Shown in pieces: positions 1 to 59,328 of a DNA stretch of 59,328 bases. Position numbers and translations under genes: made by a program. The notes under the pieces are model-generated. The model searched no databases. It was not told the origin of the DNA and saw only the letters and a list, made by a program, of their open reading frames with translations. The stretch is from an uncultured Bacteroidota bacterium (GTDB lineage: Bacteria; Bacteroidota; Bacteroidia; JABEUT01): contig CAIPDV010000037.1 in NCBI GenBank assembly GCA_903863935.1, positions 1-59,328 on the forward strand. The letters run 5' to 3'. How positions within the stretch are numbered: the stretch's first letter is position 1; the number at the start of each line of letters is the position of its first letter.

Positions 1-624
1 AATTGAATGTATTTTATATTTGGATAATCGCCTTAATTTTTCTCTTACCTCATCCAGACTAAATGCCCCATTTGCATCCAATCGTATCTCAAAATAATTC
101 TCAGGGTATTCTTTTCTCATCCCAATTAAAAACTTCAATTCCTCCTCAAACTCAATGGAACCAACTTTTACTTTAATACATCTAAACCCCTCTTCAACCT
201 TAGCTCTTAGCTGCTCTTTCATAAATCCAATACTTCCCATCCATATTAGTCCATTGATTGGAATACCTTCAATTCCATCTGTAAAATCTGAAGGGAATAA
301 AATTCTTTTCCCACCATTTTCCAAATCCTTTAATGCGGATTCAATTCCAAAAATTATAGATGGGAATAATTTTAATTTACTACCGATATCTTCAATATAA
401 TCACCAATATTTTGACAAACTTCGGCAAGAAAATTTTCATAATTTTCCACATCATCAATGCTCAAACCCTTTAGAATGCTACATTCACCGTACCCTATTA
501 CATAAGGGTTTTCTTCTTTCCAAATCCGGATAAAATAAGTTGGTTTTTCAGTCAACATACCTCTTGATGTACCGGAAGGTTGTTTAAAATTTAAAATATA
601 TTTATTGAAACTTGCTTTATACAT
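1..624 (-). CDS. menC: o-Succinylbenzoate synthase MenC (3' part missing)
   Basis: Enolase-superfamily enzyme that dehydrates SHCHC to o-succinylbenzoate in menaquinone synthesis. I translated it directly: 208 codons run off the left edge of the window without a stop. Visible are the KxK catalytic motif (IKVKVG, about residue 160) and the first metal-ligand strand RLDANGAF near residue 187; the remaining Asp/Glu ligands and the second catalytic Lys lie outside the window. The ATG at 622-624 overlaps the menA stop (617-619) by 8 bp, which suggests translational coupling. Its place after menF-menD-menB-menA supports the call. About 40% of the protein is missing, through truncation at the window edge rather than mutation. 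Confidence 0.9.
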   Translation of the reverse strand, partial: MYKASFNKYILNFKQPSGTSRGMLTEKPTYFIRIWKEENPYVIGYGECSILKGLSIDDVENYENFLAEVCQNIGDYIEDIGSKLKLFPSIIFGIESALKDLENGGKRILFPSDFTDGIEGIPINGLIWMGSIGFMKEQLRAKVEEGFRCIKVKVGSIEFEEELKFLIGMRKEYPENYFEIRLDANGAFSLDEVREKLRRLSKYKIHSI

Positions 625-1525
625 AAGGATGTAACACAATGCTCATTCCAAAAGTAATAACCAATAACAAAGTAAAAATAGCAAGTTGTTTTAGGTATTT
701 GTCCATTCCCGCGGAGTCGCTTCGGTAAATATTTATTATGTGCAAAATAAAGAACGGGATAGTGGCGAGAAAGGCCCATTGCCAGTTTGAGGTAACATGC
801 AGAAACGTAAATCTGACCAACCTGTTAAGTGATACGAGGATTAAAAACAAATGATATGTCTTTGCCCTCTTTAACCCAAGAATAACAGCGAGTGTTCTTT
901 TCCCTGAAATTTCATCATTATTAATATCCCTCATATTATTCACATTTAATACGGCGGCACTTAAAAAACCCACAGAACCGGCAGGTAAAAATATATCCAG
1001 ATGAAGATAATGGGAATGAAGGTAAAAGGTTCCACCAACACCTATAACCCCGAAAAAAACAAAAACGGCAAGATCGCCCCAACCCGAGTATCCATAGGGC
1101 TTTTTTCCCATTGTGTATTTAATTGCCCCCACAATGCTGAGTATCCCTATTACTAAAAAAACGATAAAAGCAATCAGACCGTTTGTCGCGAAATACAAAA
1201 GCGTGCACCCGCTTATGAGCGTTAGAACTGCGACAAAGATGACAGCATTCCGCATTTCTACAACAGAAATTATTCCTGTTTGCAGAGCCCTTTGAGGGCC
1301 TACCCTGTCAGCGTTATCTGTTCCTTTTTTGAAATCTCCGTAATCGTTCGCCAGATTCGAGAGTATTTGTAAAAGTATAGCGGTTAGTGCCGCTAGAATA
1401 CACGTTCGCAAATTAAATACACCAAAACCTGCTGCTAAAAAACTACCCATCCCTGTGCTGGCTAAAGCAAGCGGCAAGGTCCTTAAACGAAGGGATACAA
1501 CCCAGGCGTGGGTTTTTTTCATCAT
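617..1525 (-). CDS. menA: 1,4-Dihydroxy-2-naphthoate polyprenyltransferase MenA
   Basis: Integral membrane UbiA-family prenyltransferase that joins a polyprenyl diphosphate to DHNA, giving demethylmenaquinone. The 302-residue product has multiple hydrophobic segments. It carries the first Asp-rich motif (NDYGDFKKGTD, residues 60-70) and the second (NNMRDINND, residues 196-204), which bind Mg-diphosphate. Full length for the family. It starts directly against the menB stop (TAA at 1526-1528, ATG at 1525) and overlaps menC at its end, so it sits inside the men operon. Either of two tandem Met codons could be the start. Confidence 0.95.
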   Translation of the reverse strand: MMKKTHAWVVSLRLRTLPLALASTGMGSFLAAGFGVFNLRTCILAALTAILLQILSNLANDYGDFKKGTDNADRVGPQRALQTGIISVVEMRNAVIFVAVLTLISGCTLLYFATNGLIAFIVFLVIGILSIVGAIKYTMGKKPYGYSGWGDLAVFVFFGVIGVGGTFYLHSHYLHLDIFLPAGSVGFLSAAVLNVNNMRDINNDEISGKRTLAVILGLKRAKTYHLFLILVSLNRLVRFTFLHVTSNWQWAFLATIPFFILHIINIYRSDSAGMDKYLKQLAIFTLLLVITFGMSIVLHPYV

Positions 1526-2353
1526 TTATGGAAATTTTGGAAACTTACTAAAATCAGGTTTTCTTTTTTGCATGAAAGCATCCCGGCCTTCCTTGGCTTC
1601 ATCAGAGAGATAATAAAGCAGGGTAGCATTACCGGCCAGTTCCTGCAATCCCGCCTGACCATCTAATTCTGCGTTGAATGAAGTTTTTAGCATGCGTAAT
1701 GCCAGTGGGCTCTTTTGGAGAATTTTATTACACCATTCCACAGTAACATCTTCTAATTGTTCTAATGGAACAACTTTATTTACCAACCCCATATCCAATG
1801 CTTCCTGTGCATCATACTGATCGCATAAATACCATATTTCGCGTGCTTTCTTTTGACCAACAATACGTGCAAGATAGGACGCGCCAAAGCCACCGTCGAA
1901 ACTTCCAACTTTGGGCCCTGTCTGCCCGAAGCGCGCATTTTCCGCTGCAATTGAAAGGTCGCAAACTACATGCAAAACATGCCCTCCACCAATAGCCCAA
2001 CCCGCTACCATAGCAATAACAGGCTTAGGGATTGAGCGGATTAATTTTTGCAAATCAAGTACATTTAATCTTGGAGTTTTATCTTTTCCTACATAGCCTC
2101 CGTGTCCTCTTACCCCTTGATCTCCGCCAGAGCAAAAAGCTTTCCCGCCTTCGCCGGTAAGAATTATAACACCAATATCTGTTCGCTCCCTGCAAATATG
2201 CATCGCATCAATCATTTCATCCACTGTAAGTGGTGTAAATGCATTATGTACTTTAGGCCTGTTAATACTGATTTTAGCTATACCCTTATGAAAGGTGAAT
2301 AGAATCTCTTTATACTTTTTGATGGGTTTCCAATCCCTTTTTTTAGTTGCCAT
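1526..2353 (-). CDS. menB: 1,4-Dihydroxy-2-naphthoyl-CoA synthase MenB
   Basis: Crotonase-fold enzyme that closes the second ring by Dieckmann-type cyclisation of o-succinylbenzoyl-CoA. The 275-residue protein shows the oxyanion-hole segment CSGGDQG (about residues 74-80), the second oxyanion segment GWAIGGGH (about 112-119) and [11 protein letters not shown] (about 144-154), typical of MenB rather than general enoyl-CoA hydratases. Its ATG at 2353 overlaps the 3' end of menD by 11 bp. MenE (the CoA ligase supplying its substrate) is not in the window and may lie beyond menC. Confidence 0.95.
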
Positions 2354-4061
2354 TTTTTAATGATTTAAAATAACCTGAAAACACTTCGGCATTCACTTCA
2401 TTTGGAGTGAACACCTCCAGCACTGCGGGTTTTCCTTTATGGTCCTTATATAAATTATTTAATCCTTGTTTTAATTCAATTTCGTTTGTTGCTGAATAAT
2501 ATGGAATATTATGGGCTTTAACAATTCCTTCAGCCTTCATTGAATGTTTTGCCTCAAAATATTTTTCAAGCAAAGGTGAATCTTTCGAATCAATCAAACG
2601 AAATATTCCTCCTCCTCCATTATTGATTACAATTATTTTCAGGTTATCGCTTAGATATTTATTCCACAAGGCATTGGAATCGTAGAAGAATGCTAAATCC
2701 CCCGTGATTAATGTAGTCATTTTTCCAGTACTGTATGCCGCACCTGAAACGGTACTTGTAATTCCATCTATTCCGCTTACACCACGATTACAAAAATAAT
2801 TTATCAACTTCTTTGAATCTGTTTCAAACAGGTTTGCATAACGAATCGGAGAGCTATTCCCAAGATGCACATCCGAATTTTTTGGAATACTTCGCAGGAT
2901 AACATCAATTACTTTAAGGTCGGAGTATCTCGCCCAACCCACGTATGCATCTAAAGATTGCTTTGCCTTATCAGAAATGGTTTTCAAGCCTTTAGCATAA
3001 CTTCCCTTTGATTGAGCACTTTGCGTTGAGAGTACATTAAAGAAATATTTTTCGTCAATCGCCAATACATCCGTCAACGATTGAAATGTATCGGTATGGG
3101 CCACGGAACTTGAAATATGCCAATGATGTTTCGGTTTGTACTTCCTAAGGTATGTTTTTAATTTCTTACTCGTTATTGATCCCCCAAATGTGATCAGGAT
3201 TTCAGGCTTAATCAGTTCTTTGTTTTTATCATAAACAGAATCCATTACAGCATCAATATTACAAATGAATTTATCACTTTGCATATTTGATGTAGTCTCG
3301 GTAAGAATTGCCACTGAAGAATCTATTGCAAGTTTATCAAGTAAATTATTTAATTCTTTATCCGGTCTGTGATGACCGCAAACAATCATATTTTTACTCG
3401 AACTATTCCATAAATCCAATATTTCCTGTTCACTTTCCTTACTTAGCTTTTTTTCAACTTTAGGTACATCTATAATTTTATAATCAATATTTATCTTTTC
3501 AATCTCTTTATACAAAGGCTCCCGGAATGGAATATTAATATGCACCGGCCCTTCATTGCCTTGTTCCGTGGCGGAATTAAATGCTTCGGAAATCAATCGT
3601 TGCGCATACCACAAATCGTCATTATGGCTTAGGTCTACTGGCAAATTGAAGGATGCCTTACAATAATTGGAATAAATATTTACTTGGTTGATGGTTTGTC
3701 CGTCATCCTGATTGATCCATTCAGAAGGGCGGTCGGCAGTAATTACAACCAGAGGAATTTTCTGATAAAAAGCCTCAGCAATTGCAGGAGCATAATTTAG
3801 TGCGGCAGAGCCGGAAGTACAGATAATTCCAACTGGAGCATTTGTTTGTTGAGCTATGCCAAGCGCGAAAAAAGCAGCACAACGTTCATCAATTATTGAG
3901 AGGCATTCTATTTCCTTTTGGGCATCGAATGCAATAACAAGGGGAGCATTCCTGGATCCGGAAGAAACTACCGCATGCCGCATTCCTTTTGCCGCCGCTA
4001 TTGCGGATAACATTTGTGCTATAGGCTTTTCGCTGGTTATGTTACTCGACTTCTTTCCCAT
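2343..4061 (-). CDS. menD: SEPHCHC synthase MenD
   Basis: Thiamine-diphosphate-dependent enzyme adding the 2-oxoglutarate-derived succinyl semialdehyde unit to isochorismate. The 572 residues match the family length. Visible are the N-terminal SGSRNAPL segment (34-41), the Glu-containing IDERCAAF (57-64) that activates the TPP aminopyrimidine, and the C-terminal TPP/Mg-binding [14 protein letters not shown]. The start ATG at 4061 directly abuts the menF stop (4062-4064), and the end overlaps menB. Its cofactor is the product of the thi operon later in the window. Confidence 0.95.
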
Positions 4062-5108
4062 TTATTCGAATGCGTACAATAATGTTTTCTTTTTCATTTC
4101 AGTTTCTTCCCATTCTTTTTCGGGAATTGAATCTTTTGTAATTCCCCCGCCAATATACAGGTTTATTGCGTTAGAAAATATCTCTGCACACCTGAGATTT
4201 ACAAACAAATCAATATTTCCATCTACATTACATGGACCTAAAAACCCAGAATAGTATTTCCTATGGTAACCTTCCGTTTCCAGAATAAATTTTTTCGCCT
4301 CATTTAGCGGCATTCCACATACCGCAGGGGTTGGATGTAATGAGGATACGAGAGTCCACACATCTGTTTTTAAGGTTGCTGAAAAGTGAGTGATAAGATG
4401 CTTTAAATTTCCTGCAATAACCTCTTCGGGAAAAGAAACCATAATATTCTCACAATATTTTTTCAATATTTCTTGAATGTATTCAGTCACTACATCCTGT
4501 TCTTTCTTCTCTTTTGCGCCCCACTCTTCATCACTGTCGAATGGTTTAGTTCCTGCCAATGAAACTGTTTTTATCTTGTTTCGATGCTCTGAAACAAGCA
4601 GTTCAGGAGTTGTGGTTATCCATAGAAGTTCATCCGGTATATAAACCAGCGAAACAAAAGCTGAAGGATACTTTGTGCAAAGTTTCTGAAATACTTTTAC
4701 AGGATTATTATGACTAGTATTTTCAATACTTTCAGTTCGGGATAATACTACCTTTTGAAGACTTCCTGCTTTAATCTCATTAACAGCAGAGGTGACCATA
4801 TTACAATAAGCATCTTTGCTTTTCGACATAATATTTAATGCCAAAGAATCCTTAATTATCCAATTATTATAGCTTGATGAAACATCCGCTTCTAATTCTT
4901 CCGGAGTTTTGCATACATGTTTATCCGCCTGAATAAAATAGACCTTGCAATCACCATCAGGATTGAATGGATAAATTATATATCCCGATTTTGGAGGAAC
5001 ATTTTTTAGCGAATCCAATACCACTGGCTTAGATTCACTTTGGATAAACCAGGCTTCAATCTGATGTGGCATCCGGTAATAAACAATCGGAAAATTACTT
5101 TTATCCAC
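4062..5108 (-). CDS. menF: Isochorismate synthase MenF
   Basis: Chorismate-binding enzyme converting chorismate to isochorismate, the first committed step to menaquinone. The 348-residue product has the family core: SLAGTKPF in the middle, HPTPAVCG and the C-terminal YIGGGIT segment with its Mg-binding Glu context. The longest frame starts with GTG at 5108, because an in-frame stop lies a few codons upstream; the next Met is residue 13 (5072). A purine-rich AAGAG sits about 7 nt before the GTG, so I prefer 5108. It follows fadE by 20 bp and so may be co-transcribed with the fad genes. An entC-type role in siderophore synthesis is unlikely given menD next door. Confidence 0.92.
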   Translation of the reverse strand: MDKSNFPIVYYRMPHQIEAWFIQSESKPVVLDSLKNVPPKSGYIIYPFNPDGDCKVYFIQADKHVCKTPEELEADVSSSYNNWIIKDSLALNIMSKSKDAYCNMVTSAVNEIKAGSLQKVVLSRTESIENTSHNNPVKVFQKLCTKYPSAFVSLVYIPDELLWITTTPELLVSEHRNKIKTVSLAGTKPFDSDEEWGAKEKKEQDVVTEYIQEILKKYCENIMVSFPEEVIAGNLKHLITHFSATLKTDVWTLVSSLHPTPAVCGMPLNEAKKFILETEGYHRKYYSGFLGPCNVDGNIDLFVNLRCAEIFSNAINLYIGGGITKDSIPEKEWEETEMKKKTLLYAFE

Positions 5109-5128
5109 GATACACTCTTGCTAAATGT

Positions 5129-6919
5129 TTAGAAAGAATATTTGTTATCTGTAAGCATTTTGGCTGCAACCCTTCGGCGTGCATTCTTAGTATTGAAAGG
5201 GTCAGTCTTGGTAAAACGCCTCAGGCCGGAAATCATCATTCGCTGTTCATCGCCTTCTGCGTAAGCATAAATGGCATCCCTACCAGCTTTATGCATCCTT
5301 TCAGCAGAGTCGCTCAGCCATGTACGCATCATATCTAATTGCAATGCACACGCTTCTTCTCCCTGCATACTTACCAGCTTTTCAACACGCAATTGCAATG
5401 ACTCTCCCACATAGACCTCAATGAGCATATCTGCTACATTCATTACAATCTCTTGCTCAGTTTGAAGTTGGGTCATTAACTTTTTTACTGCTGCTCCGGC
5501 AACCATCAAACACGCCTTTTTGAAGTTTCTTAAATATCCTTTTTCTTTTGCAAACAAGGAATAATCCTGTTCACCCATATCAGGTATAGACATCAATTCA
5601 CCTGCTACTTTCTGCGCAGGGCCCAGCAAATCTAAATCCCCTTTAAGGGCTCGCTTAACCATCATATCCAAAATCAACATGCGGTTGATTTCATTGGTAC
5701 CTTCAAAAATACGGTTGATACGTGCATCGCGATAAGCACGTTCCATTGGGGCATCGGCTGAATATCCCATCCCGCCATAAATCTGCACACCTTCATCCAC
5801 TATATAATCAAGTGCTTCGGAGCCGAAAATTTTCATTATTGCAGCTTCTACTGCAAACTGTTCAGTCCCTTTTAAAATTGCCTGGCTCTTTTCCATTCCG
5901 CCTTCAGCAAGGCTGGTAATAGCATCCTCAATATTGCGGGTAGCCCTATATAGAGCCGATTCGCAAGCATACGCCATAATTGCCTGTTCGCCTAATTTAT
6001 GCTGAATGGCACCATACGTTCCAATTGCATGCCCGAATTGATTGCGTTGATTGGCATATTCCACAGCATGTGAAATAATTGCTTTGGACCCACCAAGAGC
6101 AGCAGCTGCAAGCTTAATGCGGCCTACGTTTAAAATGTTTACAGCAATCTTAAAGCCATTGCCCCGGTCCGATAAAAGGTTTTCAACCGGCACAGGGCAA
6201 TCATTAAAAAATATCTGACAAGTAGAACTACCTTTGATTCCCATCTTATGTTCCTCAGGATTGATGGTAATTCCGCCAAATGTTTTTTCAACGATAAAAG
6301 CACTCAGGTTTTTATCTGTATCTATTTTTGCAAATACAATAAATAAATCAGCAAAACCGGCATTGGTAATCCACATTTTTTGCCCATTAATAAGATAGCG
6401 TTTCCCGTCTGCTGATAATTTTGCATTGGTCTTTCCGGAGTTAGCATCCGAGCCCGAACCCGGTTCAGTAAGGCAATACGAAGCTTTAAACTCTCCTGAA
6501 GCTACTTTAGGCAAATACTTCTTTTTCTGATCTTCATTGCCATAATAAAGAATTGGCAAAGTACCGATACCTGTGTGTGCGGCAAGAGTTACTGCTACTG
6601 AATTTCCGGCTCCAACACTTTCAGTTGAAAGCATTCCGGTAACAAAATCTTTTTCAAAACCTCCGTATTGTTCAGGCACATTAAGTCCCAGAATACCTAA
6701 TTCGGCTGCCTTTTCCATGATTTTTACCATCAGGCCTTCCTCTTTATTATCGAGCCTGTCCAGGTTGGGCCAAACTTCAGTCGCCAGAAAATCATGGCAA
6801 CTTTGCGCTATCATTTTCTGTTCTTCCGTAAATTCCTCCGGAATAAAAATATCCTGAAATGAAGATTCCTTTACTAAAAATTCACCACCCTTTAGGGTTG
6901 ATTTCACTGATGTTTCCAT
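5129..6919 (-). CDS. fadE: Acyl-CoA dehydrogenase, long (FadE of B. subtilis type)
   Basis: FAD enzyme catalysing the first oxidation of fatty-acyl-CoA. At 596 residues it has the usual acyl-CoA dehydrogenase fold (about residues 25-420) plus a C-terminal extension of about 150 residues, as in Bacillus FadE (about 594). Motifs: TEPGSGSDA (substrate/FAD loop), MWITNAGFAD (FAD), and near residue 405 the segment RIFEGTNEINR, whose Glu is the expected catalytic base. It lies 6 bp after fadA, third in the order fadN-fadA-fadE known from B. subtilis, interrupted here only by an HNH gene. Confidence 0.93.
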   Translation of the reverse strand: METSVKSTLKGGEFLVKESSFQDIFIPEEFTEEQKMIAQSCHDFLATEVWPNLDRLDNKEEGLMVKIMEKAAELGILGLNVPEQYGGFEKDFVTGMLSTESVGAGNSVAVTLAAHTGIGTLPILYYGNEDQKKKYLPKVASGEFKASYCLTEPGSGSDANSGKTNAKLSADGKRYLINGQKMWITNAGFADLFIVFAKIDTDKNLSAFIVEKTFGGITINPEEHKMGIKGSSTCQIFFNDCPVPVENLLSDRGNGFKIAVNILNVGRIKLAAAALGGSKAIISHAVEYANQRNQFGHAIGTYGAIQHKLGEQAIMAYACESALYRATRNIEDAITSLAEGGMEKSQAILKGTEQFAVEAAIMKIFGSEALDYIVDEGVQIYGGMGYSADAPMERAYRDARINRIFEGTNEINRMLILDMMVKRALKGDLDLLGPAQKVAGELMSIPDMGEQDYSLFAKEKGYLRNFKKACLMVAGAAVKKLMTQLQTEQEIVMNVADMLIEVYVGESLQLRVEKLVSMQGEEACALQLDMMRTWLSDSAERMHKAGRDAIYAYAEGDEQRMMISGLRRFTKTDPFNTKNARRRVAAKMLTDNKYSF

Positions 6920-6925
6920 ATAATA

Positions 6926-8104
6926 CTAATTTAATAATTCAAATATTCCTGCTCCGCCTTGCCCGGTTCCAACACACATTGTAACAAGTCCGTATTTCAA
7001 TTTTCGGAGACGCATTTCATTAAAAAGCTGGACCGATAATTTAGCTCCTGTACATCCCAATGGATGGCCCAGTGCAATTGCACCACCGTTCACATTTACA
7101 ATATCCTGGTTCATTTCCAACTTACGCATCACTGCAAGGGATTGCGATGCAAAAGCTTCGTTCAATTCAATAAGTTGGATATCCTGTAATTTCATTCCTG
7201 CTTGCTTTAATGCCTTCGGAACTGCTTCCACGGGGCCAATACCCATAATTCGGGGAGGCACACCCGCAGCAGAATATGAAACAAGCCTTGCAATTGGTGT
7301 TAGATTTAACTCTTTAACTTTTCTTTCAGACATCACTATTACAAAAGCTGCACCATCGGAAGTTTGAGAAGAGTTACCCGCTGTTACGCTGCCATCCGCT
7401 GCAAACACAGGTTTTAGTTTTGCAAGTGCATCTAAAGAAGTATCGGCACGAGGGCCTTCATCGGCATCAACAATATATTCCCTTGATTTTTTCTTTCCTG
7501 ACTCGTCCACATAATTTTCTTTCACAGTAACCGGAACAATTCCATCTTTGAATTTTCCAGCTTTCATAGCTGCAATGGCGTTGGTATGTGAGCGAAGTGA
7601 AAATGCATCCTGATCTTCCCGTGACACCTTAAATTCGTTGGCAACTGCTTCAGCAGTCATACCCATGCCCCAATACCAGTCAGGGTGAACGGAAGCAACA
7701 TCAGAGTTTGGCATAATTCGCCATCCTCCCATTGGTATGAGTGACATAGATTCTGCCCCGCCTGCAATAATTACATCAGCCATTCCCGAACGGATTTTGG
7801 CTGTTGCGATTGCAATAGTTTCCAAGCCGGATGCGCAATAGCGGTTAACAATCATACCGGGAACTTTATCTGTATCTAATCCCATAAGCGAGATAAACCT
7901 TCCTACATTAAGGCCTTGCTCGGCCTCCGGCATTGCATTCCCGACAATTACATCATCAATTTCCTCTTTATTCAAATTAGGGACTGATGCCATTAATTTT
8001 TTAATAACACTAACAGCTAAATCATCGGTCCGCATAAAACGGAATTTGCCTCTTGGGGCTTTTCCAACCGCTGACCTGAATCCTGCAACTATATATGCGT
8101 CCAT
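6926..8104 (-). CDS. fadA: Acetyl-CoA C-acyltransferase (thiolase) FadA
   Basis: Thiolase cleaving 3-ketoacyl-CoA with CoA in the last step of beta-oxidation. The 392-residue length is typical. The nucleophilic Cys is in NRYCASGLE (about residue 88), the His in GGAIALGHPLGCTGA near residue 345, and the second catalytic Cys in VTMCVGTGQGG near residue 375. It is preceded by the HNH gene with a 5-bp gap and followed by fadE after 6 bp. A biosynthetic thiolase is possible from motifs alone, but the fadN and fadE neighbours favour degradation. Confidence 0.94.
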   Translation of the reverse strand: MDAYIVAGFRSAVGKAPRGKFRFMRTDDLAVSVIKKLMASVPNLNKEEIDDVIVGNAMPEAEQGLNVGRFISLMGLDTDKVPGMIVNRYCASGLETIAIATAKIRSGMADVIIAGGAESMSLIPMGGWRIMPNSDVASVHPDWYWGMGMTAEAVANEFKVSREDQDAFSLRSHTNAIAAMKAGKFKDGIVPVTVKENYVDESGKKKSREYIVDADEGPRADTSLDALAKLKPVFAADGSVTAGNSSQTSDGAAFVIVMSERKVKELNLTPIARLVSYSAAGVPPRIMGIGPVEAVPKALKQAGMKLQDIQLIELNEAFASQSLAVMRKLEMNQDIVNVNGGAIALGHPLGCTGAKLSVQLFNEMRLRKLKYGLVTMCVGTGQGGAGIFELLN

Positions 8105-8109
8105 AAATT

Positions 8110-8886
8110 CTAATTTAATTTTTCTTTACCTATTTTAGTTAATCCATTCAATACCAGCATGTCATTTTTACTTAATTCTCTTCCATTTAAATTATAGCCT
8201 GGAGAAACAATTACACAATCTTTTAACAAAAAGAATAAAATCCATCCACCAGTAATCTTTGACTTACCCTCAATAATTTTAAACTCAAGAGATCTTGTTC
8301 TAAAACGCAACAAATTATTTTTTCCAATATTAATTCCAAAATTTTTTATTTTTTCCAATAAATAAGCTTTAGTTTGTTTATCATATTCATTATTTTTTGA
8401 TAATTTACTCACCTTCATTGAACAAAGCTCAGAAATTTGAACAGGATGATTAATTTGCAAAATAAATAAATTGGGAATTTTCTTGACGCTTGGATAAATC
8501 ATATATAAGTCATTTCTATTTTCTACATATTTCTTTAAACCATCTTTATCTTTCAGGTCGATTTTTTCATTAAGTTCTAATGCTTTTGTTTTTAACCCTT
8601 CCTTCAATCTTATATATGCTTTCCAAACATTTGGTGGAGGAAAGTCTTCTCTACGGGCATTACAGTGTATGCATGCAAGTACACAGTTTTCCAAAGATGT
8701 GTCACCACCTTCGCTTCGAGGAATAACATGTTCAACAGTTAGGCTTTCGAAAGAAAAGTCCTTTTCACAGTACCAGCAGTAAGCACCTTGCCTCTCGAAA
8801 AGTAAAGGTTTAATTTTTTTCCCAAGTCTATAGTGCTGACTATAGGTCAGGTTATTTTTCACGTTTATTTTAGACGCTGTCTTCAT
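8110..8886 (-). CDS. HNH endonuclease domain protein inside the fad operon
   Basis: The 258-residue protein has an HNH domain at about residues 25-80: Cys pairs CWYC and CIHC (a probable structural zinc site) frame the catalytic segment VEHVIPRSEGG and a downstream ENC. The remaining 170 residues, Lys-rich and mixed alpha/beta in look, I do not recognise. It is not a beta-oxidation enzyme, yet it sits in the operon with gaps of 9 bp (fadN) and 5 bp (fadA). The gene appears richer in A and T than fadN and fadA. The same 10 bp (AATTCTAATT on the plus strand) lies at its stop codon (8106-8115) and at the fadN stop (8892-8901). This suggests insertion. A defence, homing or stand-alone nicking role cannot be decided from sequence. 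Confidence 0.85.
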   Translation of the reverse strand: MKTASKINVKNNLTYSQHYRLGKKIKPLLFERQGAYCWYCEKDFSFESLTVEHVIPRSEGGDTSLENCVLACIHCNARREDFPPPNVWKAYIRLKEGLKTKALELNEKIDLKDKDGLKKYVENRNDLYMIYPSVKKIPNLFILQINHPVQISELCSMKVSKLSKNNEYDKQTKAYLLEKIKNFGINIGKNNLLRFRTRSLEFKIIEGKSKITGGWILFFLLKDCVIVSPGYNLNGRELSKNDMLVLNGLTKIGKEKLN

Positions 8887-8895
8887 TCTATAATT

Positions 8896-11298
8896 CTAAT
8901 TCCGCAGAATCTTTCCTCCGTTCAAAATACTTTGCATTCTTTCAAGCGTTTTCTTTTCACCGCAGAGTGACAAGAACGCTTCTTTCTCAAGATCGAGAAG
9001 ATATTGTTCACTTACCAATGCCGGTGCTGACAAATCTCCTCCGCAAATTACATGCCCCAATTTTAGCGATATCTTTTTATCGTGCTCCGACATATAATTG
9101 CCTTTCTGCATCACATCTGCACCAACATAAATCATTCCGAGTGCCTGTTTGCCCAACACTTTTATATCCTTACGGAGAACAGGTTGCGTATAGCCTTCAT
9201 CCGCCAGGCGAATACAAGAAGCCTTGGCATCTGTAAGAAGACGGGAACGATTAATAGTTATTTCATCATGACCTTTGCGCAGGTAGCCTAAATCGTAAGC
9301 TTCATAAGCAGAGGTGGAGACTTTAGCCATAGCAAGTGTCAGATATTTTTCCCTTAGCAGATTCAGTTCAACATCACCTTCAGCAAATGAATCGGAAATA
9401 CGCACTGCCATTTCTTTTGTGCCTCCACCGCCGGGAATAAGCCCTGCGCCAAATTCGACAAGACCCATATATAATTCAGCATGCGCCTGGACTTTATCGG
9501 AGTGCATGGCCATTTCGCAAGCACCACCAAGAGTGAGACTATGCGGAGCAACCACAACAGGTATTGAGGAATAGCGAATTCTCATGTTCATATTCTGGAA
9601 CATTTTTATCGCCATTGCCACATCATCCCATTCCTGTTCAACTGCCATTGAGAATAGCAACGCCAGATTTGCCCCCGCTGAGAAAACATCGGCTTCATTG
9701 GAAACAACCAATCCACGGAAATCCTTTTCAGCTAATTCAATGGCTTTATTCACACCTTCGAACACTTCGTTACCGATTGTGTTCATTTTTGTATGAAATT
9801 CCAGATTCAAAATGCCATCTCCAATATCAGTTATGGTTGTACCAGAATTTTTCCAAACGGTTTTGCTTTCTCTAATATTATCCAGTAAAATAAAGGCTTC
9901 TGTGCCGGGAATTGCTTTGTATGATGCCGTTGGAATATCGTAATATTTCTTAGTGCCATTTTCTGTTTTGTAGAATGATGTAAAACCCTTGCTCAGCATA
10001 TCGTAAACCCAGGCGGCTGGTTTGTTTCCTGCTTTTTCCATCATGTCGACTGATGCTTTCACACCAATTGCATCCCACGTTTCAAAAGGGCCGAGTTGCC
10101 AACCGAAACCCGCACGCATTGCATCATCAATCCTGTAAAGTTCGTCCGAAATTTCAGGAATGCGATTGGAAACATACTTAAATAAACCTATGAATGAAGT
10201 ACGGTAAAACTCTCCTGCAATATCTTGCCCCATTACTAAAGCCTTCATTCGGTCTGTAATGGAATCAATAGTCTTTGCAAGTTCAAGGGTAGCGAATTTT
10301 ACTTTTTCAGAAGGTTTGTATTCAAAGGTCTTTAGGTCTAATGCCAATATTTCAGATTTGCCGTCTTTCTTTACTTTCTTATAAAATCCTTGTCCGCTTT
10401 TATCGCCATACCATTTATTTTCGTTGAGTTTGGCAACATAGCCGGGCAAAGCAAAAATTGCATTGGATTCATCATTCGGACAATTTGCTTTTACGCCATC
10501 TGCAACATGTATTAAAGTATCAAGCCCTACCACATCACAAGTTCGGAAGGTAGCTGATTTTGGTCTGCCTAAAACAGGTCCTGTCAATTTATCAACCTGC
10601 TCAACAGTCAGCCCCATTTTTTCCACCAAATGGAATAATGCCATAATGCTGAATACCCCTATACGGTTTGCAATAAAGGCTGGTGTGTCTTTGCAAAGCA
10701 CAGTAGTTTTACCTAAATATAAATCTCCATAATGCATGAAAAAATCAATCACATCAGGAGAAGTTTTAGGGTCAGGAATAATTTCCAATAACCTTAAATA
10801 TCTTGGTGGATTGAAAAAGTGCGTGCCACAGAAATTCTTTTGAAAATCCTCGCTTCTACCCTCTGATAATAAGTTTAAAGGTATCCCAGAAGTGTTGCTA
10901 GTGATGAGTGTGCCAGGCTTTCTTAGTTTTTCAATCTTATCAAAAAGGTCTCTTTTTATCTTCAAGTTCTCAGTTACCGCTTCAATCACCCAATCACACG
11001 TATTAATTTGAGCAAGGTCATCATCTAAATTACCAGTTGCGATTCGTGATAAAAACGCTTTATTATAAATGGGAGAAGGGTTACTTTTCACAACACCTGT
11101 TAGGGCTTCGTTGACTATTCGGTTTTTAAAAACCTTATCGTTAACAGTTAGTCCTTTCTTTACTTCATCATCCCTTAATTCCTTCGGAACTATATCAAGC
11201 AACAAAACTTGTACACCTATATTGGCAAAGTGGCAGGCGATTCGTGAGCCCATCACACCTGAACCTATTACAGCAACTTTCTTTATCCTACGGTTCAT
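8896..11298 (-). CDS. fadN: 3-Hydroxyacyl-CoA dehydrogenase / enoyl-CoA hydratase FadN
   Basis: Bifunctional beta-oxidation enzyme: hydration of enoyl-CoA, then NAD-dependent oxidation to 3-ketoacyl-CoA. Domain order is dehydrogenase first (Rossmann motif VAVIGSGVMGSRIA, about residues 8-21, then two C-terminal 3HCDH segments to about 440) and crotonase last (VVSNEADVFSAGANLA and LIPGGGGTKEM, about 545-650). This is the reverse of E. coli FadB and matches Bacillus FadN (about 789 residues; 800 here). The frame opens upstream at a TTG (11319) that lies inside a TAnnTTTG promoter element, so I chose the ATG at 11298 (MNRRIKKV). It heads the operon. Confidence 0.93.
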   Translation of the reverse strand: MNRRIKKVAVIGSGVMGSRIACHFANIGVQVLLLDIVPKELRDDEVKKGLTVNDKVFKNRIVNEALTGVVKSNPSPIYNKAFLSRIATGNLDDDLAQINTCDWVIEAVTENLKIKRDLFDKIEKLRKPGTLITSNTSGIPLNLLSEGRSEDFQKNFCGTHFFNPPRYLRLLEIIPDPKTSPDVIDFFMHYGDLYLGKTTVLCKDTPAFIANRIGVFSIMALFHLVEKMGLTVEQVDKLTGPVLGRPKSATFRTCDVVGLDTLIHVADGVKANCPNDESNAIFALPGYVAKLNENKWYGDKSGQGFYKKVKKDGKSEILALDLKTFEYKPSEKVKFATLELAKTIDSITDRMKALVMGQDIAGEFYRTSFIGLFKYVSNRIPEISDELYRIDDAMRAGFGWQLGPFETWDAIGVKASVDMMEKAGNKPAAWVYDMLSKGFTSFYKTENGTKKYYDIPTASYKAIPGTEAFILLDNIRESKTVWKNSGTTITDIGDGILNLEFHTKMNTIGNEVFEGVNKAIELAEKDFRGLVVSNEADVFSAGANLALLFSMAVEQEWDDVAMAIKMFQNMNMRIRYSSIPVVVAPHSLTLGGACEMAMHSDKVQAHAELYMGLVEFGAGLIPGGGGTKEMAVRISDSFAEGDVELNLLREKYLTLAMAKVSTSAYEAYDLGYLRKGHDEITINRSRLLTDAKASCIRLADEGYTQPVLRKDIKVLGKQALGMIYVGADVMQKGNYMSEHDKKISLKLGHVICGGDLSAPALVSEQYLLDLEKEAFLSLCGEKKTLERMQSILNGGKILRN

Positions 11299-11317
11299 AT
11301 TTTCATCTTTTACTGGC

Positions 11318-11325
11318 AAATTTAT
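11318..11325 (-). promoter_or_regulatory. Candidate -7 element for the fadN-menC unit
   Basis: TAAATTTG on the minus strand matches the Bacteroidota -7 consensus TAnnTTTG and lies 19 nt before the fadN ATG. No convincing -33 TTG was seen. It also explains why the upstream TTG in frame with fadN should not be taken as the start. Confidence 0.55.
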
Positions 11326-11426
11326 ATTATTTACCTAGATAACAGAGGTTATTTATAAATGAAATATTTTGTCGTACAAATCACACTCTATATGAGAAAA
11401 TATATATCTTAAATCGCACATTTCTT

Positions 11427-11434
11427 TATATTTG
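11427..11434 (+). promoter_or_regulatory. Candidate -7 element for the VOC gene
   Basis: TATATTTG matches TAnnTTTG and lies about 29 nt before the ATG at 11464. The 145-bp gap between this gene and fadN is a divergent promoter region. Confidence 0.55.
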
Positions 11435-11463
11435 TTCCCTACACTATAATTACAAGAAAATCC

Positions 11464-11835
11464 ATGAAAATTCCGAAGCAATATTTACCTGTAATGCCCT
11501 ATCTGATTATAAAGGATGCCAGAGCATTTAAAGAATTCATGATAGAAGTTTTTGGTGCAACTGAACAAGAGTTGGTGCCTCGAGGTGAGAATTTAATTAT
11601 GCATGGTGAGTTGAAAATTGGTGATGCCGTTATAATGTATGCTGATGCCACCGAAATATATGGGGAACGCCCCGCTGGGATGTTTATTTACGTGGAAAAC
11701 GTTGATAATCTATACAAAAAGGCCATATCAAAAGGAGTGAAAAGCCTTATGACACCTGTAAAGATGGAATATGGATACACTGCAGGTTTTGAGGATAAGT
11801 GGGGAAACCAGTGGTGGATCGTTGCTGGCGAGTGA
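11464..11835 (+). CDS. VOC-superfamily (glyoxalase/PhnB-like) protein
   Basis: A 123-residue single-domain vicinal-oxygen-chelate protein. It has two beta-alpha-beta-beta-beta units, with PVMPYLIIKDARAFKEF at the start and the C-terminal GYTAGFEDKWGNQW signature with its acidic metal ligand. The family covers glyoxalases, dioxygenases and antibiotic-binding proteins; the subgroup with the PhnB-like N-terminus is mostly uncharacterised, so no substrate can be named. It stands alone on the plus strand and converges with the PspC gene, leaving 4 bp between stops. Confidence 0.8.
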   Translation: MKIPKQYLPVMPYLIIKDARAFKEFMIEVFGATEQELVPRGENLIMHGELKIGDAVIMYADATEIYGERPAGMFIYVENVDNLYKKAISKGVKSLMTPVKMEYGYTAGFEDKWGNQWWIVAGE

Positions 11836-11839
11836 AAAC

Positions 11840-12079
11840 TTACAAGTCCCAAAGACGCTTACGTGGCTGCGATTTTGGAAAGAAATATTTCATATTCTCC
11901 TTGAAAAAAGCCAGAACAAAATAAATAATAACCGGTGAACCAAAAGTGAAAAAGGAGAGATAAATAAAATAGAGGCGAATAGTAGTGCCTTTAATACCAA
12001 GAAACCTGCCAATGGAGTCACAAACCCCAAAAGCCTGTTGTTCGAACCACGCGACAATAATTGTTATGATTTTACGCAT
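11840..12079 (-). CDS. Small PspC-domain membrane protein
   Basis: A 79-residue protein with a single PspC-type domain. An N-terminal amphipathic part and the GVCDSIGRFLGIKGTTIRL segment are followed by one or two hydrophobic stretches (about residues 35-60, rich in Phe, Tyr and Ile) and a basic tail. PspC proteins sense or relay envelope stress at the inner membrane in other bacteria. No pspA or pspB is next to it, so a phage-shock role here is inferred from the domain only. It is followed on the same strand by the DUF2851 gene's neighbourhood but has its own 28-bp spacing. Confidence 0.75.
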   Translation of the reverse strand: MRKIITIIVAWFEQQAFGVCDSIGRFLGIKGTTIRLYFIYLSFFTFGSPVIIYFVLAFFKENMKYFFPKSQPRKRLWDL

Positions 12080-12107
12080 TAGGCGGTGATGAGTGTGTAT
12101 TGCAAAG

Positions 12108-13382
12108 TTACTTAACTTTCATTAATTGATGTCCGATCGAACAATTCACACATTTTCTCAAGTCACAATACTCCTTTCTTAGCTGTAGCAAAGCTTGCGA
12201 TTCGTAGGCATCTGAAGCTTTAATTCCTGTAGTTTCCCACTTTTTAACAATGCTATTCTTTTCAGCTTTGATGATATGAAGAATATCTAACGCTTTTTCT
12301 GAGATTTCATCCTTGCCCGTATGTCTGCCATAAATAAACATGATAGGGATAACTGCATTAATCATTAATATTTCAATGGTGGATTTCCCAATCGGCCCTG
12401 CTTTTCGGGTTGAAAGTTTGTCAGGTTGAAAATGGGTCAGCCAATATTCAAATGGCTTGACAGAAAACAATTTTATGATTTCAGTTTCAGTGTCCGCTTC
12501 CATTGCTTCACGGAATAAATGTTCTTGAGAGTGGATTACACTGGCAAGTTGGGCCAGCCTGATAGTAGGGAGCTGAGGAGGACGAATGCGCATAAACTTC
12601 CATTCCGATTTTGACATAGGATTCAGTCTCAACTTATTTTTCAAGTATCCGTATTCTTGCTGCAACTTAATAAGATATTCATCTTTAAAATCCTCCTCCA
12701 AAAAGCCAGCCTGCCCCAATAATAAGGCTTCCACCTGCAATAAATTTGCCCTGTGCTTATGAATAATTTTGAATGGAAGTACATTGGCAAGCCTCTCAAA
12801 TGGCTCTGAGTTTATTGGATTGCCAAGGGTTCTAAGAATTAAACGATAGAATGTTTCCTCCCAGTCGTTAATGCTTTTTTCAAGATTGCTGGATATTAAA
12901 TTTGTTTTTCGTTCTAATCGTTCCGCTACTAATCTATCTAACCAGGAAGTCAGGGTTATCTGATCAACTTTTTGGATGTCTTTTTCGCAAGGAATACTTT
13001 TAGAAGAGCTTTTAAGTTCTTCGTACTTTTTAAAAATATCAGAAGGGACAAAATCTTTCAATAAAAGTGTGGGAACCACAAAACCATCGGTTAATTGAAT
13101 ATCCTTATCATTATCCCAAACTACATGGAGAATAACATTTTTATATGCCTTGTCTATTTGATGATTGTGCCTAAACCAATCCGATGCCTTAATATGAACC
13201 TCCACATTACCCGCCCACAGCGTGTTATCAATTCTAATTTGAGCATTGAAGAAATCGGGGCCCGCATCTGAATTATGCAAACCTGAACGAACAATTTCAA
13301 TGGGTTTACCTTCGGTCGTAATAAGTTCCGAACGGTTAAATAGAGCATGTTTCCAGATATATTGCAAAAATCCTTCTGTCAT
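12108..13382 (-). CDS. DUF2851 family protein
   Basis: A 424-residue soluble-looking protein. Its N-terminus has the conserved DUF2851 pattern: an aromatic LQYIWKH opening, SGLHNSDAGPDFFNAQIRID and NVEVHIKASDW, then ILHVVWDND. The C-terminal part ends in a Cys cluster (CDLRKCVNCSIG). The family is widespread in Bacteroidota and, to my knowledge, uncharacterised. The conserved N/D-x-G-P-D-F-x-x-A and E-V-H-x-K residues recall a PD-(D/E)XK-like nuclease arrangement, but that is only my reading. There is no signal peptide or membrane segment. It starts 14 bp downstream of the methyltransferase gene. Confidence 0.8.
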   Translation of the reverse strand: MTEGFLQYIWKHALFNRSELITTEGKPIEIVRSGLHNSDAGPDFFNAQIRIDNTLWAGNVEVHIKASDWFRHNHQIDKAYKNVILHVVWDNDKDIQLTDGFVVPTLLLKDFVPSDIFKKYEELKSSSKSIPCEKDIQKVDQITLTSWLDRLVAERLERKTNLISSNLEKSINDWEETFYRLILRTLGNPINSEPFERLANVLPFKIIHKHRANLLQVEALLLGQAGFLEEDFKDEYLIKLQQEYGYLKNKLRLNPMSKSEWKFMRIRPPQLPTIRLAQLASVIHSQEHLFREAMEADTETEIIKLFSVKPFEYWLTHFQPDKLSTRKAGPIGKSTIEILMINAVIPIMFIYGRHTGKDEISEKALDILHIIKAEKNSIVKKWETTGIKASDAYESQALLQLRKEYCDLRKCVNCSIGHQLMKVK

Positions 13383-13396
13383 GCAGTAATATTATT

Positions 13397-14134
13397 TCAG
13401 GATTTTCGGCTTATAAAAATAAGCCTGTCCGATTTATTTGCTTCAAACTTATTCAGTTGGTAATCTCCGTAAATTTCTAGAATTTCAAATCCGCAACCCA
13501 AAATATATTCCCTCAATTTTTCTTCGGAGAAAATACTTACTTTTTCTGCGAACATCGACTCCACTACTCCATCCATCACTTTAATTTCCTTTATTATCAG
13601 GTTATCTTTCACATACCTGTAGATGCTGAAATCAACATTTTCAACGGTGCATTCTTCTTTCTCAAGCAGATATTTTGCTGCCTTTTCACCATTCACATAA
13701 TCAAGTACAAATATTCCGCCTGATTTAAGGGAATTGAAAACATTAGTAAGCACCACTTTATTTTCTTCTTCATTATCAAAATACCCGAAGCTTGTGAAGA
13801 GGTTAAATATATAGTCGTATTTATTTGGCTCCAAAGGCATGCGCATATCATTCACCGCGAATGTGAGGGTCTTGCTTTGATTTTGCCTTGCAGCTTCAAT
13901 TTTTCGCTGGGAAAGGTCAATGCCAGTAACAGTATAACCCATTCGATTGAGCGATATCGAGTACCGCCCTTTTCCACATGCTAGGTCAAGCATAAGGGCA
14001 TTCTTTGCCGGCGAAAGGTGGCTTAGCAGGTTATGAATGAACATATCTGCTTCTTCCTGATCCCTCTCTTTGTAAAGCAGGTCATAGTAAGGGGAATCAA
14101 ACCAGTTACGGTACCATTCTTTTTTATCGGACAT
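13397..14134 (-). CDS. Class I SAM-dependent methyltransferase
   Basis: A 245-residue methyltransferase with motif I LDLACGKGRYSI near residue 50, motif post-I TGIDLSQ, and NDMRMP followed by FNLFTSFGYF, the usual SAM-binding order. The substrate is unknown. The frame opens at a TTG (14152), but the ATG at 14134 (MSDKKEWYRNWFDSPYYDLLY) begins the family's conserved N-terminus, so I chose it. It lies downstream of the diheme enzyme gene with a 35-bp gap and upstream of the DUF2851 gene, possibly in one transcript. Confidence 0.85.
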   Translation of the reverse strand: MSDKKEWYRNWFDSPYYDLLYKERDQEEADMFIHNLLSHLSPAKNALMLDLACGKGRYSISLNRMGYTVTGIDLSQRKIEAARQNQSKTLTFAVNDMRMPLEPNKYDYIFNLFTSFGYFDNEEENKVVLTNVFNSLKSGGIFVLDYVNGEKAAKYLLEKEECTVENVDFSIYRYVKDNLIIKEIKVMDGVVESMFAEKVSIFSEEKLREYILGCGFEILEIYGDYQLNKFEANKSDRLIFISRKS

Positions 14135-14169
14135 AGTGCAAAGATAACACAAAGGAATAAGGCTTGCCC

Positions 14170-15222
14170 CTAAAAGTGGCCGTTCGGGTCAGCAAAGCGT
14201 CTGTCGTGAAGAAATTTCTGGTCGGTGAGCGTTTTCAGAAACGCAATAATATCTGCTTTTTCCAACTCGGTAAGTTGAATTCCCTTAACCAATATAGGGT
14301 CGGCGTGACTTTCGGGAGTGAATTTTTTAGTGTAATGATCTAATACCTGTTTTAAATTTCTGAATCTTCCATCGTGCATGTAAGGGTAGGTCATTTCAAC
14401 ATTTCGAAGGCTTGGAACTTTGAATTTCATAAAGTCTTTCATATCTCCATTGATGGCAGCAACCCCAGAGTCTTGCAATGCAGAATCCATAGCCAGGCCA
14501 GTATTTCTAAAGGTATTATCTGTAAACAAAGGCTCTTTATGGCACTGGGCACAGTTATCTCGAAAAAGCTGAAGTCCGCTTAACTCGGCAACTGAAAGCG
14601 TATCCTCTCCATTCATATACTTGTCGTATCTTGAATCGGCAGAAATCATTAATGCGAGGAATTGTGAAATAGCACGCAACATATTTCGTGAATCAATTAT
14701 CGTATCATTAAAAGCCGCTTTAAACATGGTTACATACTCCCGATTGCGCTGAAGTTTTTTTAGGACATTCTGTAAAGTTTCGTTCATCTCAATTGGATTG
14801 GTTATTGGAGCCAAAGGTTGAACCTCCAAATGATTTATTCTCCCATCCCACATAAAGGAATTACTCCAAATTAGGTTTTCAAGTGGGGGTACATTACGCT
14901 TTCCAATCAAACCATTTATACCATGACTCAATGCGTGGTCAATATGTGCAAAGCCTGCTATCCTTTGATGACAAAAACCGCAACTTACCGAACTGTCTTT
15001 TGAAAGTATAGGATCATAAAATAGTTTTCTGCCGAGAACAAACCCGGCAGGAGTGGGGATGTTTTTTTTAATGTCATAGAACGGTTGTGGAAATCCTTTG
15101 GGAATATGGAACTCCACATCTTTTTGAGAAATGGAAAAATAACCGTTATCGGAAACAAAACTTCCGAGAAGCAGAAGTAAGAAAAAAGGAAATACAAAAA
15201 AATAAATGAACTTTCGCTTCAT
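14170..15222 (-). CDS. MauG/MbnH-like diheme cytochrome c peroxidase family enzyme
   Basis: An exported 350-residue protein with a membrane-anchoring or signal segment at residues 5-22 and two heme-attachment motifs, CGFCH (81-85) and CAQCH (224-228). A conserved Trp in FMWDGR (about 125) lies between the two, where electron hopping runs in this family. YMHDGRF near residue 277 is the second-heme region. Members either reduce peroxide (CcpA) or oxidise a partner protein (MauG; MbnH converts a Trp of MbnP to kynurenine). The gene directly follows an MbnP-like gene with a 6-bp gap, so the MbnH-like role is more likely than a plain peroxidase. Which axial ligand occupies the second heme needs an alignment. 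Confidence 0.85.
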   Translation of the reverse strand: MKRKFIYFFVFPFFLLLLLGSFVSDNGYFSISQKDVEFHIPKGFPQPFYDIKKNIPTPAGFVLGRKLFYDPILSKDSSVSCGFCHQRIAGFAHIDHALSHGINGLIGKRNVPPLENLIWSNSFMWDGRINHLEVQPLAPITNPIEMNETLQNVLKKLQRNREYVTMFKAAFNDTIIDSRNMLRAISQFLALMISADSRYDKYMNGEDTLSVAELSGLQLFRDNCAQCHKEPLFTDNTFRNTGLAMDSALQDSGVAAINGDMKDFMKFKVPSLRNVEMTYPYMHDGRFRNLKQVLDHYTKKFTPESHADPILVKGIQLTELEKADIIAFLKTLTDQKFLHDRRFADPNGHF

Positions 15223-15228
15223 AACTTA

Positions 15229-15966
15229 TCAGTAATTGCCATAATCGATAATACGAAACATGCCTGAATAATTATCTGCTATAGCTTTTGCATTATGGAA
15301 ATCAGTTACGGAAGATATTTTTGAAAAGTCTATGAGGTTTGGAGAAGAAAATAATTTACTTGCATCTGCATCAATAAAAATCTTTTCGTTCTCATTTTCT
15401 TTAATCTGTAATCTATATTCAAAGTGGATTTGTTTAATGCAATTATTCTGTTGCTTATATCCTCCAATATGAAATTCCAGCCGCTTCCCTGTAGCATTTG
15501 AAAATGGGGACTGCCCTTCCATTTTCAAAAATATATACCCTGTGTTCCATGCCCAGAACATACCATTAACAGGGTCTAATGCCCCTGATTGAGCACCGCT
15601 GCAATTATCAATGCTATCTACCCCAAGTGTAAACTCAATGCCTTTGTATTCGCCAAAAGGGACACTATCAATGGTTATTTGCATTGAGTTTTTCTCTTCC
15701 TGATTTATTAAATAATATCCACGAGAAATGAACTCTTTACCCTCTTTATTTTTCAGATGAAAATTTCCGACATAATACTTGAACATGCTTACATTATAAG
15801 ATTGCCCCAAAGCGTTTTTATAATATACCGAATCAAGTTTCAAAGGTTTGTCTCCTACAAAATTTTCAAACCGAATGGTTAGTTTCCCATACCCGGGTGC
15901 GGTAAATGACATAGCAGCCACAAGGGCTGCTATGCATAGAACACTATAAACTAGTTTTCTAACCAT
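15229..15966 (-). CDS. MbnP-like copper-binding protein
   Basis: A 245-residue secreted beta-sandwich protein with a signal peptide (about residues 1-23). It has the MbnP-family core: SMFKYYVGNFHL (about 60-71), LGVDSIDNCSGAQSGALDP, then GMFWAWNTGYIFLK (135-148) and LEFHIGGY (163-170). In studied MbnP, a Trp oxidised to kynurenine by MbnH joins His residues to bind copper. W138 and W140 with H70, H166 and H181 are the natural candidates here. Its ATG overlaps the stop of the YHYH gene (TAATG at 15964-15968), so the two are probably translated in step. No methanobactin peptide gene was seen nearby. Confidence 0.85.
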   Translation of the reverse strand: MVRKLVYSVLCIAALVAAMSFTAPGYGKLTIRFENFVGDKPLKLDSVYYKNALGQSYNVSMFKYYVGNFHLKNKEGKEFISRGYYLINQEEKNSMQITIDSVPFGEYKGIEFTLGVDSIDNCSGAQSGALDPVNGMFWAWNTGYIFLKMEGQSPFSNATGKRLEFHIGGYKQQNNCIKQIHFEYRLQIKENENEKIFIDADASKLFSSPNLIDFSKISSVTDFHNAKAIADNYSGMFRIIDYGNY

Positions 15967-17216
15967 TATTGCATCTTAACTATCTTTCTGGTGTAACTTG
16001 TACTTGACGTTTGCAAACGTAAGAAATATACTCCAGCAGGATAACAAGTAAAGTCAATCGAATAACTCATACTTGGCTGTAAATTACGGTACGTTTTGAG
16101 CAATTTACCGGTAATATCATACAAGCCGCCTTGAATATTATTATCACTCGATGGATCAATATAAAAATAAGCATAATCCGTTACGGGATTCGGGTCAAGA
16201 GTAAGGTTGATTTCCTTCTTGACTTTTTGCACCGATGTATATACAGTGGTGGAATCTGTTGGGGTATTGTGTCCTCCGCCTGGGCCCGTGTTGCCTGTTT
16301 GAACAACGCCATAATAGGTCAATCCGAATGTATACGGATAAACCGGGGTTCTGTTCGAATCAATAGTTACAAAATAGGCGTAAGTCCCGAGCGGATATTC
16401 AGGAGTTATGCACCATCTCCCATTGTTGGAATCAAGGTCACCAGAACTTGCAATGTATTTGTAATCCTCCATAAAATCTCCCAAAGGATAGGTACTATTT
16501 ACAACTGGCCCGTAATTTGCAGATGTTAATATGGTGCCATTGGGTAAAGTATCTCTGTTTACCATATTAGTTCGCAATTGATAGGAAGGAGTCATACGTT
16601 TAATACCTCCGCTGCCATTGGGATTGGCATAACCATAAGCCCCGTACACTGGATATCCGTCAAATGCATAACCAATAATTGGAGAATGAACAGTTTTATC
16701 GGAATCATTATACAAACATTTCGGATTAACATGATGATGATAACAACCCGATTGGTCAGGGTGCCCCAGACAGTTGTCAAAAGTGGCACCTTCAAAGTAA
16801 TAGGCATTTCGATTCCAAATACCTTTGTTATTATAGGACATTCCGTCCGATGAATTATAAATGGCAACACCGTTACTCCAAACCCCAACAGGCCCGAGGC
16901 CAACAACAGTTGGAGAACCGCTTTTTTTTGCAGGTTTACGTGTTATTTTAAAAACAAAATTCTGGTTAGAAGGAATATTAGGGTCCGTACCCCAAGGGCC
17001 GATGCTATACCCCGGAATACAGGTGCAACTAACAAAAACATTGGATGTATCATATTGCACAATCTGAACATTAGAGAGTATGCCACCGTACCCGGTAGCA
17101 TTAGTTGTATTGCGAATCCAGGAAGTAATTTCAGGGCCAATCTGAGCAGAAGTTTGCATTACAGATGCCAAACTAAGTCCAATCAAAATTCCGATTTTTT
17201 TAAATTCTAATTTCAT
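15966..17216 (-). CDS. YHYH-domain protein with T9SS sorting tail
   Basis: A 416-residue secreted protein. Signal peptide at residues 1-24, then a YHYH domain (about 60-300) with the signature GCYHHHVNP, a nearby HPDQSG and IIGYAFDGYPVYGAYGY. The last 80 residues form a type A T9SS sorting domain (LDPNPVTDY through LKTYRNL to YTRKIVKMQ). The longer frame begins with TTG (17252); I chose the ATG at 17216 because it gives a clean signal peptide and has AGGA just upstream. The function of YHYH domains is not established. Overlap with the MbnP-like gene suggests a copper- or metal-related surface role, which is inference. Confidence 0.88.
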   Translation of the reverse strand: MKLEFKKIGILIGLSLASVMQTSAQIGPEITSWIRNTTNATGYGGILSNVQIVQYDTSNVFVSCTCIPGYSIGPWGTDPNIPSNQNFVFKITRKPAKKSGSPTVVGLGPVGVWSNGVAIYNSSDGMSYNNKGIWNRNAYYFEGATFDNCLGHPDQSGCYHHHVNPKCLYNDSDKTVHSPIIGYAFDGYPVYGAYGYANPNGSGGIKRMTPSYQLRTNMVNRDTLPNGTILTSANYGPVVNSTYPLGDFMEDYKYIASSGDLDSNNGRWCITPEYPLGTYAYFVTIDSNRTPVYPYTFGLTYYGVVQTGNTGPGGGHNTPTDSTTVYTSVQKVKKEINLTLDPNPVTDYAYFYIDPSSDNNIQGGLYDITGKLLKTYRNLQPSMSYSIDFTCYPAGVYFLRLQTSSTSYTRKIVKMQ

Positions 17217-17249
17217 ATTCCTATTTATTGGTTGTTTGATTTTACGATA

Positions 17250-17257
17250 CAAAAGTA
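17250..17257 (-). promoter_or_regulatory. Candidate -7 element for the YHYH-MbnP-MbnH cassette
   Basis: TACTTTTG on the minus strand matches TAnnTTTG and lies 33 nt before the YHYH ATG. Just upstream (17264-17276) is a small inverted repeat, CCCT-N5-AGGG, that could be an operator. It is too short to be sure. Confidence 0.45.
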
Positions 17258-17348
17258 TATCAACCCTAAAACAGGGGTGTAATAGTTTAAAAGAAAAAAG
17301 TTATAAAATTCTTCCTGGAGCAAACCATGAAACTGTTACACTTTTAAA

Positions 17349-18077
17349 TTAGTTATCTGTATTATCAGCCGGTGGTTGAGGCTTGGAAGGGGTATCAGAT
17401 GCCGGTTGACCCGTTTTACCGAAAATAAACCCAAGGGTAAGGCTAAAATTAAGGTTGTGCCCCGCATTCCACGAATTATAATAAAGAAAATATGGGTTTT
17501 TTGTATTATCCTGCACTAATGCGGAATTTATAGAATTACTATACCTTCCTTCAATATAAAAGTGAGGTGTTACATTGTAATAAATTCCTATGTATGGGCT
17601 TATATCAATTTTGTTAACCGCTAAATTGAATGAAACCTGATCCACTGAATATGAATAGCTAACCAAAGATCCTACGGAAACCCCTGCTTCAATCCCATAT
17701 TTGTCAGTTGCTGCATTACGGATATTAAAATGTATCTGGTGTTTTATTCCGATAACCATATCTACATAATTCAACGTCATTTTAAAATAATCTCCTGGAA
17801 GAATATTACCAAAAGAATCAATAACCGGATTTTGTTGTGAGCCCCTCTGGATAAAACGTATTTCCATTTGTAACGCACTTTTGGGACTGATTTTTGCACT
17901 TACTGTTCCGGCCACTGTAAATCCCAAATGTTTAAAATCATTATCGTTATCTACATTATCCATGCCTGATACATCTGTCATGGTTGGACCAACATAAAAA
18001 CCAGCCCTGAATAACTGAGCCGTGGAGTAGTGATAAAATGGAATTATGAATAGAACTAATACTGCTAAACGTTTCAT
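17349..18077 (-). CDS. Outer-membrane beta-barrel protein (PorT-like)
   Basis: A 242-residue protein with a signal peptide (about 1-20, ending STAQ) and alternating hydrophobic/polar strands of an eight-stranded barrel: AGFYVGPTMTDVSG, ALQMEIRFIQRG, KYGIEAGVSVGSLV, FSLTLGFIFG. Family members (OMP_b-brl_2 / PorT group) are structural or transport-related proteins; no substrate can be named. After the last strand there is an unusual Pro/Thr/Asp-rich tail of about 20 residues (TPSKPQPP). It lies upstream of the copper cassette on the same strand, but that cassette has its own promoter candidate. Confidence 0.75.
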   Translation of the reverse strand: MKRLAVLVLFIIPFYHYSTAQLFRAGFYVGPTMTDVSGMDNVDNDNDFKHLGFTVAGTVSAKISPKSALQMEIRFIQRGSQQNPVIDSFGNILPGDYFKMTLNYVDMVIGIKHQIHFNIRNAATDKYGIEAGVSVGSLVSYSYSVDQVSFNLAVNKIDISPYIGIYYNVTPHFYIEGRYSNSINSALVQDNTKNPYFLYYNSWNAGHNLNFSLTLGFIFGKTGQPASDTPSKPQPPADNTDN

Positions 18078-18106
18078 GAATGATATTTTAATGAGATTGC
18101 ACTATG

Positions 18107-18114
18107 CAAATTTA
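18107..18114 (-). promoter_or_regulatory. Candidate -7 element for the PorT-like gene
   Basis: TAAATTTG on the minus strand, 29 nt before the ATG at 18077, matches TAnnTTTG. This region is the divergent promoter shared with the adenylate cyclase gene. Confidence 0.5.
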
Positions 18115-18219
18115 AGTTTTCTTTGCAATTAACTATTGTTAGACGATAATATTACTGCTTCCCCCCTGTTATTTATCGTCTGATTTTTTTGTTTGAATAC
18201 TTATTTATATGTTTGCTTT

Positions 18220-20187
18220 ATGATTTCCAAAAAAGGATTTTTTCTATTTAGCCTTTTATTGAGCTTTCCTCTATTCCTTTTTTCTCAAAAGGAAGGACAA
18301 CCTTTGGTAGATTCTCTCCTCAACATACTGCCAGGCATAAGTAATGACAAAGATAAAGTTGTGGCCCTGAACCAGCTTTCACACAATTATTTTCACATTA
18401 AAACAAGTGTAGGATTAAAGTACGCCTCCCAGTCAATAGAAATTGCAAAAAAATCTGATTTTAAGGAAGACCTAGCAGATGCATATGATGGTTTAGGCGT
18501 GAATTTTATGGGTAAGGGCGATTATGATACAGCTATAAATTGTTATAATATTTCCCAGAATATTTATGAACAATTGAATAACAAAAATCTGATTGCTAGA
18601 GAATTAGGCAATGAAGGATTGGTTTACCTTGCCCAGGGCGATTACCCTAAAGCCTTAAAATATTTTCTAGACGCCTTAAAAATTGCTGAAGATGCAAATG
18701 ATAAAAATGAAATTGCACTCCTCTCGGGTTATATAAGCCGTGTTTATGTTAGTGAATCTGATTTAAAAAAGGCACTCGCGTATGGTTTAAGCGCATTGGA
18801 TTTTCATAAAACAGCAAAAAATAGCCTTGGCTTAGCACTTGATTTCGGCTATTTGGGAATTGTTTATATGGAAATGGGAAAATATGATTCGGCACTTTAC
18901 TATAATCTTGCTTCATTAGATATCCATCAAAAATTGGGTAATAATGAAGAAACTAAAAATATTTTAAGCTCACTAGGTTTGCTTTATGCAAAGCAGGTTA
19001 ATTATGAAAAGTCTCTTGACTATGAATCGCAGGCCCTGAAAATGGATGAAGACCTCGACGATAAAGATGCAAAGGCTATAAACCTTGCCCAAATTGGAGA
19101 AGATAATCTGCGTATTGCTGAAGACATTAGTGGCAAAACCAAAACAATGGACTTTATGATGCCTATGGGCCAAGGTGAAAACGATAAAATGGGGAAAGCA
19201 ATCGAATATCTTAATCAGTCGGTTGCTTTAAGCAAAGAAGTCGGCGATTTAAATACTCTTCAACTTGCTTATAGTGATCTTGCAGAAGCTCAATCAACAA
19301 ATGGCAACTATAAAGATGCCAGGGAGTATTATACTCAGTATGAATTATACCGGGATTCGGTTTATTCGGAAAAAAGTAAAATGCGTATAGCAAACCTTGA
19401 AATGCAACGTAATCTGATTCTTAAAGATCAGCAAATTCAAACAGCCAATTTGCAATCGGTAAAAAGAAGAAATCTCGTCATTTACATGTTAGGAGGGTTA
19501 GGGTTTTTATTGATCATTCTTGTTTTTGTTATCAGGGAACGCCGCAGGTCTGAAAACCTTTTATTAAATATTTTACCGGCTCAAACAGCCAGAGAACTTA
19601 AAATGAAAGGCAAAGCAAATGCAAACAGCTATAATTTAGTTACAGTTATGTTCACTGATTTCAAAAACTTCACGAAACTTGCCGAGAATCTGACGCCACA
19701 GGAACTGGTTGGTGAAATTCACTACTGTTACAGTGAATTTGATAAAATACTATCCAGGCATAATGTTGAAAAAATTAAAACAATAGGGGATGGCTATATG
19801 GCTGCAGGAGGGCTTCCTGTAGAAAATAAAACAAATCCATCCGACACTATATTAGCGGCAATTGAAATTCAGGAGTTCATGCAAAAGGAGCGCGAGCGAA
19901 GAATTCACGAGAAAAAAATCTTCTTTGAACTAAGGATTGGTATCAATACCGGGCCTGTTGTAGCAGGGATCGTCGGGATAAAAAAATTCGCTTATGATAT
20001 TTGGGGCGATACAGTCAATATAGCATCGCGAATTGAATCTGCCGGAGAGGTTGGTAATGTTACCATTTCAGGTGCAACCTACGAATGTGTGAAAGATGAT
20101 TTTAATTGCACTTATAAAGGCAAAACGGAAGCAAAAAACAAAGGAATGATTGATGTCTATATAGTTGATGGCAAAAAGGCCGTTTAA
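18220..20187 (+). CDS. TPR-repeat membrane adenylate cyclase (class III)
   Basis: A 655-residue sensor-like protein with a signal peptide (1-24), about seven TPR units (about 35-370), a helical linker (about 375-412), one membrane helix (about 419-438) and a class III nucleotide cyclase domain (about 465-640). Metal-binding Asp residues are D480 (MFTDF) and D524 (IGDGYM). The purine-specifying pair is K520 (EKIKTIG) and D593 (YDIWG), which fits ATP rather than GTP; N600 and R604 complete the transition-state set. The TPR part is therefore periplasmic and the cyclase cytoplasmic. The frame opens at a TTG (18193); I chose the ATG at 18220 because it starts the signal peptide. Confidence 0.88.
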   Translation: MISKKGFFLFSLLLSFPLFLFSQKEGQPLVDSLLNILPGISNDKDKVVALNQLSHNYFHIKTSVGLKYASQSIEIAKKSDFKEDLADAYDGLGVNFMGKGDYDTAINCYNISQNIYEQLNNKNLIARELGNEGLVYLAQGDYPKALKYFLDALKIAEDANDKNEIALLSGYISRVYVSESDLKKALAYGLSALDFHKTAKNSLGLALDFGYLGIVYMEMGKYDSALYYNLASLDIHQKLGNNEETKNILSSLGLLYAKQVNYEKSLDYESQALKMDEDLDDKDAKAINLAQIGEDNLRIAEDISGKTKTMDFMMPMGQGENDKMGKAIEYLNQSVALSKEVGDLNTLQLAYSDLAEAQSTNGNYKDAREYYTQYELYRDSVYSEKSKMRIANLEMQRNLILKDQQIQTANLQSVKRRNLVIYMLGGLGFLLIILVFVIRERRRSENLLLNILPAQTARELKMKGKANANSYNLVTVMFTDFKNFTKLAENLTPQELVGEIHYCYSEFDKILSRHNVEKIKTIGDGYMAAGGLPVENKTNPSDTILAAIEIQEFMQKERERRIHEKKIFFELRIGINTGPVVAGIVGIKKFAYDIWGDTVNIASRIESAGEVGNVTISGATYECVKDDFNCTYKGKTEAKNKGMIDVYIVDGKKAV

Positions 20188-20191
20188 CTTT

Positions 20192-20992
20192 TTATAAAGC
20201 AAACTGAATTCCATGCCTGTGCAGAAAGTAAATGGCAACGGCCGCAAGTATCCTATAAATTCCGAATATCCTGAATCCGTGCTTTTGAAGATATGTAATA
20301 AAAAATTTAATCGCAATCATGGCAACAATAAATGCCACAACATTGCCTATCAGGAGTAATTGAATCTCCTGACCATGAAAACCACCTCCGTTTTCTTTAT
20401 CTGTATAGTATTGAAATAACTTGTATGCCGTAGCTACAAACATCGTTGGAACAGCCAGAAAGAAAGAAAATTCAACCGCAGCCTTTCGGTTGAGTTTTTG
20501 GGTAAGACCACCAACAATAGTAGCTGCAGAACGTGAAACACCGGGTATCATTGATATTGCCTGGAAAAGTCCTATAATAAATGCATTTGAATATTTAATT
20601 TCCTTATCAGGTTCCATCTCCGCTTTTTTAAACCAACGGTCTACGAAAAGCAAAACAACCCCTCCAATGAAGAATGTCCAGCAAACAACCATTACATTTC
20701 CAAGCATTTTATCAATTTGCTTTATGAGAAGAAATCCAAGAATACCTGCTGGCAAAAATGCTACAAGAAGCTTGTAATAAAAATCAAGACTTTTAAAAAA
20801 TCGCTTCCAGTAAAGTACTACTACTGCCAAAATCGCTCCAAACTGAATTGCTACTGTAAAAGCCTTTGTAAAAGCATCACTTCCAATTCCCAGTAAGGAA
20901 CTGGCGACCATGATATGTCCGGTGGATGAAATAGGCAAAAACTCTGTTATTCCCTCAACTACTCCTAATATAAACGCGGCCAACGTATCCAT
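20192..20992 (-). CDS. uppP: Undecaprenyl-diphosphatase UppP (BacA)
   Basis: Integral membrane phosphatase that recycles the undecaprenyl carrier used for peptidoglycan and polysaccharide export. The 266-residue protein has the two family motifs: [14 protein letters not shown] (13-26) with catalytic Glu residues, and [10 protein letters not shown] (about 150-159). Seven to eight hydrophobic helices are visible. It converges with the cyclase gene, leaving 4 bp between the stops. The exopolysaccharide locus later in the window depends on the same lipid carrier, though it is not adjacent. Confidence 0.95.
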
Positions 20993-21014
20993 CGTAAAAC
21001 TTAAATTTATGATG

Positions 21015-21022
21015 CAAAACTA
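21015..21022 (-). promoter_or_regulatory. Candidate -7 element for uppP
   Basis: TAGTTTTG on the minus strand, 22 nt before the uppP ATG, matches TAnnTTTG. The 206-bp gap to the TenI-like gene is otherwise AT-rich with no RNA gene that I can see. Confidence 0.5.
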
Positions 21023-21198
21023 TAAAATATGTATTACATATAGTACCTTCGTTCTTTAGATTGATAACAATTTACATGGTATTATCTCATTCAACATATA
21101 ATCAGCATCCAATAAGCCACTTTCTTTCCATAATCAACTAATTCAAATTATAATCTTTTGAAGTTTCCACACATTAACCTTTTATTATTCAAAGCATA

Positions 21199-21804
21199 AT
21201 GATAAAGAACTTCATTCTGATCGTTATTACTCCAGAAGTTTCTTTAAATAATGAAGCGGAAATTATTACGTCACTTTTTGAAAGTGGTCTTCAGATTTTA
21301 CATGTAAGAAAACCTAATTATAGTATTGAAGAATACAGGCATTTATTAAGTGAAATCCCACAAAAGTTTCACCCAAATATTGTAATTCACAATCATTACG
21401 AACTCTTGAATGATTTTGATCTTAAAGGCGTCCACTTTCCTGAATCAATAAGATTAGAAGGAAATGTAAGCATTCACAAGATAGTTTCAACCTCCTTTCA
21501 TAAATTAGAAGATATAACCTCCGATAAAATAAATTTCGAATACGCATTTTTCAGCCCGGTTTTTCAAAGTATTTCCAAACATGGATATACGCCTGCGCTT
21601 GAATTAAATGTTTTACGTGATTTTTTAAATACAACCAAAAATAAAATTCAATTTCCTCTTATTGCTCTAGGAGGTATCTCGGATAAAACAATTTCACAAA
21701 CCCGTGATATAGGTTTTAGTGGAGCAGCAAGCATTGGATATATTTGGGAAAACCCAAATCCGGTTGCGCAATTCAATAAACTACAAAAAGCATTGAAAGG
21801 CTAA
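21199..21804 (+). CDS. TenI-like thiamine phosphate synthase-family protein
   Basis: A 201-residue TIM-barrel protein of the ThiE/TenI superfamily. It shows LHVRKP near residue 34, the DLKGVHFPES strand, FSPVFQSISKHGY and the phosphate-binding LGGISD. A full thiE lies in the thi operon on the other strand, and here the ThiE substrate residues are poorly matched (for example HVRKP in place of QLRxK). So this copy is more likely TenI, the thiazole tautomerase that speeds production of the aromatic thiazole carboxylate. Its last 4 bp overlap the 3' end of the thiF gene in convergent orientation. Confidence 0.75.
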   Translation: MIKNFILIVITPEVSLNNEAEIITSLFESGLQILHVRKPNYSIEEYRHLLSEIPQKFHPNIVIHNHYELLNDFDLKGVHFPESIRLEGNVSIHKIVSTSFHKLEDITSDKINFEYAFFSPVFQSISKHGYTPALELNVLRDFLNTTKNKIQFPLIALGGISDKTISQTRDIGFSGAASIGYIWENPNPVAQFNKLQKALKG

Positions 21805-22841
21805 TTATTCGTAAGGCAATAAATATTCTTTATTCCCTTTTTTGAAAGTATCATAGCTGCTTGTTTACTGCGTAATCCACTTTTGCAATAGAGTATAACT
21901 GGAATATTGTTATTCTCGAACTGATAATCTTCTATTTCGTAAAGAGGAATATTTTTTGAATCCTTTTCAATGGGGGTAAATTCATATTCATCGCTTACAT
22001 CGATTGACAGGTGCGTAGTTTGTAAGAATTTTTCAGTGAATTTTCCTTTCGGAAGAAATTCAATTTTATCGCTGTTGCAAACAATGTTATAGTCGCCAAG
22101 GGTTTTAATTTCTTTATTTGCTTGAACTGTTGTAATGCTGAAATTAGAAAACCTGTTATTCAATAAATCTACAATCAATAATTTGCCTGATAAAGTCTCC
22201 CCAACTCCTGAAATAATTTTGAGAACTTCATTCGCCTGAATGCAACCTATTGTTCCTGCCAAAGTTCCAAGTACTCCATTATCATTACAGTTTGGGGCAT
22301 TCTCAGGCGAAGGAGGTTCAGGATAGAGACAGCGATAAGTTGGGCCATCATTATAATTAAATACTGAAACCTGACCTTCAAAACCCAGTATGGAGGCGAA
22401 TACAAACGGCTTATTCAATATTACGCATGCATCATTAATAAGATAGCGAGTTTCAAAATTATCGGTGGCATCAACTACTATATCGTATTGCTCAATTATT
22501 TTTAAGGCATTCGATTTTTCAAGGCCTTCTTCAATAGTAATTAGATTAACTAGCGGATTAAATGCCCTGATTGTTTGGGAAGCGGCAGCAGCCTTATTCA
22601 TACCAATATCTTTCATATTGTAAATGACCTGCCTTTGCAAATTGCTGATCTCAACCACGTCAAAATCCATAATTGCTATTGTGCCAACTCCTGCTGCGGC
22701 AAGATATGATATGACAGGACATCCTAAGCCACCGGCACCAATAATTAACACTTTGCTTGCTTTTACTTTTTCTTGTGCTTCCAGTCCCCAAGAAGGAAGT
22801 ATAATCTGCCTATTGTACCTTATATTTTCTTCTTCGGTCAT
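21801..22841 (-). CDS. thiF: ThiF/MoeB-type adenylyltransferase with rhodanese-like tail
   Basis: E1-like enzyme that adenylates the C-terminal Gly of ThiS for sulfur transfer. The 346-residue protein has the nucleotide-binding GAGGLGCPVISYLAAAGVG (about 36-54), RQVIYN, DATDNF and a conserved Cys in PNCNDNGVLG (about 190). The C-terminal 90 residues form a rhodanese-like domain ending in the active-site loop LYCKSGLRS. This is the layout of MOCS3-like proteins, so adenylation and sulfur carriage could be on one chain. Linked to thiH by 1 bp. A MoeB role is possible, but no molybdopterin gene is nearby. Confidence 0.9.
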   Translation of the reverse strand: MTEEENIRYNRQIILPSWGLEAQEKVKASKVLIIGAGGLGCPVISYLAAAGVGTIAIMDFDVVEISNLQRQVIYNMKDIGMNKAAAASQTIRAFNPLVNLITIEEGLEKSNALKIIEQYDIVVDATDNFETRYLINDACVILNKPFVFASILGFEGQVSVFNYNDGPTYRCLYPEPPSPENAPNCNDNGVLGTLAGTIGCIQANEVLKIISGVGETLSGKLLIVDLLNNRFSNFSITTVQANKEIKTLGDYNIVCNSDKIEFLPKGKFTEKFLQTTHLSIDVSDEYEFTPIEKDSKNIPLYEIEDYQFENNNIPVILYCKSGLRSKQAAMILSKKGIKNIYCLTNN

Positions 22842-22842
22842 T

Positions 22843-23955
22843 TTAATGAGCCGTTAAAGCTTTATCCCAATTTTTCCAGACAGGTTCATAGCCTTGCTCT
22901 TCTATCAATTTTAAAATTTGTTCCGGAGTCCGGTCATCACTGATTTCAAACTGTTCTAACGTTTCAGGAGACGCACTATATCCACCCGGATTTGTCTTAG
23001 AACCTGCACTCATAGAAGTAACGCCGATATTTATTAAATGGTTCCGCATATACTCAGGTTCTCGGGTAGAGAGGGACATTTCCACTTCATGGTCAAAAAT
23101 GCGAAGTGCACATAGTAACTGTACAAATTGTTTATCACTTACTGGGTGGTCAACTGATTTTACTCCTTCTGCCGGACGTAGTCTTGGGAAGGAAATACTA
23201 TAACGGGTTTGCCAATAGGTCTTCTCTAAATAATTTAAATGAAGTGCCAGGAAAAATGCATCCGTTCTCCAATCACTAAGCCCTAATAATATGCCTAATC
23301 CAATTTTGTTCATTCCCGCCTTACCAATTCTATCGGGCGTATCGAGGCGGTTCGCATAGTTTGCTTTCTTGCCTTTCAGGTGATAACTCTTATATACTTC
23401 AGGGTTATAAGTCTCCTGGTATACCAGCACTGCATCGCAACCAGATTCCTTAAACATTACATATTCAACTTCTCCTAAAGGCTGCACTTCAATTGAAACA
23501 TCGGCGAAATATTTTCGTGCAATATCTATTGAATGATTAATGTATTGCGGATTTGCGTGAACGGCATCTTCTCCTGTAACCAACAAAACATGTTCAAATT
23601 TTTCAGCTTTCAAAAATTCGAATTCAGTTTTCATTTCTGCTTCCGAAAGAGTTTTCCTCGGAATTTTATTCCCAAAACTAAAACCACAATAGGTACAAAC
23701 ATTCATACATTCATTGGAAAGATAAATAGGTGCAAAAAGTTGCATTGTTTTCCCAAATCGTTGAATAGTCAGGTTATGACTCTTTGTTGCAAACTGCTCC
23801 AAATAAGCCTCAGCAGCGGGAGACAACAAAGCCATCAGGTCGTCTAAATTGCATTTCTTTTTGCTCAATGCAACTTCAACATCATGGCTTGTTTTGGCAT
23901 AAATTGCACCGTGAACTTCGGCCCATGAATATTTTTTTATCAGTTCGCTGAACAT
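22843..23955 (-). CDS. thiH: 2-Iminoacetate synthase ThiH
   Basis: Radical SAM enzyme that splits tyrosine to dehydroglycine (iminoacetate) and p-cresol for thiazole formation. The 370-residue protein has the CxxxCxxC cluster in CMNVCTYCGF (about residue 83-92) and the family's C-terminal MSAGSKTNPGGY. Choice of ThiH instead of the oxygen-dependent ThiO implies a route that works without oxygen. It follows thiG after 3 bp. Confidence 0.96.
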   Translation of the reverse strand: MFSELIKKYSWAEVHGAIYAKTSHDVEVALSKKKCNLDDLMALLSPAAEAYLEQFATKSHNLTIQRFGKTMQLFAPIYLSNECMNVCTYCGFSFGNKIPRKTLSEAEMKTEFEFLKAEKFEHVLLVTGEDAVHANPQYINHSIDIARKYFADVSIEVQPLGEVEYVMFKESGCDAVLVYQETYNPEVYKSYHLKGKKANYANRLDTPDRIGKAGMNKIGLGILLGLSDWRTDAFFLALHLNYLEKTYWQTRYSISFPRLRPAEGVKSVDHPVSDKQFVQLLCALRIFDHEVEMSLSTREPEYMRNHLINIGVTSMSAGSKTNPGGYSASPETLEQFEISDDRTPEQILKLIEEQGYEPVWKNWDKALTAH

Positions 23956-23958
23956 ACT

Positions 23959-24750
23959 TTACGAATTTAAAAAAGCTGTTAAAGGGCTGCTCGCTTCTGC
24001 GTGAGAATGCACTTGAGGCAATCCTGATAAAAAAGCCTTGCGCCCTGCTTCCACCGCTTCTTTAAAAGCTTGCGCCATAATCACAGGATTTCCGGCTGTC
24101 GCAATTGCTGTGTTTACCAAAACTGCATCTGCACCCATTTCCATTGCCTGTGCCGCATGAGAGGGCATTCCAATTCCCGCGTCAATAATAACAGGCACAT
24201 TACTCTGCTCAATAATTATTTCTAAAAAGTCAAATGTCTTTAAACCTTTGTTGCTACCGATTGGCGAGCCTAATGGCATAACTGCGGCAACTCCGACATC
24301 TTCCAAACGCTTACATAAAACCGGATCGGCATGAATATATGGCAACACTATAAAACCTTGTTTAACAAGTTCGATAGCAGCTGCCAAAGTTTCTACCGGG
24401 TCAGGCATAAGATAGCGAGGGTCAGGGTGAATTTCCAGTTTCAACCAATTTGTACCTAAAGCTTCACGGGCAACATTGGCTGCAAAAATCGCTTCTTTGG
24501 CATTTCTAACTCCTGAAGTATTAGGCAGAATATTGAATTGTGAATCCGTCAAAAAGTTAAGAATATTTTCATCCTTTTTCTTAATATCCACTCGTTTGAG
24601 AGCTACAGTCACTAGTTGCGAGCCAGACGCCATTAATGATTCTTTCATGAGAGTCAGTGAACCAAACTTACCGGTACCTGTAAAGAGTCTTGAGGTAAAT
24701 ACCTTATCTCCTATTTTTAATTCATCCTTTGATTTCATGATGTAATTCAT
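23959..24750 (-). CDS. thiG: Thiazole synthase ThiG
   Basis: TIM-barrel enzyme assembling the thiazole phosphate from DXP, ThiS thiocarboxylate and iminoacetate. In 263 residues: the Schiff-base Lys is in ALKRVDI or WLKLEI contexts (about 50 and 102), and the phosphate-binding [15 protein letters not shown] and [11 protein letters not shown] follow (about 187-220). Two ATGs are possible (24750 and 24738, [11 protein letters not shown]). Both overlap the 3' end of thiE (24722), so translational coupling holds either way. Confidence 0.95.
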
Positions 24751-25363
24751 TTTCGCCTAATGCAGTTAAAAATTCCTGCACGGTATTATTTATATCTTTT
24801 GCTTCGCTAATCGCGGATGACACCGCTACTCCATCAATTCCTGACCACAGAAGTTTGTGCACATCTGTTACAGCAACTCCGCCAATAGCATAAATAGGTG
24901 GAACTCTTAAGTTAGATTTTATTACAGTATCCATGATTATTTTGTACCCACCTATGGTAAGAACAGGTTTCAAATCTTTCTTGGTAGACGTAAATCGCAA
25001 TGGCCCCAAACCCATGTAACTTATTTTCTGCTGCGAAAGTTTTATAACATCTTCAGCCGAATTGGCACTTCCTCCAATAATCATTTTTTTATTCCTGAAT
25101 ATTTTTTTCGCCTCCGAAAATGACATATCTTTTTGACCGAGGTGTACTCCATCAGCATTTACTTTTAAAGCAATTTCAGCGTTATCATTTATAATGCATA
25201 TTGCGTTATAGCTTTTACAAATAGTTGCAATGTCGGCCGCAATTTGAGTCCAGATTTTTTCATCCTTGTTTTTAATACGCGCTTGAACCCACTTCACCCC
25301 TGCTTTGCAAGCTTTCTCAGCTAATTGCGGTGAATCGGTGATATATTGTAAACGTGGAAGCAT
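24722..25363 (-). CDS. thiE: Thiamine-phosphate synthase ThiE
   Basis: Joins HMP diphosphate and thiazole phosphate to thiamine phosphate. The 213-residue protein has the N-terminal [33 protein letters not shown] (split by the conserved ND and GVHLGQ segments), GPLRFTSTK and the phosphate loop YAIGGV. The DGVHLGQ and TSTK motifs favour a true ThiE over TenI. It abuts thiD (2-bp gap) and overlaps thiG by up to 29 bp. Confidence 0.92.
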
Positions 25364-25365
25364 TT

Positions 25366-26147
25366 TTAATTTCTATGATATCCTACTAATGTATTGTTAC
25401 TTTTTAAAAACCCAGTGACATATTTTTTCCCTTTATTTATTGCAGTCTCAATTGAATCTCCTGTTGCCATAGAAGCGGCAATAGCCGAGGAAAGCACACA
25501 ACCGCTACCATGCTTTTCTGCTGCTTTAATTCGGGAAGAAGCATACTTATTTTTCAATTTGCCTTTAATAAATAAATAATCTGTTGATGTTTTTTTATCG
25601 CTTGAATGTCCCCCCTTTAATAAAGTAGGACATAATTTAGATAAATTAGATGCAGCCACTTGAGCGTCTTTTGATTCGCCCAATTCACAGGCTTCATTTT
25701 GATTAGGAGTAATCAAAGTAAGTGATGAAAGGATTTTTCCAATTGATGACTTCTGAATCTTTATGTTCAAATCAAATCCCGCACTGGCCGCAAGAACAGG
25801 ATCCCAAACAATTTTTGCATTAGCGAAAAACCGTTGACAAAGTTTTACGCTATGCAACACATCATCTAAATTTTTATGCATTCCTAACTTAACCGCTTTT
25901 ACCGGGAATCGTTCTGCAATCAAAGCGACATTTTCATCCTTCTCCTTTTTATCTAACCAGGAAACCCCGCTAAATACAATATCATTCTGGAATGTGTTAC
26001 CCGTAATGACAGCTACCCCATAAACTCCCATAGATTCAAATGTTTTGATGTCAGCCAAAACACCTGCACCACCGGAAGGGTCATACCCCGCAATAGTTAG
26101 AGCAACCGGCTTGAACTTATCAGTTGTATATGGGCTTTTGATAGGCA

Positions 26148-26148
<1 letters not shown>
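25366..26148 (-). CDS. thiD: HMP / HMP-phosphate kinase ThiD
   Basis: Ribokinase-fold kinase producing HMP diphosphate. The 260-residue protein shows ALTIAGYDPSGGAGVLADIKTF split around residue 17-37, VWDPVLAASAG (about 120) and the anion-hole region HGSGCVLSSAIAA with catalytic Cys/Gly context near residue 220. The start ATG (26146-26148) overlaps the thiC stop by one base (TAATG). Confidence 0.94.
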
Positions 26149-28230
<2,082 letters not shown>

Positions 28231-28275
28231 AGCAACTAATAAAACGTTAAGGGAGGAGCCGGGCGGAAATTGTTC

Positions 28276-28359
28276 TCATTTATCCCTTTCGCAGGCATTA
28301 TCCTGATCAGGTTGTGAGGGTATAATCTCAGTCCGCTTTTTACGAACACCCCTTAATGT
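28276..28359 (-). promoter_or_regulatory. TPP riboswitch (THI element)
   Basis: Read on the minus strand, the leader contains AAGGGGTGTT, then CTGAGA, TACCC, ACCTGATC, AGGATAATGCC and GCGAAAGGGA, the conserved pieces of the THI box in order. The ends CATT and AATG can close helix P1, and GGGG pairs with CCC of TACCC in P2. The thiS start lies about 45 nt further on, with a pyrimidine-rich GGCTCCTCCC between that could mask a ribosome site, so translational control of thiS is plausible. It sits immediately after the promoter. Confidence 0.95.
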
Positions 28360-28363
28360 TTCG

Positions 28364-28391
28364 CAAAGATAGAAATTTCAGATTAATACAA
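28364..28391 (-). promoter_or_regulatory. Promoter of the thi operon
   Basis: On the minus strand a TTG (28391-28389), 17 bp and TATCTTTG (28371-28364) match the Bacteroidota -33/-7 pattern. Transcription would begin at about the first helix of the TPP riboswitch. Confidence 0.7.
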
Positions 28392-28407
28392 CCTTTATTG
28401 TTGGAAT

Positions 28408-29883
28408 TTATCGGATGTCACATGCATTCTTCAATTCATATACATTAACATCTCCTTTCTGGAGAATTAATTTCCGAATGCAATTCTGCACGGATGAATC
28501 GTTTTCAACTTTTTTCGAGTCAGTATATAAATACGCCGCCCCTCTGTTAATCATTCTTTTTAAAGAATCGCCGTTAAGTTGATCATCGTTAAATGACCAC
28601 CCTTTTTTATTGATATAATAAAAAAATATGAAGGTAGATTCATCATTTCCAACCACACATAATTTATTGTCGGGAACGGCATTTCTTAATTCGTTTTTAT
28701 ATACTAAAAGGTTTTTATTAAATCCCGGATCCACCGTATTCCATCGGTGGTCCGCCCTTAGAAAGGCAGTTACAGGAAGAATACAAAATGCAATGACCGT
28801 TATAATTCGAAGGGCTTTATTTGAATTCGTAATTAATTTTTCCGCTCCATATGCCACAATTATAAATATGGGCGGCAGAAATGGCAGCATATAATAATCG
28901 TGTATAGTACCAATCAGATTCATCTCATACAGAAAGTAAATTATTGTACATATTCCCCAGCAAAGAAGAACCGGGAACACCTTGTTTCTATACTTTTTAT
29001 GTTTAAATAAAACCCATAACCCAACAAAGAAGAAAAGAAGAGAACCATAATTAATAAGCAGTTCGGGCAAGGTGGAAAATAAATTACCCTGAAGTATATC
29101 CAATAAATTTAACATATCACTCTTGCTTACGGAAAGGATACCAGAAACTACTCCATTTCCTGTCCAAGTACCAATCACACTCAAATACCATGCAATAGGG
29201 GCTGAAAGAAAACACAGATAAATTAATCCGATTTTAAGGGCTTCCCGTCCTCTTTTTTCACGAATTTCTAAGAGCAGATACATACCAATACCACTCATGC
29301 AAACAATAAAAGGCAACTTAGCTAATGAAGCAAGGCTAATAAAAGTTGCCGATAAAATAACATATAGATACTTACTTTCATTCAACCATTTAAAAAAGAA
29401 AGCCATCCCATATATTGAACAACAAAGAGCCAAATTATCGGGCAGAGGATTAAGCATATAGTAATAAAAAACCGGAGAGAAATTGAAACACCAAGCACCT
29501 ATAATGGCTAGTGCAGGTCTCTTAAAAAGAGATAAAAGCAACAGGTAAATCCCCCAAATACTAAAGATTCCAATTATGAAAGTGAGAATGCGGCTTATAA
29601 TAACATAGTCACCAAAAACTTTGTAAAATCCTGCAAAGCCCCATTGCATCACAGGAAATTCCATTCTCACAATTCCGTCGCCATTCCCTCTGTTATTCAC
29701 CTTGGGGTTCAGGATATTAAAATCTTCCTTATAATAATTATCTATTGTAGTTTGGGTTTGAGTTTGCCTCCATACATGATAACCAATGAGATCAAGTTTA
29801 AAAACATGCAAATGCATGAACAAGCTTACAATAGGGATTAATAGAAATACAACGAATCTCCTGTTTCTGACTAACACCTCCAT
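28408..29883 (-). CDS. GT-C (ArnT/PMT-like) membrane glycosyltransferase
   Basis: A 491-residue polytopic protein with about ten hydrophobic helices. The first luminal loop has the acidic/aromatic pattern GYHVWRQTQTQ and ends in EFPVMQWGFAGFYKVFG, typical of ArnT-like glycosyltransferases that use lipid-linked sugars. The C-terminal 110 residues are soluble (ADHRWNTVDPGF, VVGNDESTFIFFYY). The acceptor is unknown. It stands alone next to the thi promoter, separated by a leader of about 25 bp from its stop, and is transcribed from the 203-bp gap on its 5' side. Confidence 0.75.
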   Translation of the reverse strand: MEVLVRNRRFVVFLLIPIVSLFMHLHVFKLDLIGYHVWRQTQTQTTIDNYYKEDFNILNPKVNNRGNGDGIVRMEFPVMQWGFAGFYKVFGDYVIISRILTFIIGIFSIWGIYLLLLSLFKRPALAIIGAWCFNFSPVFYYYMLNPLPDNLALCCSIYGMAFFFKWLNESKYLYVILSATFISLASLAKLPFIVCMSGIGMYLLLEIREKRGREALKIGLIYLCFLSAPIAWYLSVIGTWTGNGVVSGILSVSKSDMLNLLDILQGNLFSTLPELLINYGSLLFFFVGLWVLFKHKKYRNKVFPVLLCWGICTIIYFLYEMNLIGTIHDYYMLPFLPPIFIIVAYGAEKLITNSNKALRIITVIAFCILPVTAFLRADHRWNTVDPGFNKNLLVYKNELRNAVPDNKLCVVGNDESTFIFFYYINKKGWSFNDDQLNGDSLKRMINRGAAYLYTDSKKVENDSSVQNCIRKLILQKGDVNVYELKNACDIR

Positions 29884-30056
29884 TATATAATGCGTAATGC
29901 TTTAAAATTGAACTCAAATATACCTTTTTCACAATGCTAACTGAGCTTACTTGAATCTTAAACTCAATCAGGTCTAAAAGAAATTCAGCCACATCCATCT
30001 AATTTTCTATCTGTTAAATAATGTTATACTTCATATTACCTTCATGGAAAATTATA

Positions 30057-30064
30057 TATATTTG
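30057..30064 (+). promoter_or_regulatory. Candidate -7 element for the DUF1573 cluster
   Basis: TATATTTG matches TAnnTTTG and lies 21 nt before the ATG at 30086. No clear -33 TTG was seen. Confidence 0.55.
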
Positions 30065-30085
30065 CAATTGTTATAAGCTATAATT

Positions 30086-30592
30086 ATGTTTAAAAAGGTA
30101 CTATTTGCAAGTTTATTGATTCTCCCTTCTGTGTTCATGTATGCTCAGACTAGCCCCCAGGCTATGCAACAGCCTGCAGCAGCAATGAGCGATCCGAATG
30201 CTCCTTCCATGAACTTTGATACAAAAGATCATGACTTTGGAACTATTCAACAGGATGGTGATGGAACCTATTTGTTTCTTTTTACCAATAATGGTAAAGA
30301 ACCCTTGGTAATTAAAGAGGCTCACGGTTCATGTGGTTGTACCGTTCCTAAATGGCCGCACGATCCGGTTAATCCCGGCCAACAAGATACTATCAGGGTA
30401 ACTTATGATACACATAACCACACAGGAGCATTTCAAAAAACAGTTACTATTACTTCAAATGCAAAAGAGTCTCCTGTAGTATTATCAATAAAAGGAAAGG
30501 TTAATCCTAAACCTCCCGTACCCGCTTTCCCAACTGATCCGGGCAATAATACAAGCGGAGCTCCGTTCTCTAATAACTGGGATTCTCACTAA
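30086..30592 (+). CDS. DUF1573 protein, copy 1
   Basis: A 168-residue secreted protein: signal peptide (about 1-20), a Gln/Ala/Pro-rich linker (21-43), then one Ig-like DUF1573 domain (HYDIN/ASH-like) beginning DTKDHDFGTIQQDGDG and carrying the SCGCTVPKWP motif, and a Pro-rich tail. The paired Cys of SCGC may bind metal or form a disulfide. Function in bacteria is not established. First of three tandem paralogues; the next starts 30 bp downstream. Confidence 0.85.
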   Translation: MFKKVLFASLLILPSVFMYAQTSPQAMQQPAAAMSDPNAPSMNFDTKDHDFGTIQQDGDGTYLFLFTNNGKEPLVIKEAHGSCGCTVPKWPHDPVNPGQQDTIRVTYDTHNHTGAFQKTVTITSNAKESPVVLSIKGKVNPKPPVPAFPTDPGNNTSGAPFSNNWDSH

Positions 30593-30622
30593 TCTAATAT
30601 CAACAAAAATTCAATTTCCATC

Positions 30623-31102
30623 ATGAAAAAAATTCTCACTACTCTTACCTTATTCGCAGGACTTTTATTTACAGGCAACGTGTTTGCTCAGGACCAACCG
30701 GTTGATCCCAATGCGCCTGTTATGAAATTCGAGCGCGATACCATTGATTATGGTACTATTCCGCATAATGCTGATGGTTACCGTTCATTTAAATTTGTGA
30801 ATGTTGGTAAAGAACCATTAATCATCAAGGATGCGCATGGTTCATGCGGATGTACAGTTCCAACTGCTCCAAAAGAGCCAATTCAACCAGGTCAGACTTC
30901 AGAAGTTAAGGTTCATTATGCAACCGACAGGATTGGTATGTTTATCAAAACTGTAACGCTTACAAGCAACGCAAACCCAAATATCAAGGTTCTTGTTATT
31001 AAAGGTAATGTATTGCCTGATCCGACTAATACTGCAACACCTACTGCACCTACTCCTATGCCAGCAGCTAAAGCATTGCCTGCTCCAACCGGGGGCCACT
31101 AA
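30623..31102 (+). CDS. DUF1573 protein, copy 2
   Basis: A 159-residue paralogue of its neighbour: signal peptide (1-22, ending VFAQ), DUF1573 domain (about 34-130) with RDTIDYGTIPHNADGYR and the invariant SCGCTVPTAPKEP, and an Ala/Pro/Thr-rich tail ending in GGH. The pattern of a folded domain plus a flexible tail is shared with copy 1. It ends just before a strong hairpin, so copies 1 and 2 probably form one transcript. Confidence 0.85.
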   Translation: MKKILTTLTLFAGLLFTGNVFAQDQPVDPNAPVMKFERDTIDYGTIPHNADGYRSFKFVNVGKEPLIIKDAHGSCGCTVPTAPKEPIQPGQTSEVKVHYATDRIGMFIKTVTLTSNANPNIKVLVIKGNVLPDPTNTATPTAPTPMPAAKALPAPTGGH

Positions 31103-31120
31103 TTAAAGTTTTCTTTTTAT

Positions 31121-31159
31121 AAAAAGTCTGCCTTATCTAAAAAATAGGCAGACTTTTTT
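31121..31159 (+). terminator. Rho-independent terminator
   Basis: AAAAAGTCTGCCT (31121-31133) and AGGCAGACTTTTT (31146-31158) are a perfect 13-bp inverted repeat with a 12-nt loop, and the 3' arm continues into a T tract. It closes the transcript of DUF1573 copies 1 and 2. The A-rich 5' arm means it can also act on the minus strand. Confidence 0.9.
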
Positions 31160-31184
31160 GTTTTTATTATTCATATATTTGAAG

Positions 31185-31583
31185 ATGAAACCAGTTGAAA
31201 TGAAACCAAGCCTTTTTATCGCTTTCTTATTCTCGCTTGCTTTCTTTCAAGGCAACGCGCAATCAGTTATTTCATTTGATAAAGAGACTCAGCATCTGGG
31301 GTTTGTGCATCAGGGCGATACCCTTCATTTTCAATATAAATTTACAAATACCGGTAATCAGCCACTAGTGATAAGCGATGCGAAAGTAGAATGTGGTTGT
31401 ACTGTGGTAGACAAACCAACAGACCCCATTTTACCGGGCAAAACCGGGGTTATCAAAGTCACCTTCCATACAAATTCAGCCATAGACCGTCAAGACAGAA
31501 CGGTAACCGTTATTTCCAACGCGAAAAATGCCGAGGCCGTGGTTAGGTTTAAATGCGTGGTACTGAAAGCCAAAAAGACATAA
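31185..31583 (+). CDS. DUF1573 protein, copy 3
   Basis: A 132-residue third paralogue: signal peptide (MKPSLFIAFLFSLAFF, ending GNAQ), DUF1573 domain with DKETQHLGFVHQGDT and the motif ECGCTVVDKPTDP, but no Pro-rich tail. The frame opens at TTG (31158) inside the terminator stem; I chose the ATG at 31185. A second ATG at 31200 is also possible. It is separated from copies 1 and 2 by the terminator, so it may be expressed separately. Confidence 0.82.
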   Translation: MKPVEMKPSLFIAFLFSLAFFQGNAQSVISFDKETQHLGFVHQGDTLHFQYKFTNTGNQPLVISDAKVECGCTVVDKPTDPILPGKTGVIKVTFHTNSAIDRQDRTVTVISNAKNAEAVVRFKCVVLKAKKT

Positions 31584-31600
31584 GGTTGATGCAGGTCATT

Positions 31601-31628
31601 TTGATTTGGTATTAAATAGTTAATTTTA
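31601..31628 (+). promoter_or_regulatory. Candidate promoter for pgk
   Basis: TTG (31601-31603), 17 bp, then TAATTTTA (31621-31628), one base off TAnnTTTG; the spacing matches the thi promoter. The pgk ATG is 27 nt downstream. Confidence 0.4.
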
Positions 31629-31654
31629 CGTTTTCTTAATATTACCACCCTACT

Positions 31655-32866
31655 ATGAAAGCCATAGACTATTACAATTTCAGGAATAAAAAAGCACTTG
31701 TGCGCGTCGACTTTAATGTGCCATTGGATGAACATTTTAATGTAACCGATGATACGCGTATAAGGGCAGCCATACCAACCCTGAAAAAAATATTGAGTGA
31801 AGGAGGTTCACTAATCATTATGTCTCACCTTGGCAGACCTAAAAACCTTCCGGAGGATAAATTTTCACTCAGACATATCGTGGCCCCGTTAAGCAAACTA
31901 CTTGGCGTTGAGGTAAAATTTTCGAAAGATTGCATTGGTGCAGCCACCAAAGCCATGTGCGATGCTTTAAAGCCGGGCGAAGTGCTATTATTGGAAAACT
32001 TGCGCTTTCATACCGAAGAAACCAAAGGGTCTGAAAGTTTTGCAAAAGAACTAGCTTCTTTGGGTGATGTATATGTTAACGATGCATTCGGAACTGCTCA
32101 TAGGGCGCACGCATCTACTACCATTATTGCACATTTCTTCCCCAAGGATAAAATGTTCGGCTACCTGATGTCCGAGGAAGTGGAAAATATTAATAACCTG
32201 ATGAACAAGGCCAAGAAGCCTTTTACTGCTATTCTGGGCGGTGCAAAGGTATCGGGTAAAATTGCCATTATTGAAAACCTGATGGATAAGGTGGATAACC
32301 TGATTATTGGCGGGGGAATGGCCTACACTTTTATTAAAGCTGTAGGTGGAAAAGTGGGTAGTTCGCTGGTGGAAGAAGACAGAATAGATACCGCTTTGCA
32401 GGTAATAGAATCAGCAAAGAAAAAAAATGTAAAGCTTTATATTCCTACCGATACCGTTATTGCCGACGCTTTCAGTAACGATGCCGAAATAAAAACTTGT
32501 GCTATTAATAATATCCCGGAAGGATGGCTTGGTTTGGACATTGGCCCTGAAACTGAAAAAGAATTCTCGAAAGTAATTGAATCCTCCAATGCTATTTTAT
32601 GGAACGGACCAATGGGAGTGTTTGAAATGAGCCATTTTGAACACGGCACCAAAGTGGTGGCTGAAGCAATTGTGGCTGCTACAAGTAAGGGTGCGTTCTC
32701 GCTAGTTGGTGGAGGTGATTCAGTAGCTGCAATTAACAAATATAATTTGGCCGATAAAGTAAGCTATGTGTCAACCGGTGGAGGAGCAATGTTGGAATAT
32801 ATTGAAGGCAAGGAACTTCCGGGAGTTAAGGCCATTGAAGAGACTGTTGAAAACATAGCCAAATAG
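31655..32866 (+). CDS. pgk: Phosphoglycerate kinase
   Basis: Glycolytic and gluconeogenic enzyme moving phosphate between 1,3-bisphosphoglycerate and ADP. The 403-residue product has the N-terminal signature RVDFNVPLD (18-26), [17 protein letters not shown], the hinge lysines in [11 protein letters not shown] (about 191) and the C-terminal nucleotide loop [11 protein letters not shown]. Complete, with all catalytic Arg/Lys segments visible. Confidence 0.97.
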
Positions 32867-32893
32867 CACGTCCGAAGTCTAACTCATTCGCAG

Positions 32894-32901
32894 TAAATTT
32901 G
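32894..32901 (+). promoter_or_regulatory. Candidate -7 element for the FtsB-like gene
   Basis: TAAATTTG matches TAnnTTTG, 19 nt before the ATG at 32921, in the 54-bp gap after pgk. Confidence 0.45.
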
Positions 32902-32920
32902 CATTTTCTATGCAGAGATT

Positions 32921-33259
32921 ATGTTAGAGCACCTCAAAAAAATTGCGAAAATATTCCGTAACAAATACTTTTCTGTTACCCTATTCTTTATTGGCTGGAT
33001 CACTTTTTTTGATCAGACCAGCATCATTTATGATTACCATCTGGCACAAAAGGAAAGGCAATTAAAGGCGCAAAAAAAATATTACGAAAAGCAAACTCAG
33101 GTTGTAACAGAGCAACTGAAGGAGCTTCAGACCAACCCAGCCAACCTTGAAAAGTTTGCAAGGGAAAAATATTTCATGAAGAAAAGCAACGAGGATGTTT
33201 ATGTTTTTGTTGACAAGAACAACCACTTGCTGGATACACTGAATACGGAGATAAAGTAG
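32921..33259 (+). CDS. FtsB/DivIC-family septum protein
   Basis: A 112-residue bitopic protein: a short basic cytoplasmic N-terminus, one membrane helix (about 17-35, SVTLFFIGWITFFDQ), a coiled coil (about 43-75, KERQLKAQKKYYEKQTQ) and the conserved ANLEKFAREKYFMKK segment near the C-terminus. This matches the FtsB/DivIC family, which bridges division proteins. In Bacteroidota this gene commonly follows eno or pgk-type metabolic genes. It has no overlap with a neighbouring division gene. Confidence 0.82.
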   Translation: MLEHLKKIAKIFRNKYFSVTLFFIGWITFFDQTSIIYDYHLAQKERQLKAQKKYYEKQTQVVTEQLKELQTNPANLEKFAREKYFMKKSNEDVYVFVDKNNHLLDTLNTEIK

Positions 33260-33266
33260 CCCCTTC

Positions 33267-33397
33267 CAATTGCCACGGCCTTCAAGTCGTGGATTAAAAT
33301 TGAACTTATAATTTGGCTTTAGCCCAAATAAATATGTTAGGCTAAAGCCAAAGCATTGTGGACTTAACTATCCACGACCTGAAGATCGTGGCAATTG
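33267..33397. repeat. REP-like composite palindrome between convergent genes
   Basis: Two outer arms (33268-33293 and 33370-33396) are near-perfect inverted copies starting CAATTGCCACG. Each arm alone can fold through CCACG/CGTGG. Between them is a second inverted repeat, TTTGGCTTTAGCCCAA (33312-33327) against TTAGGCTAAAGCCAAA (33337-33352). So the 130 bp form a nested double hairpin. It lies between two stop codons and could end transcription from both sides. It is built like REP/BIME elements moved by REP-associated Y1 transposases; no transposase gene is in the window. Confidence 0.75.
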
Positions 33398-33419
33398 AAA
33401 AACTCTTAGAATAAATCTC

Positions 33420-34127
33420 TTAGAAATTCGGCCTCAACAAATACTTGCTATAGAAGGTATTGATAATATCCACCACTTCAGCGGAAGTATCTACCACGTG
33501 GAAGAGGTTCAAATCAGTTTTATCAGCGTTTTTTTCTTTTTTAATCATGGTCTCCTTAATCCAATCCAGTAATGGTTCCCAGTACTTTTTTCCAACCATG
33601 ATAATCGGGAAGTGCTCCACTTTGTCTGTTTGAATAAGGGTTATAGCTTCAAAAAGTTCATCGAGTGTACCGAACCCACCTGGCAGCACCACAAAGCCCT
33701 GGGCATATTTCATGAACATTACTTTACGGATAAAAAAGTAGTCGAACTTAATAAGTTTATCAAAATCAATAAATGGGTTTTCGGCTTGTTCCATAGGCAA
33801 GGTTATAGCCAAACCTACTGAACGGCCACCTCCCGCTTGTGCGCCTTTATTGGCTGCTTCCATAATGCCGGGGCCTCCGCCTGTAATTACCCCGTAACCG
33901 TTTTTGGTAATCTTGAAAGCAATTTCTGTTGCTAATTTATAATACTTGTGCGAAGGTTTTGTCCTTGCTGAGCCAAATATAGAAACACAAGGGCCCACCC
34001 TTGCCATGGTATCAAATCCTTGAACAAATTCCGACATAACGCGGAATATCTGCCAGGAATCTGTTGCTTTTATTTCGTTCCAGGATTTTTCTTTGAACTT
34101 CTTTTCCGAATCTTTTTCTGCTGCCAT
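33420..34127 (-). CDS. LOG-family (TIGR00730) nucleotide hydrolase
   Basis: A 235-residue Rossmann-fold protein with the two LOG signatures: GGGPGIMEA (83-91) and PGGFGTLDE (149-157), the latter holding the catalytic Arg/Glu surroundings (IRKV, about 135). Plant LOG enzymes release cytokinin bases from nucleoside monophosphates; bacterial members hydrolyse AMP-like nucleotides and are often labelled lysine decarboxylase by mistake. No cytokinin pathway is visible, so a nucleotide-salvage role is more likely. It lies 13 bp downstream of uvrA. Confidence 0.85.
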   Translation of the reverse strand: MAAEKDSEKKFKEKSWNEIKATDSWQIFRVMSEFVQGFDTMARVGPCVSIFGSARTKPSHKYYKLATEIAFKITKNGYGVITGGGPGIMEAANKGAQAGGGRSVGLAITLPMEQAENPFIDFDKLIKFDYFFIRKVMFMKYAQGFVVLPGGFGTLDELFEAITLIQTDKVEHFPIIMVGKKYWEPLLDWIKETMIKKEKNADKTDLNLFHVVDTSAEVVDIINTFYSKYLLRPNF

Positions 34128-34140
34128 AAATAATTAAATT

Positions 34141-36981
34141 TTAGTGCAATTCCTTTTCCAAGTATACGGAAGTAAGGCTCCTTTTGTTCTTGCTGACTTT
34201 TTCGGGAGTGCCTTCGGCTATAATTTCTCCACCCCTTCCTCCGCCTTCAGGGCCAAGGTCAATGATGTGGTCGGCCACTTTCATAACATCGGTGTTATGT
34301 TCAATTACTATTACAGTGTTTCCATAATCCACTAATTTATTCAGCACATCTAATAGTAAACGTATGTCTTCAAAATGCAAGCCTGTTGTGGGTTCATCTA
34401 AAATATAGAGTGTATTTCCTGTGCCTCTTTTTGATAATTCAGTTGCAAGTTTAACCCGTTGAGCCTCGCCACCCGAAAGGGTTGTAGAGGATTGTCCGAG
34501 GGTAATATATCCCAATCCAATTTGATTGAGCGTGGTGATTTTTTGAGTGATGTGTGGTATTTCGGAGAAGAAATCCACAGCTTGGTCTACAGTTAAATTA
34601 AGTACATCATTTATAGATTTTCCTTTAAAGCGCACTTCCAATGTTTCGCGGTTATATCGCTTACCCTGACATGTATCGCACACTACATAAACATCGGGCA
34701 GGAAATTCATTTCAATCTTCCGTAGCCCAGCTCCCTGACATGTTTCACACCGTCCGCCTTTCACATTAAATGAGAATCTTCCGGGTTGGTAACCTCTTAT
34801 TTTTGCCTCTGGAAGTGAAGCAAACAGATTCCGAATATCTGCAAACAGATTGACGTATGTAGCTGGATTGGAGCGGGGTGTACGCCCAATAGGTGACTGG
34901 TCAATCTCAATAATTTTATCAATATTACTTATTCCTTCTACTGATACGTATGGCAATGGGGTAGTTTCTGAACGGTATAAAACCTTACTGATAATCGGGT
35001 AAAGCGTTTCGTTAATTAACGATGATTTTCCACTTCCTGATACGCCTGTAACGCAAATCAACTTCCCAAGAGGGAAAGATACATTCACATTTTTCAGGTT
35101 ATTCCCTTTTGCTCCTTTCAACACAATTTCCTTTCCGCTTCCCTTGCGTCGCGTTTTAGGTATTTCAATTTTTTTCTTGTCAGAAAGATAGTCAGCAGTG
35201 AGCGTTGGTTGTTTAAGGAAATCCTTGGGAGTACCTTGTGCAACTACGTTTCCGCCATGCATTCCTGTACCGGGGCCAATATCAATAATCCAGTCGGACT
35301 CAAGCATCATGTCTTTATCGTGTTCTACAACTATCACAGAATTTCCTCCGTCACGTAAGTTTTTTAACGCCTCAATTAATCGGTGGTTATCGCGCTGATG
35401 AAGCCCAATGCTGGGTTCATCTAAAATATAAAGTACACCAACTAAACCAGAACCAATTTGAGTTGCAAGCCTGATACGCTGTGCCTCTCCACCGGAGAGC
35501 GTTCTTGCACTGCGGTTGAGAGTCAAATAATCTATTCCTACATCCAACAAAAACTTGGTGCGGCTCCTTAACTCCTTCATCACATCTTTGGCAATGAGTT
35601 TTGTTTTGCCTTCTAATTTAGCTTCGAAATTCACTATCCAATCATACAACACACGGGTATCGAGATTGGCTATATCCGCAATGTTTTTATCCTCAATTTT
35701 AAAATAGAGTGATTCCTTTTTCAGGCGTGCGCCTTTACATTCGGGGCACACCGCCTTATTCATAAAATCGGCAGCCCAATCTGACAATGCAGGGTTATCG
35801 GTATCACGCCTTTGACGGTCAATAAAGTTGACGATACCCTCAAAATTCATGGAATAGGTATGCCCGCTGCTCGCAAAATTCTCGCGCACTTTTATCACCT
35901 CATCGGTACCGTATAAAATTGCATGCACTCCCCCTTCAGGAATTTTATTTATAGGAGTATCTAAGGTAAATCCATGTTTATCGGCAATACCTTCCAGTTG
36001 ATGGAATATCCAGTTGTCCTTTCGTTTACCTACAGGGGCAATGGCTCCGTCGTTAATAGATTTATGGGTATCGGGAATAATTTTCTTTTCGTCAATTTGC
36101 AAAACCTCTCCAAGTCCGCTACAGTTAGGGCATGCACCGTATGGTGAGTTGAAAGAAAACAAATTCGGTGCAGGTTCATCGTACGAAATTCCAGATGTAG
36201 GGCACATGAGAAAACGGCTGTAATGAGAAACTTTTTTGTCTTCATCCAGCACCATTATCACGCCCTTGCCATGTTTCATAGCCAACCCAACCGATTCCTT
36301 AATTCGGGATATGGAAGCGTCCGAGACATCAATTCGGTCAATCAAAACTTCTATATCATGTATGGAATAACGGTCGGCATGCATGCCTGAACGCAACTCT
36401 TTTAACTCCCCGTCAATTCGCACTTTCGAGAATCCGCTCTTGCGCAATTGTTCAAACAATTCACGGTAATGCCCTTTTCTGCCTTTTACAATGGGTGCAA
36501 GTAACTGAATTTTTTTTCCGTAGTATCTTTTCGAAAGTAAATCTATTATCTGTTGCTCCGAAAATCGTATCATCGGTTCACCTGTCACATACGAATATGC
36601 GACACCGATACGAGCAAAGAGCAAGCGGAGAAAATCATAAATCTCCGTAATAGTACCAACCGTGGAGCGTGGATTCCTTCCAACCGTTTTTTGTTCGATG
36701 GAAATAACAGGGCTCAATCCTTCAATCTTATCTACATCAGGACGCTCCATGCTGCCAAGGAATTGGCGGGCATAAGCAGAAAGAGTTTCAATGTATCGAC
36801 GTTGCCCTTCGGCATAAATGGTATCGAAAGCAAGTGAAGATTTTCCGCTGCCGCTTAAACCGGTAATCACAACCAGTTTATTGCGTGGAATAGTAATATT
36901 GATGTTCTTCAGGTTATGCTCCCTCGCCCCTACTATCTCAATAAATTCTTCTTCTATTATATCTTCTTCAGTCGGTTTCAT
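34141..36981 (-). CDS. uvrA: Excinuclease ABC subunit A
   Basis: DNA-damage recognition ATPase of nucleotide excision repair. It has 946 residues and two ABC modules: Walker [10 protein letters not shown] (about 39-47) and GVSGSGKSS (about 645), signatures [12 protein letters not shown] and [12 protein letters not shown]. The C-terminal zinc module is intact (CETCQGAG ... CDTCQGKR). In the first zinc module CPTSG replaces the usual CPxCG, so one Cys ligand is absent while ACPNCSGLG remains; I recall similar variants in other Bacteroidota but have not checked. The start ATG at 36981 lies 32 nt after its -7 element. Confidence 0.97.
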
Positions 36982-36995
36982 GAAATATTGCCTTG

Positions 36996-37033
36996 CCCCA
37001 TTTTAAGGGGTGCAAAGGTACTCTAAAATGGGG
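36996..37033 (-). promoter_or_regulatory. uvrA promoter element inside an inverted repeat
   Basis: On the minus strand TACCTTTG (plus-strand 37013-37020) matches the -7 consensus. It is bracketed exactly by CCCCATTTTA (36996-37005) and TAAAATGGGG (37024-37033), a perfect 10-bp inverted repeat with an 18-bp spacer. No T tract follows, so an operator or RNA hairpin at the start of the uvrA message fits better than a terminator. Confidence 0.6.
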
Positions 37034-37053
37034 AATTTTTAACTGCTTTGGGA

Positions 37054-38931
37054 TTATTCTCCGTAGATATTTCTATACCACTGCTGGAATATCATCAGGT
37101 TCCAGAGCAGCTTGCGGTTGTTCGCTTTGCCGGAATAGTGGTTCTCCTTCAAAGACTTTACAAAATTCAAATCGAAAAGGCCTTGTCTGCTAATTGTTTC
37201 ATCCGATAACAGCGATTCACACAAAGGTTTCAAATCTGTCCTTAGCCAAGCCGAGAGCGGGATACCAAAGCCCTTTTTCGGGCGGTGAATTATTTCCGAG
37301 GGAATCTTGTATTCCATAACTTGCTTCAAAATCCGTTTGGTAATGTTTCCTTTAATCTTGTAATCCGTCGGGAGAGAACTAAGGAACTCAACCACGTTTG
37401 TATCTAAAAACGGAGCGCGTACTTCAAGCGAGTTATACATGCTTGCGCGGTCAACCTTTACAAGTATATCATCGAGCAAATAGGTTTTATAATAGGAATA
37501 GAGTAACTTGTCATATTCGCTTGCAGTGGGTATATCTTGCAAATAGTAATCAATTGCTCCCATTCCGTGCCCATTTGTAATTCTGACTTTGGCACTTTGT
37601 GTAAACAATTTGCCCTTTAATTGCGGCGTAAAACTCCCGAGCCATAAAGTATGAGTGTATTGTTGTGAATAACCATACCCTTTTAAAAACTGTTTGATTT
37701 TGAAATCAAGACTGATGTTTTTATCTGTCGCAGGCAATATACCGGAAAGCCCCCTAATCATGCTAACTATACCCTTCGGCAGTCCCCTTAGAAGGGTTGC
37801 ATATTTTTCCGAAATAAATGTTGGGTAACCCGCCATCAGCTCATCACTACCATCACCACCCAGGGCGACAGTCACTTTTTCTCTTGTAAATTTAGAGAGC
37901 AAATATGTAGGAATAATGGAAGGGTCAGCGAAAGGTTCGTCCAATTTTCCCAGTACTTCAGGAATCAGTTCCAGGCATTGTTTTGAAGTGAGTGTTTGCT
38001 GATAATGTTCCGTTCCTAAATGCTTGGCGACAAGATTTGCATAACTGCTTTCATCGTAGGATTTCTCGTCAAAGCCGACTGAGAACGTTTTAATTTTTTG
38101 AGATGAATTTTTCTGTGCATAATATGCAACGGTGCTACTGTCAAGCCCTCCACTAAGAAACACTCCCAATGGAACATCGGACATCAATCTACACTTTACG
38201 GCTTCATTAAGCAGATTGTCCAGCTTCTCAACCGCTTCACCAAATGAAATATTTTGCTTTTGAAAATTTACTTTCCAGTAGGCATCTTTCTTTACAATTT
38301 TCCCGTCTTTGAAAAGCAAATATTTAGAGGCTTCGAGCTTAAATATGCTTTTGAAAATAGTATGGGGGGTTGGAACATATTCGAAAGTGAGATACTCATT
38401 CAGCGCATCCAAGTTCACATCTTTGTTAACTAAAGGGTGTTGCAACAAGGCTTTCAACTCCGATGCAAAAATAATTGTCCCTACTACAACAGTATAATAG
38501 AGTGGCTTTTTCCCCATCCTATCCCTTGCCAGCATTAATTCCTTTTTTCGGTAATCATAAATGGCTAGGGCGAACATTCCATTTATTTTACTGAAGAAAT
38601 TAAGCCCATATTCAATGTAGGCGTATAACAGAACTTCAGTATCGGAGTGGGTTTGAAAGGTATATTTCCCCGTTTTTAAAAGCTCTTCTTTTAAGGATAG
38701 ATAGTTATAAATCTCTCCGTTAAATACCATTCCGAAATTTCCATCGGGCGTAAAAAATGGCTGATTGGCACCACTGCTTAAGTCAATAATACTTAGCCTT
38801 GCCTGCGCTAATCCCACATTTTCAATAACAGAAACTCCCTGAAAATCGGGGCCGCGATACTTGATAGAATTAATCATGTTCCTTAGAACCGCCTCGTCAC
38901 CTTTACCTATAAATCCTGCAATTCCGCACAT
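37054..38931 (-). CDS. asnB: Asparagine synthase-like amidotransferase 1 (EPS locus end)
   Basis: Class II glutamine amidotransferase plus synthetase domain. The 625-residue protein starts MCGIAGFIG with the Cys2 nucleophile; a longer frame from a GTG at 38958 would bury it, so the ATG at 38931 is right. NGEIYN and the PP-loop LSGGLDSST (about 255) are intact. AsnB amidates Asp; AsnB-like enzymes in polysaccharide loci amidate sugar carboxylates. It is last in the EPS run, 2 bp after a methyltransferase gene, so a sugar-modifying role is plausible. It is a paralogue of the gene at 51656-53560. Confidence 0.88.
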   Translation of the reverse strand: MCGIAGFIGKGDEAVLRNMINSIKYRGPDFQGVSVIENVGLAQARLSIIDLSSGANQPFFTPDGNFGMVFNGEIYNYLSLKEELLKTGKYTFQTHSDTEVLLYAYIEYGLNFFSKINGMFALAIYDYRKKELMLARDRMGKKPLYYTVVVGTIIFASELKALLQHPLVNKDVNLDALNEYLTFEYVPTPHTIFKSIFKLEASKYLLFKDGKIVKKDAYWKVNFQKQNISFGEAVEKLDNLLNEAVKCRLMSDVPLGVFLSGGLDSSTVAYYAQKNSSQKIKTFSVGFDEKSYDESSYANLVAKHLGTEHYQQTLTSKQCLELIPEVLGKLDEPFADPSIIPTYLLSKFTREKVTVALGGDGSDELMAGYPTFISEKYATLLRGLPKGIVSMIRGLSGILPATDKNISLDFKIKQFLKGYGYSQQYTHTLWLGSFTPQLKGKLFTQSAKVRITNGHGMGAIDYYLQDIPTASEYDKLLYSYYKTYLLDDILVKVDRASMYNSLEVRAPFLDTNVVEFLSSLPTDYKIKGNITKRILKQVMEYKIPSEIIHRPKKGFGIPLSAWLRTDLKPLCESLLSDETISRQGLFDLNFVKSLKENHYSGKANNRKLLWNLMIFQQWYRNIYGE

Positions 38932-38933
38932 GG

Positions 38934-39668
38934 TTATTTCTTTTTGCGTGCGATGCACATAATGGATGAACCATAAAATTTCCCTGGCATAATTAAATAT
39001 TCCAAGACAAAACCGGAAGCTACAATTTTGTGAATCATTTTGCTGAACGCACCCTTGGGTGGCAGATTATCCAGTTTGCGCTTTATATTTAGTTTGTTTT
39101 GAAGCCAAATCATGAAATAAACGAAGTTGAAAAAATACCGTTCCGATTTTATTTCATAGCCTAGTTTATCCATTAACTCATTCACCATTTTCATATCGTA
39201 ACGCCTGAAATGACGGTAAAAGTCATCGAAGTTGGACCATATCTCTTTACGTGCCGGCACTGCGACAATCAGGTATTCTACATTGCCGTATGCCTGCAAT
39301 AATTTATTTACAAAATCATAATCATCTTCTAAATGTTCTATTACATCCAACAACATCAATGCCTTGAATTTACTTTTGAATGAAGTGTCAAAATCCAGTG
39401 CGTTTTTACCCGTAATTACTTTACCCTCAACACCGCTTACCGGAGGTATTTCAGCTAGCTCCACGCCAATGCAATCAACTCCTTTTTGAATCAGGAAACG
39501 GGTAACAATTCCTCTACCGCAACCCACTTCAATAATAGGAAGGCGCTTTAATCCGGCACTTTTTATGGAACGATAAATAATATTATTCCTTGCTCTTGAC
39601 CAATAAGTAGCTTCCACACCATCCTGGTATATCAGATCGTAATCGTTGGTGTTGAAAGTAGTTGTCAT
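38934..39668 (-). CDS. Class I SAM-dependent methyltransferase (EPS locus)
   Basis: A 244-residue methyltransferase with motif I IIEVGCGRGIVTRFL (about 43-57), the acidic GVELAE, and a conserved MLLDVIEHLEDD segment (about 107-118). The C-terminal half carries a hydrophobic stretch with YFMIWLQNKL that may touch the membrane. A sugar O-methylation or lipid-linked glycan role is inferred from context. It overlaps the next methyltransferase by 4 bp (ATGA). Confidence 0.82.
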   Translation of the reverse strand: MTTTFNTNDYDLIYQDGVEATYWSRARNNIIYRSIKSAGLKRLPIIEVGCGRGIVTRFLIQKGVDCIGVELAEIPPVSGVEGKVITGKNALDFDTSFKSKFKALMLLDVIEHLEDDYDFVNKLLQAYGNVEYLIVAVPARKEIWSNFDDFYRHFRRYDMKMVNELMDKLGYEIKSERYFFNFVYFMIWLQNKLNIKRKLDNLPPKGAFSKMIHKIVASGFVLEYLIMPGKFYGSSIMCIARKKK

Positions 39669-40477
39669 TTCTTTTTACCTCCGAATTTCCATGAGTTCCC
39701 GTTCCTGAAAATTAAATAGGTTGAACTTTTATCAACTTCAGGGTATTTGTCAAACCAATCCTCGATAGTCTTTTTATTAATATACGTCGTTTGCGGAGAA
39801 ACTAACTGGTCAAATGCCACATGCCTGAAAAAACTGAATTCCCTTTTTGATATCCAGCAGGAGTATTCATACAAAGGGAATTTCTTAAAAACTTTTGACA
39901 AGGAAATAATTTTAGCATAAAAATAATAAGGCACTACTAATGGAGTCGCAATAAGAAATTTAGTTACCCACCACGGCAGTTTAGATGCCAATTTTCGTAT
40001 CGGATCAACAATATAAATTATTACAGCATTCCCTTCTCTGGCATAAACCCAGCAATGGAACCTACCACCGCTTTTTGTATTTCTGAGTACAGATTCAAAA
40101 CCTTCAACCGGGTTTTTTAGATGTTGTAGTACACCAATGCAATAAACCACGTCCTTTAATGAACCACCATATTTTGTAATATCTGCTTTGATGAGTCTAT
40201 AATTACCAAAACCAGTCTGTTTCATATTGGCCTCACAAGAAGTAAGTGAGCTCCCTAAATCAACTCCTTCAATCGATGCAGGCTCAAATTTTGTAAGATG
40301 AACAAGCAAACTACCATTTCCGCAGCCTAGTTCTAAAATATCTTTCCCTTTTAAATCATTACGGGTTAATGGTGTAAACCAATCCTCCACTTGCTCGGTT
40401 GAATAAACAGATCCTTGCGGGAGATTATTCCATGAAGTAGCAAAAGCATCTGCTGTTTTCTGGTCTGCGGCTTGCAT
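39665..40477 (-). CDS. Second class I SAM-dependent methyltransferase (EPS locus)
   Basis: A 270-residue protein with motif I DILELGCGNGSLLVHL (about 45-60), VDLGSS, KADITK and VYCIGVLQHLKNP, a standard Rossmann methyltransferase. The C-terminal 100 residues include hydrophobic patches (ATPLVVPYYFYA) that suggest membrane contact. It overlaps the first methyltransferase gene and begins 8 bp after the GT2 gene stop, so all three are probably one operon. Confidence 0.82.
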   Translation of the reverse strand: MQAADQKTADAFATSWNNLPQGSVYSTEQVEDWFTPLTRNDLKGKDILELGCGNGSLLVHLTKFEPASIEGVDLGSSLTSCEANMKQTGFGNYRLIKADITKYGGSLKDVVYCIGVLQHLKNPVEGFESVLRNTKSGGRFHCWVYAREGNAVIIYIVDPIRKLASKLPWWVTKFLIATPLVVPYYFYAKIISLSKVFKKFPLYEYSCWISKREFSFFRHVAFDQLVSPQTTYINKKTIEDWFDKYPEVDKSSTYLIFRNGNSWKFGGKKK

Positions 40478-40485
40478 TCGATAAT

Positions 40486-41427
40486 TTAAAAATTCACTTT
40501 CTCTTTGATCTTAAATGGGAATGCATCCTGGCTTTCGTAATATATACGCATTAGCATTTCTGATAATATCCCCAATAGAACCATTAAAACTCCCACTAAA
40601 AAAAACATAGCTGCAATAGTGGGTAACGGAGTTTGTACAAAATCCTTTTGGCCGGTCACTTTAAAATACACCGCCAGAGCAGTAGCCAGGAACATCACTA
40701 TAAATGAAAGTATTCCCGCCCCGCCAAAAAAGTGAATTGGCCTGTGCATGTATTTATCGAGGAATTTAATAAGCAATAAATCAAGTAAAACTTTATATGT
40801 GCGGAAAATCCCGTAATTACTTTTCCCATATTTACGTGGGGCATAATTAACCGGTAGTTCTGTTATTTTTCCGCCCTGCCACTTGCAGAACACCGGAATA
40901 AAGCGATGCATCTCACCATACAATTTCACATCCTTTACCACTTCTTTCTTATATACCTTTAATGTGCAACCATAATCATGGAGGTGTACTCCCGATACAC
41001 TGCTGATAAGCTTATTCGCCATCAGTGAAGGAAGTTTCCTGGTAAGCATTTGTTTTTCCCAGCGGCTTTTTCTCCAGCCACTCACTACATCATAACCTTC
41101 ATTTAGTTTTTCAAGGAGCTTAGGAATGTCAGCAGGATCATTTTCAAGGTCACTGTCAATCATTACAATAACATCGCCATTGGCCGCTTGAATGCCGGCA
41201 TTTAAAGCAGCAGTCTGGCCATAATTGCGCTTGAAATTAATTAGCTTAATATGTGTATCGCTTGCAGCTATTTTTAATAATTCGTCCCAGGAATTATCAC
41301 GTGAACCATCGTTAACCGCAATAATTTCATATTCATGAGCAGATAAAACTTCCCGTAGCTTCTCAAAAAGTAGTACAATGCCTTCGGCTTCATTATAAAT
41401 AGGAACAACAATTGACAGTGTAGGCAT
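40486..41427 (-). CDS. GT2 glycosyltransferase with two C-terminal membrane helices
   Basis: A 313-residue DPM1/GtrB-like enzyme: IVVPIYNEAEGI at the start, NDGSRDNS, the DxD-type DSDLENDP (about 92-99), then RKSRWEKQ. Two membrane helices near residues 235-258 and 268-292. Such enzymes move a sugar from a nucleotide to undecaprenyl phosphate, which would feed a GT-C transferase. It is separated from the epimerase gene by 124 bp containing nothing I could identify. Confidence 0.88.
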   Translation of the reverse strand: MPTLSIVVPIYNEAEGIVLLFEKLREVLSAHEYEIIAVNDGSRDNSWDELLKIAASDTHIKLINFKRNYGQTAALNAGIQAANGDVIVMIDSDLENDPADIPKLLEKLNEGYDVVSGWRKSRWEKQMLTRKLPSLMANKLISSVSGVHLHDYGCTLKVYKKEVVKDVKLYGEMHRFIPVFCKWQGGKITELPVNYAPRKYGKSNYGIFRTYKVLLDLLLIKFLDKYMHRPIHFFGGAGILSFIVMFLATALAVYFKVTGQKDFVQTPLPTIAAMFFLVGVLMVLLGILSEMLMRIYYESQDAFPFKIKEKVNF

Positions 41428-41551
41428 TATTCAACAGGAAATCTGATTGGGTGTAAAATTAATGTACAATAATACTAATAATTCCCGTAAATTCAGATGA
41501 GTTAACTGTTCCGGTAAGACTTTAGGCCGGTTTTATGGATACAAAAATTGA

Positions 41552-42508
41552 TTATACATTTAAATCTTTCCACTGAATATACCTCATTAGTCCCGCTTTA
41601 AATGCTATGCTTGGAGTATACTTCAATATTCGCTTTGCTTTTTCAATATCAGCATAGGTCATATCCACATCCCCCGGCTGCATAGGCTCATATCTTATAT
41701 TGGGAGTCTTTCCCATTATCTCATAAATACTATTCACCATATCAATCAATTTAACAGGGTTGTTGTTACCCAGATTAACGATCTCATATATATTATTTCC
41801 AGACATTGTATACTGGAACGCTTTATAAATTCCATCCGCTATATCGTCAATAAAAGTATAGTCCCTTGCGGTATCACCATTGCCAAATAAAACCACAGGC
41901 TTATCCTCGGCTATTAAATCAATGAATTTCCTTATAGCAAGATCGGGCCTTTGCCTTGGACCAAAAACCGTAAAAAAACGCAGATTAACAATATCCATTG
42001 CATGCAAATGGTGATAAGTATAGTTAATCAGTTCACATGCTTTTTTAGTTGCCGCATAAGGTGATATTGGATTATCGGTGTTATCACTTTCTGAAAATGG
42101 AATTTTTATGCTGTTACCATAAATGCTGCTTGAAGAAGCGAAAACCATTTTTCTAATTTGGTTTTGCTTCATCCATTCAAGGATGTTTAATGTTCCTCTG
42201 ATATTGGTTTCAGCATAAGCAGATGGGTTTTGAATTGAAGGCCTAACACCTGCTTTCGCGGCAAGATGAATTACACAGTCGGCATCATGAGGCAACTTTG
42301 CATAAAGATCTTTATCTAAAATATCTCCTTCAATAAAGGTAAATAATGGATTAGTAATCGCACCGGCAATATTTTCCTCCTTTAATTTACGGGGATACAA
42401 ACTACTGTCGAAATTATCAATTCCAATTACCGTATGACCATTTCTTAAAAATAAATCTGCCGTATTACTGCCTATAAAACCAGCACTACCCGTAATAATA
42501 ACCTTCAT
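41552..42508 (-). CDS. NAD-dependent sugar epimerase (UDP-glucuronate 4-epimerase-like)
   Basis: A 318-residue extended SDR. The nucleotide motif is GSAGFIGS (7-14), the catalytic pair is Y151/K155 in YAATKKACEL, with Ser in ASSSSIYG. The run PFSESDNTDNPISPYAATKK and the FTVFGPRQRPD loop are those of UDP-glucuronate 4-epimerases and close relatives. Product is probably UDP-galacturonate for the polysaccharide; the substrate cannot be fixed from sequence alone. Confidence 0.88.
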   Translation of the reverse strand: MKVIITGSAGFIGSNTADLFLRNGHTVIGIDNFDSSLYPRKLKEENIAGAITNPLFTFIEGDILDKDLYAKLPHDADCVIHLAAKAGVRPSIQNPSAYAETNIRGTLNILEWMKQNQIRKMVFASSSSIYGNSIKIPFSESDNTDNPISPYAATKKACELINYTYHHLHAMDIVNLRFFTVFGPRQRPDLAIRKFIDLIAEDKPVVLFGNGDTARDYTFIDDIADGIYKAFQYTMSGNNIYEIVNLGNNNPVKLIDMVNSIYEIMGKTPNIRYEPMQPGDVDMTYADIEKAKRILKYTPSIAFKAGLMRYIQWKDLNV

Positions 42509-42580
42509 AAAATAATTTCAGATAATTAGGTACTCGTACCTCCCAAAAGTATATTAATTAAAAATAATACAAGCTGATTT

Positions 42581-44263
42581 TCATTTGAAGTCTCCGATTG
42601 TATCCGTTTGTAACAGATATATTTCTTCGTATCTGCTTCCAGAACTATAAATCTTTCTGCAATTCCGGGTGTTTTTATGCAATTGCATATCACAAATTCT
42701 TGCAAGTATAGTTTCCTCAGCAGCCGAATCTGTGCCATTTAGGTAAATTAAAGCGCGACGCTTCTTTTTGAGGATCGTTGAAATATCGGTTGGTTCATTC
42801 CAAAAACATAAAGCATCATTATAGGTTGTATATAGGTAAGTATTTGAATCCGTTTTTTTCATAAAATCAAAATATTGCGGGGCATCCCATCTCCCTGAAT
42901 AAGAGATTCCAAGAAAATAAGCCTCCTCCGGGCAAACTTTAAATCCATCGGTAACTATTATCAAGGGAGTATCCTTCCAAATATCAAGCATTGGGCGGGT
43001 TTTATCGGAAAGCACATTTTGATAAGGTATATCAGTAGATGATGCATACGCTTGTTGCCCACCCCAAACTATTAAAATAGAAAATCCAATATAGTATATC
43101 CACTGCTTGTTTGTTCGTAATAAATCAGTGGAGATATAAGGTGATAGAACTTTATATGACAGAACAATAGCAAGAGGGAAGCACATAAACACCATTATGA
43201 AATAATAGAACTTGGTGATGATGATGGTTTGATGCGTTAACGGAGAAGGGTAATAGTAAATATATTGTTTAGCAATTATTAATATAAAAGCAATAAAGAA
43301 GATCAAAACACCTGTAATCGGTAATAGAAAATTCCGTCCGTTTATTGTTTTTCTCCTTGCTGCAAACAGGGCTATGATGAATGACAATACAACAAGAAAA
43401 AAAACAAATGCGAATAAATAATGCTTTGTAAATATTTCAACTAAACTATTCTTATATAGTCCTGCATTAATCACTCCAGGGTCTCCTTTACCGTAAAATC
43501 CTTTATGAAACATCATCGATTTCACCCATCCGGCAAAATTCCTTATCTGATTGTAAAGCGGGAACAGTAATACTAGTGTGAATAGGCCTGTAGATGCTAT
43601 ATAAACCAACCCTTTTTTCACTGAAGGAATCAAGAACAAAACCAACAGAATTATTGGGGTGCAATAAATTTTTGTAGTGATTAATAATGCCGAAAACAGT
43701 CCGAATAATAGAAGATTTTTAGTAGTGTTTGGGTTATTTGATTTAATCGCATTCACAAACAAATAAGCCATAAATGCCATACCTGTAATGGTAATAAAGG
43801 ATTCAGCACTTAATGAAACTGTCATTTTAATAATGTCGCCAAAAAAAAGCGGAGCAGATTGAAACAATAATGCAAGTGCAATGCTCCCGGTATGCCTGAA
43901 AACATATCGGCCGGCCCATAATGTGCTTAAGGCAAGCAACAAGGCCAATACTTTGCTGCAAGTAAACAGATAGCTTTCAGAATTCAATAATACATCCTGG
44001 TATAAAACCGTATTCCCGCTGAAAATGTGTTTGATAAAAATAACAGTTGCGGCGAAACATTCCACTGGAGTTCCCGGGTGTTCAACAATACCAACCCTGA
44101 AATGCCCACTGGCAAGGTTGGTGCCATTCATCAGGTAGCAATAGGGAGGATCATTATCATAGATTGAAAACTGCCTGATATTGGCAAGATAAACGAAGGA
44201 AAGAACCAGGTAAGTAACCGGCAATACTACAAGTGCAAACTTAAGGTATGGCTTCAACTTCAT
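42581..44263 (-). CDS. Polytopic GT-C-like membrane protein (EPS locus)
   Basis: A 560-residue protein with around eleven membrane helices. After the first helix, a loop has the acidic YDNDPPYCYLMNG and then VEHPGTPVECF, a pattern seen in GT-C glycosyltransferases. The C-terminal 130 residues are soluble and hold several Cys and Tyr residues. I take it as a lipid-linked-sugar transferase or flippase-like protein of the locus; no tighter call is supported. The Wzx flippase and Wzy polymerase are otherwise not recognisable here. Confidence 0.6.
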   Translation of the reverse strand: MKLKPYLKFALVVLPVTYLVLSFVYLANIRQFSIYDNDPPYCYLMNGTNLASGHFRVGIVEHPGTPVECFAATVIFIKHIFSGNTVLYQDVLLNSESYLFTCSKVLALLLALSTLWAGRYVFRHTGSIALALLFQSAPLFFGDIIKMTVSLSAESFITITGMAFMAYLFVNAIKSNNPNTTKNLLLFGLFSALLITTKIYCTPIILLVLFLIPSVKKGLVYIASTGLFTLVLLFPLYNQIRNFAGWVKSMMFHKGFYGKGDPGVINAGLYKNSLVEIFTKHYLFAFVFFLVVLSFIIALFAARRKTINGRNFLLPITGVLIFFIAFILIIAKQYIYYYPSPLTHQTIIITKFYYFIMVFMCFPLAIVLSYKVLSPYISTDLLRTNKQWIYYIGFSILIVWGGQQAYASSTDIPYQNVLSDKTRPMLDIWKDTPLIIVTDGFKVCPEEAYFLGISYSGRWDAPQYFDFMKKTDSNTYLYTTYNDALCFWNEPTDISTILKKKRRALIYLNGTDSAAEETILARICDMQLHKNTRNCRKIYSSGSRYEEIYLLQTDTIGDFK

Positions 44264-44338
44264 GTATTCATTGCCTTTAAAACTACCATAAGGAAACCTT
44301 CCTCATTTTTGTTGATAGCATCTCCTTAACCGAAACAA

Positions 44339-45517
44339 CTATTTGTTATCCTTAAAAATTATGAGCTCATCATCCGGCCTTAATGTTGCAGTATCCGCCA
44401 ATGAATTCCAGGTACAGAGTTGTGCTTTTGTTACATCATATTTTTTTGCTATCGATTCGGCAGTTTCATCCTTCTTAACAAAATGTACTATTATTTTTGA
44501 AGAACATGAATTCTGAACCGTTGCCGAAGTGTCTATCAAACACTGATTAGGTACTATGGTTGAATCATTGAATACTATATTTTCGCCCAAATCAATAAAT
44601 ACGGCATCTCTCTTTGGCAATTGAATGGTATAGGTTTGCCCGCGTGGGTTTGTGAGCCTTGATGATATAAGCCATGGATTCAACATTTTTAAAATATGAT
44701 AATTAGCCCGTAAACTAATTGCATATTCTGCAAGATTATTGATTGTTGAATCTACTTCTATTTCAATAATTGGGATAGGTGGATATAATTCCGAACGCTT
44801 AACAAAGAAACCAAATCTTTCAGGATTGGATTGGATTTCCTTTAACGCAAGAATCCGATATACATACCGTGCAGTTTCAGTATTCAATCCAAGGTCATAA
44901 TAATTATCCTGTTTTTGAAATTCCATTGCCTTGGCTACACCTCCCATTCCCATATTGTAAGATGCTGCTACCAGTGTCCAGTTATGGAAATGTTTATACG
45001 CTTCTTTAAAATATTTACATGCAGCTTCCGTGCTCTTTTCAAGATTATATCTTTCATCCACTTCCTTATTAACTTCCAGTCCATTGGCGGAAGCAGTTGT
45101 TTTTAATATTTGCCAAAAGCCCGCAGCTCCGGCTGGCGAAACCTTATTTTGAAATGCACTTTCTACCATTGCCAGGAATTTGAAATCCTGTGGAATTCCA
45201 TTCTTTTTCAGTATCTTCTCTATTTCAGGGAAATAGCGGTTAGCCCGTTTCAAACACATCATAGTTTGCGACTGGAAATAAGTATTCTGAACCATTTCCA
45301 TTTCCAGGTTTTCCCTCACTCCAAAGTGATTCATTGGAACCTTTTCGCCGGCAAAACTCATTGTATCAGGCAAAGGCACAGGGAGCACTTTATAGTTTTG
45401 ATTGAAGGTAGGCAATTCAGTAGGGCTGCTGGTAGAAAAATTCATTATTTCAATAACGAAAGCCAATACTACAAAAAGAAGGGCACCAGGAAGAATATTC
45501 TTAATTCTTTTTAGCAT
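44339..45517 (-). CDS. MltD-like membrane-bound lytic transglycosylase with LysM
   Basis: A 392-residue envelope enzyme cutting peptidoglycan glycan strands. One N-terminal signal/anchor helix (about 8-25), an SLT (goose-lysozyme-like) domain with the catalytic Glu in MVESAFQ (about 117), GAAGFWQI and AASYNMGMGG, and a C-terminal LysM (VKKDETAESIAKKY ... DDELIIF). The frame opens at a TTG; I chose the ATG at 45517. Its place inside an exopolysaccharide locus may mean it opens the wall for export machinery. Confidence 0.9.
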   Translation of the reverse strand: MLKRIKNILPGALLFVVLAFVIEIMNFSTSSPTELPTFNQNYKVLPVPLPDTMSFAGEKVPMNHFGVRENLEMEMVQNTYFQSQTMMCLKRANRYFPEIEKILKKNGIPQDFKFLAMVESAFQNKVSPAGAAGFWQILKTTASANGLEVNKEVDERYNLEKSTEAACKYFKEAYKHFHNWTLVAASYNMGMGGVAKAMEFQKQDNYYDLGLNTETARYVYRILALKEIQSNPERFGFFVKRSELYPPIPIIEIEVDSTINNLAEYAISLRANYHILKMLNPWLISSRLTNPRGQTYTIQLPKRDAVFIDLGENIVFNDSTIVPNQCLIDTSATVQNSCSSKIIVHFVKKDETAESIAKKYDVTKAQLCTWNSLADTATLRPDDELIIFKDNK

Positions 45518-45532
45518 GTTCAAAGATAGGCA

Positions 45533-46606
45533 TTAAATACCGGAGCGCCCTGGCTTTTTTATTCGTGTGATAATAAAAAACGCGACAAGGGAAAGAAGAA
45601 AGAAAAGAACCATTATTATAGAATACAATCTCGACCATTCCAATAAATATTTATTCATGATAACCACACAGGAAAGACAGATACCGGTATAAGCCACATA
45701 TAATACAGCTATTTGCGATTCCTTTAAGCCCAGGTAAAAAAGATGGTGGGTAGTATGGTCCTTTCCTCCCCTGAAAGGAGAAGAGCCTTTTAGCAACCTG
45801 TTAAAAAACACAACGGTAGTATCGATAATTGGTAATGCGAAAGTTAAAATAGCGGAAATTATTTTCTTTTCGGGAGGTAACACAATGGCAGAAAAAGTTC
45901 CATTCCATAAAAACATGATGCTGAGTGCTGCCATAAAGAGACCCAAAAACTGAGTTCCTGTATCACCCATAAACATTTTTGAAGGGTGCCAGTTGAAGAA
46001 CAAAAATGCAAGTATACTGGATGAAGTACCCAACATAAGAATGAAAAATATGGTTGTAATAGACTTCTCAATAAGGATAAGCGAAATCATAGTGGAGAGT
46101 GCGCCAAGAACAACGATAGAAGCAATTGCGTCCATATTATCCAATAGGTTTATGGCATTCATTAATCCAACCACCCAAAGCATAGTTACAAAGTAATTGA
46201 CATATATATTTGGGAATACCTGGATATAGATTCCTGAAAAAATTAAAATAAAGCCGCATGAAACCTGGGCAGAAAATTTAAGTATTGGATTCGTGTCATA
46301 GGCATCGTCGGCCAGACCCATCATAAAAGCAATGGTACATGCAGCCAGTAAACCCAGAATTTCGGCATGCATAAGGAACTGGGAAGAGCTGAAAAAAAGT
46401 GAATAGGTAATTAATGAAAGAAGGAAAACAATGTAAAAAGTAATTCCTCCCAAAGCAGGTTTATGAATTTCACTCCACCGTATTGTTCCTTCGCTTTTCC
46501 TTACTCCCAATGTTTTTGAAAACCTTAAAAACAATCCATTCAACAGGATTGAAAGGATGAAAACCATTGTGAAATAAGTGAAATAAAATAAGGGAAGATT
46601 GAGCAT
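45533..46606 (-). CDS. MraY/WecA-family undecaprenyl-phosphate sugar-1-phosphate transferase
   Basis: A 357-residue polytopic enzyme that starts glycan assembly by loading a HexNAc-1-phosphate on undecaprenyl phosphate. Motifs: LADDAYDTNP (catalytic Asp pair), NAINLLDNMD, MFMGDTGTQFLG and GGKDHTTHHLF (His loop). The WecA-like branch fits better than MraY because no cell-wall gene cluster is next to it. First enzyme of the pathway for this locus. Confidence 0.92.
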   Translation of the reverse strand: MLNLPLFYFTYFTMVFILSILLNGLFLRFSKTLGVRKSEGTIRWSEIHKPALGGITFYIVFLLSLITYSLFFSSSQFLMHAEILGLLAACTIAFMMGLADDAYDTNPILKFSAQVSCGFILIFSGIYIQVFPNIYVNYFVTMLWVVGLMNAINLLDNMDAIASIVVLGALSTMISLILIEKSITTIFFILMLGTSSSILAFLFFNWHPSKMFMGDTGTQFLGLFMAALSIMFLWNGTFSAIVLPPEKKIISAILTFALPIIDTTVVFFNRLLKGSSPFRGGKDHTTHHLFYLGLKESQIAVLYVAYTGICLSCVVIMNKYLLEWSRLYSIIMVLFFLLSLVAFFIITRIKKPGRSGI

Positions 46607-46624
46607 TTTATTCCGGTGGTATTA

Positions 46625-47167
46625 TTAAAACTGGCTATTTAAATCCTTTAATTTTTTTGCAACCTGGTCTTTTTCCGAAAGAATTGGATCCGCAACGTTC
46701 CAGGGAATAGCAACCTCCGGATCATTCCAAATCAATGAATCTTCCGATGCTTTATCGTAAAAATCGGTACATTTATAAAACAAAATAGTATTGTCTTCCA
46801 GCGTTAAAAACCCATGAGCAAAACCTTTTGGCACATAAAAAATAGTTTTGTTGGCTGCACTTAATTCAATACCAAAATACTGGCCAAAGGTGGGCGATGA
46901 CTTACGAATATCAACAGCTACATCCAAGATAGAACCCTGGATAACTCTTAACAGTTTGCCTTGAGCGTGCGGTGGGTTTTGAAAATGCAACCCTCTTAAA
47001 ACGCCTTTTTGGGAGCATGACTGGTTATCCTGAACAAAATCTTCCCGAAGGCCAATTTCGGCAAATTTTTTCTTGTTGTAAGGTTCATAAAAATATCCCC
47101 TAGCATCACTAAATATTGCCGGTTGAATTACCAATAAACCTTCAATGGGGGTGGTTGAAACTTGCAT
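46625..47167 (-). CDS. rfbC: dTDP-4-dehydrorhamnose 3,5-epimerase-like RfbC
   Basis: A 180-residue cupin-fold epimerase: EGLLVIQPAIFSDARGYF, FVQDNQSCSQKGVLRGLH with its catalytic His, VDIRKSSPTFG and FYVPKGFAHGFL. The open frame extends to 47287, but this extra 40 residues only shadows the Tyr-rich end of the wzc gene; the ATG at 47167 (MQVSTTPIEG) matches the family start and lies 4 bp after the wzc stop. No rfbA, rfbB or rfbD is near, so those must lie elsewhere in the genome. Confidence 0.92.
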   Translation of the reverse strand: MQVSTTPIEGLLVIQPAIFSDARGYFYEPYNKKKFAEIGLREDFVQDNQSCSQKGVLRGLHFQNPPHAQGKLLRVIQGSILDVAVDIRKSSPTFGQYFGIELSAANKTIFYVPKGFAHGFLTLEDNTILFYKCTDFYDKASEDSLIWNDPEVAIPWNVADPILSEKDQVAKKLKDLNSQF

Positions 47168-47171
47168 AGTA

Positions 47172-49604
47172 TTATGTTTCGTGATAATTGCCATGGCCGT
47201 ACGTATATCCATATCCGTAGCCATAACCATAGTAGCCATATTTATAATAACTGTAACTATATTTCTGTCTCTTAAAGTCAACCCCATTCAAAATGATGGA
47301 TAATTTGTGGAATTGATTTTCGTAGTATAACCTGTCAACAAAATATATGAATTCACGTTTGGAATAGTCCACACGCATCAGGTAAATAGGATAATCGGCA
47401 CGGCGAAGCATGGCGATACCATCGGTTACAAGACCTACCGGCGGATTATCTACAATTATTATATCATACAGCCCTTTCAGCTTTTCAAGTATTTCATCCA
47501 TTGCAGGACTGATAACAAGTTCTGACGGATTGGGCGGAATAGGACCTGCGGTAATAATGTCAAGATTATCGTTCTCCGTTTTCTGAATTACATCTTCAAC
47601 TTTATATTTTCCTATAAGCAGAGTACTCATTCCTTTGGAATTATCCAATCCGAATGCCGTGTGAATACGGGGTCTTCTCATATCCAGATCGAGCACAATT
47701 ACCTTTTTGCCGGAATAGGCAATAATACCACCAAGGTTTACACAGACAAACGTTTTTCCTTCGCCCGATACGGTTGATGTTACGGAAATTATTTTTGCTT
47801 CCGTTTCATTGGATAGAAACTGCAGGTTAGTTCGTATTGACCTGAATGATTCAGCAAGAATTGACTTTAGATTATGATTTACTATAATCTGTGATGCAGG
47901 AATTTCCTTATCGTATTTCGGAATAATTCCCAAGATTGTTATCGGACTCTCTATCAATTTCTCGATTTCATAAACAGAGGTGATATTATTATAAAACATG
48001 TATATAATAACAAGAATTAAAACACAAAGTACAATGGCAATTAGCAATGCTATCGAAATTGTTGCCGTCTTTTTAGGTGATACGGGTATCCAAGCCGGAA
48101 TTGCTTTTTCAAGTATGTCTGTTTCGGGAACGTAACCAGCCTTAGAAATGGCATATTCGGCTTTTTTCTCAAGGAACATATCGTAATATTTCTGGTCGAT
48201 AGTTGCCTGCCGCGATAACCTTATATTTTCAATATTCTGAACAACCGAAGGGGTTAAGAATTTCGATTGAATTTCATCTCTCTTCGCTTTATAATCATTT
48301 TCGGTAATATCCAGTTTTTGATGCAAAAAAGTGATCGATTGAAAAATTAAGCCTTTTTGTTCTTTAATTAAAGTATCTATTTCCTGAACTTTCAGGTTGT
48401 TATCAGTAGCATCCATTTCAGCAGACTTCCTTGAATTGATGTAGCTGCGCAAAATGGTTAGATTGTCCTTTAATCCCGCATCATCAATATTCGTAAGCCG
48501 GGTAATTAAATCAATTGGAGCAATATCCTGGGCATTTTGAATTCCCTTTTCAACCTGGTTTAAGAAGTTCTTGTCCAGTTCAACTTCTTCTATTTTTTCT
48601 TCCAGTGCCGAAAACAACTGAGAATTTGCATTAAGAAGTTGTTGTGATTCTGTATTCCCGCTTTTTTTACTGGTATCTCCAAGCGTTTTTTCTGTTTCGC
48701 GGATCCGGCTATAAATAGTGTCCAGCTGATTATTTACAAAATTCAGAATGTTATCATCGCTTTCCTGTCTTTTTCTTAATACCTCATCTTTAAATTTATC
48801 TCCAATGGTATTCACAATATCGGCAGCCTTGGTATCATCCTCATCAAGACAAGAGATCTGTACTGTTTTTGCCTCAGCGTTTATTTCTTTAATGGTTATT
48901 TGCTTTGCATAATATTTTGTCAGGTCATTATAATCATTCACCTGGAAAAAATCGGCATCTTTATTAAAGTATTTTATTGATTTACTTATTTCCGATGAAA
49001 TCAATACAGAAATTCGTATCTTCCCGTAAGGTGTTTCACACCATTTACCGGTAGCAAATGCATACGTGTTTTTTGGCCCCCGCCCTTGTGTAAGTGTAAT
49101 TTTACCTTCGGTCAAACTACTGAAGTGAACATATACAGGAATTCTGACTAGTTTTATTTTGCCTGTACTATCTACTTCGGCCCTATAAGGGGATGTAAGA
49201 TATTTTTCATAGTTCTTAAAGGTACCTTCCGTATAATATGAAATGGACATAGGCAACAGGCGAAAAACCTTTTCAAGAAATATGCGGGAACGCATTAATT
49301 CTACTGACTGTGCTACGTCATCCTCGGCACCATATAAGTTGGCCCCGGGGCTTAATAATTTATTGGCAGTGTTTTGTGAGTTTACCTGAACAATGCAATT
49401 TTCCTCATAAATACGTTGCGCATAACGAAGATATAAGCCTGCACTAACAACGGCAAGTGAGAAAATGCCTAAAAGTAACTTCCACCTCTTTTTAGAAATG
49501 AGAATAAACAAAGAGAGATCGAACTCTTCATTAAGTACGGAAATTTTGCTCCCTCTTTTTCTCCTGACAGGAGAGGAAATGCTATCATTTTCTGTCTGCG
49601 CCAT
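47172..49604 (-). CDS. wzc: Wzc-type chain-length regulator and tyrosine autokinase
   Basis: An 810-residue inner-membrane protein. Basic N-terminus, membrane helix (about 42-60), a long periplasmic Wzz domain with coiled coil (about 290-480), second helix (about 513-540), then the BY-kinase domain: Walker A STVSGEGKTF (about 615), Walker A' VIVLDLDMRRP and Walker B IIIVDNPP. The C-terminal 30 residues hold 13 Tyr (a GYGYGYGY-type tail), the autophosphorylation cluster. It works with Wza next to it to set chain length and export. Confidence 0.93.
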   Translation of the reverse strand: MAQTENDSISSPVRRKRGSKISVLNEEFDLSLFILISKKRWKLLLGIFSLAVVSAGLYLRYAQRIYEENCIVQVNSQNTANKLLSPGANLYGAEDDVAQSVELMRSRIFLEKVFRLLPMSISYYTEGTFKNYEKYLTSPYRAEVDSTGKIKLVRIPVYVHFSSLTEGKITLTQGRGPKNTYAFATGKWCETPYGKIRISVLISSEISKSIKYFNKDADFFQVNDYNDLTKYYAKQITIKEINAEAKTVQISCLDEDDTKAADIVNTIGDKFKDEVLRKRQESDDNILNFVNNQLDTIYSRIRETEKTLGDTSKKSGNTESQQLLNANSQLFSALEEKIEEVELDKNFLNQVEKGIQNAQDIAPIDLITRLTNIDDAGLKDNLTILRSYINSRKSAEMDATDNNLKVQEIDTLIKEQKGLIFQSITFLHQKLDITENDYKAKRDEIQSKFLTPSVVQNIENIRLSRQATIDQKYYDMFLEKKAEYAISKAGYVPETDILEKAIPAWIPVSPKKTATISIALLIAIVLCVLILVIIYMFYNNITSVYEIEKLIESPITILGIIPKYDKEIPASQIIVNHNLKSILAESFRSIRTNLQFLSNETEAKIISVTSTVSGEGKTFVCVNLGGIIAYSGKKVIVLDLDMRRPRIHTAFGLDNSKGMSTLLIGKYKVEDVIQKTENDNLDIITAGPIPPNPSELVISPAMDEILEKLKGLYDIIIVDNPPVGLVTDGIAMLRRADYPIYLMRVDYSKREFIYFVDRLYYENQFHKLSIILNGVDFKRQKYSYSYYKYGYYGYGYGYGYTYGHGNYHET

Positions 49605-49610
49605 TGAAAT

Positions 49611-50399
49611 TTACAACTTCGTGTTTTTAAGCAGCGCATACACCAGCAATATGCTGGAAATACCGCTTAGTACAGGAGTTACTCTCTCCAATAAGGTAAG
49701 TGTAGGTCTTCTTTGCGGAGTAACATATATGATATCATTAGCCTGCAAAATAGTATTACCTTGTTTTATTCCATCAATTGTGTAGAGGTCTATCAAATAC
49801 ACTTGTGGCTTTGCAGGATCTCCGCGAATTAATTTTATTTGCCTGGCCTTTCCACTCTCGGTAAGGCCGCCCGCCAAGGCCAATGCCTCAATTAAAGTAG
49901 TATTATTATTTTGCAATGGTATTACCCTTGCAGTTCCCGGATCACCCGGAAATACGATAACGCGTCTGTTAGACACATTTATTAACACATATGGCCTTAT
50001 GTAATATTTTGAATATTGTTTTTCAAGCATATCAGTGGCTTCCTTCACAGTCAATCCGGCGATTTGAACTCTTCCTATAACCGGGAGTTTAACATTACCG
50101 TCACTTTCTACCAGATAATCAATACTTGTACTCACCGCAGATGCTGTGGTGGTTGCTCCGGAACCACTTGTACCGGATGAATTACTGGTATTCGTAAGAT
50201 CGATAATATGATATCCGTCTTGCGAGAACAAACGCATATTCACGAAATCGTTAGGCGATATCTTATAATTTACTGCCGTTGTAGAGTCTACAAGCTTGTC
50301 AAAATGATAATCCTTTGGTGTTTTCAGCATATAACTCGGGTACAAAGCTTCGCAGCCCACCAGAGCAGAAAGAGCAAAAAGAAATAATATTTTCCGCAT
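49611..50399 (-). CDS. wza: Wza-like polysaccharide export lipoprotein
   Basis: A 262-residue outer-membrane export protein. Lipoprotein signal with the lipobox LVGC near residue 14-17. A polysaccharide export domain follows (YKISPNDFVNMRLF, VESDGNVKLPVIGRVQIAG), then an SLBB domain (VIVFPGDPG, LVSA-like AGGLTESGKAR) and a C-terminal hydrophobic helix. It is shorter than E. coli Wza (359), as common in this phylum. The frame opens at a TTG (50432), but the ATG at 50399 starts the lipoprotein signal and is chosen here. Confidence 0.9.
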   Translation of the reverse strand: MRKILFLFALSALVGCEALYPSYMLKTPKDYHFDKLVDSTTAVNYKISPNDFVNMRLFSQDGYHIIDLTNTSNSSGTSGSGATTTASAVSTSIDYLVESDGNVKLPVIGRVQIAGLTVKEATDMLEKQYSKYYIRPYVLINVSNRRVIVFPGDPGTARVIPLQNNNTTLIEALALAGGLTESGKARQIKLIRGDPAKPQVYLIDLYTIDGIKQGNTILQANDIIYVTPQRRPTLTLLERVTPVLSGISSILLVYALLKNTKL

Positions 50400-50437
50400 A
50401 GTTTTGAGAATTCTCTTTAAGTAAAACGCCAAAGGTA

Positions 50438-51649
50438 CTAATTTTCAATTTTCCAGATACCTTTCTCTATCAGAAGTTTTTTATAAAGTTGGCTCATATT
50501 GTCTGCCAGCGAGATATAGCTAAAATTTTTGCTTACAAAGGGACGTCCTTCCGTGGAAAGATATTGCCTTAATTCACTGTTATTAAGAAGCTTGTATAGA
50601 TTTTCCGAAAACATCTCTGCATCATTTACAGGTGAAAGCAGAGCTGATTTATCGGGAATGACCACATTTTCAATTCCACCTGTTATAGTGGATATTACAG
50701 GCTTGCCGGCTGCCTGGGCTTCAATAAGGCTTACAGGGGTTCCTTCATTTAAAGAAGATAAGGCTACTATATCCATTCCTGCCATAGCAACATCAGTCTC
50801 TTTAATCCAGGATGTAAATATCACATTGGCTTTATTATCCGGCTTTTCTATAGTAGAGTACGTAAGATTGAGTTCTTTACAGATACCAAGCAACTTTTCT
50901 TTAAGTTCCCCATCACCCATAATAAATGCTTTTGCTTTGCCAGGCAACCTCTCCTCTGAACGCTTAAATGCCTGCAAAAAAAGCGTATGGTTTTTTATAG
51001 GTACCAACCTACCCATTATGCCTACCGCAATCGTATCATCTGAAAGCTCATATTTCGACCTGAATCTTGCCCTTTTTTCTTCCGTATTAGTCCAAAATCT
51101 TTCCAGATCAAATCCTAAGGGAATAATGTGGAATTTTTCCGGCGGACCTATTTTATGAATGCGTGATAATTCGTCCTTTTGTATTTCACTAAGTGTAATA
51201 AGTGCAGTACTCTTTGAACCTAAATACCGTTCAATATTTTTATATACTGAAGTTTGAACACTATCAAAATAGGAATGAAACACATGCCCGTGAAAAGTAT
51301 GTACTATAACCGGAACTTTGCATGAAATTGCAGCCATCCTGCCCAAAAAACCTGCCTTGGATGCATGGGTATGAACAATATGCGGTTTATATTCCCTGAT
51401 TATTTTTTTTATGCTGTTATATGCCGCAATATCATTTGCAGGGTTTATGGACCTTTTCATTTTGCCAATAATAACTGGCTTAATACCGTATTGTTCGGGG
51501 ATATGATCTGAACTTGCCTCAGTACTATCTTTCATTCCACCCACCAGCATGGTTTCGAATTCGGGTGCCAGAAATTTGGTTAGATAAGTGACATTTAATG
51601 TAGGGCCACCCAGGTTAAATCTGTTTATTAGCCTCAGTACCCTGTACAT
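50438..51649 (-). CDS. GT4-family glycosyltransferase
   Basis: A 403-residue GT-B enzyme: GGPTLNVTYL near the N-terminus, HTHASKAGFLGR, GIMGRLVPIKNH (start of the C-terminal domain) and the E-x7-E motif in EGTPVSLIEAQAAGKP. It moves a sugar from a nucleotide donor to the growing lipid-linked glycan; donor and linkage are unknown. It lies between wza and the second asnB-like gene, each with gaps of about 6 bp. Confidence 0.9.
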   Translation of the reverse strand: MYRVLRLINRFNLGGPTLNVTYLTKFLAPEFETMLVGGMKDSTEASSDHIPEQYGIKPVIIGKMKRSINPANDIAAYNSIKKIIREYKPHIVHTHASKAGFLGRMAAISCKVPVIVHTFHGHVFHSYFDSVQTSVYKNIERYLGSKSTALITLSEIQKDELSRIHKIGPPEKFHIIPLGFDLERFWTNTEEKRARFRSKYELSDDTIAVGIMGRLVPIKNHTLFLQAFKRSEERLPGKAKAFIMGDGELKEKLLGICKELNLTYSTIEKPDNKANVIFTSWIKETDVAMAGMDIVALSSLNEGTPVSLIEAQAAGKPVISTITGGIENVVIPDKSALLSPVNDAEMFSENLYKLLNNSELRQYLSTEGRPFVSKNFSYISLADNMSQLYKKLLIEKGIWKIEN

Positions 51650-51655
51650 CTATCT

Positions 51656-53560
51656 TTATGATATGGTTTCTATATTTCTTTTGTACCAGTGCTGAAATGC
51701 GATCAAACCCCATATTTGCGCCACAACATCCTGTGGGCTTGATGAATACAACTGTCTTTTTAAAGATTTTACATATGCAGGGTTAAAGATTCCCTGACTT
51801 TCAATATAATCATCGGCCAGCCATAGCGATTCTATGGATCCTTTTAATTCGGTTTTAAACCATTTTAAAAGAGGGACTTCAAAACCTTGCTTTTTACGGT
51901 GCAAAATTTCTTGTGGCAATAAATGCGAAACAGCATCCCGAAGGATTCTCTTCTGTTGGTTCTCACCAATTTTATATTCAAATGGCAATGAAAATAAATA
52001 CTCCACCAATCGGTAATCCAGAAATGGACATCTTACCTCCAGGCTGTTAGCCATGCTCATCAGATCTGCCTTAACAAGCATATCATTTTGCAATACCAGT
52101 TTCACATCGGTATAGAAAAGGGAGTTAAAATTACCATCCAATGTTGACAAATGACTTTGTTTTCGCTCACCGAATTGTTTTGAAAGACTTAGCGATTTGT
52201 TGCGGATAAGGTTTAGGGCTTTGCTTTCATCTGCGATAGAAGCCCATTCCCAGTAACGGTCGGGCATACTTAGCTTGGCTCCTTTAGAGAACCTGAGCAC
52301 TTGTCTTACTTTGTTTCCAATAGCCGTATTACGGGAATATGGAATTAAATTCAAAAATGGTGCGGCTGTATTTGCAAGAGTTCCAAGGTAAGGGGACTTC
52401 CGCAATTTATATTCGGCCAAATGCTTGTTATACCCTCCCATAAGTTCATCTCCTCCATCACCTGAAAGGCTTACCTTAACATGCTGCCTGGCTTTACGGC
52501 ATAGTATATACATTGGTATGGATGATGAATCGCCGAAAGGCTCTCCAAGTGTATCCAGAATATTGTACAACTCACCAAACAGGTCACTATTATCTAACCT
52601 GAAAGTGTGATGGTCTGTCCCAAGTTTTTTACTTACCAGTTCTGCATAATGTGTTTCATCAAACAGAGGTTCTTCTTTATACCCTATTGAAAAGGAGGTA
52701 ATATTCTTTTTATGAAGTGCTGCAATGGCCGTAATAGCTGATGAATCAAGTCCACCACTTAAAAATGTACCTACGGGCACGTCTGCAAGTAGTCTTTTTT
52801 GTACCGAATCGTCCAACAGGTTGTAAAAAGATTTTACTGCCTGATCGTATGATATATTCTTATTCTCACACCCTTCGTAATAAGATTCTTTACAAAAAGG
52901 CGTAAAATTCAGTTTTTTGTCGTTATAGTTTATTTTGGCACAGTTACCTATCGGGAATTTTTTAACCCCTTCAATCATGGTATTCGGTGCAGGAATATAA
53001 TTCAGCTGAAGATATTCAACCAATGACACCTGGTCAATCTTTCTTTCAAAAGGATATTTCAGCAATGCCTTCATTTCAGATGCAAAAATGAATCGGTTGC
53101 CATCCCAGTAATAAAATAAGGGCTTTACTCCGAAACGGTCGCGGGCTATGAACAATGCTTTTTGCAGTTTATCATAAATGGCAAAGGCAAAAAAACCGTT
53201 TAGCTTTTCCAGAAATTTGTCTCCTTCATTAATATATAACTGAAGTAGTACTTCGGTATCACCGCTGGTTGAAAATGAAACTCCTTTGTTCAGTAAGCTT
53301 TCACGAAGTTCTTTAAAGTTAAAAATCTCCCCGTTATAAACAATTACAAACCGGCCATCAGCACTGTAAAAAGGCTGATCTGACGCATGGCTGGTATCAA
53401 TAATACTCAAGCGGGTATGACCGAGCAATGCATTAAAATCAGAAAATGAACCGGAACTATCCGGCCCCCTATGGTGTAGCGCAAGGGTAGCTGATTTTAT
53501 TGCACTGAAGTACTTTGCAGCCTCTTCAGAACTGGTTATTATTCCGGTTATTCCACACAC
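51656..53560 (-). CDS. Asparagine synthase-like amidotransferase 2 (first gene of EPS locus)
   Basis: A 634-residue paralogue of the gene at the other end of the locus. Opens with a GTG codon followed at once by Cys2 (MCGITGII), so the unusual start is fixed by the need to expose the Cys nucleophile. NGEIFN and the PP-loop LSGGLDSSA are intact, as is the C-terminal RKKQGFEVPL. It is first in the transcript from the promoter near 53690. Amidation of a uronic or amino-sugar acid is more likely here than asparagine supply, by context. Confidence 0.85.
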   Translation of the reverse strand: MCGITGIITSSEEAAKYFSAIKSATLALHHRGPDSSGSFSDFNALLGHTRLSIIDTSHASDQPFYSADGRFVIVYNGEIFNFKELRESLLNKGVSFSTSGDTEVLLQLYINEGDKFLEKLNGFFAFAIYDKLQKALFIARDRFGVKPLFYYWDGNRFIFASEMKALLKYPFERKIDQVSLVEYLQLNYIPAPNTMIEGVKKFPIGNCAKINYNDKKLNFTPFCKESYYEGCENKNISYDQAVKSFYNLLDDSVQKRLLADVPVGTFLSGGLDSSAITAIAALHKKNITSFSIGYKEEPLFDETHYAELVSKKLGTDHHTFRLDNSDLFGELYNILDTLGEPFGDSSSIPMYILCRKARQHVKVSLSGDGGDELMGGYNKHLAEYKLRKSPYLGTLANTAAPFLNLIPYSRNTAIGNKVRQVLRFSKGAKLSMPDRYWEWASIADESKALNLIRNKSLSLSKQFGERKQSHLSTLDGNFNSLFYTDVKLVLQNDMLVKADLMSMANSLEVRCPFLDYRLVEYLFSLPFEYKIGENQQKRILRDAVSHLLPQEILHRKKQGFEVPLLKWFKTELKGSIESLWLADDYIESQGIFNPAYVKSLKRQLYSSSPQDVVAQIWGLIAFQHWYKRNIETIS

Positions 53561-53689
53561 TTATTCAATACTCCTTTAGGGGTTGAGGATTCCTCCATAC
53601 TAAAAACAAAACTATCTATATGCTAAACAATACTATATGATTTCCATCATCATAAATATTTTCCACGCAGATTCCGCTTAAATCGGGCG

Positions 53690-53697
53690 CAAAGGTA
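53690..53697 (-). promoter_or_regulatory. Candidate -7 element of the exopolysaccharide operon
   Basis: TACCTTTG on the minus strand, identical to the uvrA element, lies about 130 nt before the amidotransferase start, leaving a long leader with nothing recognisable in it. The leader could carry post-transcriptional control, but I see no known RNA motif. Confidence 0.55.
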
Positions 53698-53725
53698 GTT
53701 TTTTACACAGGAATAAGAATAAATA

Positions 53726-53733
53726 TAATTTTG
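53726..53733 (+). promoter_or_regulatory. Candidate -7 element for fahA
   Basis: TAATTTTG, 17 nt before the ATG at 53750, matches TAnnTTTG. It lies back to back with the EPS operon's element in the same 190-bp gap. Confidence 0.5.
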
Positions 53734-53749
53734 CCAAGTCAATAAAACT

Positions 53750-55024
53750 ATGCAAACAACAACCGATTTCACCCAAACCTCGTGGATCAATATCCCCGAA
53801 AATTCAGACTTCCCAATTTATAATTTACCCCTGGGAATTATAAAATACAAAAATGGAAAAACCGCTGTAGCTACTGCCATTGGCGATTATACACTGGATC
53901 TGGCCGCCCTCCACAAGCTTGGATTCCTAAAGGATCTATCCCTGCCTGAGAACATTTTCGAATCACGATACTTGAATGATTTTATAGCCCTTGGGAAGCC
54001 AATTTGGCACTCCCTCAGGAATCGTTTAATGTGGTTATTGAACATCAATACTGTGGAACTTAAAGAGAATAAGCAAGCAAGGGAAGCTTGTTTGCATAAG
54101 ATGAATGAAGTGGATATGAGTATGCCTATCAGGGTTGGTGATTACACCGATTTTTATTCGAGCAAAGAACATGCTACCAATGTAGGCTCTATGTTCCGCG
54201 ACCTTAAAAATGCCCTGCTACCCAACTGGCTGCACTTGCCTGTTGGCTATCATGGGAGGTCTTCCTCTATTATTGTTTCAGGTCAGAATTTTCATCGCCC
54301 AAAGGGACAGATAACTCCTCCGGGTGTTGATATACCATCCTTTTCTCCATCTAAAGCAATGGATTTTGAACTGGAAATGGGATTTATTATCGGCAAACAA
54401 ACGGAACTCGGTCAATCTGTTTCTACAAAAGAAGCTGCTGATTATATCTTTGGCATGACCTTATTTAATGATTGGTCGGCCCGGGATATTCAACGCTGGG
54501 AATATGTTCCGCTCGGTCCATTTTTAGCCAAGAACTTCGCTTCCACTACCTCCCCATGGATAGTAAGTTTAGAAGCACTTGACCCATTCCGAACCAAAGC
54601 ACCGGCACAAGAACCGGAGGTTCTACCTTACTTGAAACGTGCGAATGAAAACACGGCCATTGATATAACGCTTGAAGTCTGGCTGCAAATAGAAAATTCG
54701 GAACCTGTCAAAATTTCCACTTCCAATTATAAGTACCTCTATTGGACCATGGAACAGCAATTGGCTCACCATACCATTAATGGATGTAACATAAATGTAG
54801 GTGACTTAATGGCTTCAGGAACCATCAGCGGACCCACACCCGATTCTTTTGGCTCAATGCTCGAAATTACCTGGAATGGCAAGAATCCTATAAAATTGCC
54901 CAATGGCGAAGAGCGAAAGTTCTTGCAGGACGGAGATACAGTTATTATAAAGGGGTATGCTCAGAACGAAAAAGGCAGAATAGGTTTTGGAGAAGCGAGG
55001 GCTAAAGTGTTGCCTGCTTTATAA
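53750..55024 (+). CDS. fahA: Fumarylacetoacetase
   Basis: Last enzyme of tyrosine breakdown: fumarylacetoacetate to fumarate and acetoacetate. The 424-residue length matches animal FAH (419). An N-terminal SH3-like domain (about 15-115) is followed by the catalytic domain with DYTDFYSSKEHATNVG (metal Asp and catalytic His, about 128-144), YHGRSSSI, MELEMGF-type metal Glu residues (DFELEMGFIIG) and the NDWSARDIQRWE segment. Stands alone; other tyrosine catabolism genes are not in the window. Thematically it could follow from ThiH's tyrosine use only loosely. Confidence 0.95.
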   Translation: MQTTTDFTQTSWINIPENSDFPIYNLPLGIIKYKNGKTAVATAIGDYTLDLAALHKLGFLKDLSLPENIFESRYLNDFIALGKPIWHSLRNRLMWLLNINTVELKENKQAREACLHKMNEVDMSMPIRVGDYTDFYSSKEHATNVGSMFRDLKNALLPNWLHLPVGYHGRSSSIIVSGQNFHRPKGQITPPGVDIPSFSPSKAMDFELEMGFIIGKQTELGQSVSTKEAADYIFGMTLFNDWSARDIQRWEYVPLGPFLAKNFASTTSPWIVSLEALDPFRTKAPAQEPEVLPYLKRANENTAIDITLEVWLQIENSEPVKISTSNYKYLYWTMEQQLAHHTINGCNINVGDLMASGTISGPTPDSFGSMLEITWNGKNPIKLPNGEERKFLQDGDTVIIKGYAQNEKGRIGFGEARAKVLPAL

Positions 55025-55026
55025 TA

Positions 55027-55050
55027 AATTAAGCCTAAACAGGCCTAATT
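55027..55050 (+). terminator. Possible terminator hairpin after fahA
   Basis: AATTAAGCCT (55027-55036), loop AAAC, AGGCCTAATT (55041-55050): a 10-bp stem with one A-C mismatch, directly after the fahA stop. No T tract follows, so intrinsic termination is uncertain. Confidence 0.4.
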
Positions 55051-55202
55051 CATACCTGATTAGCTCAAATTTATTATTTCAATACGTATTATCTCATAAA
55101 TTTTTGATATAATAAATATTTTTTATATCCTGTATTTCAAATCATTACAAAACATTGACTGATTTTTATCATAATTTCGTAACATAGTTATGATGTTTTC
55201 CG

Positions 55203-55210
55203 TATTTTCG
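55203..55210 (+). promoter_or_regulatory. Candidate -7 element for the small membrane protein gene
   Basis: TATTTTCG, one base off TAnnTTTG, lies 28 nt before the ATG at 55239 in a strongly AT-rich 214-bp gap. Confidence 0.4.
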
Positions 55211-55238
55211 TGTTATCAATCGTCAAAAACTATTCGCT

Positions 55239-55619
55239 ATGTTTAGAAATATTCCTGATAAATTCATCAGAGCATCCAACCTGATAATCTTTGTAACCTT
55301 TCTTAAATTATTGAATGCGCTTATATTAGATCACAGAATTTCCTTGTTAACAGGAGGGATATTATTGGTTTTTATACTGAGTGCCTTTTTAGTACGAAAA
55401 GGATTCAAATGGATGATATACCTTATGCCACTTATTATGGTGCTTCCATGGGTATTGCTTCAAACCAACATTATTCATGTGTTTAAAGTAAACCCGCTAG
55501 CCGGGATTGTTACCGGAGCTCAATTTTTTCTGCAATGCATCATTATGGAAATCTTGTTGAGTTCTTCTAAATCTGTTGAAGAAAGGGGTGGCAATAGCAG
55601 AAAAGCGGTTCGTATCTGA
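55239..55619 (+). CDS. Small polytopic membrane protein, unknown
   Basis: I do not recognise this 126-residue protein. Four hydrophobic segments are visible (about 13-28, 35-50, 57-74 and 84-109), joined by short loops, with a basic charged tail (SSSKSVEERGGNSRKAVRI). No conserved catalytic residue stands out. It has its own candidate promoter and the groESL control region lies behind it. Length, hydrophobicity and an upstream promoter-like element support a real gene, but it could be lineage-restricted. Confidence 0.6.
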   Translation: MFRNIPDKFIRASNLIIFVTFLKLLNALILDHRISLLTGGILLVFILSAFLVRKGFKWMIYLMPLIMVLPWVLLQTNIIHVFKVNPLAGIVTGAQFFLQCIIMEILLSSSKSVEERGGNSRKAVRI

Positions 55620-55650
55620 AAATAAGCTGCATTATTCTGAATTTTCGGTC

Positions 55651-55824
55651 AGTTGTCAATTAATTGGTTCCGGGTATTTTTACAAATATTACCTGAATTG
55701 GTCTTTATTGCCGTTTAGGTCTCAATTAGTTAATTTTCATTTCATATCTGCTAACACTGATTTTCCTATCTTCGCGTCCCTTTAACAAAAACCTGACAAA
55801 TTTTGATGTCAAGTTGTCAATTAA
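55651..55824 (+). repeat. 13-bp direct repeat in the groESL control region
   Basis: AGTTGTCAATTAA occurs exactly at 55651-55663 and again at 55812-55824, 161 bp apart, both upstream of groES. The second copy abuts the sigma-54-like element. Next to it TGACAA and TTGTCA form an inverted pair. The arrangement resembles binding sites of an activator or repressor; the protein is unknown. Confidence 0.6.
55767..55774 (+). promoter_or_regulatory. Candidate housekeeping -7 element for groESL
   Basis: TATCTTCG followed by CG matches the Bacteroidota -7 pattern TAnnTTTG with one change. It gives a leader of about 120 nt before groES. Confidence 0.5.
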
Positions 55825-55829
55825 AAAGT

Positions 55830-55846
55830 TTGGCACGGTAATTGAT
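55830..55846 (+). promoter_or_regulatory. Possible sigma-54-type (-24/-12) promoter for groESL
   Basis: TTGGCACGGTAATTGAT has the -24 half TTGGCACG exactly, four bases, then TTGAT. The GG-to-GC spacing is right (12), but the -12 GC reads GA, which is a real weakness. Transcription would start about 40 nt before groES. Confidence 0.45.
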
Positions 55847-55898
55847 AAAGGCTTATCAGAAAACAATAAATTACATAACCTTAAATTATAAATAAATC

Positions 55899-56189
55899 AT
55901 GGCAAAAAAGTTAGATGCGGTTCCAATCGGAGATCGCGTATTAGTAGAAGTAGCTGTTGCAGAAGAAAAAACAGCAGGCGGAATTATAATTCCTGATTCG
56001 GCAAAAGAAAAACCTCAAAAGGGTGTCATCGTAGCTGTAGGCCCTGGCAAAAAGAAAGACGAACCAATGCTTTTAAAAGTTGGTGATAACGTTCTTTATG
56101 GAAAATATTCCGGAACTGAAATTACAATCAATGGAAAAGAATACCAGATCATGCGTCAGGATGACATTTTGATCGTATTACCTAATTAA
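55899..56189 (+). CDS. groES: Co-chaperonin GroES
   Basis: Heptameric lid of the GroEL chamber. The 96-residue protein has the N-terminal PIGDRVLVE, the mobile loop around [18 protein letters not shown] (about 22-39) and the C-terminal [10 protein letters not shown]. It is 29 bp ahead of groEL, in one operon. No CIRCE (HrcA) repeat is visible upstream. Confidence 0.97.
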
Positions 56190-56218
56190 CACATTTAAAA
56201 CCCTAAACAAAACAAAAC

Positions 56219-57856
56219 ATGGCTAAAGACATCATATTTGACTTGAAAGCCCGCGATGCGATTAAGAAAGGAGCAGACGCTCTTGCTGATGCGGTGAAAG
56301 TAACCTTAGGCCCGAAAGGACGTAACGTTATTATTGACAAAAAATTCGGAGCTCCGATCATCACTAAGGATGGGGTTACCGTTGCAAAAGAAATTGAACT
56401 TGCTGATCCAATACAAAATATGGGAGCTCAGTTATTGAAAGAAGTTGCTTCCAAAACTGCTGACATTGCAGGTGACGGAACCACTACCGCTACTGTATTA
56501 GCACAAGCTATATTGACTGCCGGTTTGAAAAACGTAACCGCAGGTGCAAATCCAATGGATTTGAAAAGAGGCATCGACAAAGCTGTTGAAGCTATTGTTG
56601 CCAATCTTAAAAAACAATCCAAATCAGTGGGCGATGACAACAGCAAAATTGAACAAGTTGCTACTATCTCCGCCAATAATGATTCTTACATCGGAAAATT
56701 GATTGCCGATGCAATGGCAAAGGTGAAGAAAGAAGGTGTTATCACGGTTGAAGAAGCACGCGGAACCGAAACCACTGTTGAAATTGTAGAAGGTATGCAA
56801 TTCGACAGGGGATATATCTCTCCTTACTTTGTTACCAATGCAGAAAAGATGGAAGCCGTTCTGGAAAATCCATACATTCTTATTTATGAAAAGAAGCTTT
56901 CGAACATGAAAGAACTTCTTCCTGTACTTGAAAAATCAGTGCAAACAGGCCGTCCTCTTTTAATTATTGCGGAAGATATCGACGGAGAAGCGTTGGCTAC
57001 TCTTGTAGTAAATAAAATCCGTGGTTCATTGAAAATTTGTGCTGTTAAGGCTCCCGGCTTTGGCGACAGAAGGAAATCAATGTTGGAAGATATCGCTATC
57101 TTAACCAAAGGTGTATTCATCTCCGAAGAAGGCGGATACAAATTGGAAAATGCTGACCTCACTTATCTTGGTAGTGCTGAAAAGGTTACTATTGATAAAG
57201 ACAATACAACCATTGTTGGCGGTGCAGGAAAGAAGGCTGACATTACAGCCCGTGTAAACCAAATTAAGGCACAAATTGAAAATACCACATCGGACTACGA
57301 CAAGGAAAAACTGCAAGAACGTTTGGCTAAATTAGCCGGAGGTGTTGCCGTATTATACATTGGCGCAGCCACTGAAGTAGAAATGAAAGAAAAGAAAGAC
57401 CGCGTTGACGATGCATTGCATGCAACCCGTGCCGCTGTTGAAGAAGGTATTGTTGCTGGTGGTGGTGTAGCTTATATCCGAGCTGTTGAAACCATTGCAA
57501 ATCTCAAGGGAGATAACGATGATGAAAACACCGGTATTGCTATTATCCGCCGTGCTTTGGAAGAACCACTTCGCCAGATTGTAGCTAACTCCGGTTCCAT
57601 GGATGGATCTGTAGTTGTACAAAAGGTGAAAGAAGGTAAAACCGATTTCGGATACAATGCACGCACCGAAAAGTATGAGAACATGATTGCTGCAGGTGTA
57701 ATTGACCCTACTAAGGTTACCCGCGTAGCACTTGAAAATGCTGCATCTATTGCAGGTATGATCCTTACTACCGAATGTGTATTGGCAGAAGAAAAAGAAA
57801 AGGACAAACCATCAATGCCACCAATGGGAGGCATGGGCGGTGACATGGGTATGTAA
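56219..57856 (+). CDS. groEL: Chaperonin GroEL
   Basis: ATP-driven protein-folding chamber. The 545 residues are full length. ATP/Mg site: [16 protein letters not shown] and [11 protein letters not shown] (about 87-97, with the key Asp in GDGTT). Hinge and apical parts are intact ([11 protein letters not shown]-like [14 protein letters not shown]). The C-terminus ends in the flexible Gly-Met tail GGMGGDMGM. Single copy in the window. Confidence 0.98.
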
Positions 57857-57880
57857 TCTCATCTTCCTTTATTCAAATAA

Positions 57881-57913
57881 GAAAATCCTCCAACAAAATT
57901 TGGGGGATTTTTC
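57881..57913 (+). terminator. Rho-independent terminator of groESL
   Basis: GAAAATCCTCC (57881-57891) pairs with GGGGGATTTTTC (57902-57913), with one G-T wobble, and a T-rich stretch follows. Directly after the groEL stop. Confidence 0.85.
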
Positions 57914-58080
57914 TTTTTCATGTAACCCTGGTCACACTTCAAATTTATGAATATAGCCGGTTGAATACCTGCGTATTATTTCATCAACATCAAATATTAA
58001 TAAAATACGTTATCTTTTATAAATTCGAATCAAATAACAACTATTTTTGTCCTGTTTTAATAACCAATTAACCCTTCGAA

Positions 58081-58515
58081 ATGAAAACAAAAACATTATT
58101 TTTAACTTTATTTGCCGGTGCTATTCTGGCATTATCGCCTTCAACAACAAAAGCGCAATCATACCAGGTAGGTACAAACGTTATTAACGTTGGTGTTGGA
58201 TTTGGATATGCTTTTAATTATGGAACCGGAGCATCAGCAACACCGGTTATTAATGCCAGTTATGAGCATGGAATTGTTCCTCTGGGACCTGGCTTTGTAG
58301 GTATTGGTATTGGTGTGGGATACCAGGGAAGTTCTTATACATACAGTGATGGTTTTGGTGATACTTGGACAGATAAGTGGACTGCCACCTCTTTTGGGGT
58401 ACGTGGCCTATATCATCTTACCTTGGCTAATGAAAAATTTGATCTTTATGGAGGAATTCAATTAACCTACGTGCATTTTGGTTTTTCTCATTCTTACGAT
58501 ATGATTCATCAGTAA
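58081..58515 (+). pseudogene. Outer-membrane beta-barrel protein, 3' end cut off
   Basis: The first 140 codons look like a real OmpA/PorT-type barrel: signal peptide (1-25, ending TKAQ), then strands VINVGVGFGYAFNYG, GFVGIGIGVGYQG, TSFGVRGLYHL and DLYGGIQLTYVHFGFSH. The frame then stops at DMIHQ after only 144 residues, without the last strands and terminal aromatic residue that such barrels need. The stop lies beyond the start of a fragment on the other strand, so the C-terminus is probably lost at the joint near 58480-58505. Confidence 0.65.
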
Positions 58516-59320
58516 AAGATTTAGTTTCTAAACCAGAAGATGAAACTTCAGTACCACCAGCTTGGACATTCTGTTCGAAATCCGATTCGGATTCTTCATC
58601 CGTTTTTTCCAATTCTGATTTTTCAGCATCACTATTATCTTTGCGGGTTTCAGTTTCATCGTCCCATTCATCAGAATCCTCATAACCTTCAGAATCGAAA
58701 CCATCATAATCACCATCTTCATCTTCTTCAAATTCTTCTGTAGGATGTTTTTTCTTGTGTTCTTCTGCTTGTTGTTTCATGTAGTCACAGACAAGACGAG
58801 CAACTCTCATTACATCATCATAGGTCTCGGTACCTTCAATCATGTCAACTAAGATTTGCTCGCCGTCTGTAAACTTAATACCTTGTGATGCGCCACCTTT
58901 GGTGTATAGATTCACTCGGTCAATAAAATTCATTTCATTTAAATCCATACCATTAGTACCAAAGAAATCTTTATCAATCAATTCTTTGTACGCACGGATA
59001 AAACTGGAACGAATTCCTGGATATTTGTTTTTAATTCTTTTTTCAATACGAACATCTTCCAATACATTCATAATACCCATTGGAATTTTTTCCTCATGAG
59101 CTTGAATCATGCCGGAAAGAGGAGTGTAAAGTGCATGGCCAACTTCATGACCCATGAAAAGGTCATACAAGTAACCTGAAATGTTCTTATCTAAAACCGG
59201 TACTGTTAATACACGATTTTTAACATCAAACGCAGCAGTTTGTACATTGCGCTGTTCGATGATAAGATTCTCTGTTGCCATAAGTTTGGCTAACAGCGAT
59301 TTTGATTGAATAAGTTCCAT
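58427..59320 (-). CDS. Phage-like metallopeptidase fragment (T4-like), 3' end cut off
   Basis: A 297-residue frame with LMATENLIIEQRNVQTAAFD, DVKNRVLTVPV and a zinc-peptidase motif GHEVGHALYTP (HExxH, about residue 57-61), then NVLEDVRIEKRIKNKYPG and a highly acidic linker (about 195-250). I recall this pattern from peptidase/VWA-type (CobT-like) proteins of T4-like marine phages, normally much longer. The match to that family ends around FTDESYRKNEK, and the last 20 residues (NARRLIEFLHKDQIFH) are the back of the barrel gene read in the wrong direction. ATG at 59320, GAGA 5 nt upstream. The window ends 8 bp further on. Confidence 0.65.
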   Translation of the reverse strand: MELIQSKSLLAKLMATENLIIEQRNVQTAAFDVKNRVLTVPVLDKNISGYLYDLFMGHEVGHALYTPLSGMIQAHEEKIPMGIMNVLEDVRIEKRIKNKYPGIRSSFIRAYKELIDKDFFGTNGMDLNEMNFIDRVNLYTKGGASQGIKFTDGEQILVDMIEGTETYDDVMRVARLVCDYMKQQAEEHKKKHPTEEFEEDEDGDYDGFDSEGYEDSDEWDDETETRKDNSDAEKSELEKTDEESESDFEQNVQAGGTEVSSSGLETKSFTDESYRKNEKNQNARRLIEFLHKDQIFH

Positions 59321-59328
59321 ATAATCTC

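Follow-up and report, generated by a model that had tools for sequence, protein, structure and literature searches.

Linkage of a gene for a T9SS-tailed YHYH-domain protein to an MbnP/MbnH-type pair suggests a candidate three-part copper-handling system in Bacteroidota

MbnP/MbnH pairs are widespread, the YHYH domain occurs in bacteria, diatoms and phages, and surface proteins of the MopE/CorA type have been implicated in copper acquisition. The presence of MbnP and MbnH outside methanobactin producers was noted in 2013 (PMC3621798) and the pair also occurs in CruR-headed copper operons (PMC9426467); pairs that lack methanobactin have been described before and are not new. Kynurenine copper sites are found in the surface proteins MopE and CorA (PMC3912023), and a published comparison of MbnP with MopE and CorA detected no sequence similarity (PMC3621798). 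The YHYH domain, whose forms include phage tail and giant-virus proteins, was predicted to be a metal-dependent (Zn) hydrolase with a His triad and an Asp (PMC7824862).

The window (i.e., the whole stretch of DNA analyzed, 59,328 nucleotides from an uncultured Bacteroidota bacterium) contains three genes transcribed from the minus strand in the order YHYH-T9SS gene, MbnP-like gene and MbnH/MauG-like diheme gene (17216→14170). The YHYH-domain protein (416 aa; 15966..17216, minus strand, ATG at 17216) was recognized by Pfam PF14240 and PF18962 and by NCBIfam TIGR04183. The MbnP-like protein (245 aa; 15229..15966, minus strand; PF20243) has a signal peptide without a lipobox, and the MbnH/MauG-like diheme c-type enzyme (350 aa; 14170..15222, minus strand) belongs to PF03150. 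The preliminary description had placed the three genes here, which was confirmed, and in an overlapping order, which held for one junction only. The YHYH stop and the MbnP start have one base in common (TAATG, 15964..15968, minus strand), an overlap likely to couple the translation of the two genes, whereas the MbnP stop and the start of the diheme gene are close (6 nt) and do not overlap. A gene for an outer-membrane beta-barrel protein (PF13568; 17349..18077, minus strand) lies directly upstream of the YHYH gene, 132 nt away and on the same strand, and occupies the same position in loci L061 and L062; it is possibly a fourth member of the transcription unit in the sub-clade of the window. 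A class I methyltransferase gene (13397-14152 of the window, same strand) is located 17 nt 3' of the diheme gene and was found at the matching position in L062 and L063.

The diheme enzyme matched CCP_MauG (PF03150; E 1e-51) and contains two CxxCH hemes (C81-C84-H85 and C224-C227-H228). Its best PDB match was MbnH (6E1C), with an E of 1e-39 for the sequence alone and 7e-63 as a profile. Tyr297 occupies the distal position at the second heme, where MbnH also has Tyr and the bacterial peroxidase 1IQC has Met in the alignment, and it was invariant in 18/18 diheme-enzyme homologues. An ordinary cytochrome c peroxidase with a Met-ligated second heme, which the preliminary description had named as the outcome that would speak against an MbnH relative, was ruled out by the Tyr where peroxidases have Met.

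The MbnP-like protein scored 177 bits against PF20243 (cut-off 27, E 4e-52). A single-sequence search gave no match to the solved MbnP, and a profile search gave a borderline match to 7L6G (E 0.036) that aligned GMxWxW and HxG. The AlphaFold model of the protein (pLDDT 80, pTM 0.76) had all six 7L6G chains as its sole PDB matches at E < 0.001, with a TM of 0.53-0.59 by query length; pLDDT was low around residues 119-142, the loop with W138 included. Scores for the strict NCBIfam equivalogs were 55.5 bits for the MbnP-like protein (TIGR04052, cut-off 140) and 206.5 bits for the diheme enzyme (TIGR04039, cut-off 362.85). Because both NCBIfam models were matched below cut-off, the two proteins are relatives of MbnP and MbnH and not orthologues by the NCBIfam standard. 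The kinship of the pair with MbnP/MbnH, as first proposed, is borne out by the Pfam and 7L6G structure matches, the invariant site residues and Tyr297.

Met136, Trp138, Trp140 and His166 of the MbnP-like protein were invariant among 30 homologues. The copper site of Methylosinus trichosporium MbnP reportedly comprises Met, His, solvent and a kynurenine formed from the first Trp of WxW, and because of this precedent W138, and not W140, is expected to be the oxidized residue. By the same analogy, M136, W138 (as the predicted kynurenine) and H166 form the candidate copper site. The original proposal had named W138 or W140 as the site; both are invariant, and the analogy with M. trichosporium MbnP favors the former and not the latter.

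The YHYH protein consists of a signal peptide, a YHYH domain (residues ~30-310; PF14240, 167.6 bits, cut-off 25, E 4e-49) and a T9SS type A C-terminal sorting domain (residues ~342-416; Por_Secre_tail PF18962, E 2e-9). The genome of the window encodes SprA (2426 bits), so a T9SS is present, and the earlier assignment of the YHYH protein as T9SS cargo agrees with PF18962, TIGR04183, fold matches of the tail to the sorting domain and SprA. Residues H152, H160, H162, H177 and D186 were invariant among 36 homologues. H152, H160, H162 and D186 were also found in nearly all of the more distant YHYH members aligned, with L176 and L114 varying in the His cluster, and these four residues agree with the published metal-site prediction of a His triad plus Asp (PMC7824862). 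H152, H160, H161, H162, H177 and D186 are candidate metal residues from the alignments. A PDB fold search with the whole structure model (pLDDT 85) matched the T9SS tail only and nothing for the YHYH domain, a search in which a weak match could be masked; among viral models, the YHYH model matched YHYH proteins of cyanophage. Judged by the model, the fold of the YHYH domain is absent from the PDB at the sensitivity used and gives no function, and kinship of YHYH with MopE/CorA was rejected for lack of a fold match in this whole-model search. A plasmid search for YHYH returned distant matches only.

A homologue of MbnB (MbnB_TglH_ChrH, PF05114) was not found by profile search in the genome of the window (G000, 98% complete). 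A methanobactin context was ruled out on this basis, in keeping with the initial view of a pair without methanobactin.

The association of YHYH with the pair was evaluated in an evenly drawn set of 297 Bacteroidota genomes, in which YHYH was detected in 34 genomes and MbnP in 78. MbnP was encoded ≤5 kb from a full-length YHYH gene (150 bits or more) in 7/21 survey genomes besides that of the window, compared with 0.074 expected (P ~2e-12). These seven genomes span five genera (P 2e-8 when counted by genus). MbnP was present in 12/21 genomes with full-length YHYH and in 65/275 of the others (P 0.002). Among 60 relatives, 20/27 full-length YHYH loci were linked. Twelve trios had short gaps (L061-L065, L067-L071, L076 and L084), some of their genomes recurring among the 60 relatives; L061-L066 and G297-G305 are the same contigs, overlap, and were not counted as independent. 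Co-occurrence, for which the preliminary description had called for a neighborhood count, was thus far beyond chance.

Two gene orders were observed. YHYH-MbnP-MbnH was found in the window and its genus, in L067-L071, L076, L084, G027 and G113 and, with one gene between, in G319. MbnP-MbnH-YHYH was found in G012, G045, G204, G212, G220, G309, G315, G316, G321, G324, G339, G341, G342, G348 and G349. The two orders lay on separate branches of a YHYH tree on which linkage requires at least eight changes, although this was a quick tree with many weakly supported forks. Because the orders lie on different branches and linkage changed at least eight times, the YHYH–MbnP association has apparently arisen, disappeared or been re-established on several occasions. 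Many YHYH proteins have no accompanying MbnP (e.g., in Hymenobacter) and most MbnPs have no accompanying YHYH, so as a rule neither depends on the other. Locus L112 (G027) contains two MbnP and three diheme-enzyme genes ≤11 kb around one YHYH gene; L112_2 is an apparent MbnP/YHYH double match.

Many trios, in either gene order, are immediately preceded by a module of an ECF sigma gene, an ORF of ~90 aa with a membrane segment and a Metal_resist-type ORF of ~155 aa, a set that we take to resemble the CnrYXH metal sensor. The module was detected with the order YHYH-MbnP-MbnH in L064, L065, L206 and L209 and with the order MbnP-MbnH-YHYH in L111, L114, L217, L220 and L222. The Metal_resist-type ORF was well supported by Pfam in L065 and scored below cut-off in L217 and L222; in L111 and L114 it had no Pfam support and clustered with the others by BLAST. 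The trio of the window lacks the module and has the PF13568 barrel gene instead, and a search of the organism's genome for an ECF/Metal_resist sensor found nothing.

A lipobox was absent from all 30 YHYH-linked MbnPs. In the survey it was lacking from 14/20 MbnPs of YHYH genomes vs. 11/57 elsewhere (P 7e-5), a correlation confounded by phylogeny, and 46/57 MbnPs of genomes without YHYH had one. In G101, G144 and G192 the YHYH gene is unlinked, yet MbnP is non-lipidated.

Secreted enzymes are encoded beside some YHYH genes. A T9SS-tailed multicopper oxidase directly follows YHYH in an MbnP-MbnH-YHYH locus (L216:5744-7447), and a T9SS-tailed arylsulfotransferase-like protein is encoded between YHYH and MbnP (L064:11376-13055 and L215:5106-6752) or adjoins YHYH (L099:10534-12075). 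Sulfatase genes (PF00884) were found near YHYH at three loci of different genomes (L109:5521-7125, L110:5598-7196 and L097:3474-5096). A different neighbor was detected for 13/51 Bacteroidota MbnPs unlinked to YHYH, and for 0/30 linked ones: an ORF of 120-140 aa upstream of MbnP, with a gap of 83-346 nt (L031, L033, L037, L038, L049-L052, L055-L058 and L060). This ORF carries the motif C[NDH]G[KQ]C, has a C-terminal tail that contains PP (in many cases HPP or RPP), resembles the copper-responsive leader CruR (CXXC and C-terminal RAPP) and had no Pfam match in the one example tested. The CruR paper makes no mention of Bacteroidota (PMC9426467).

Taken together, the pair and the YHYH gene across relatives suggest an undescribed three-part copper-handling system. 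The best explanation from the gene sequences and their arrangement may be an MbnP/MbnH-type kynurenine-copper module with YHYH as a dedicated third partner, and we hold this explanation, including its proposed working, to be about as probable as its opposite. The diheme enzyme would oxidize W138 of the MbnP-like protein to kynurenine in the periplasm, and the kynurenine would join M136 and H166 to complete a Cu(I) site. MbnP, soluble and non-lipidated, would carry copper to or from YHYH, a putative histidine-rich metalloprotein that would travel through the periplasm and then by the T9SS to the cell surface. Because proteins exported by the T9SS first enter the periplasm, soluble MbnP could load YHYH there, and loading with metal before export is the direction that agrees best with the layout. 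Such loading fits both the linkage and the lack of a lipid anchor. We infer the role of YHYH, as well as copper as the metal. A broader proposal is tentative: a three-protein copper system would be widespread in Bacteroidota, and its periplasmic kynurenine-copper chaperone, after maturation by a MauG-like enzyme, would supply metal to a YHYH cuproprotein en route through the T9SS to the cell surface. If this is true, YHYH would represent a novel class of copper protein or enzyme at the surface.

Copper might instead move in the opposite direction: YHYH would bind it at the cell surface, as the preliminary description proposed, and pass it inward to MbnP and its kynurenine site. The sorting tail and the conserved His and Asp of YHYH, the barrel gene upstream in the window, L061 and L062, and the precedent of MopE and CorA, which are at the surface with kynurenine copper sites (PMC3912023), all agree with capture at the surface. 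However, the model lacks a path through the outer membrane, the flanks of the trios, as far as annotated, contained no identified TonB-dependent transporter, and YHYH has neither a sequence link to MopE/CorA nor a PDB fold match for its domain, so that we consider surface capture rather doubtful; loading before export fits at least as well as copper uptake by YHYH at the surface. The output of the locus might also be an enzyme activity and not copper homeostasis, with YHYH as a surface metal-dependent hydrolase and MbnP/MbnH as its metal-loading or protection factors. The published Zn-hydrolase prediction (PMC7824862) fits H152, H160, H162 and D186, and secreted enzymes (sulfatase, arylsulfotransferase-like) adjoin some YHYH genes, but the prediction names Zn with no experiment behind it and the linkage to a copper-type pair and metal-response genes favors metal handling, making a hydrolase unlikely.

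Shared regulation by metal or envelope stress as the sole reason for the linkage, with three proteins that do not act together, is improbable. The ECF/Metal_resist module beside many trios would suit shared regulation, but the same three genes are linked in opposite orders, there is a translational overlap and the association is also found at loci without the module. Least probable of all is that the diheme enzyme modifies YHYH besides MbnP, oxidizing the conserved W33 and W134 before export. MauG-type enzymes do act on partner proteins and both Trp residues were invariant among 36 YHYH homologues, but more distant YHYH proteins have not retained W134 and YHYH is often without a linked diheme enzyme.

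A conserved, T9SS-exported YHYH protein as third partner appears to be new, and a literature search for YHYH with copper returned unrelated matches only. Through the conserved link, both MbnP/MbnH and the uncharacterized YHYH domain gain a partner that can be tested, and YHYH would become a T9SS cargo accompanied by a dedicated protein with a kynurenine-type metal site.

Compared with MbnP/MbnH of M. trichosporium (7L6G and 6E1C), the window encodes a homologous pair with WxW, the copper-site Met and His, and the second-heme Tyr, but no methanobactin gene was found, a third gene encodes YHYH with a T9SS tail, the MbnP-like protein is only 15-18% identical to 7L6G where the structures match, and both proteins score below the NCBIfam cut-offs. 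The CruR/DUF2946 copper-operon pairs (PMC9426467) and the pairs beyond methanobactin producers (PMC3621798) likewise have a copper context and no methanobactin; the YHYH partner and the non-lipidated MbnP set the present locus apart from both, and relatives of the window have the ECF/Metal_resist module where CruR-type operons have a leader-peptide-like ORF (PMC9426467). MopE/SACCP and CorA/CorB share with the window a kynurenine copper site beside a MauG-like diheme gene and one protein located at the surface, but in MopE and CorA copper is held by two His and kynurenine and it is the kynurenine protein that lies at the surface (PMC3912023). The genes beside many trios are like the CnrYXH-type module in having an ECF sigma, a small membrane ORF and a periplasmic Metal_resist-type protein, and unlike it in their weak Pfam scores in several loci and their absence beside the trio of the window. 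With other YHYH proteins (PF14240; PMC7824862), the protein of the window shares the domain, the His/Asp residues and predicted-structure matches to cyanophage YHYH; it differs in its predicted T9SS export, in its operon with MbnP/MbnH and in having YAYF in place of the C-terminal YHYH motif of short members.
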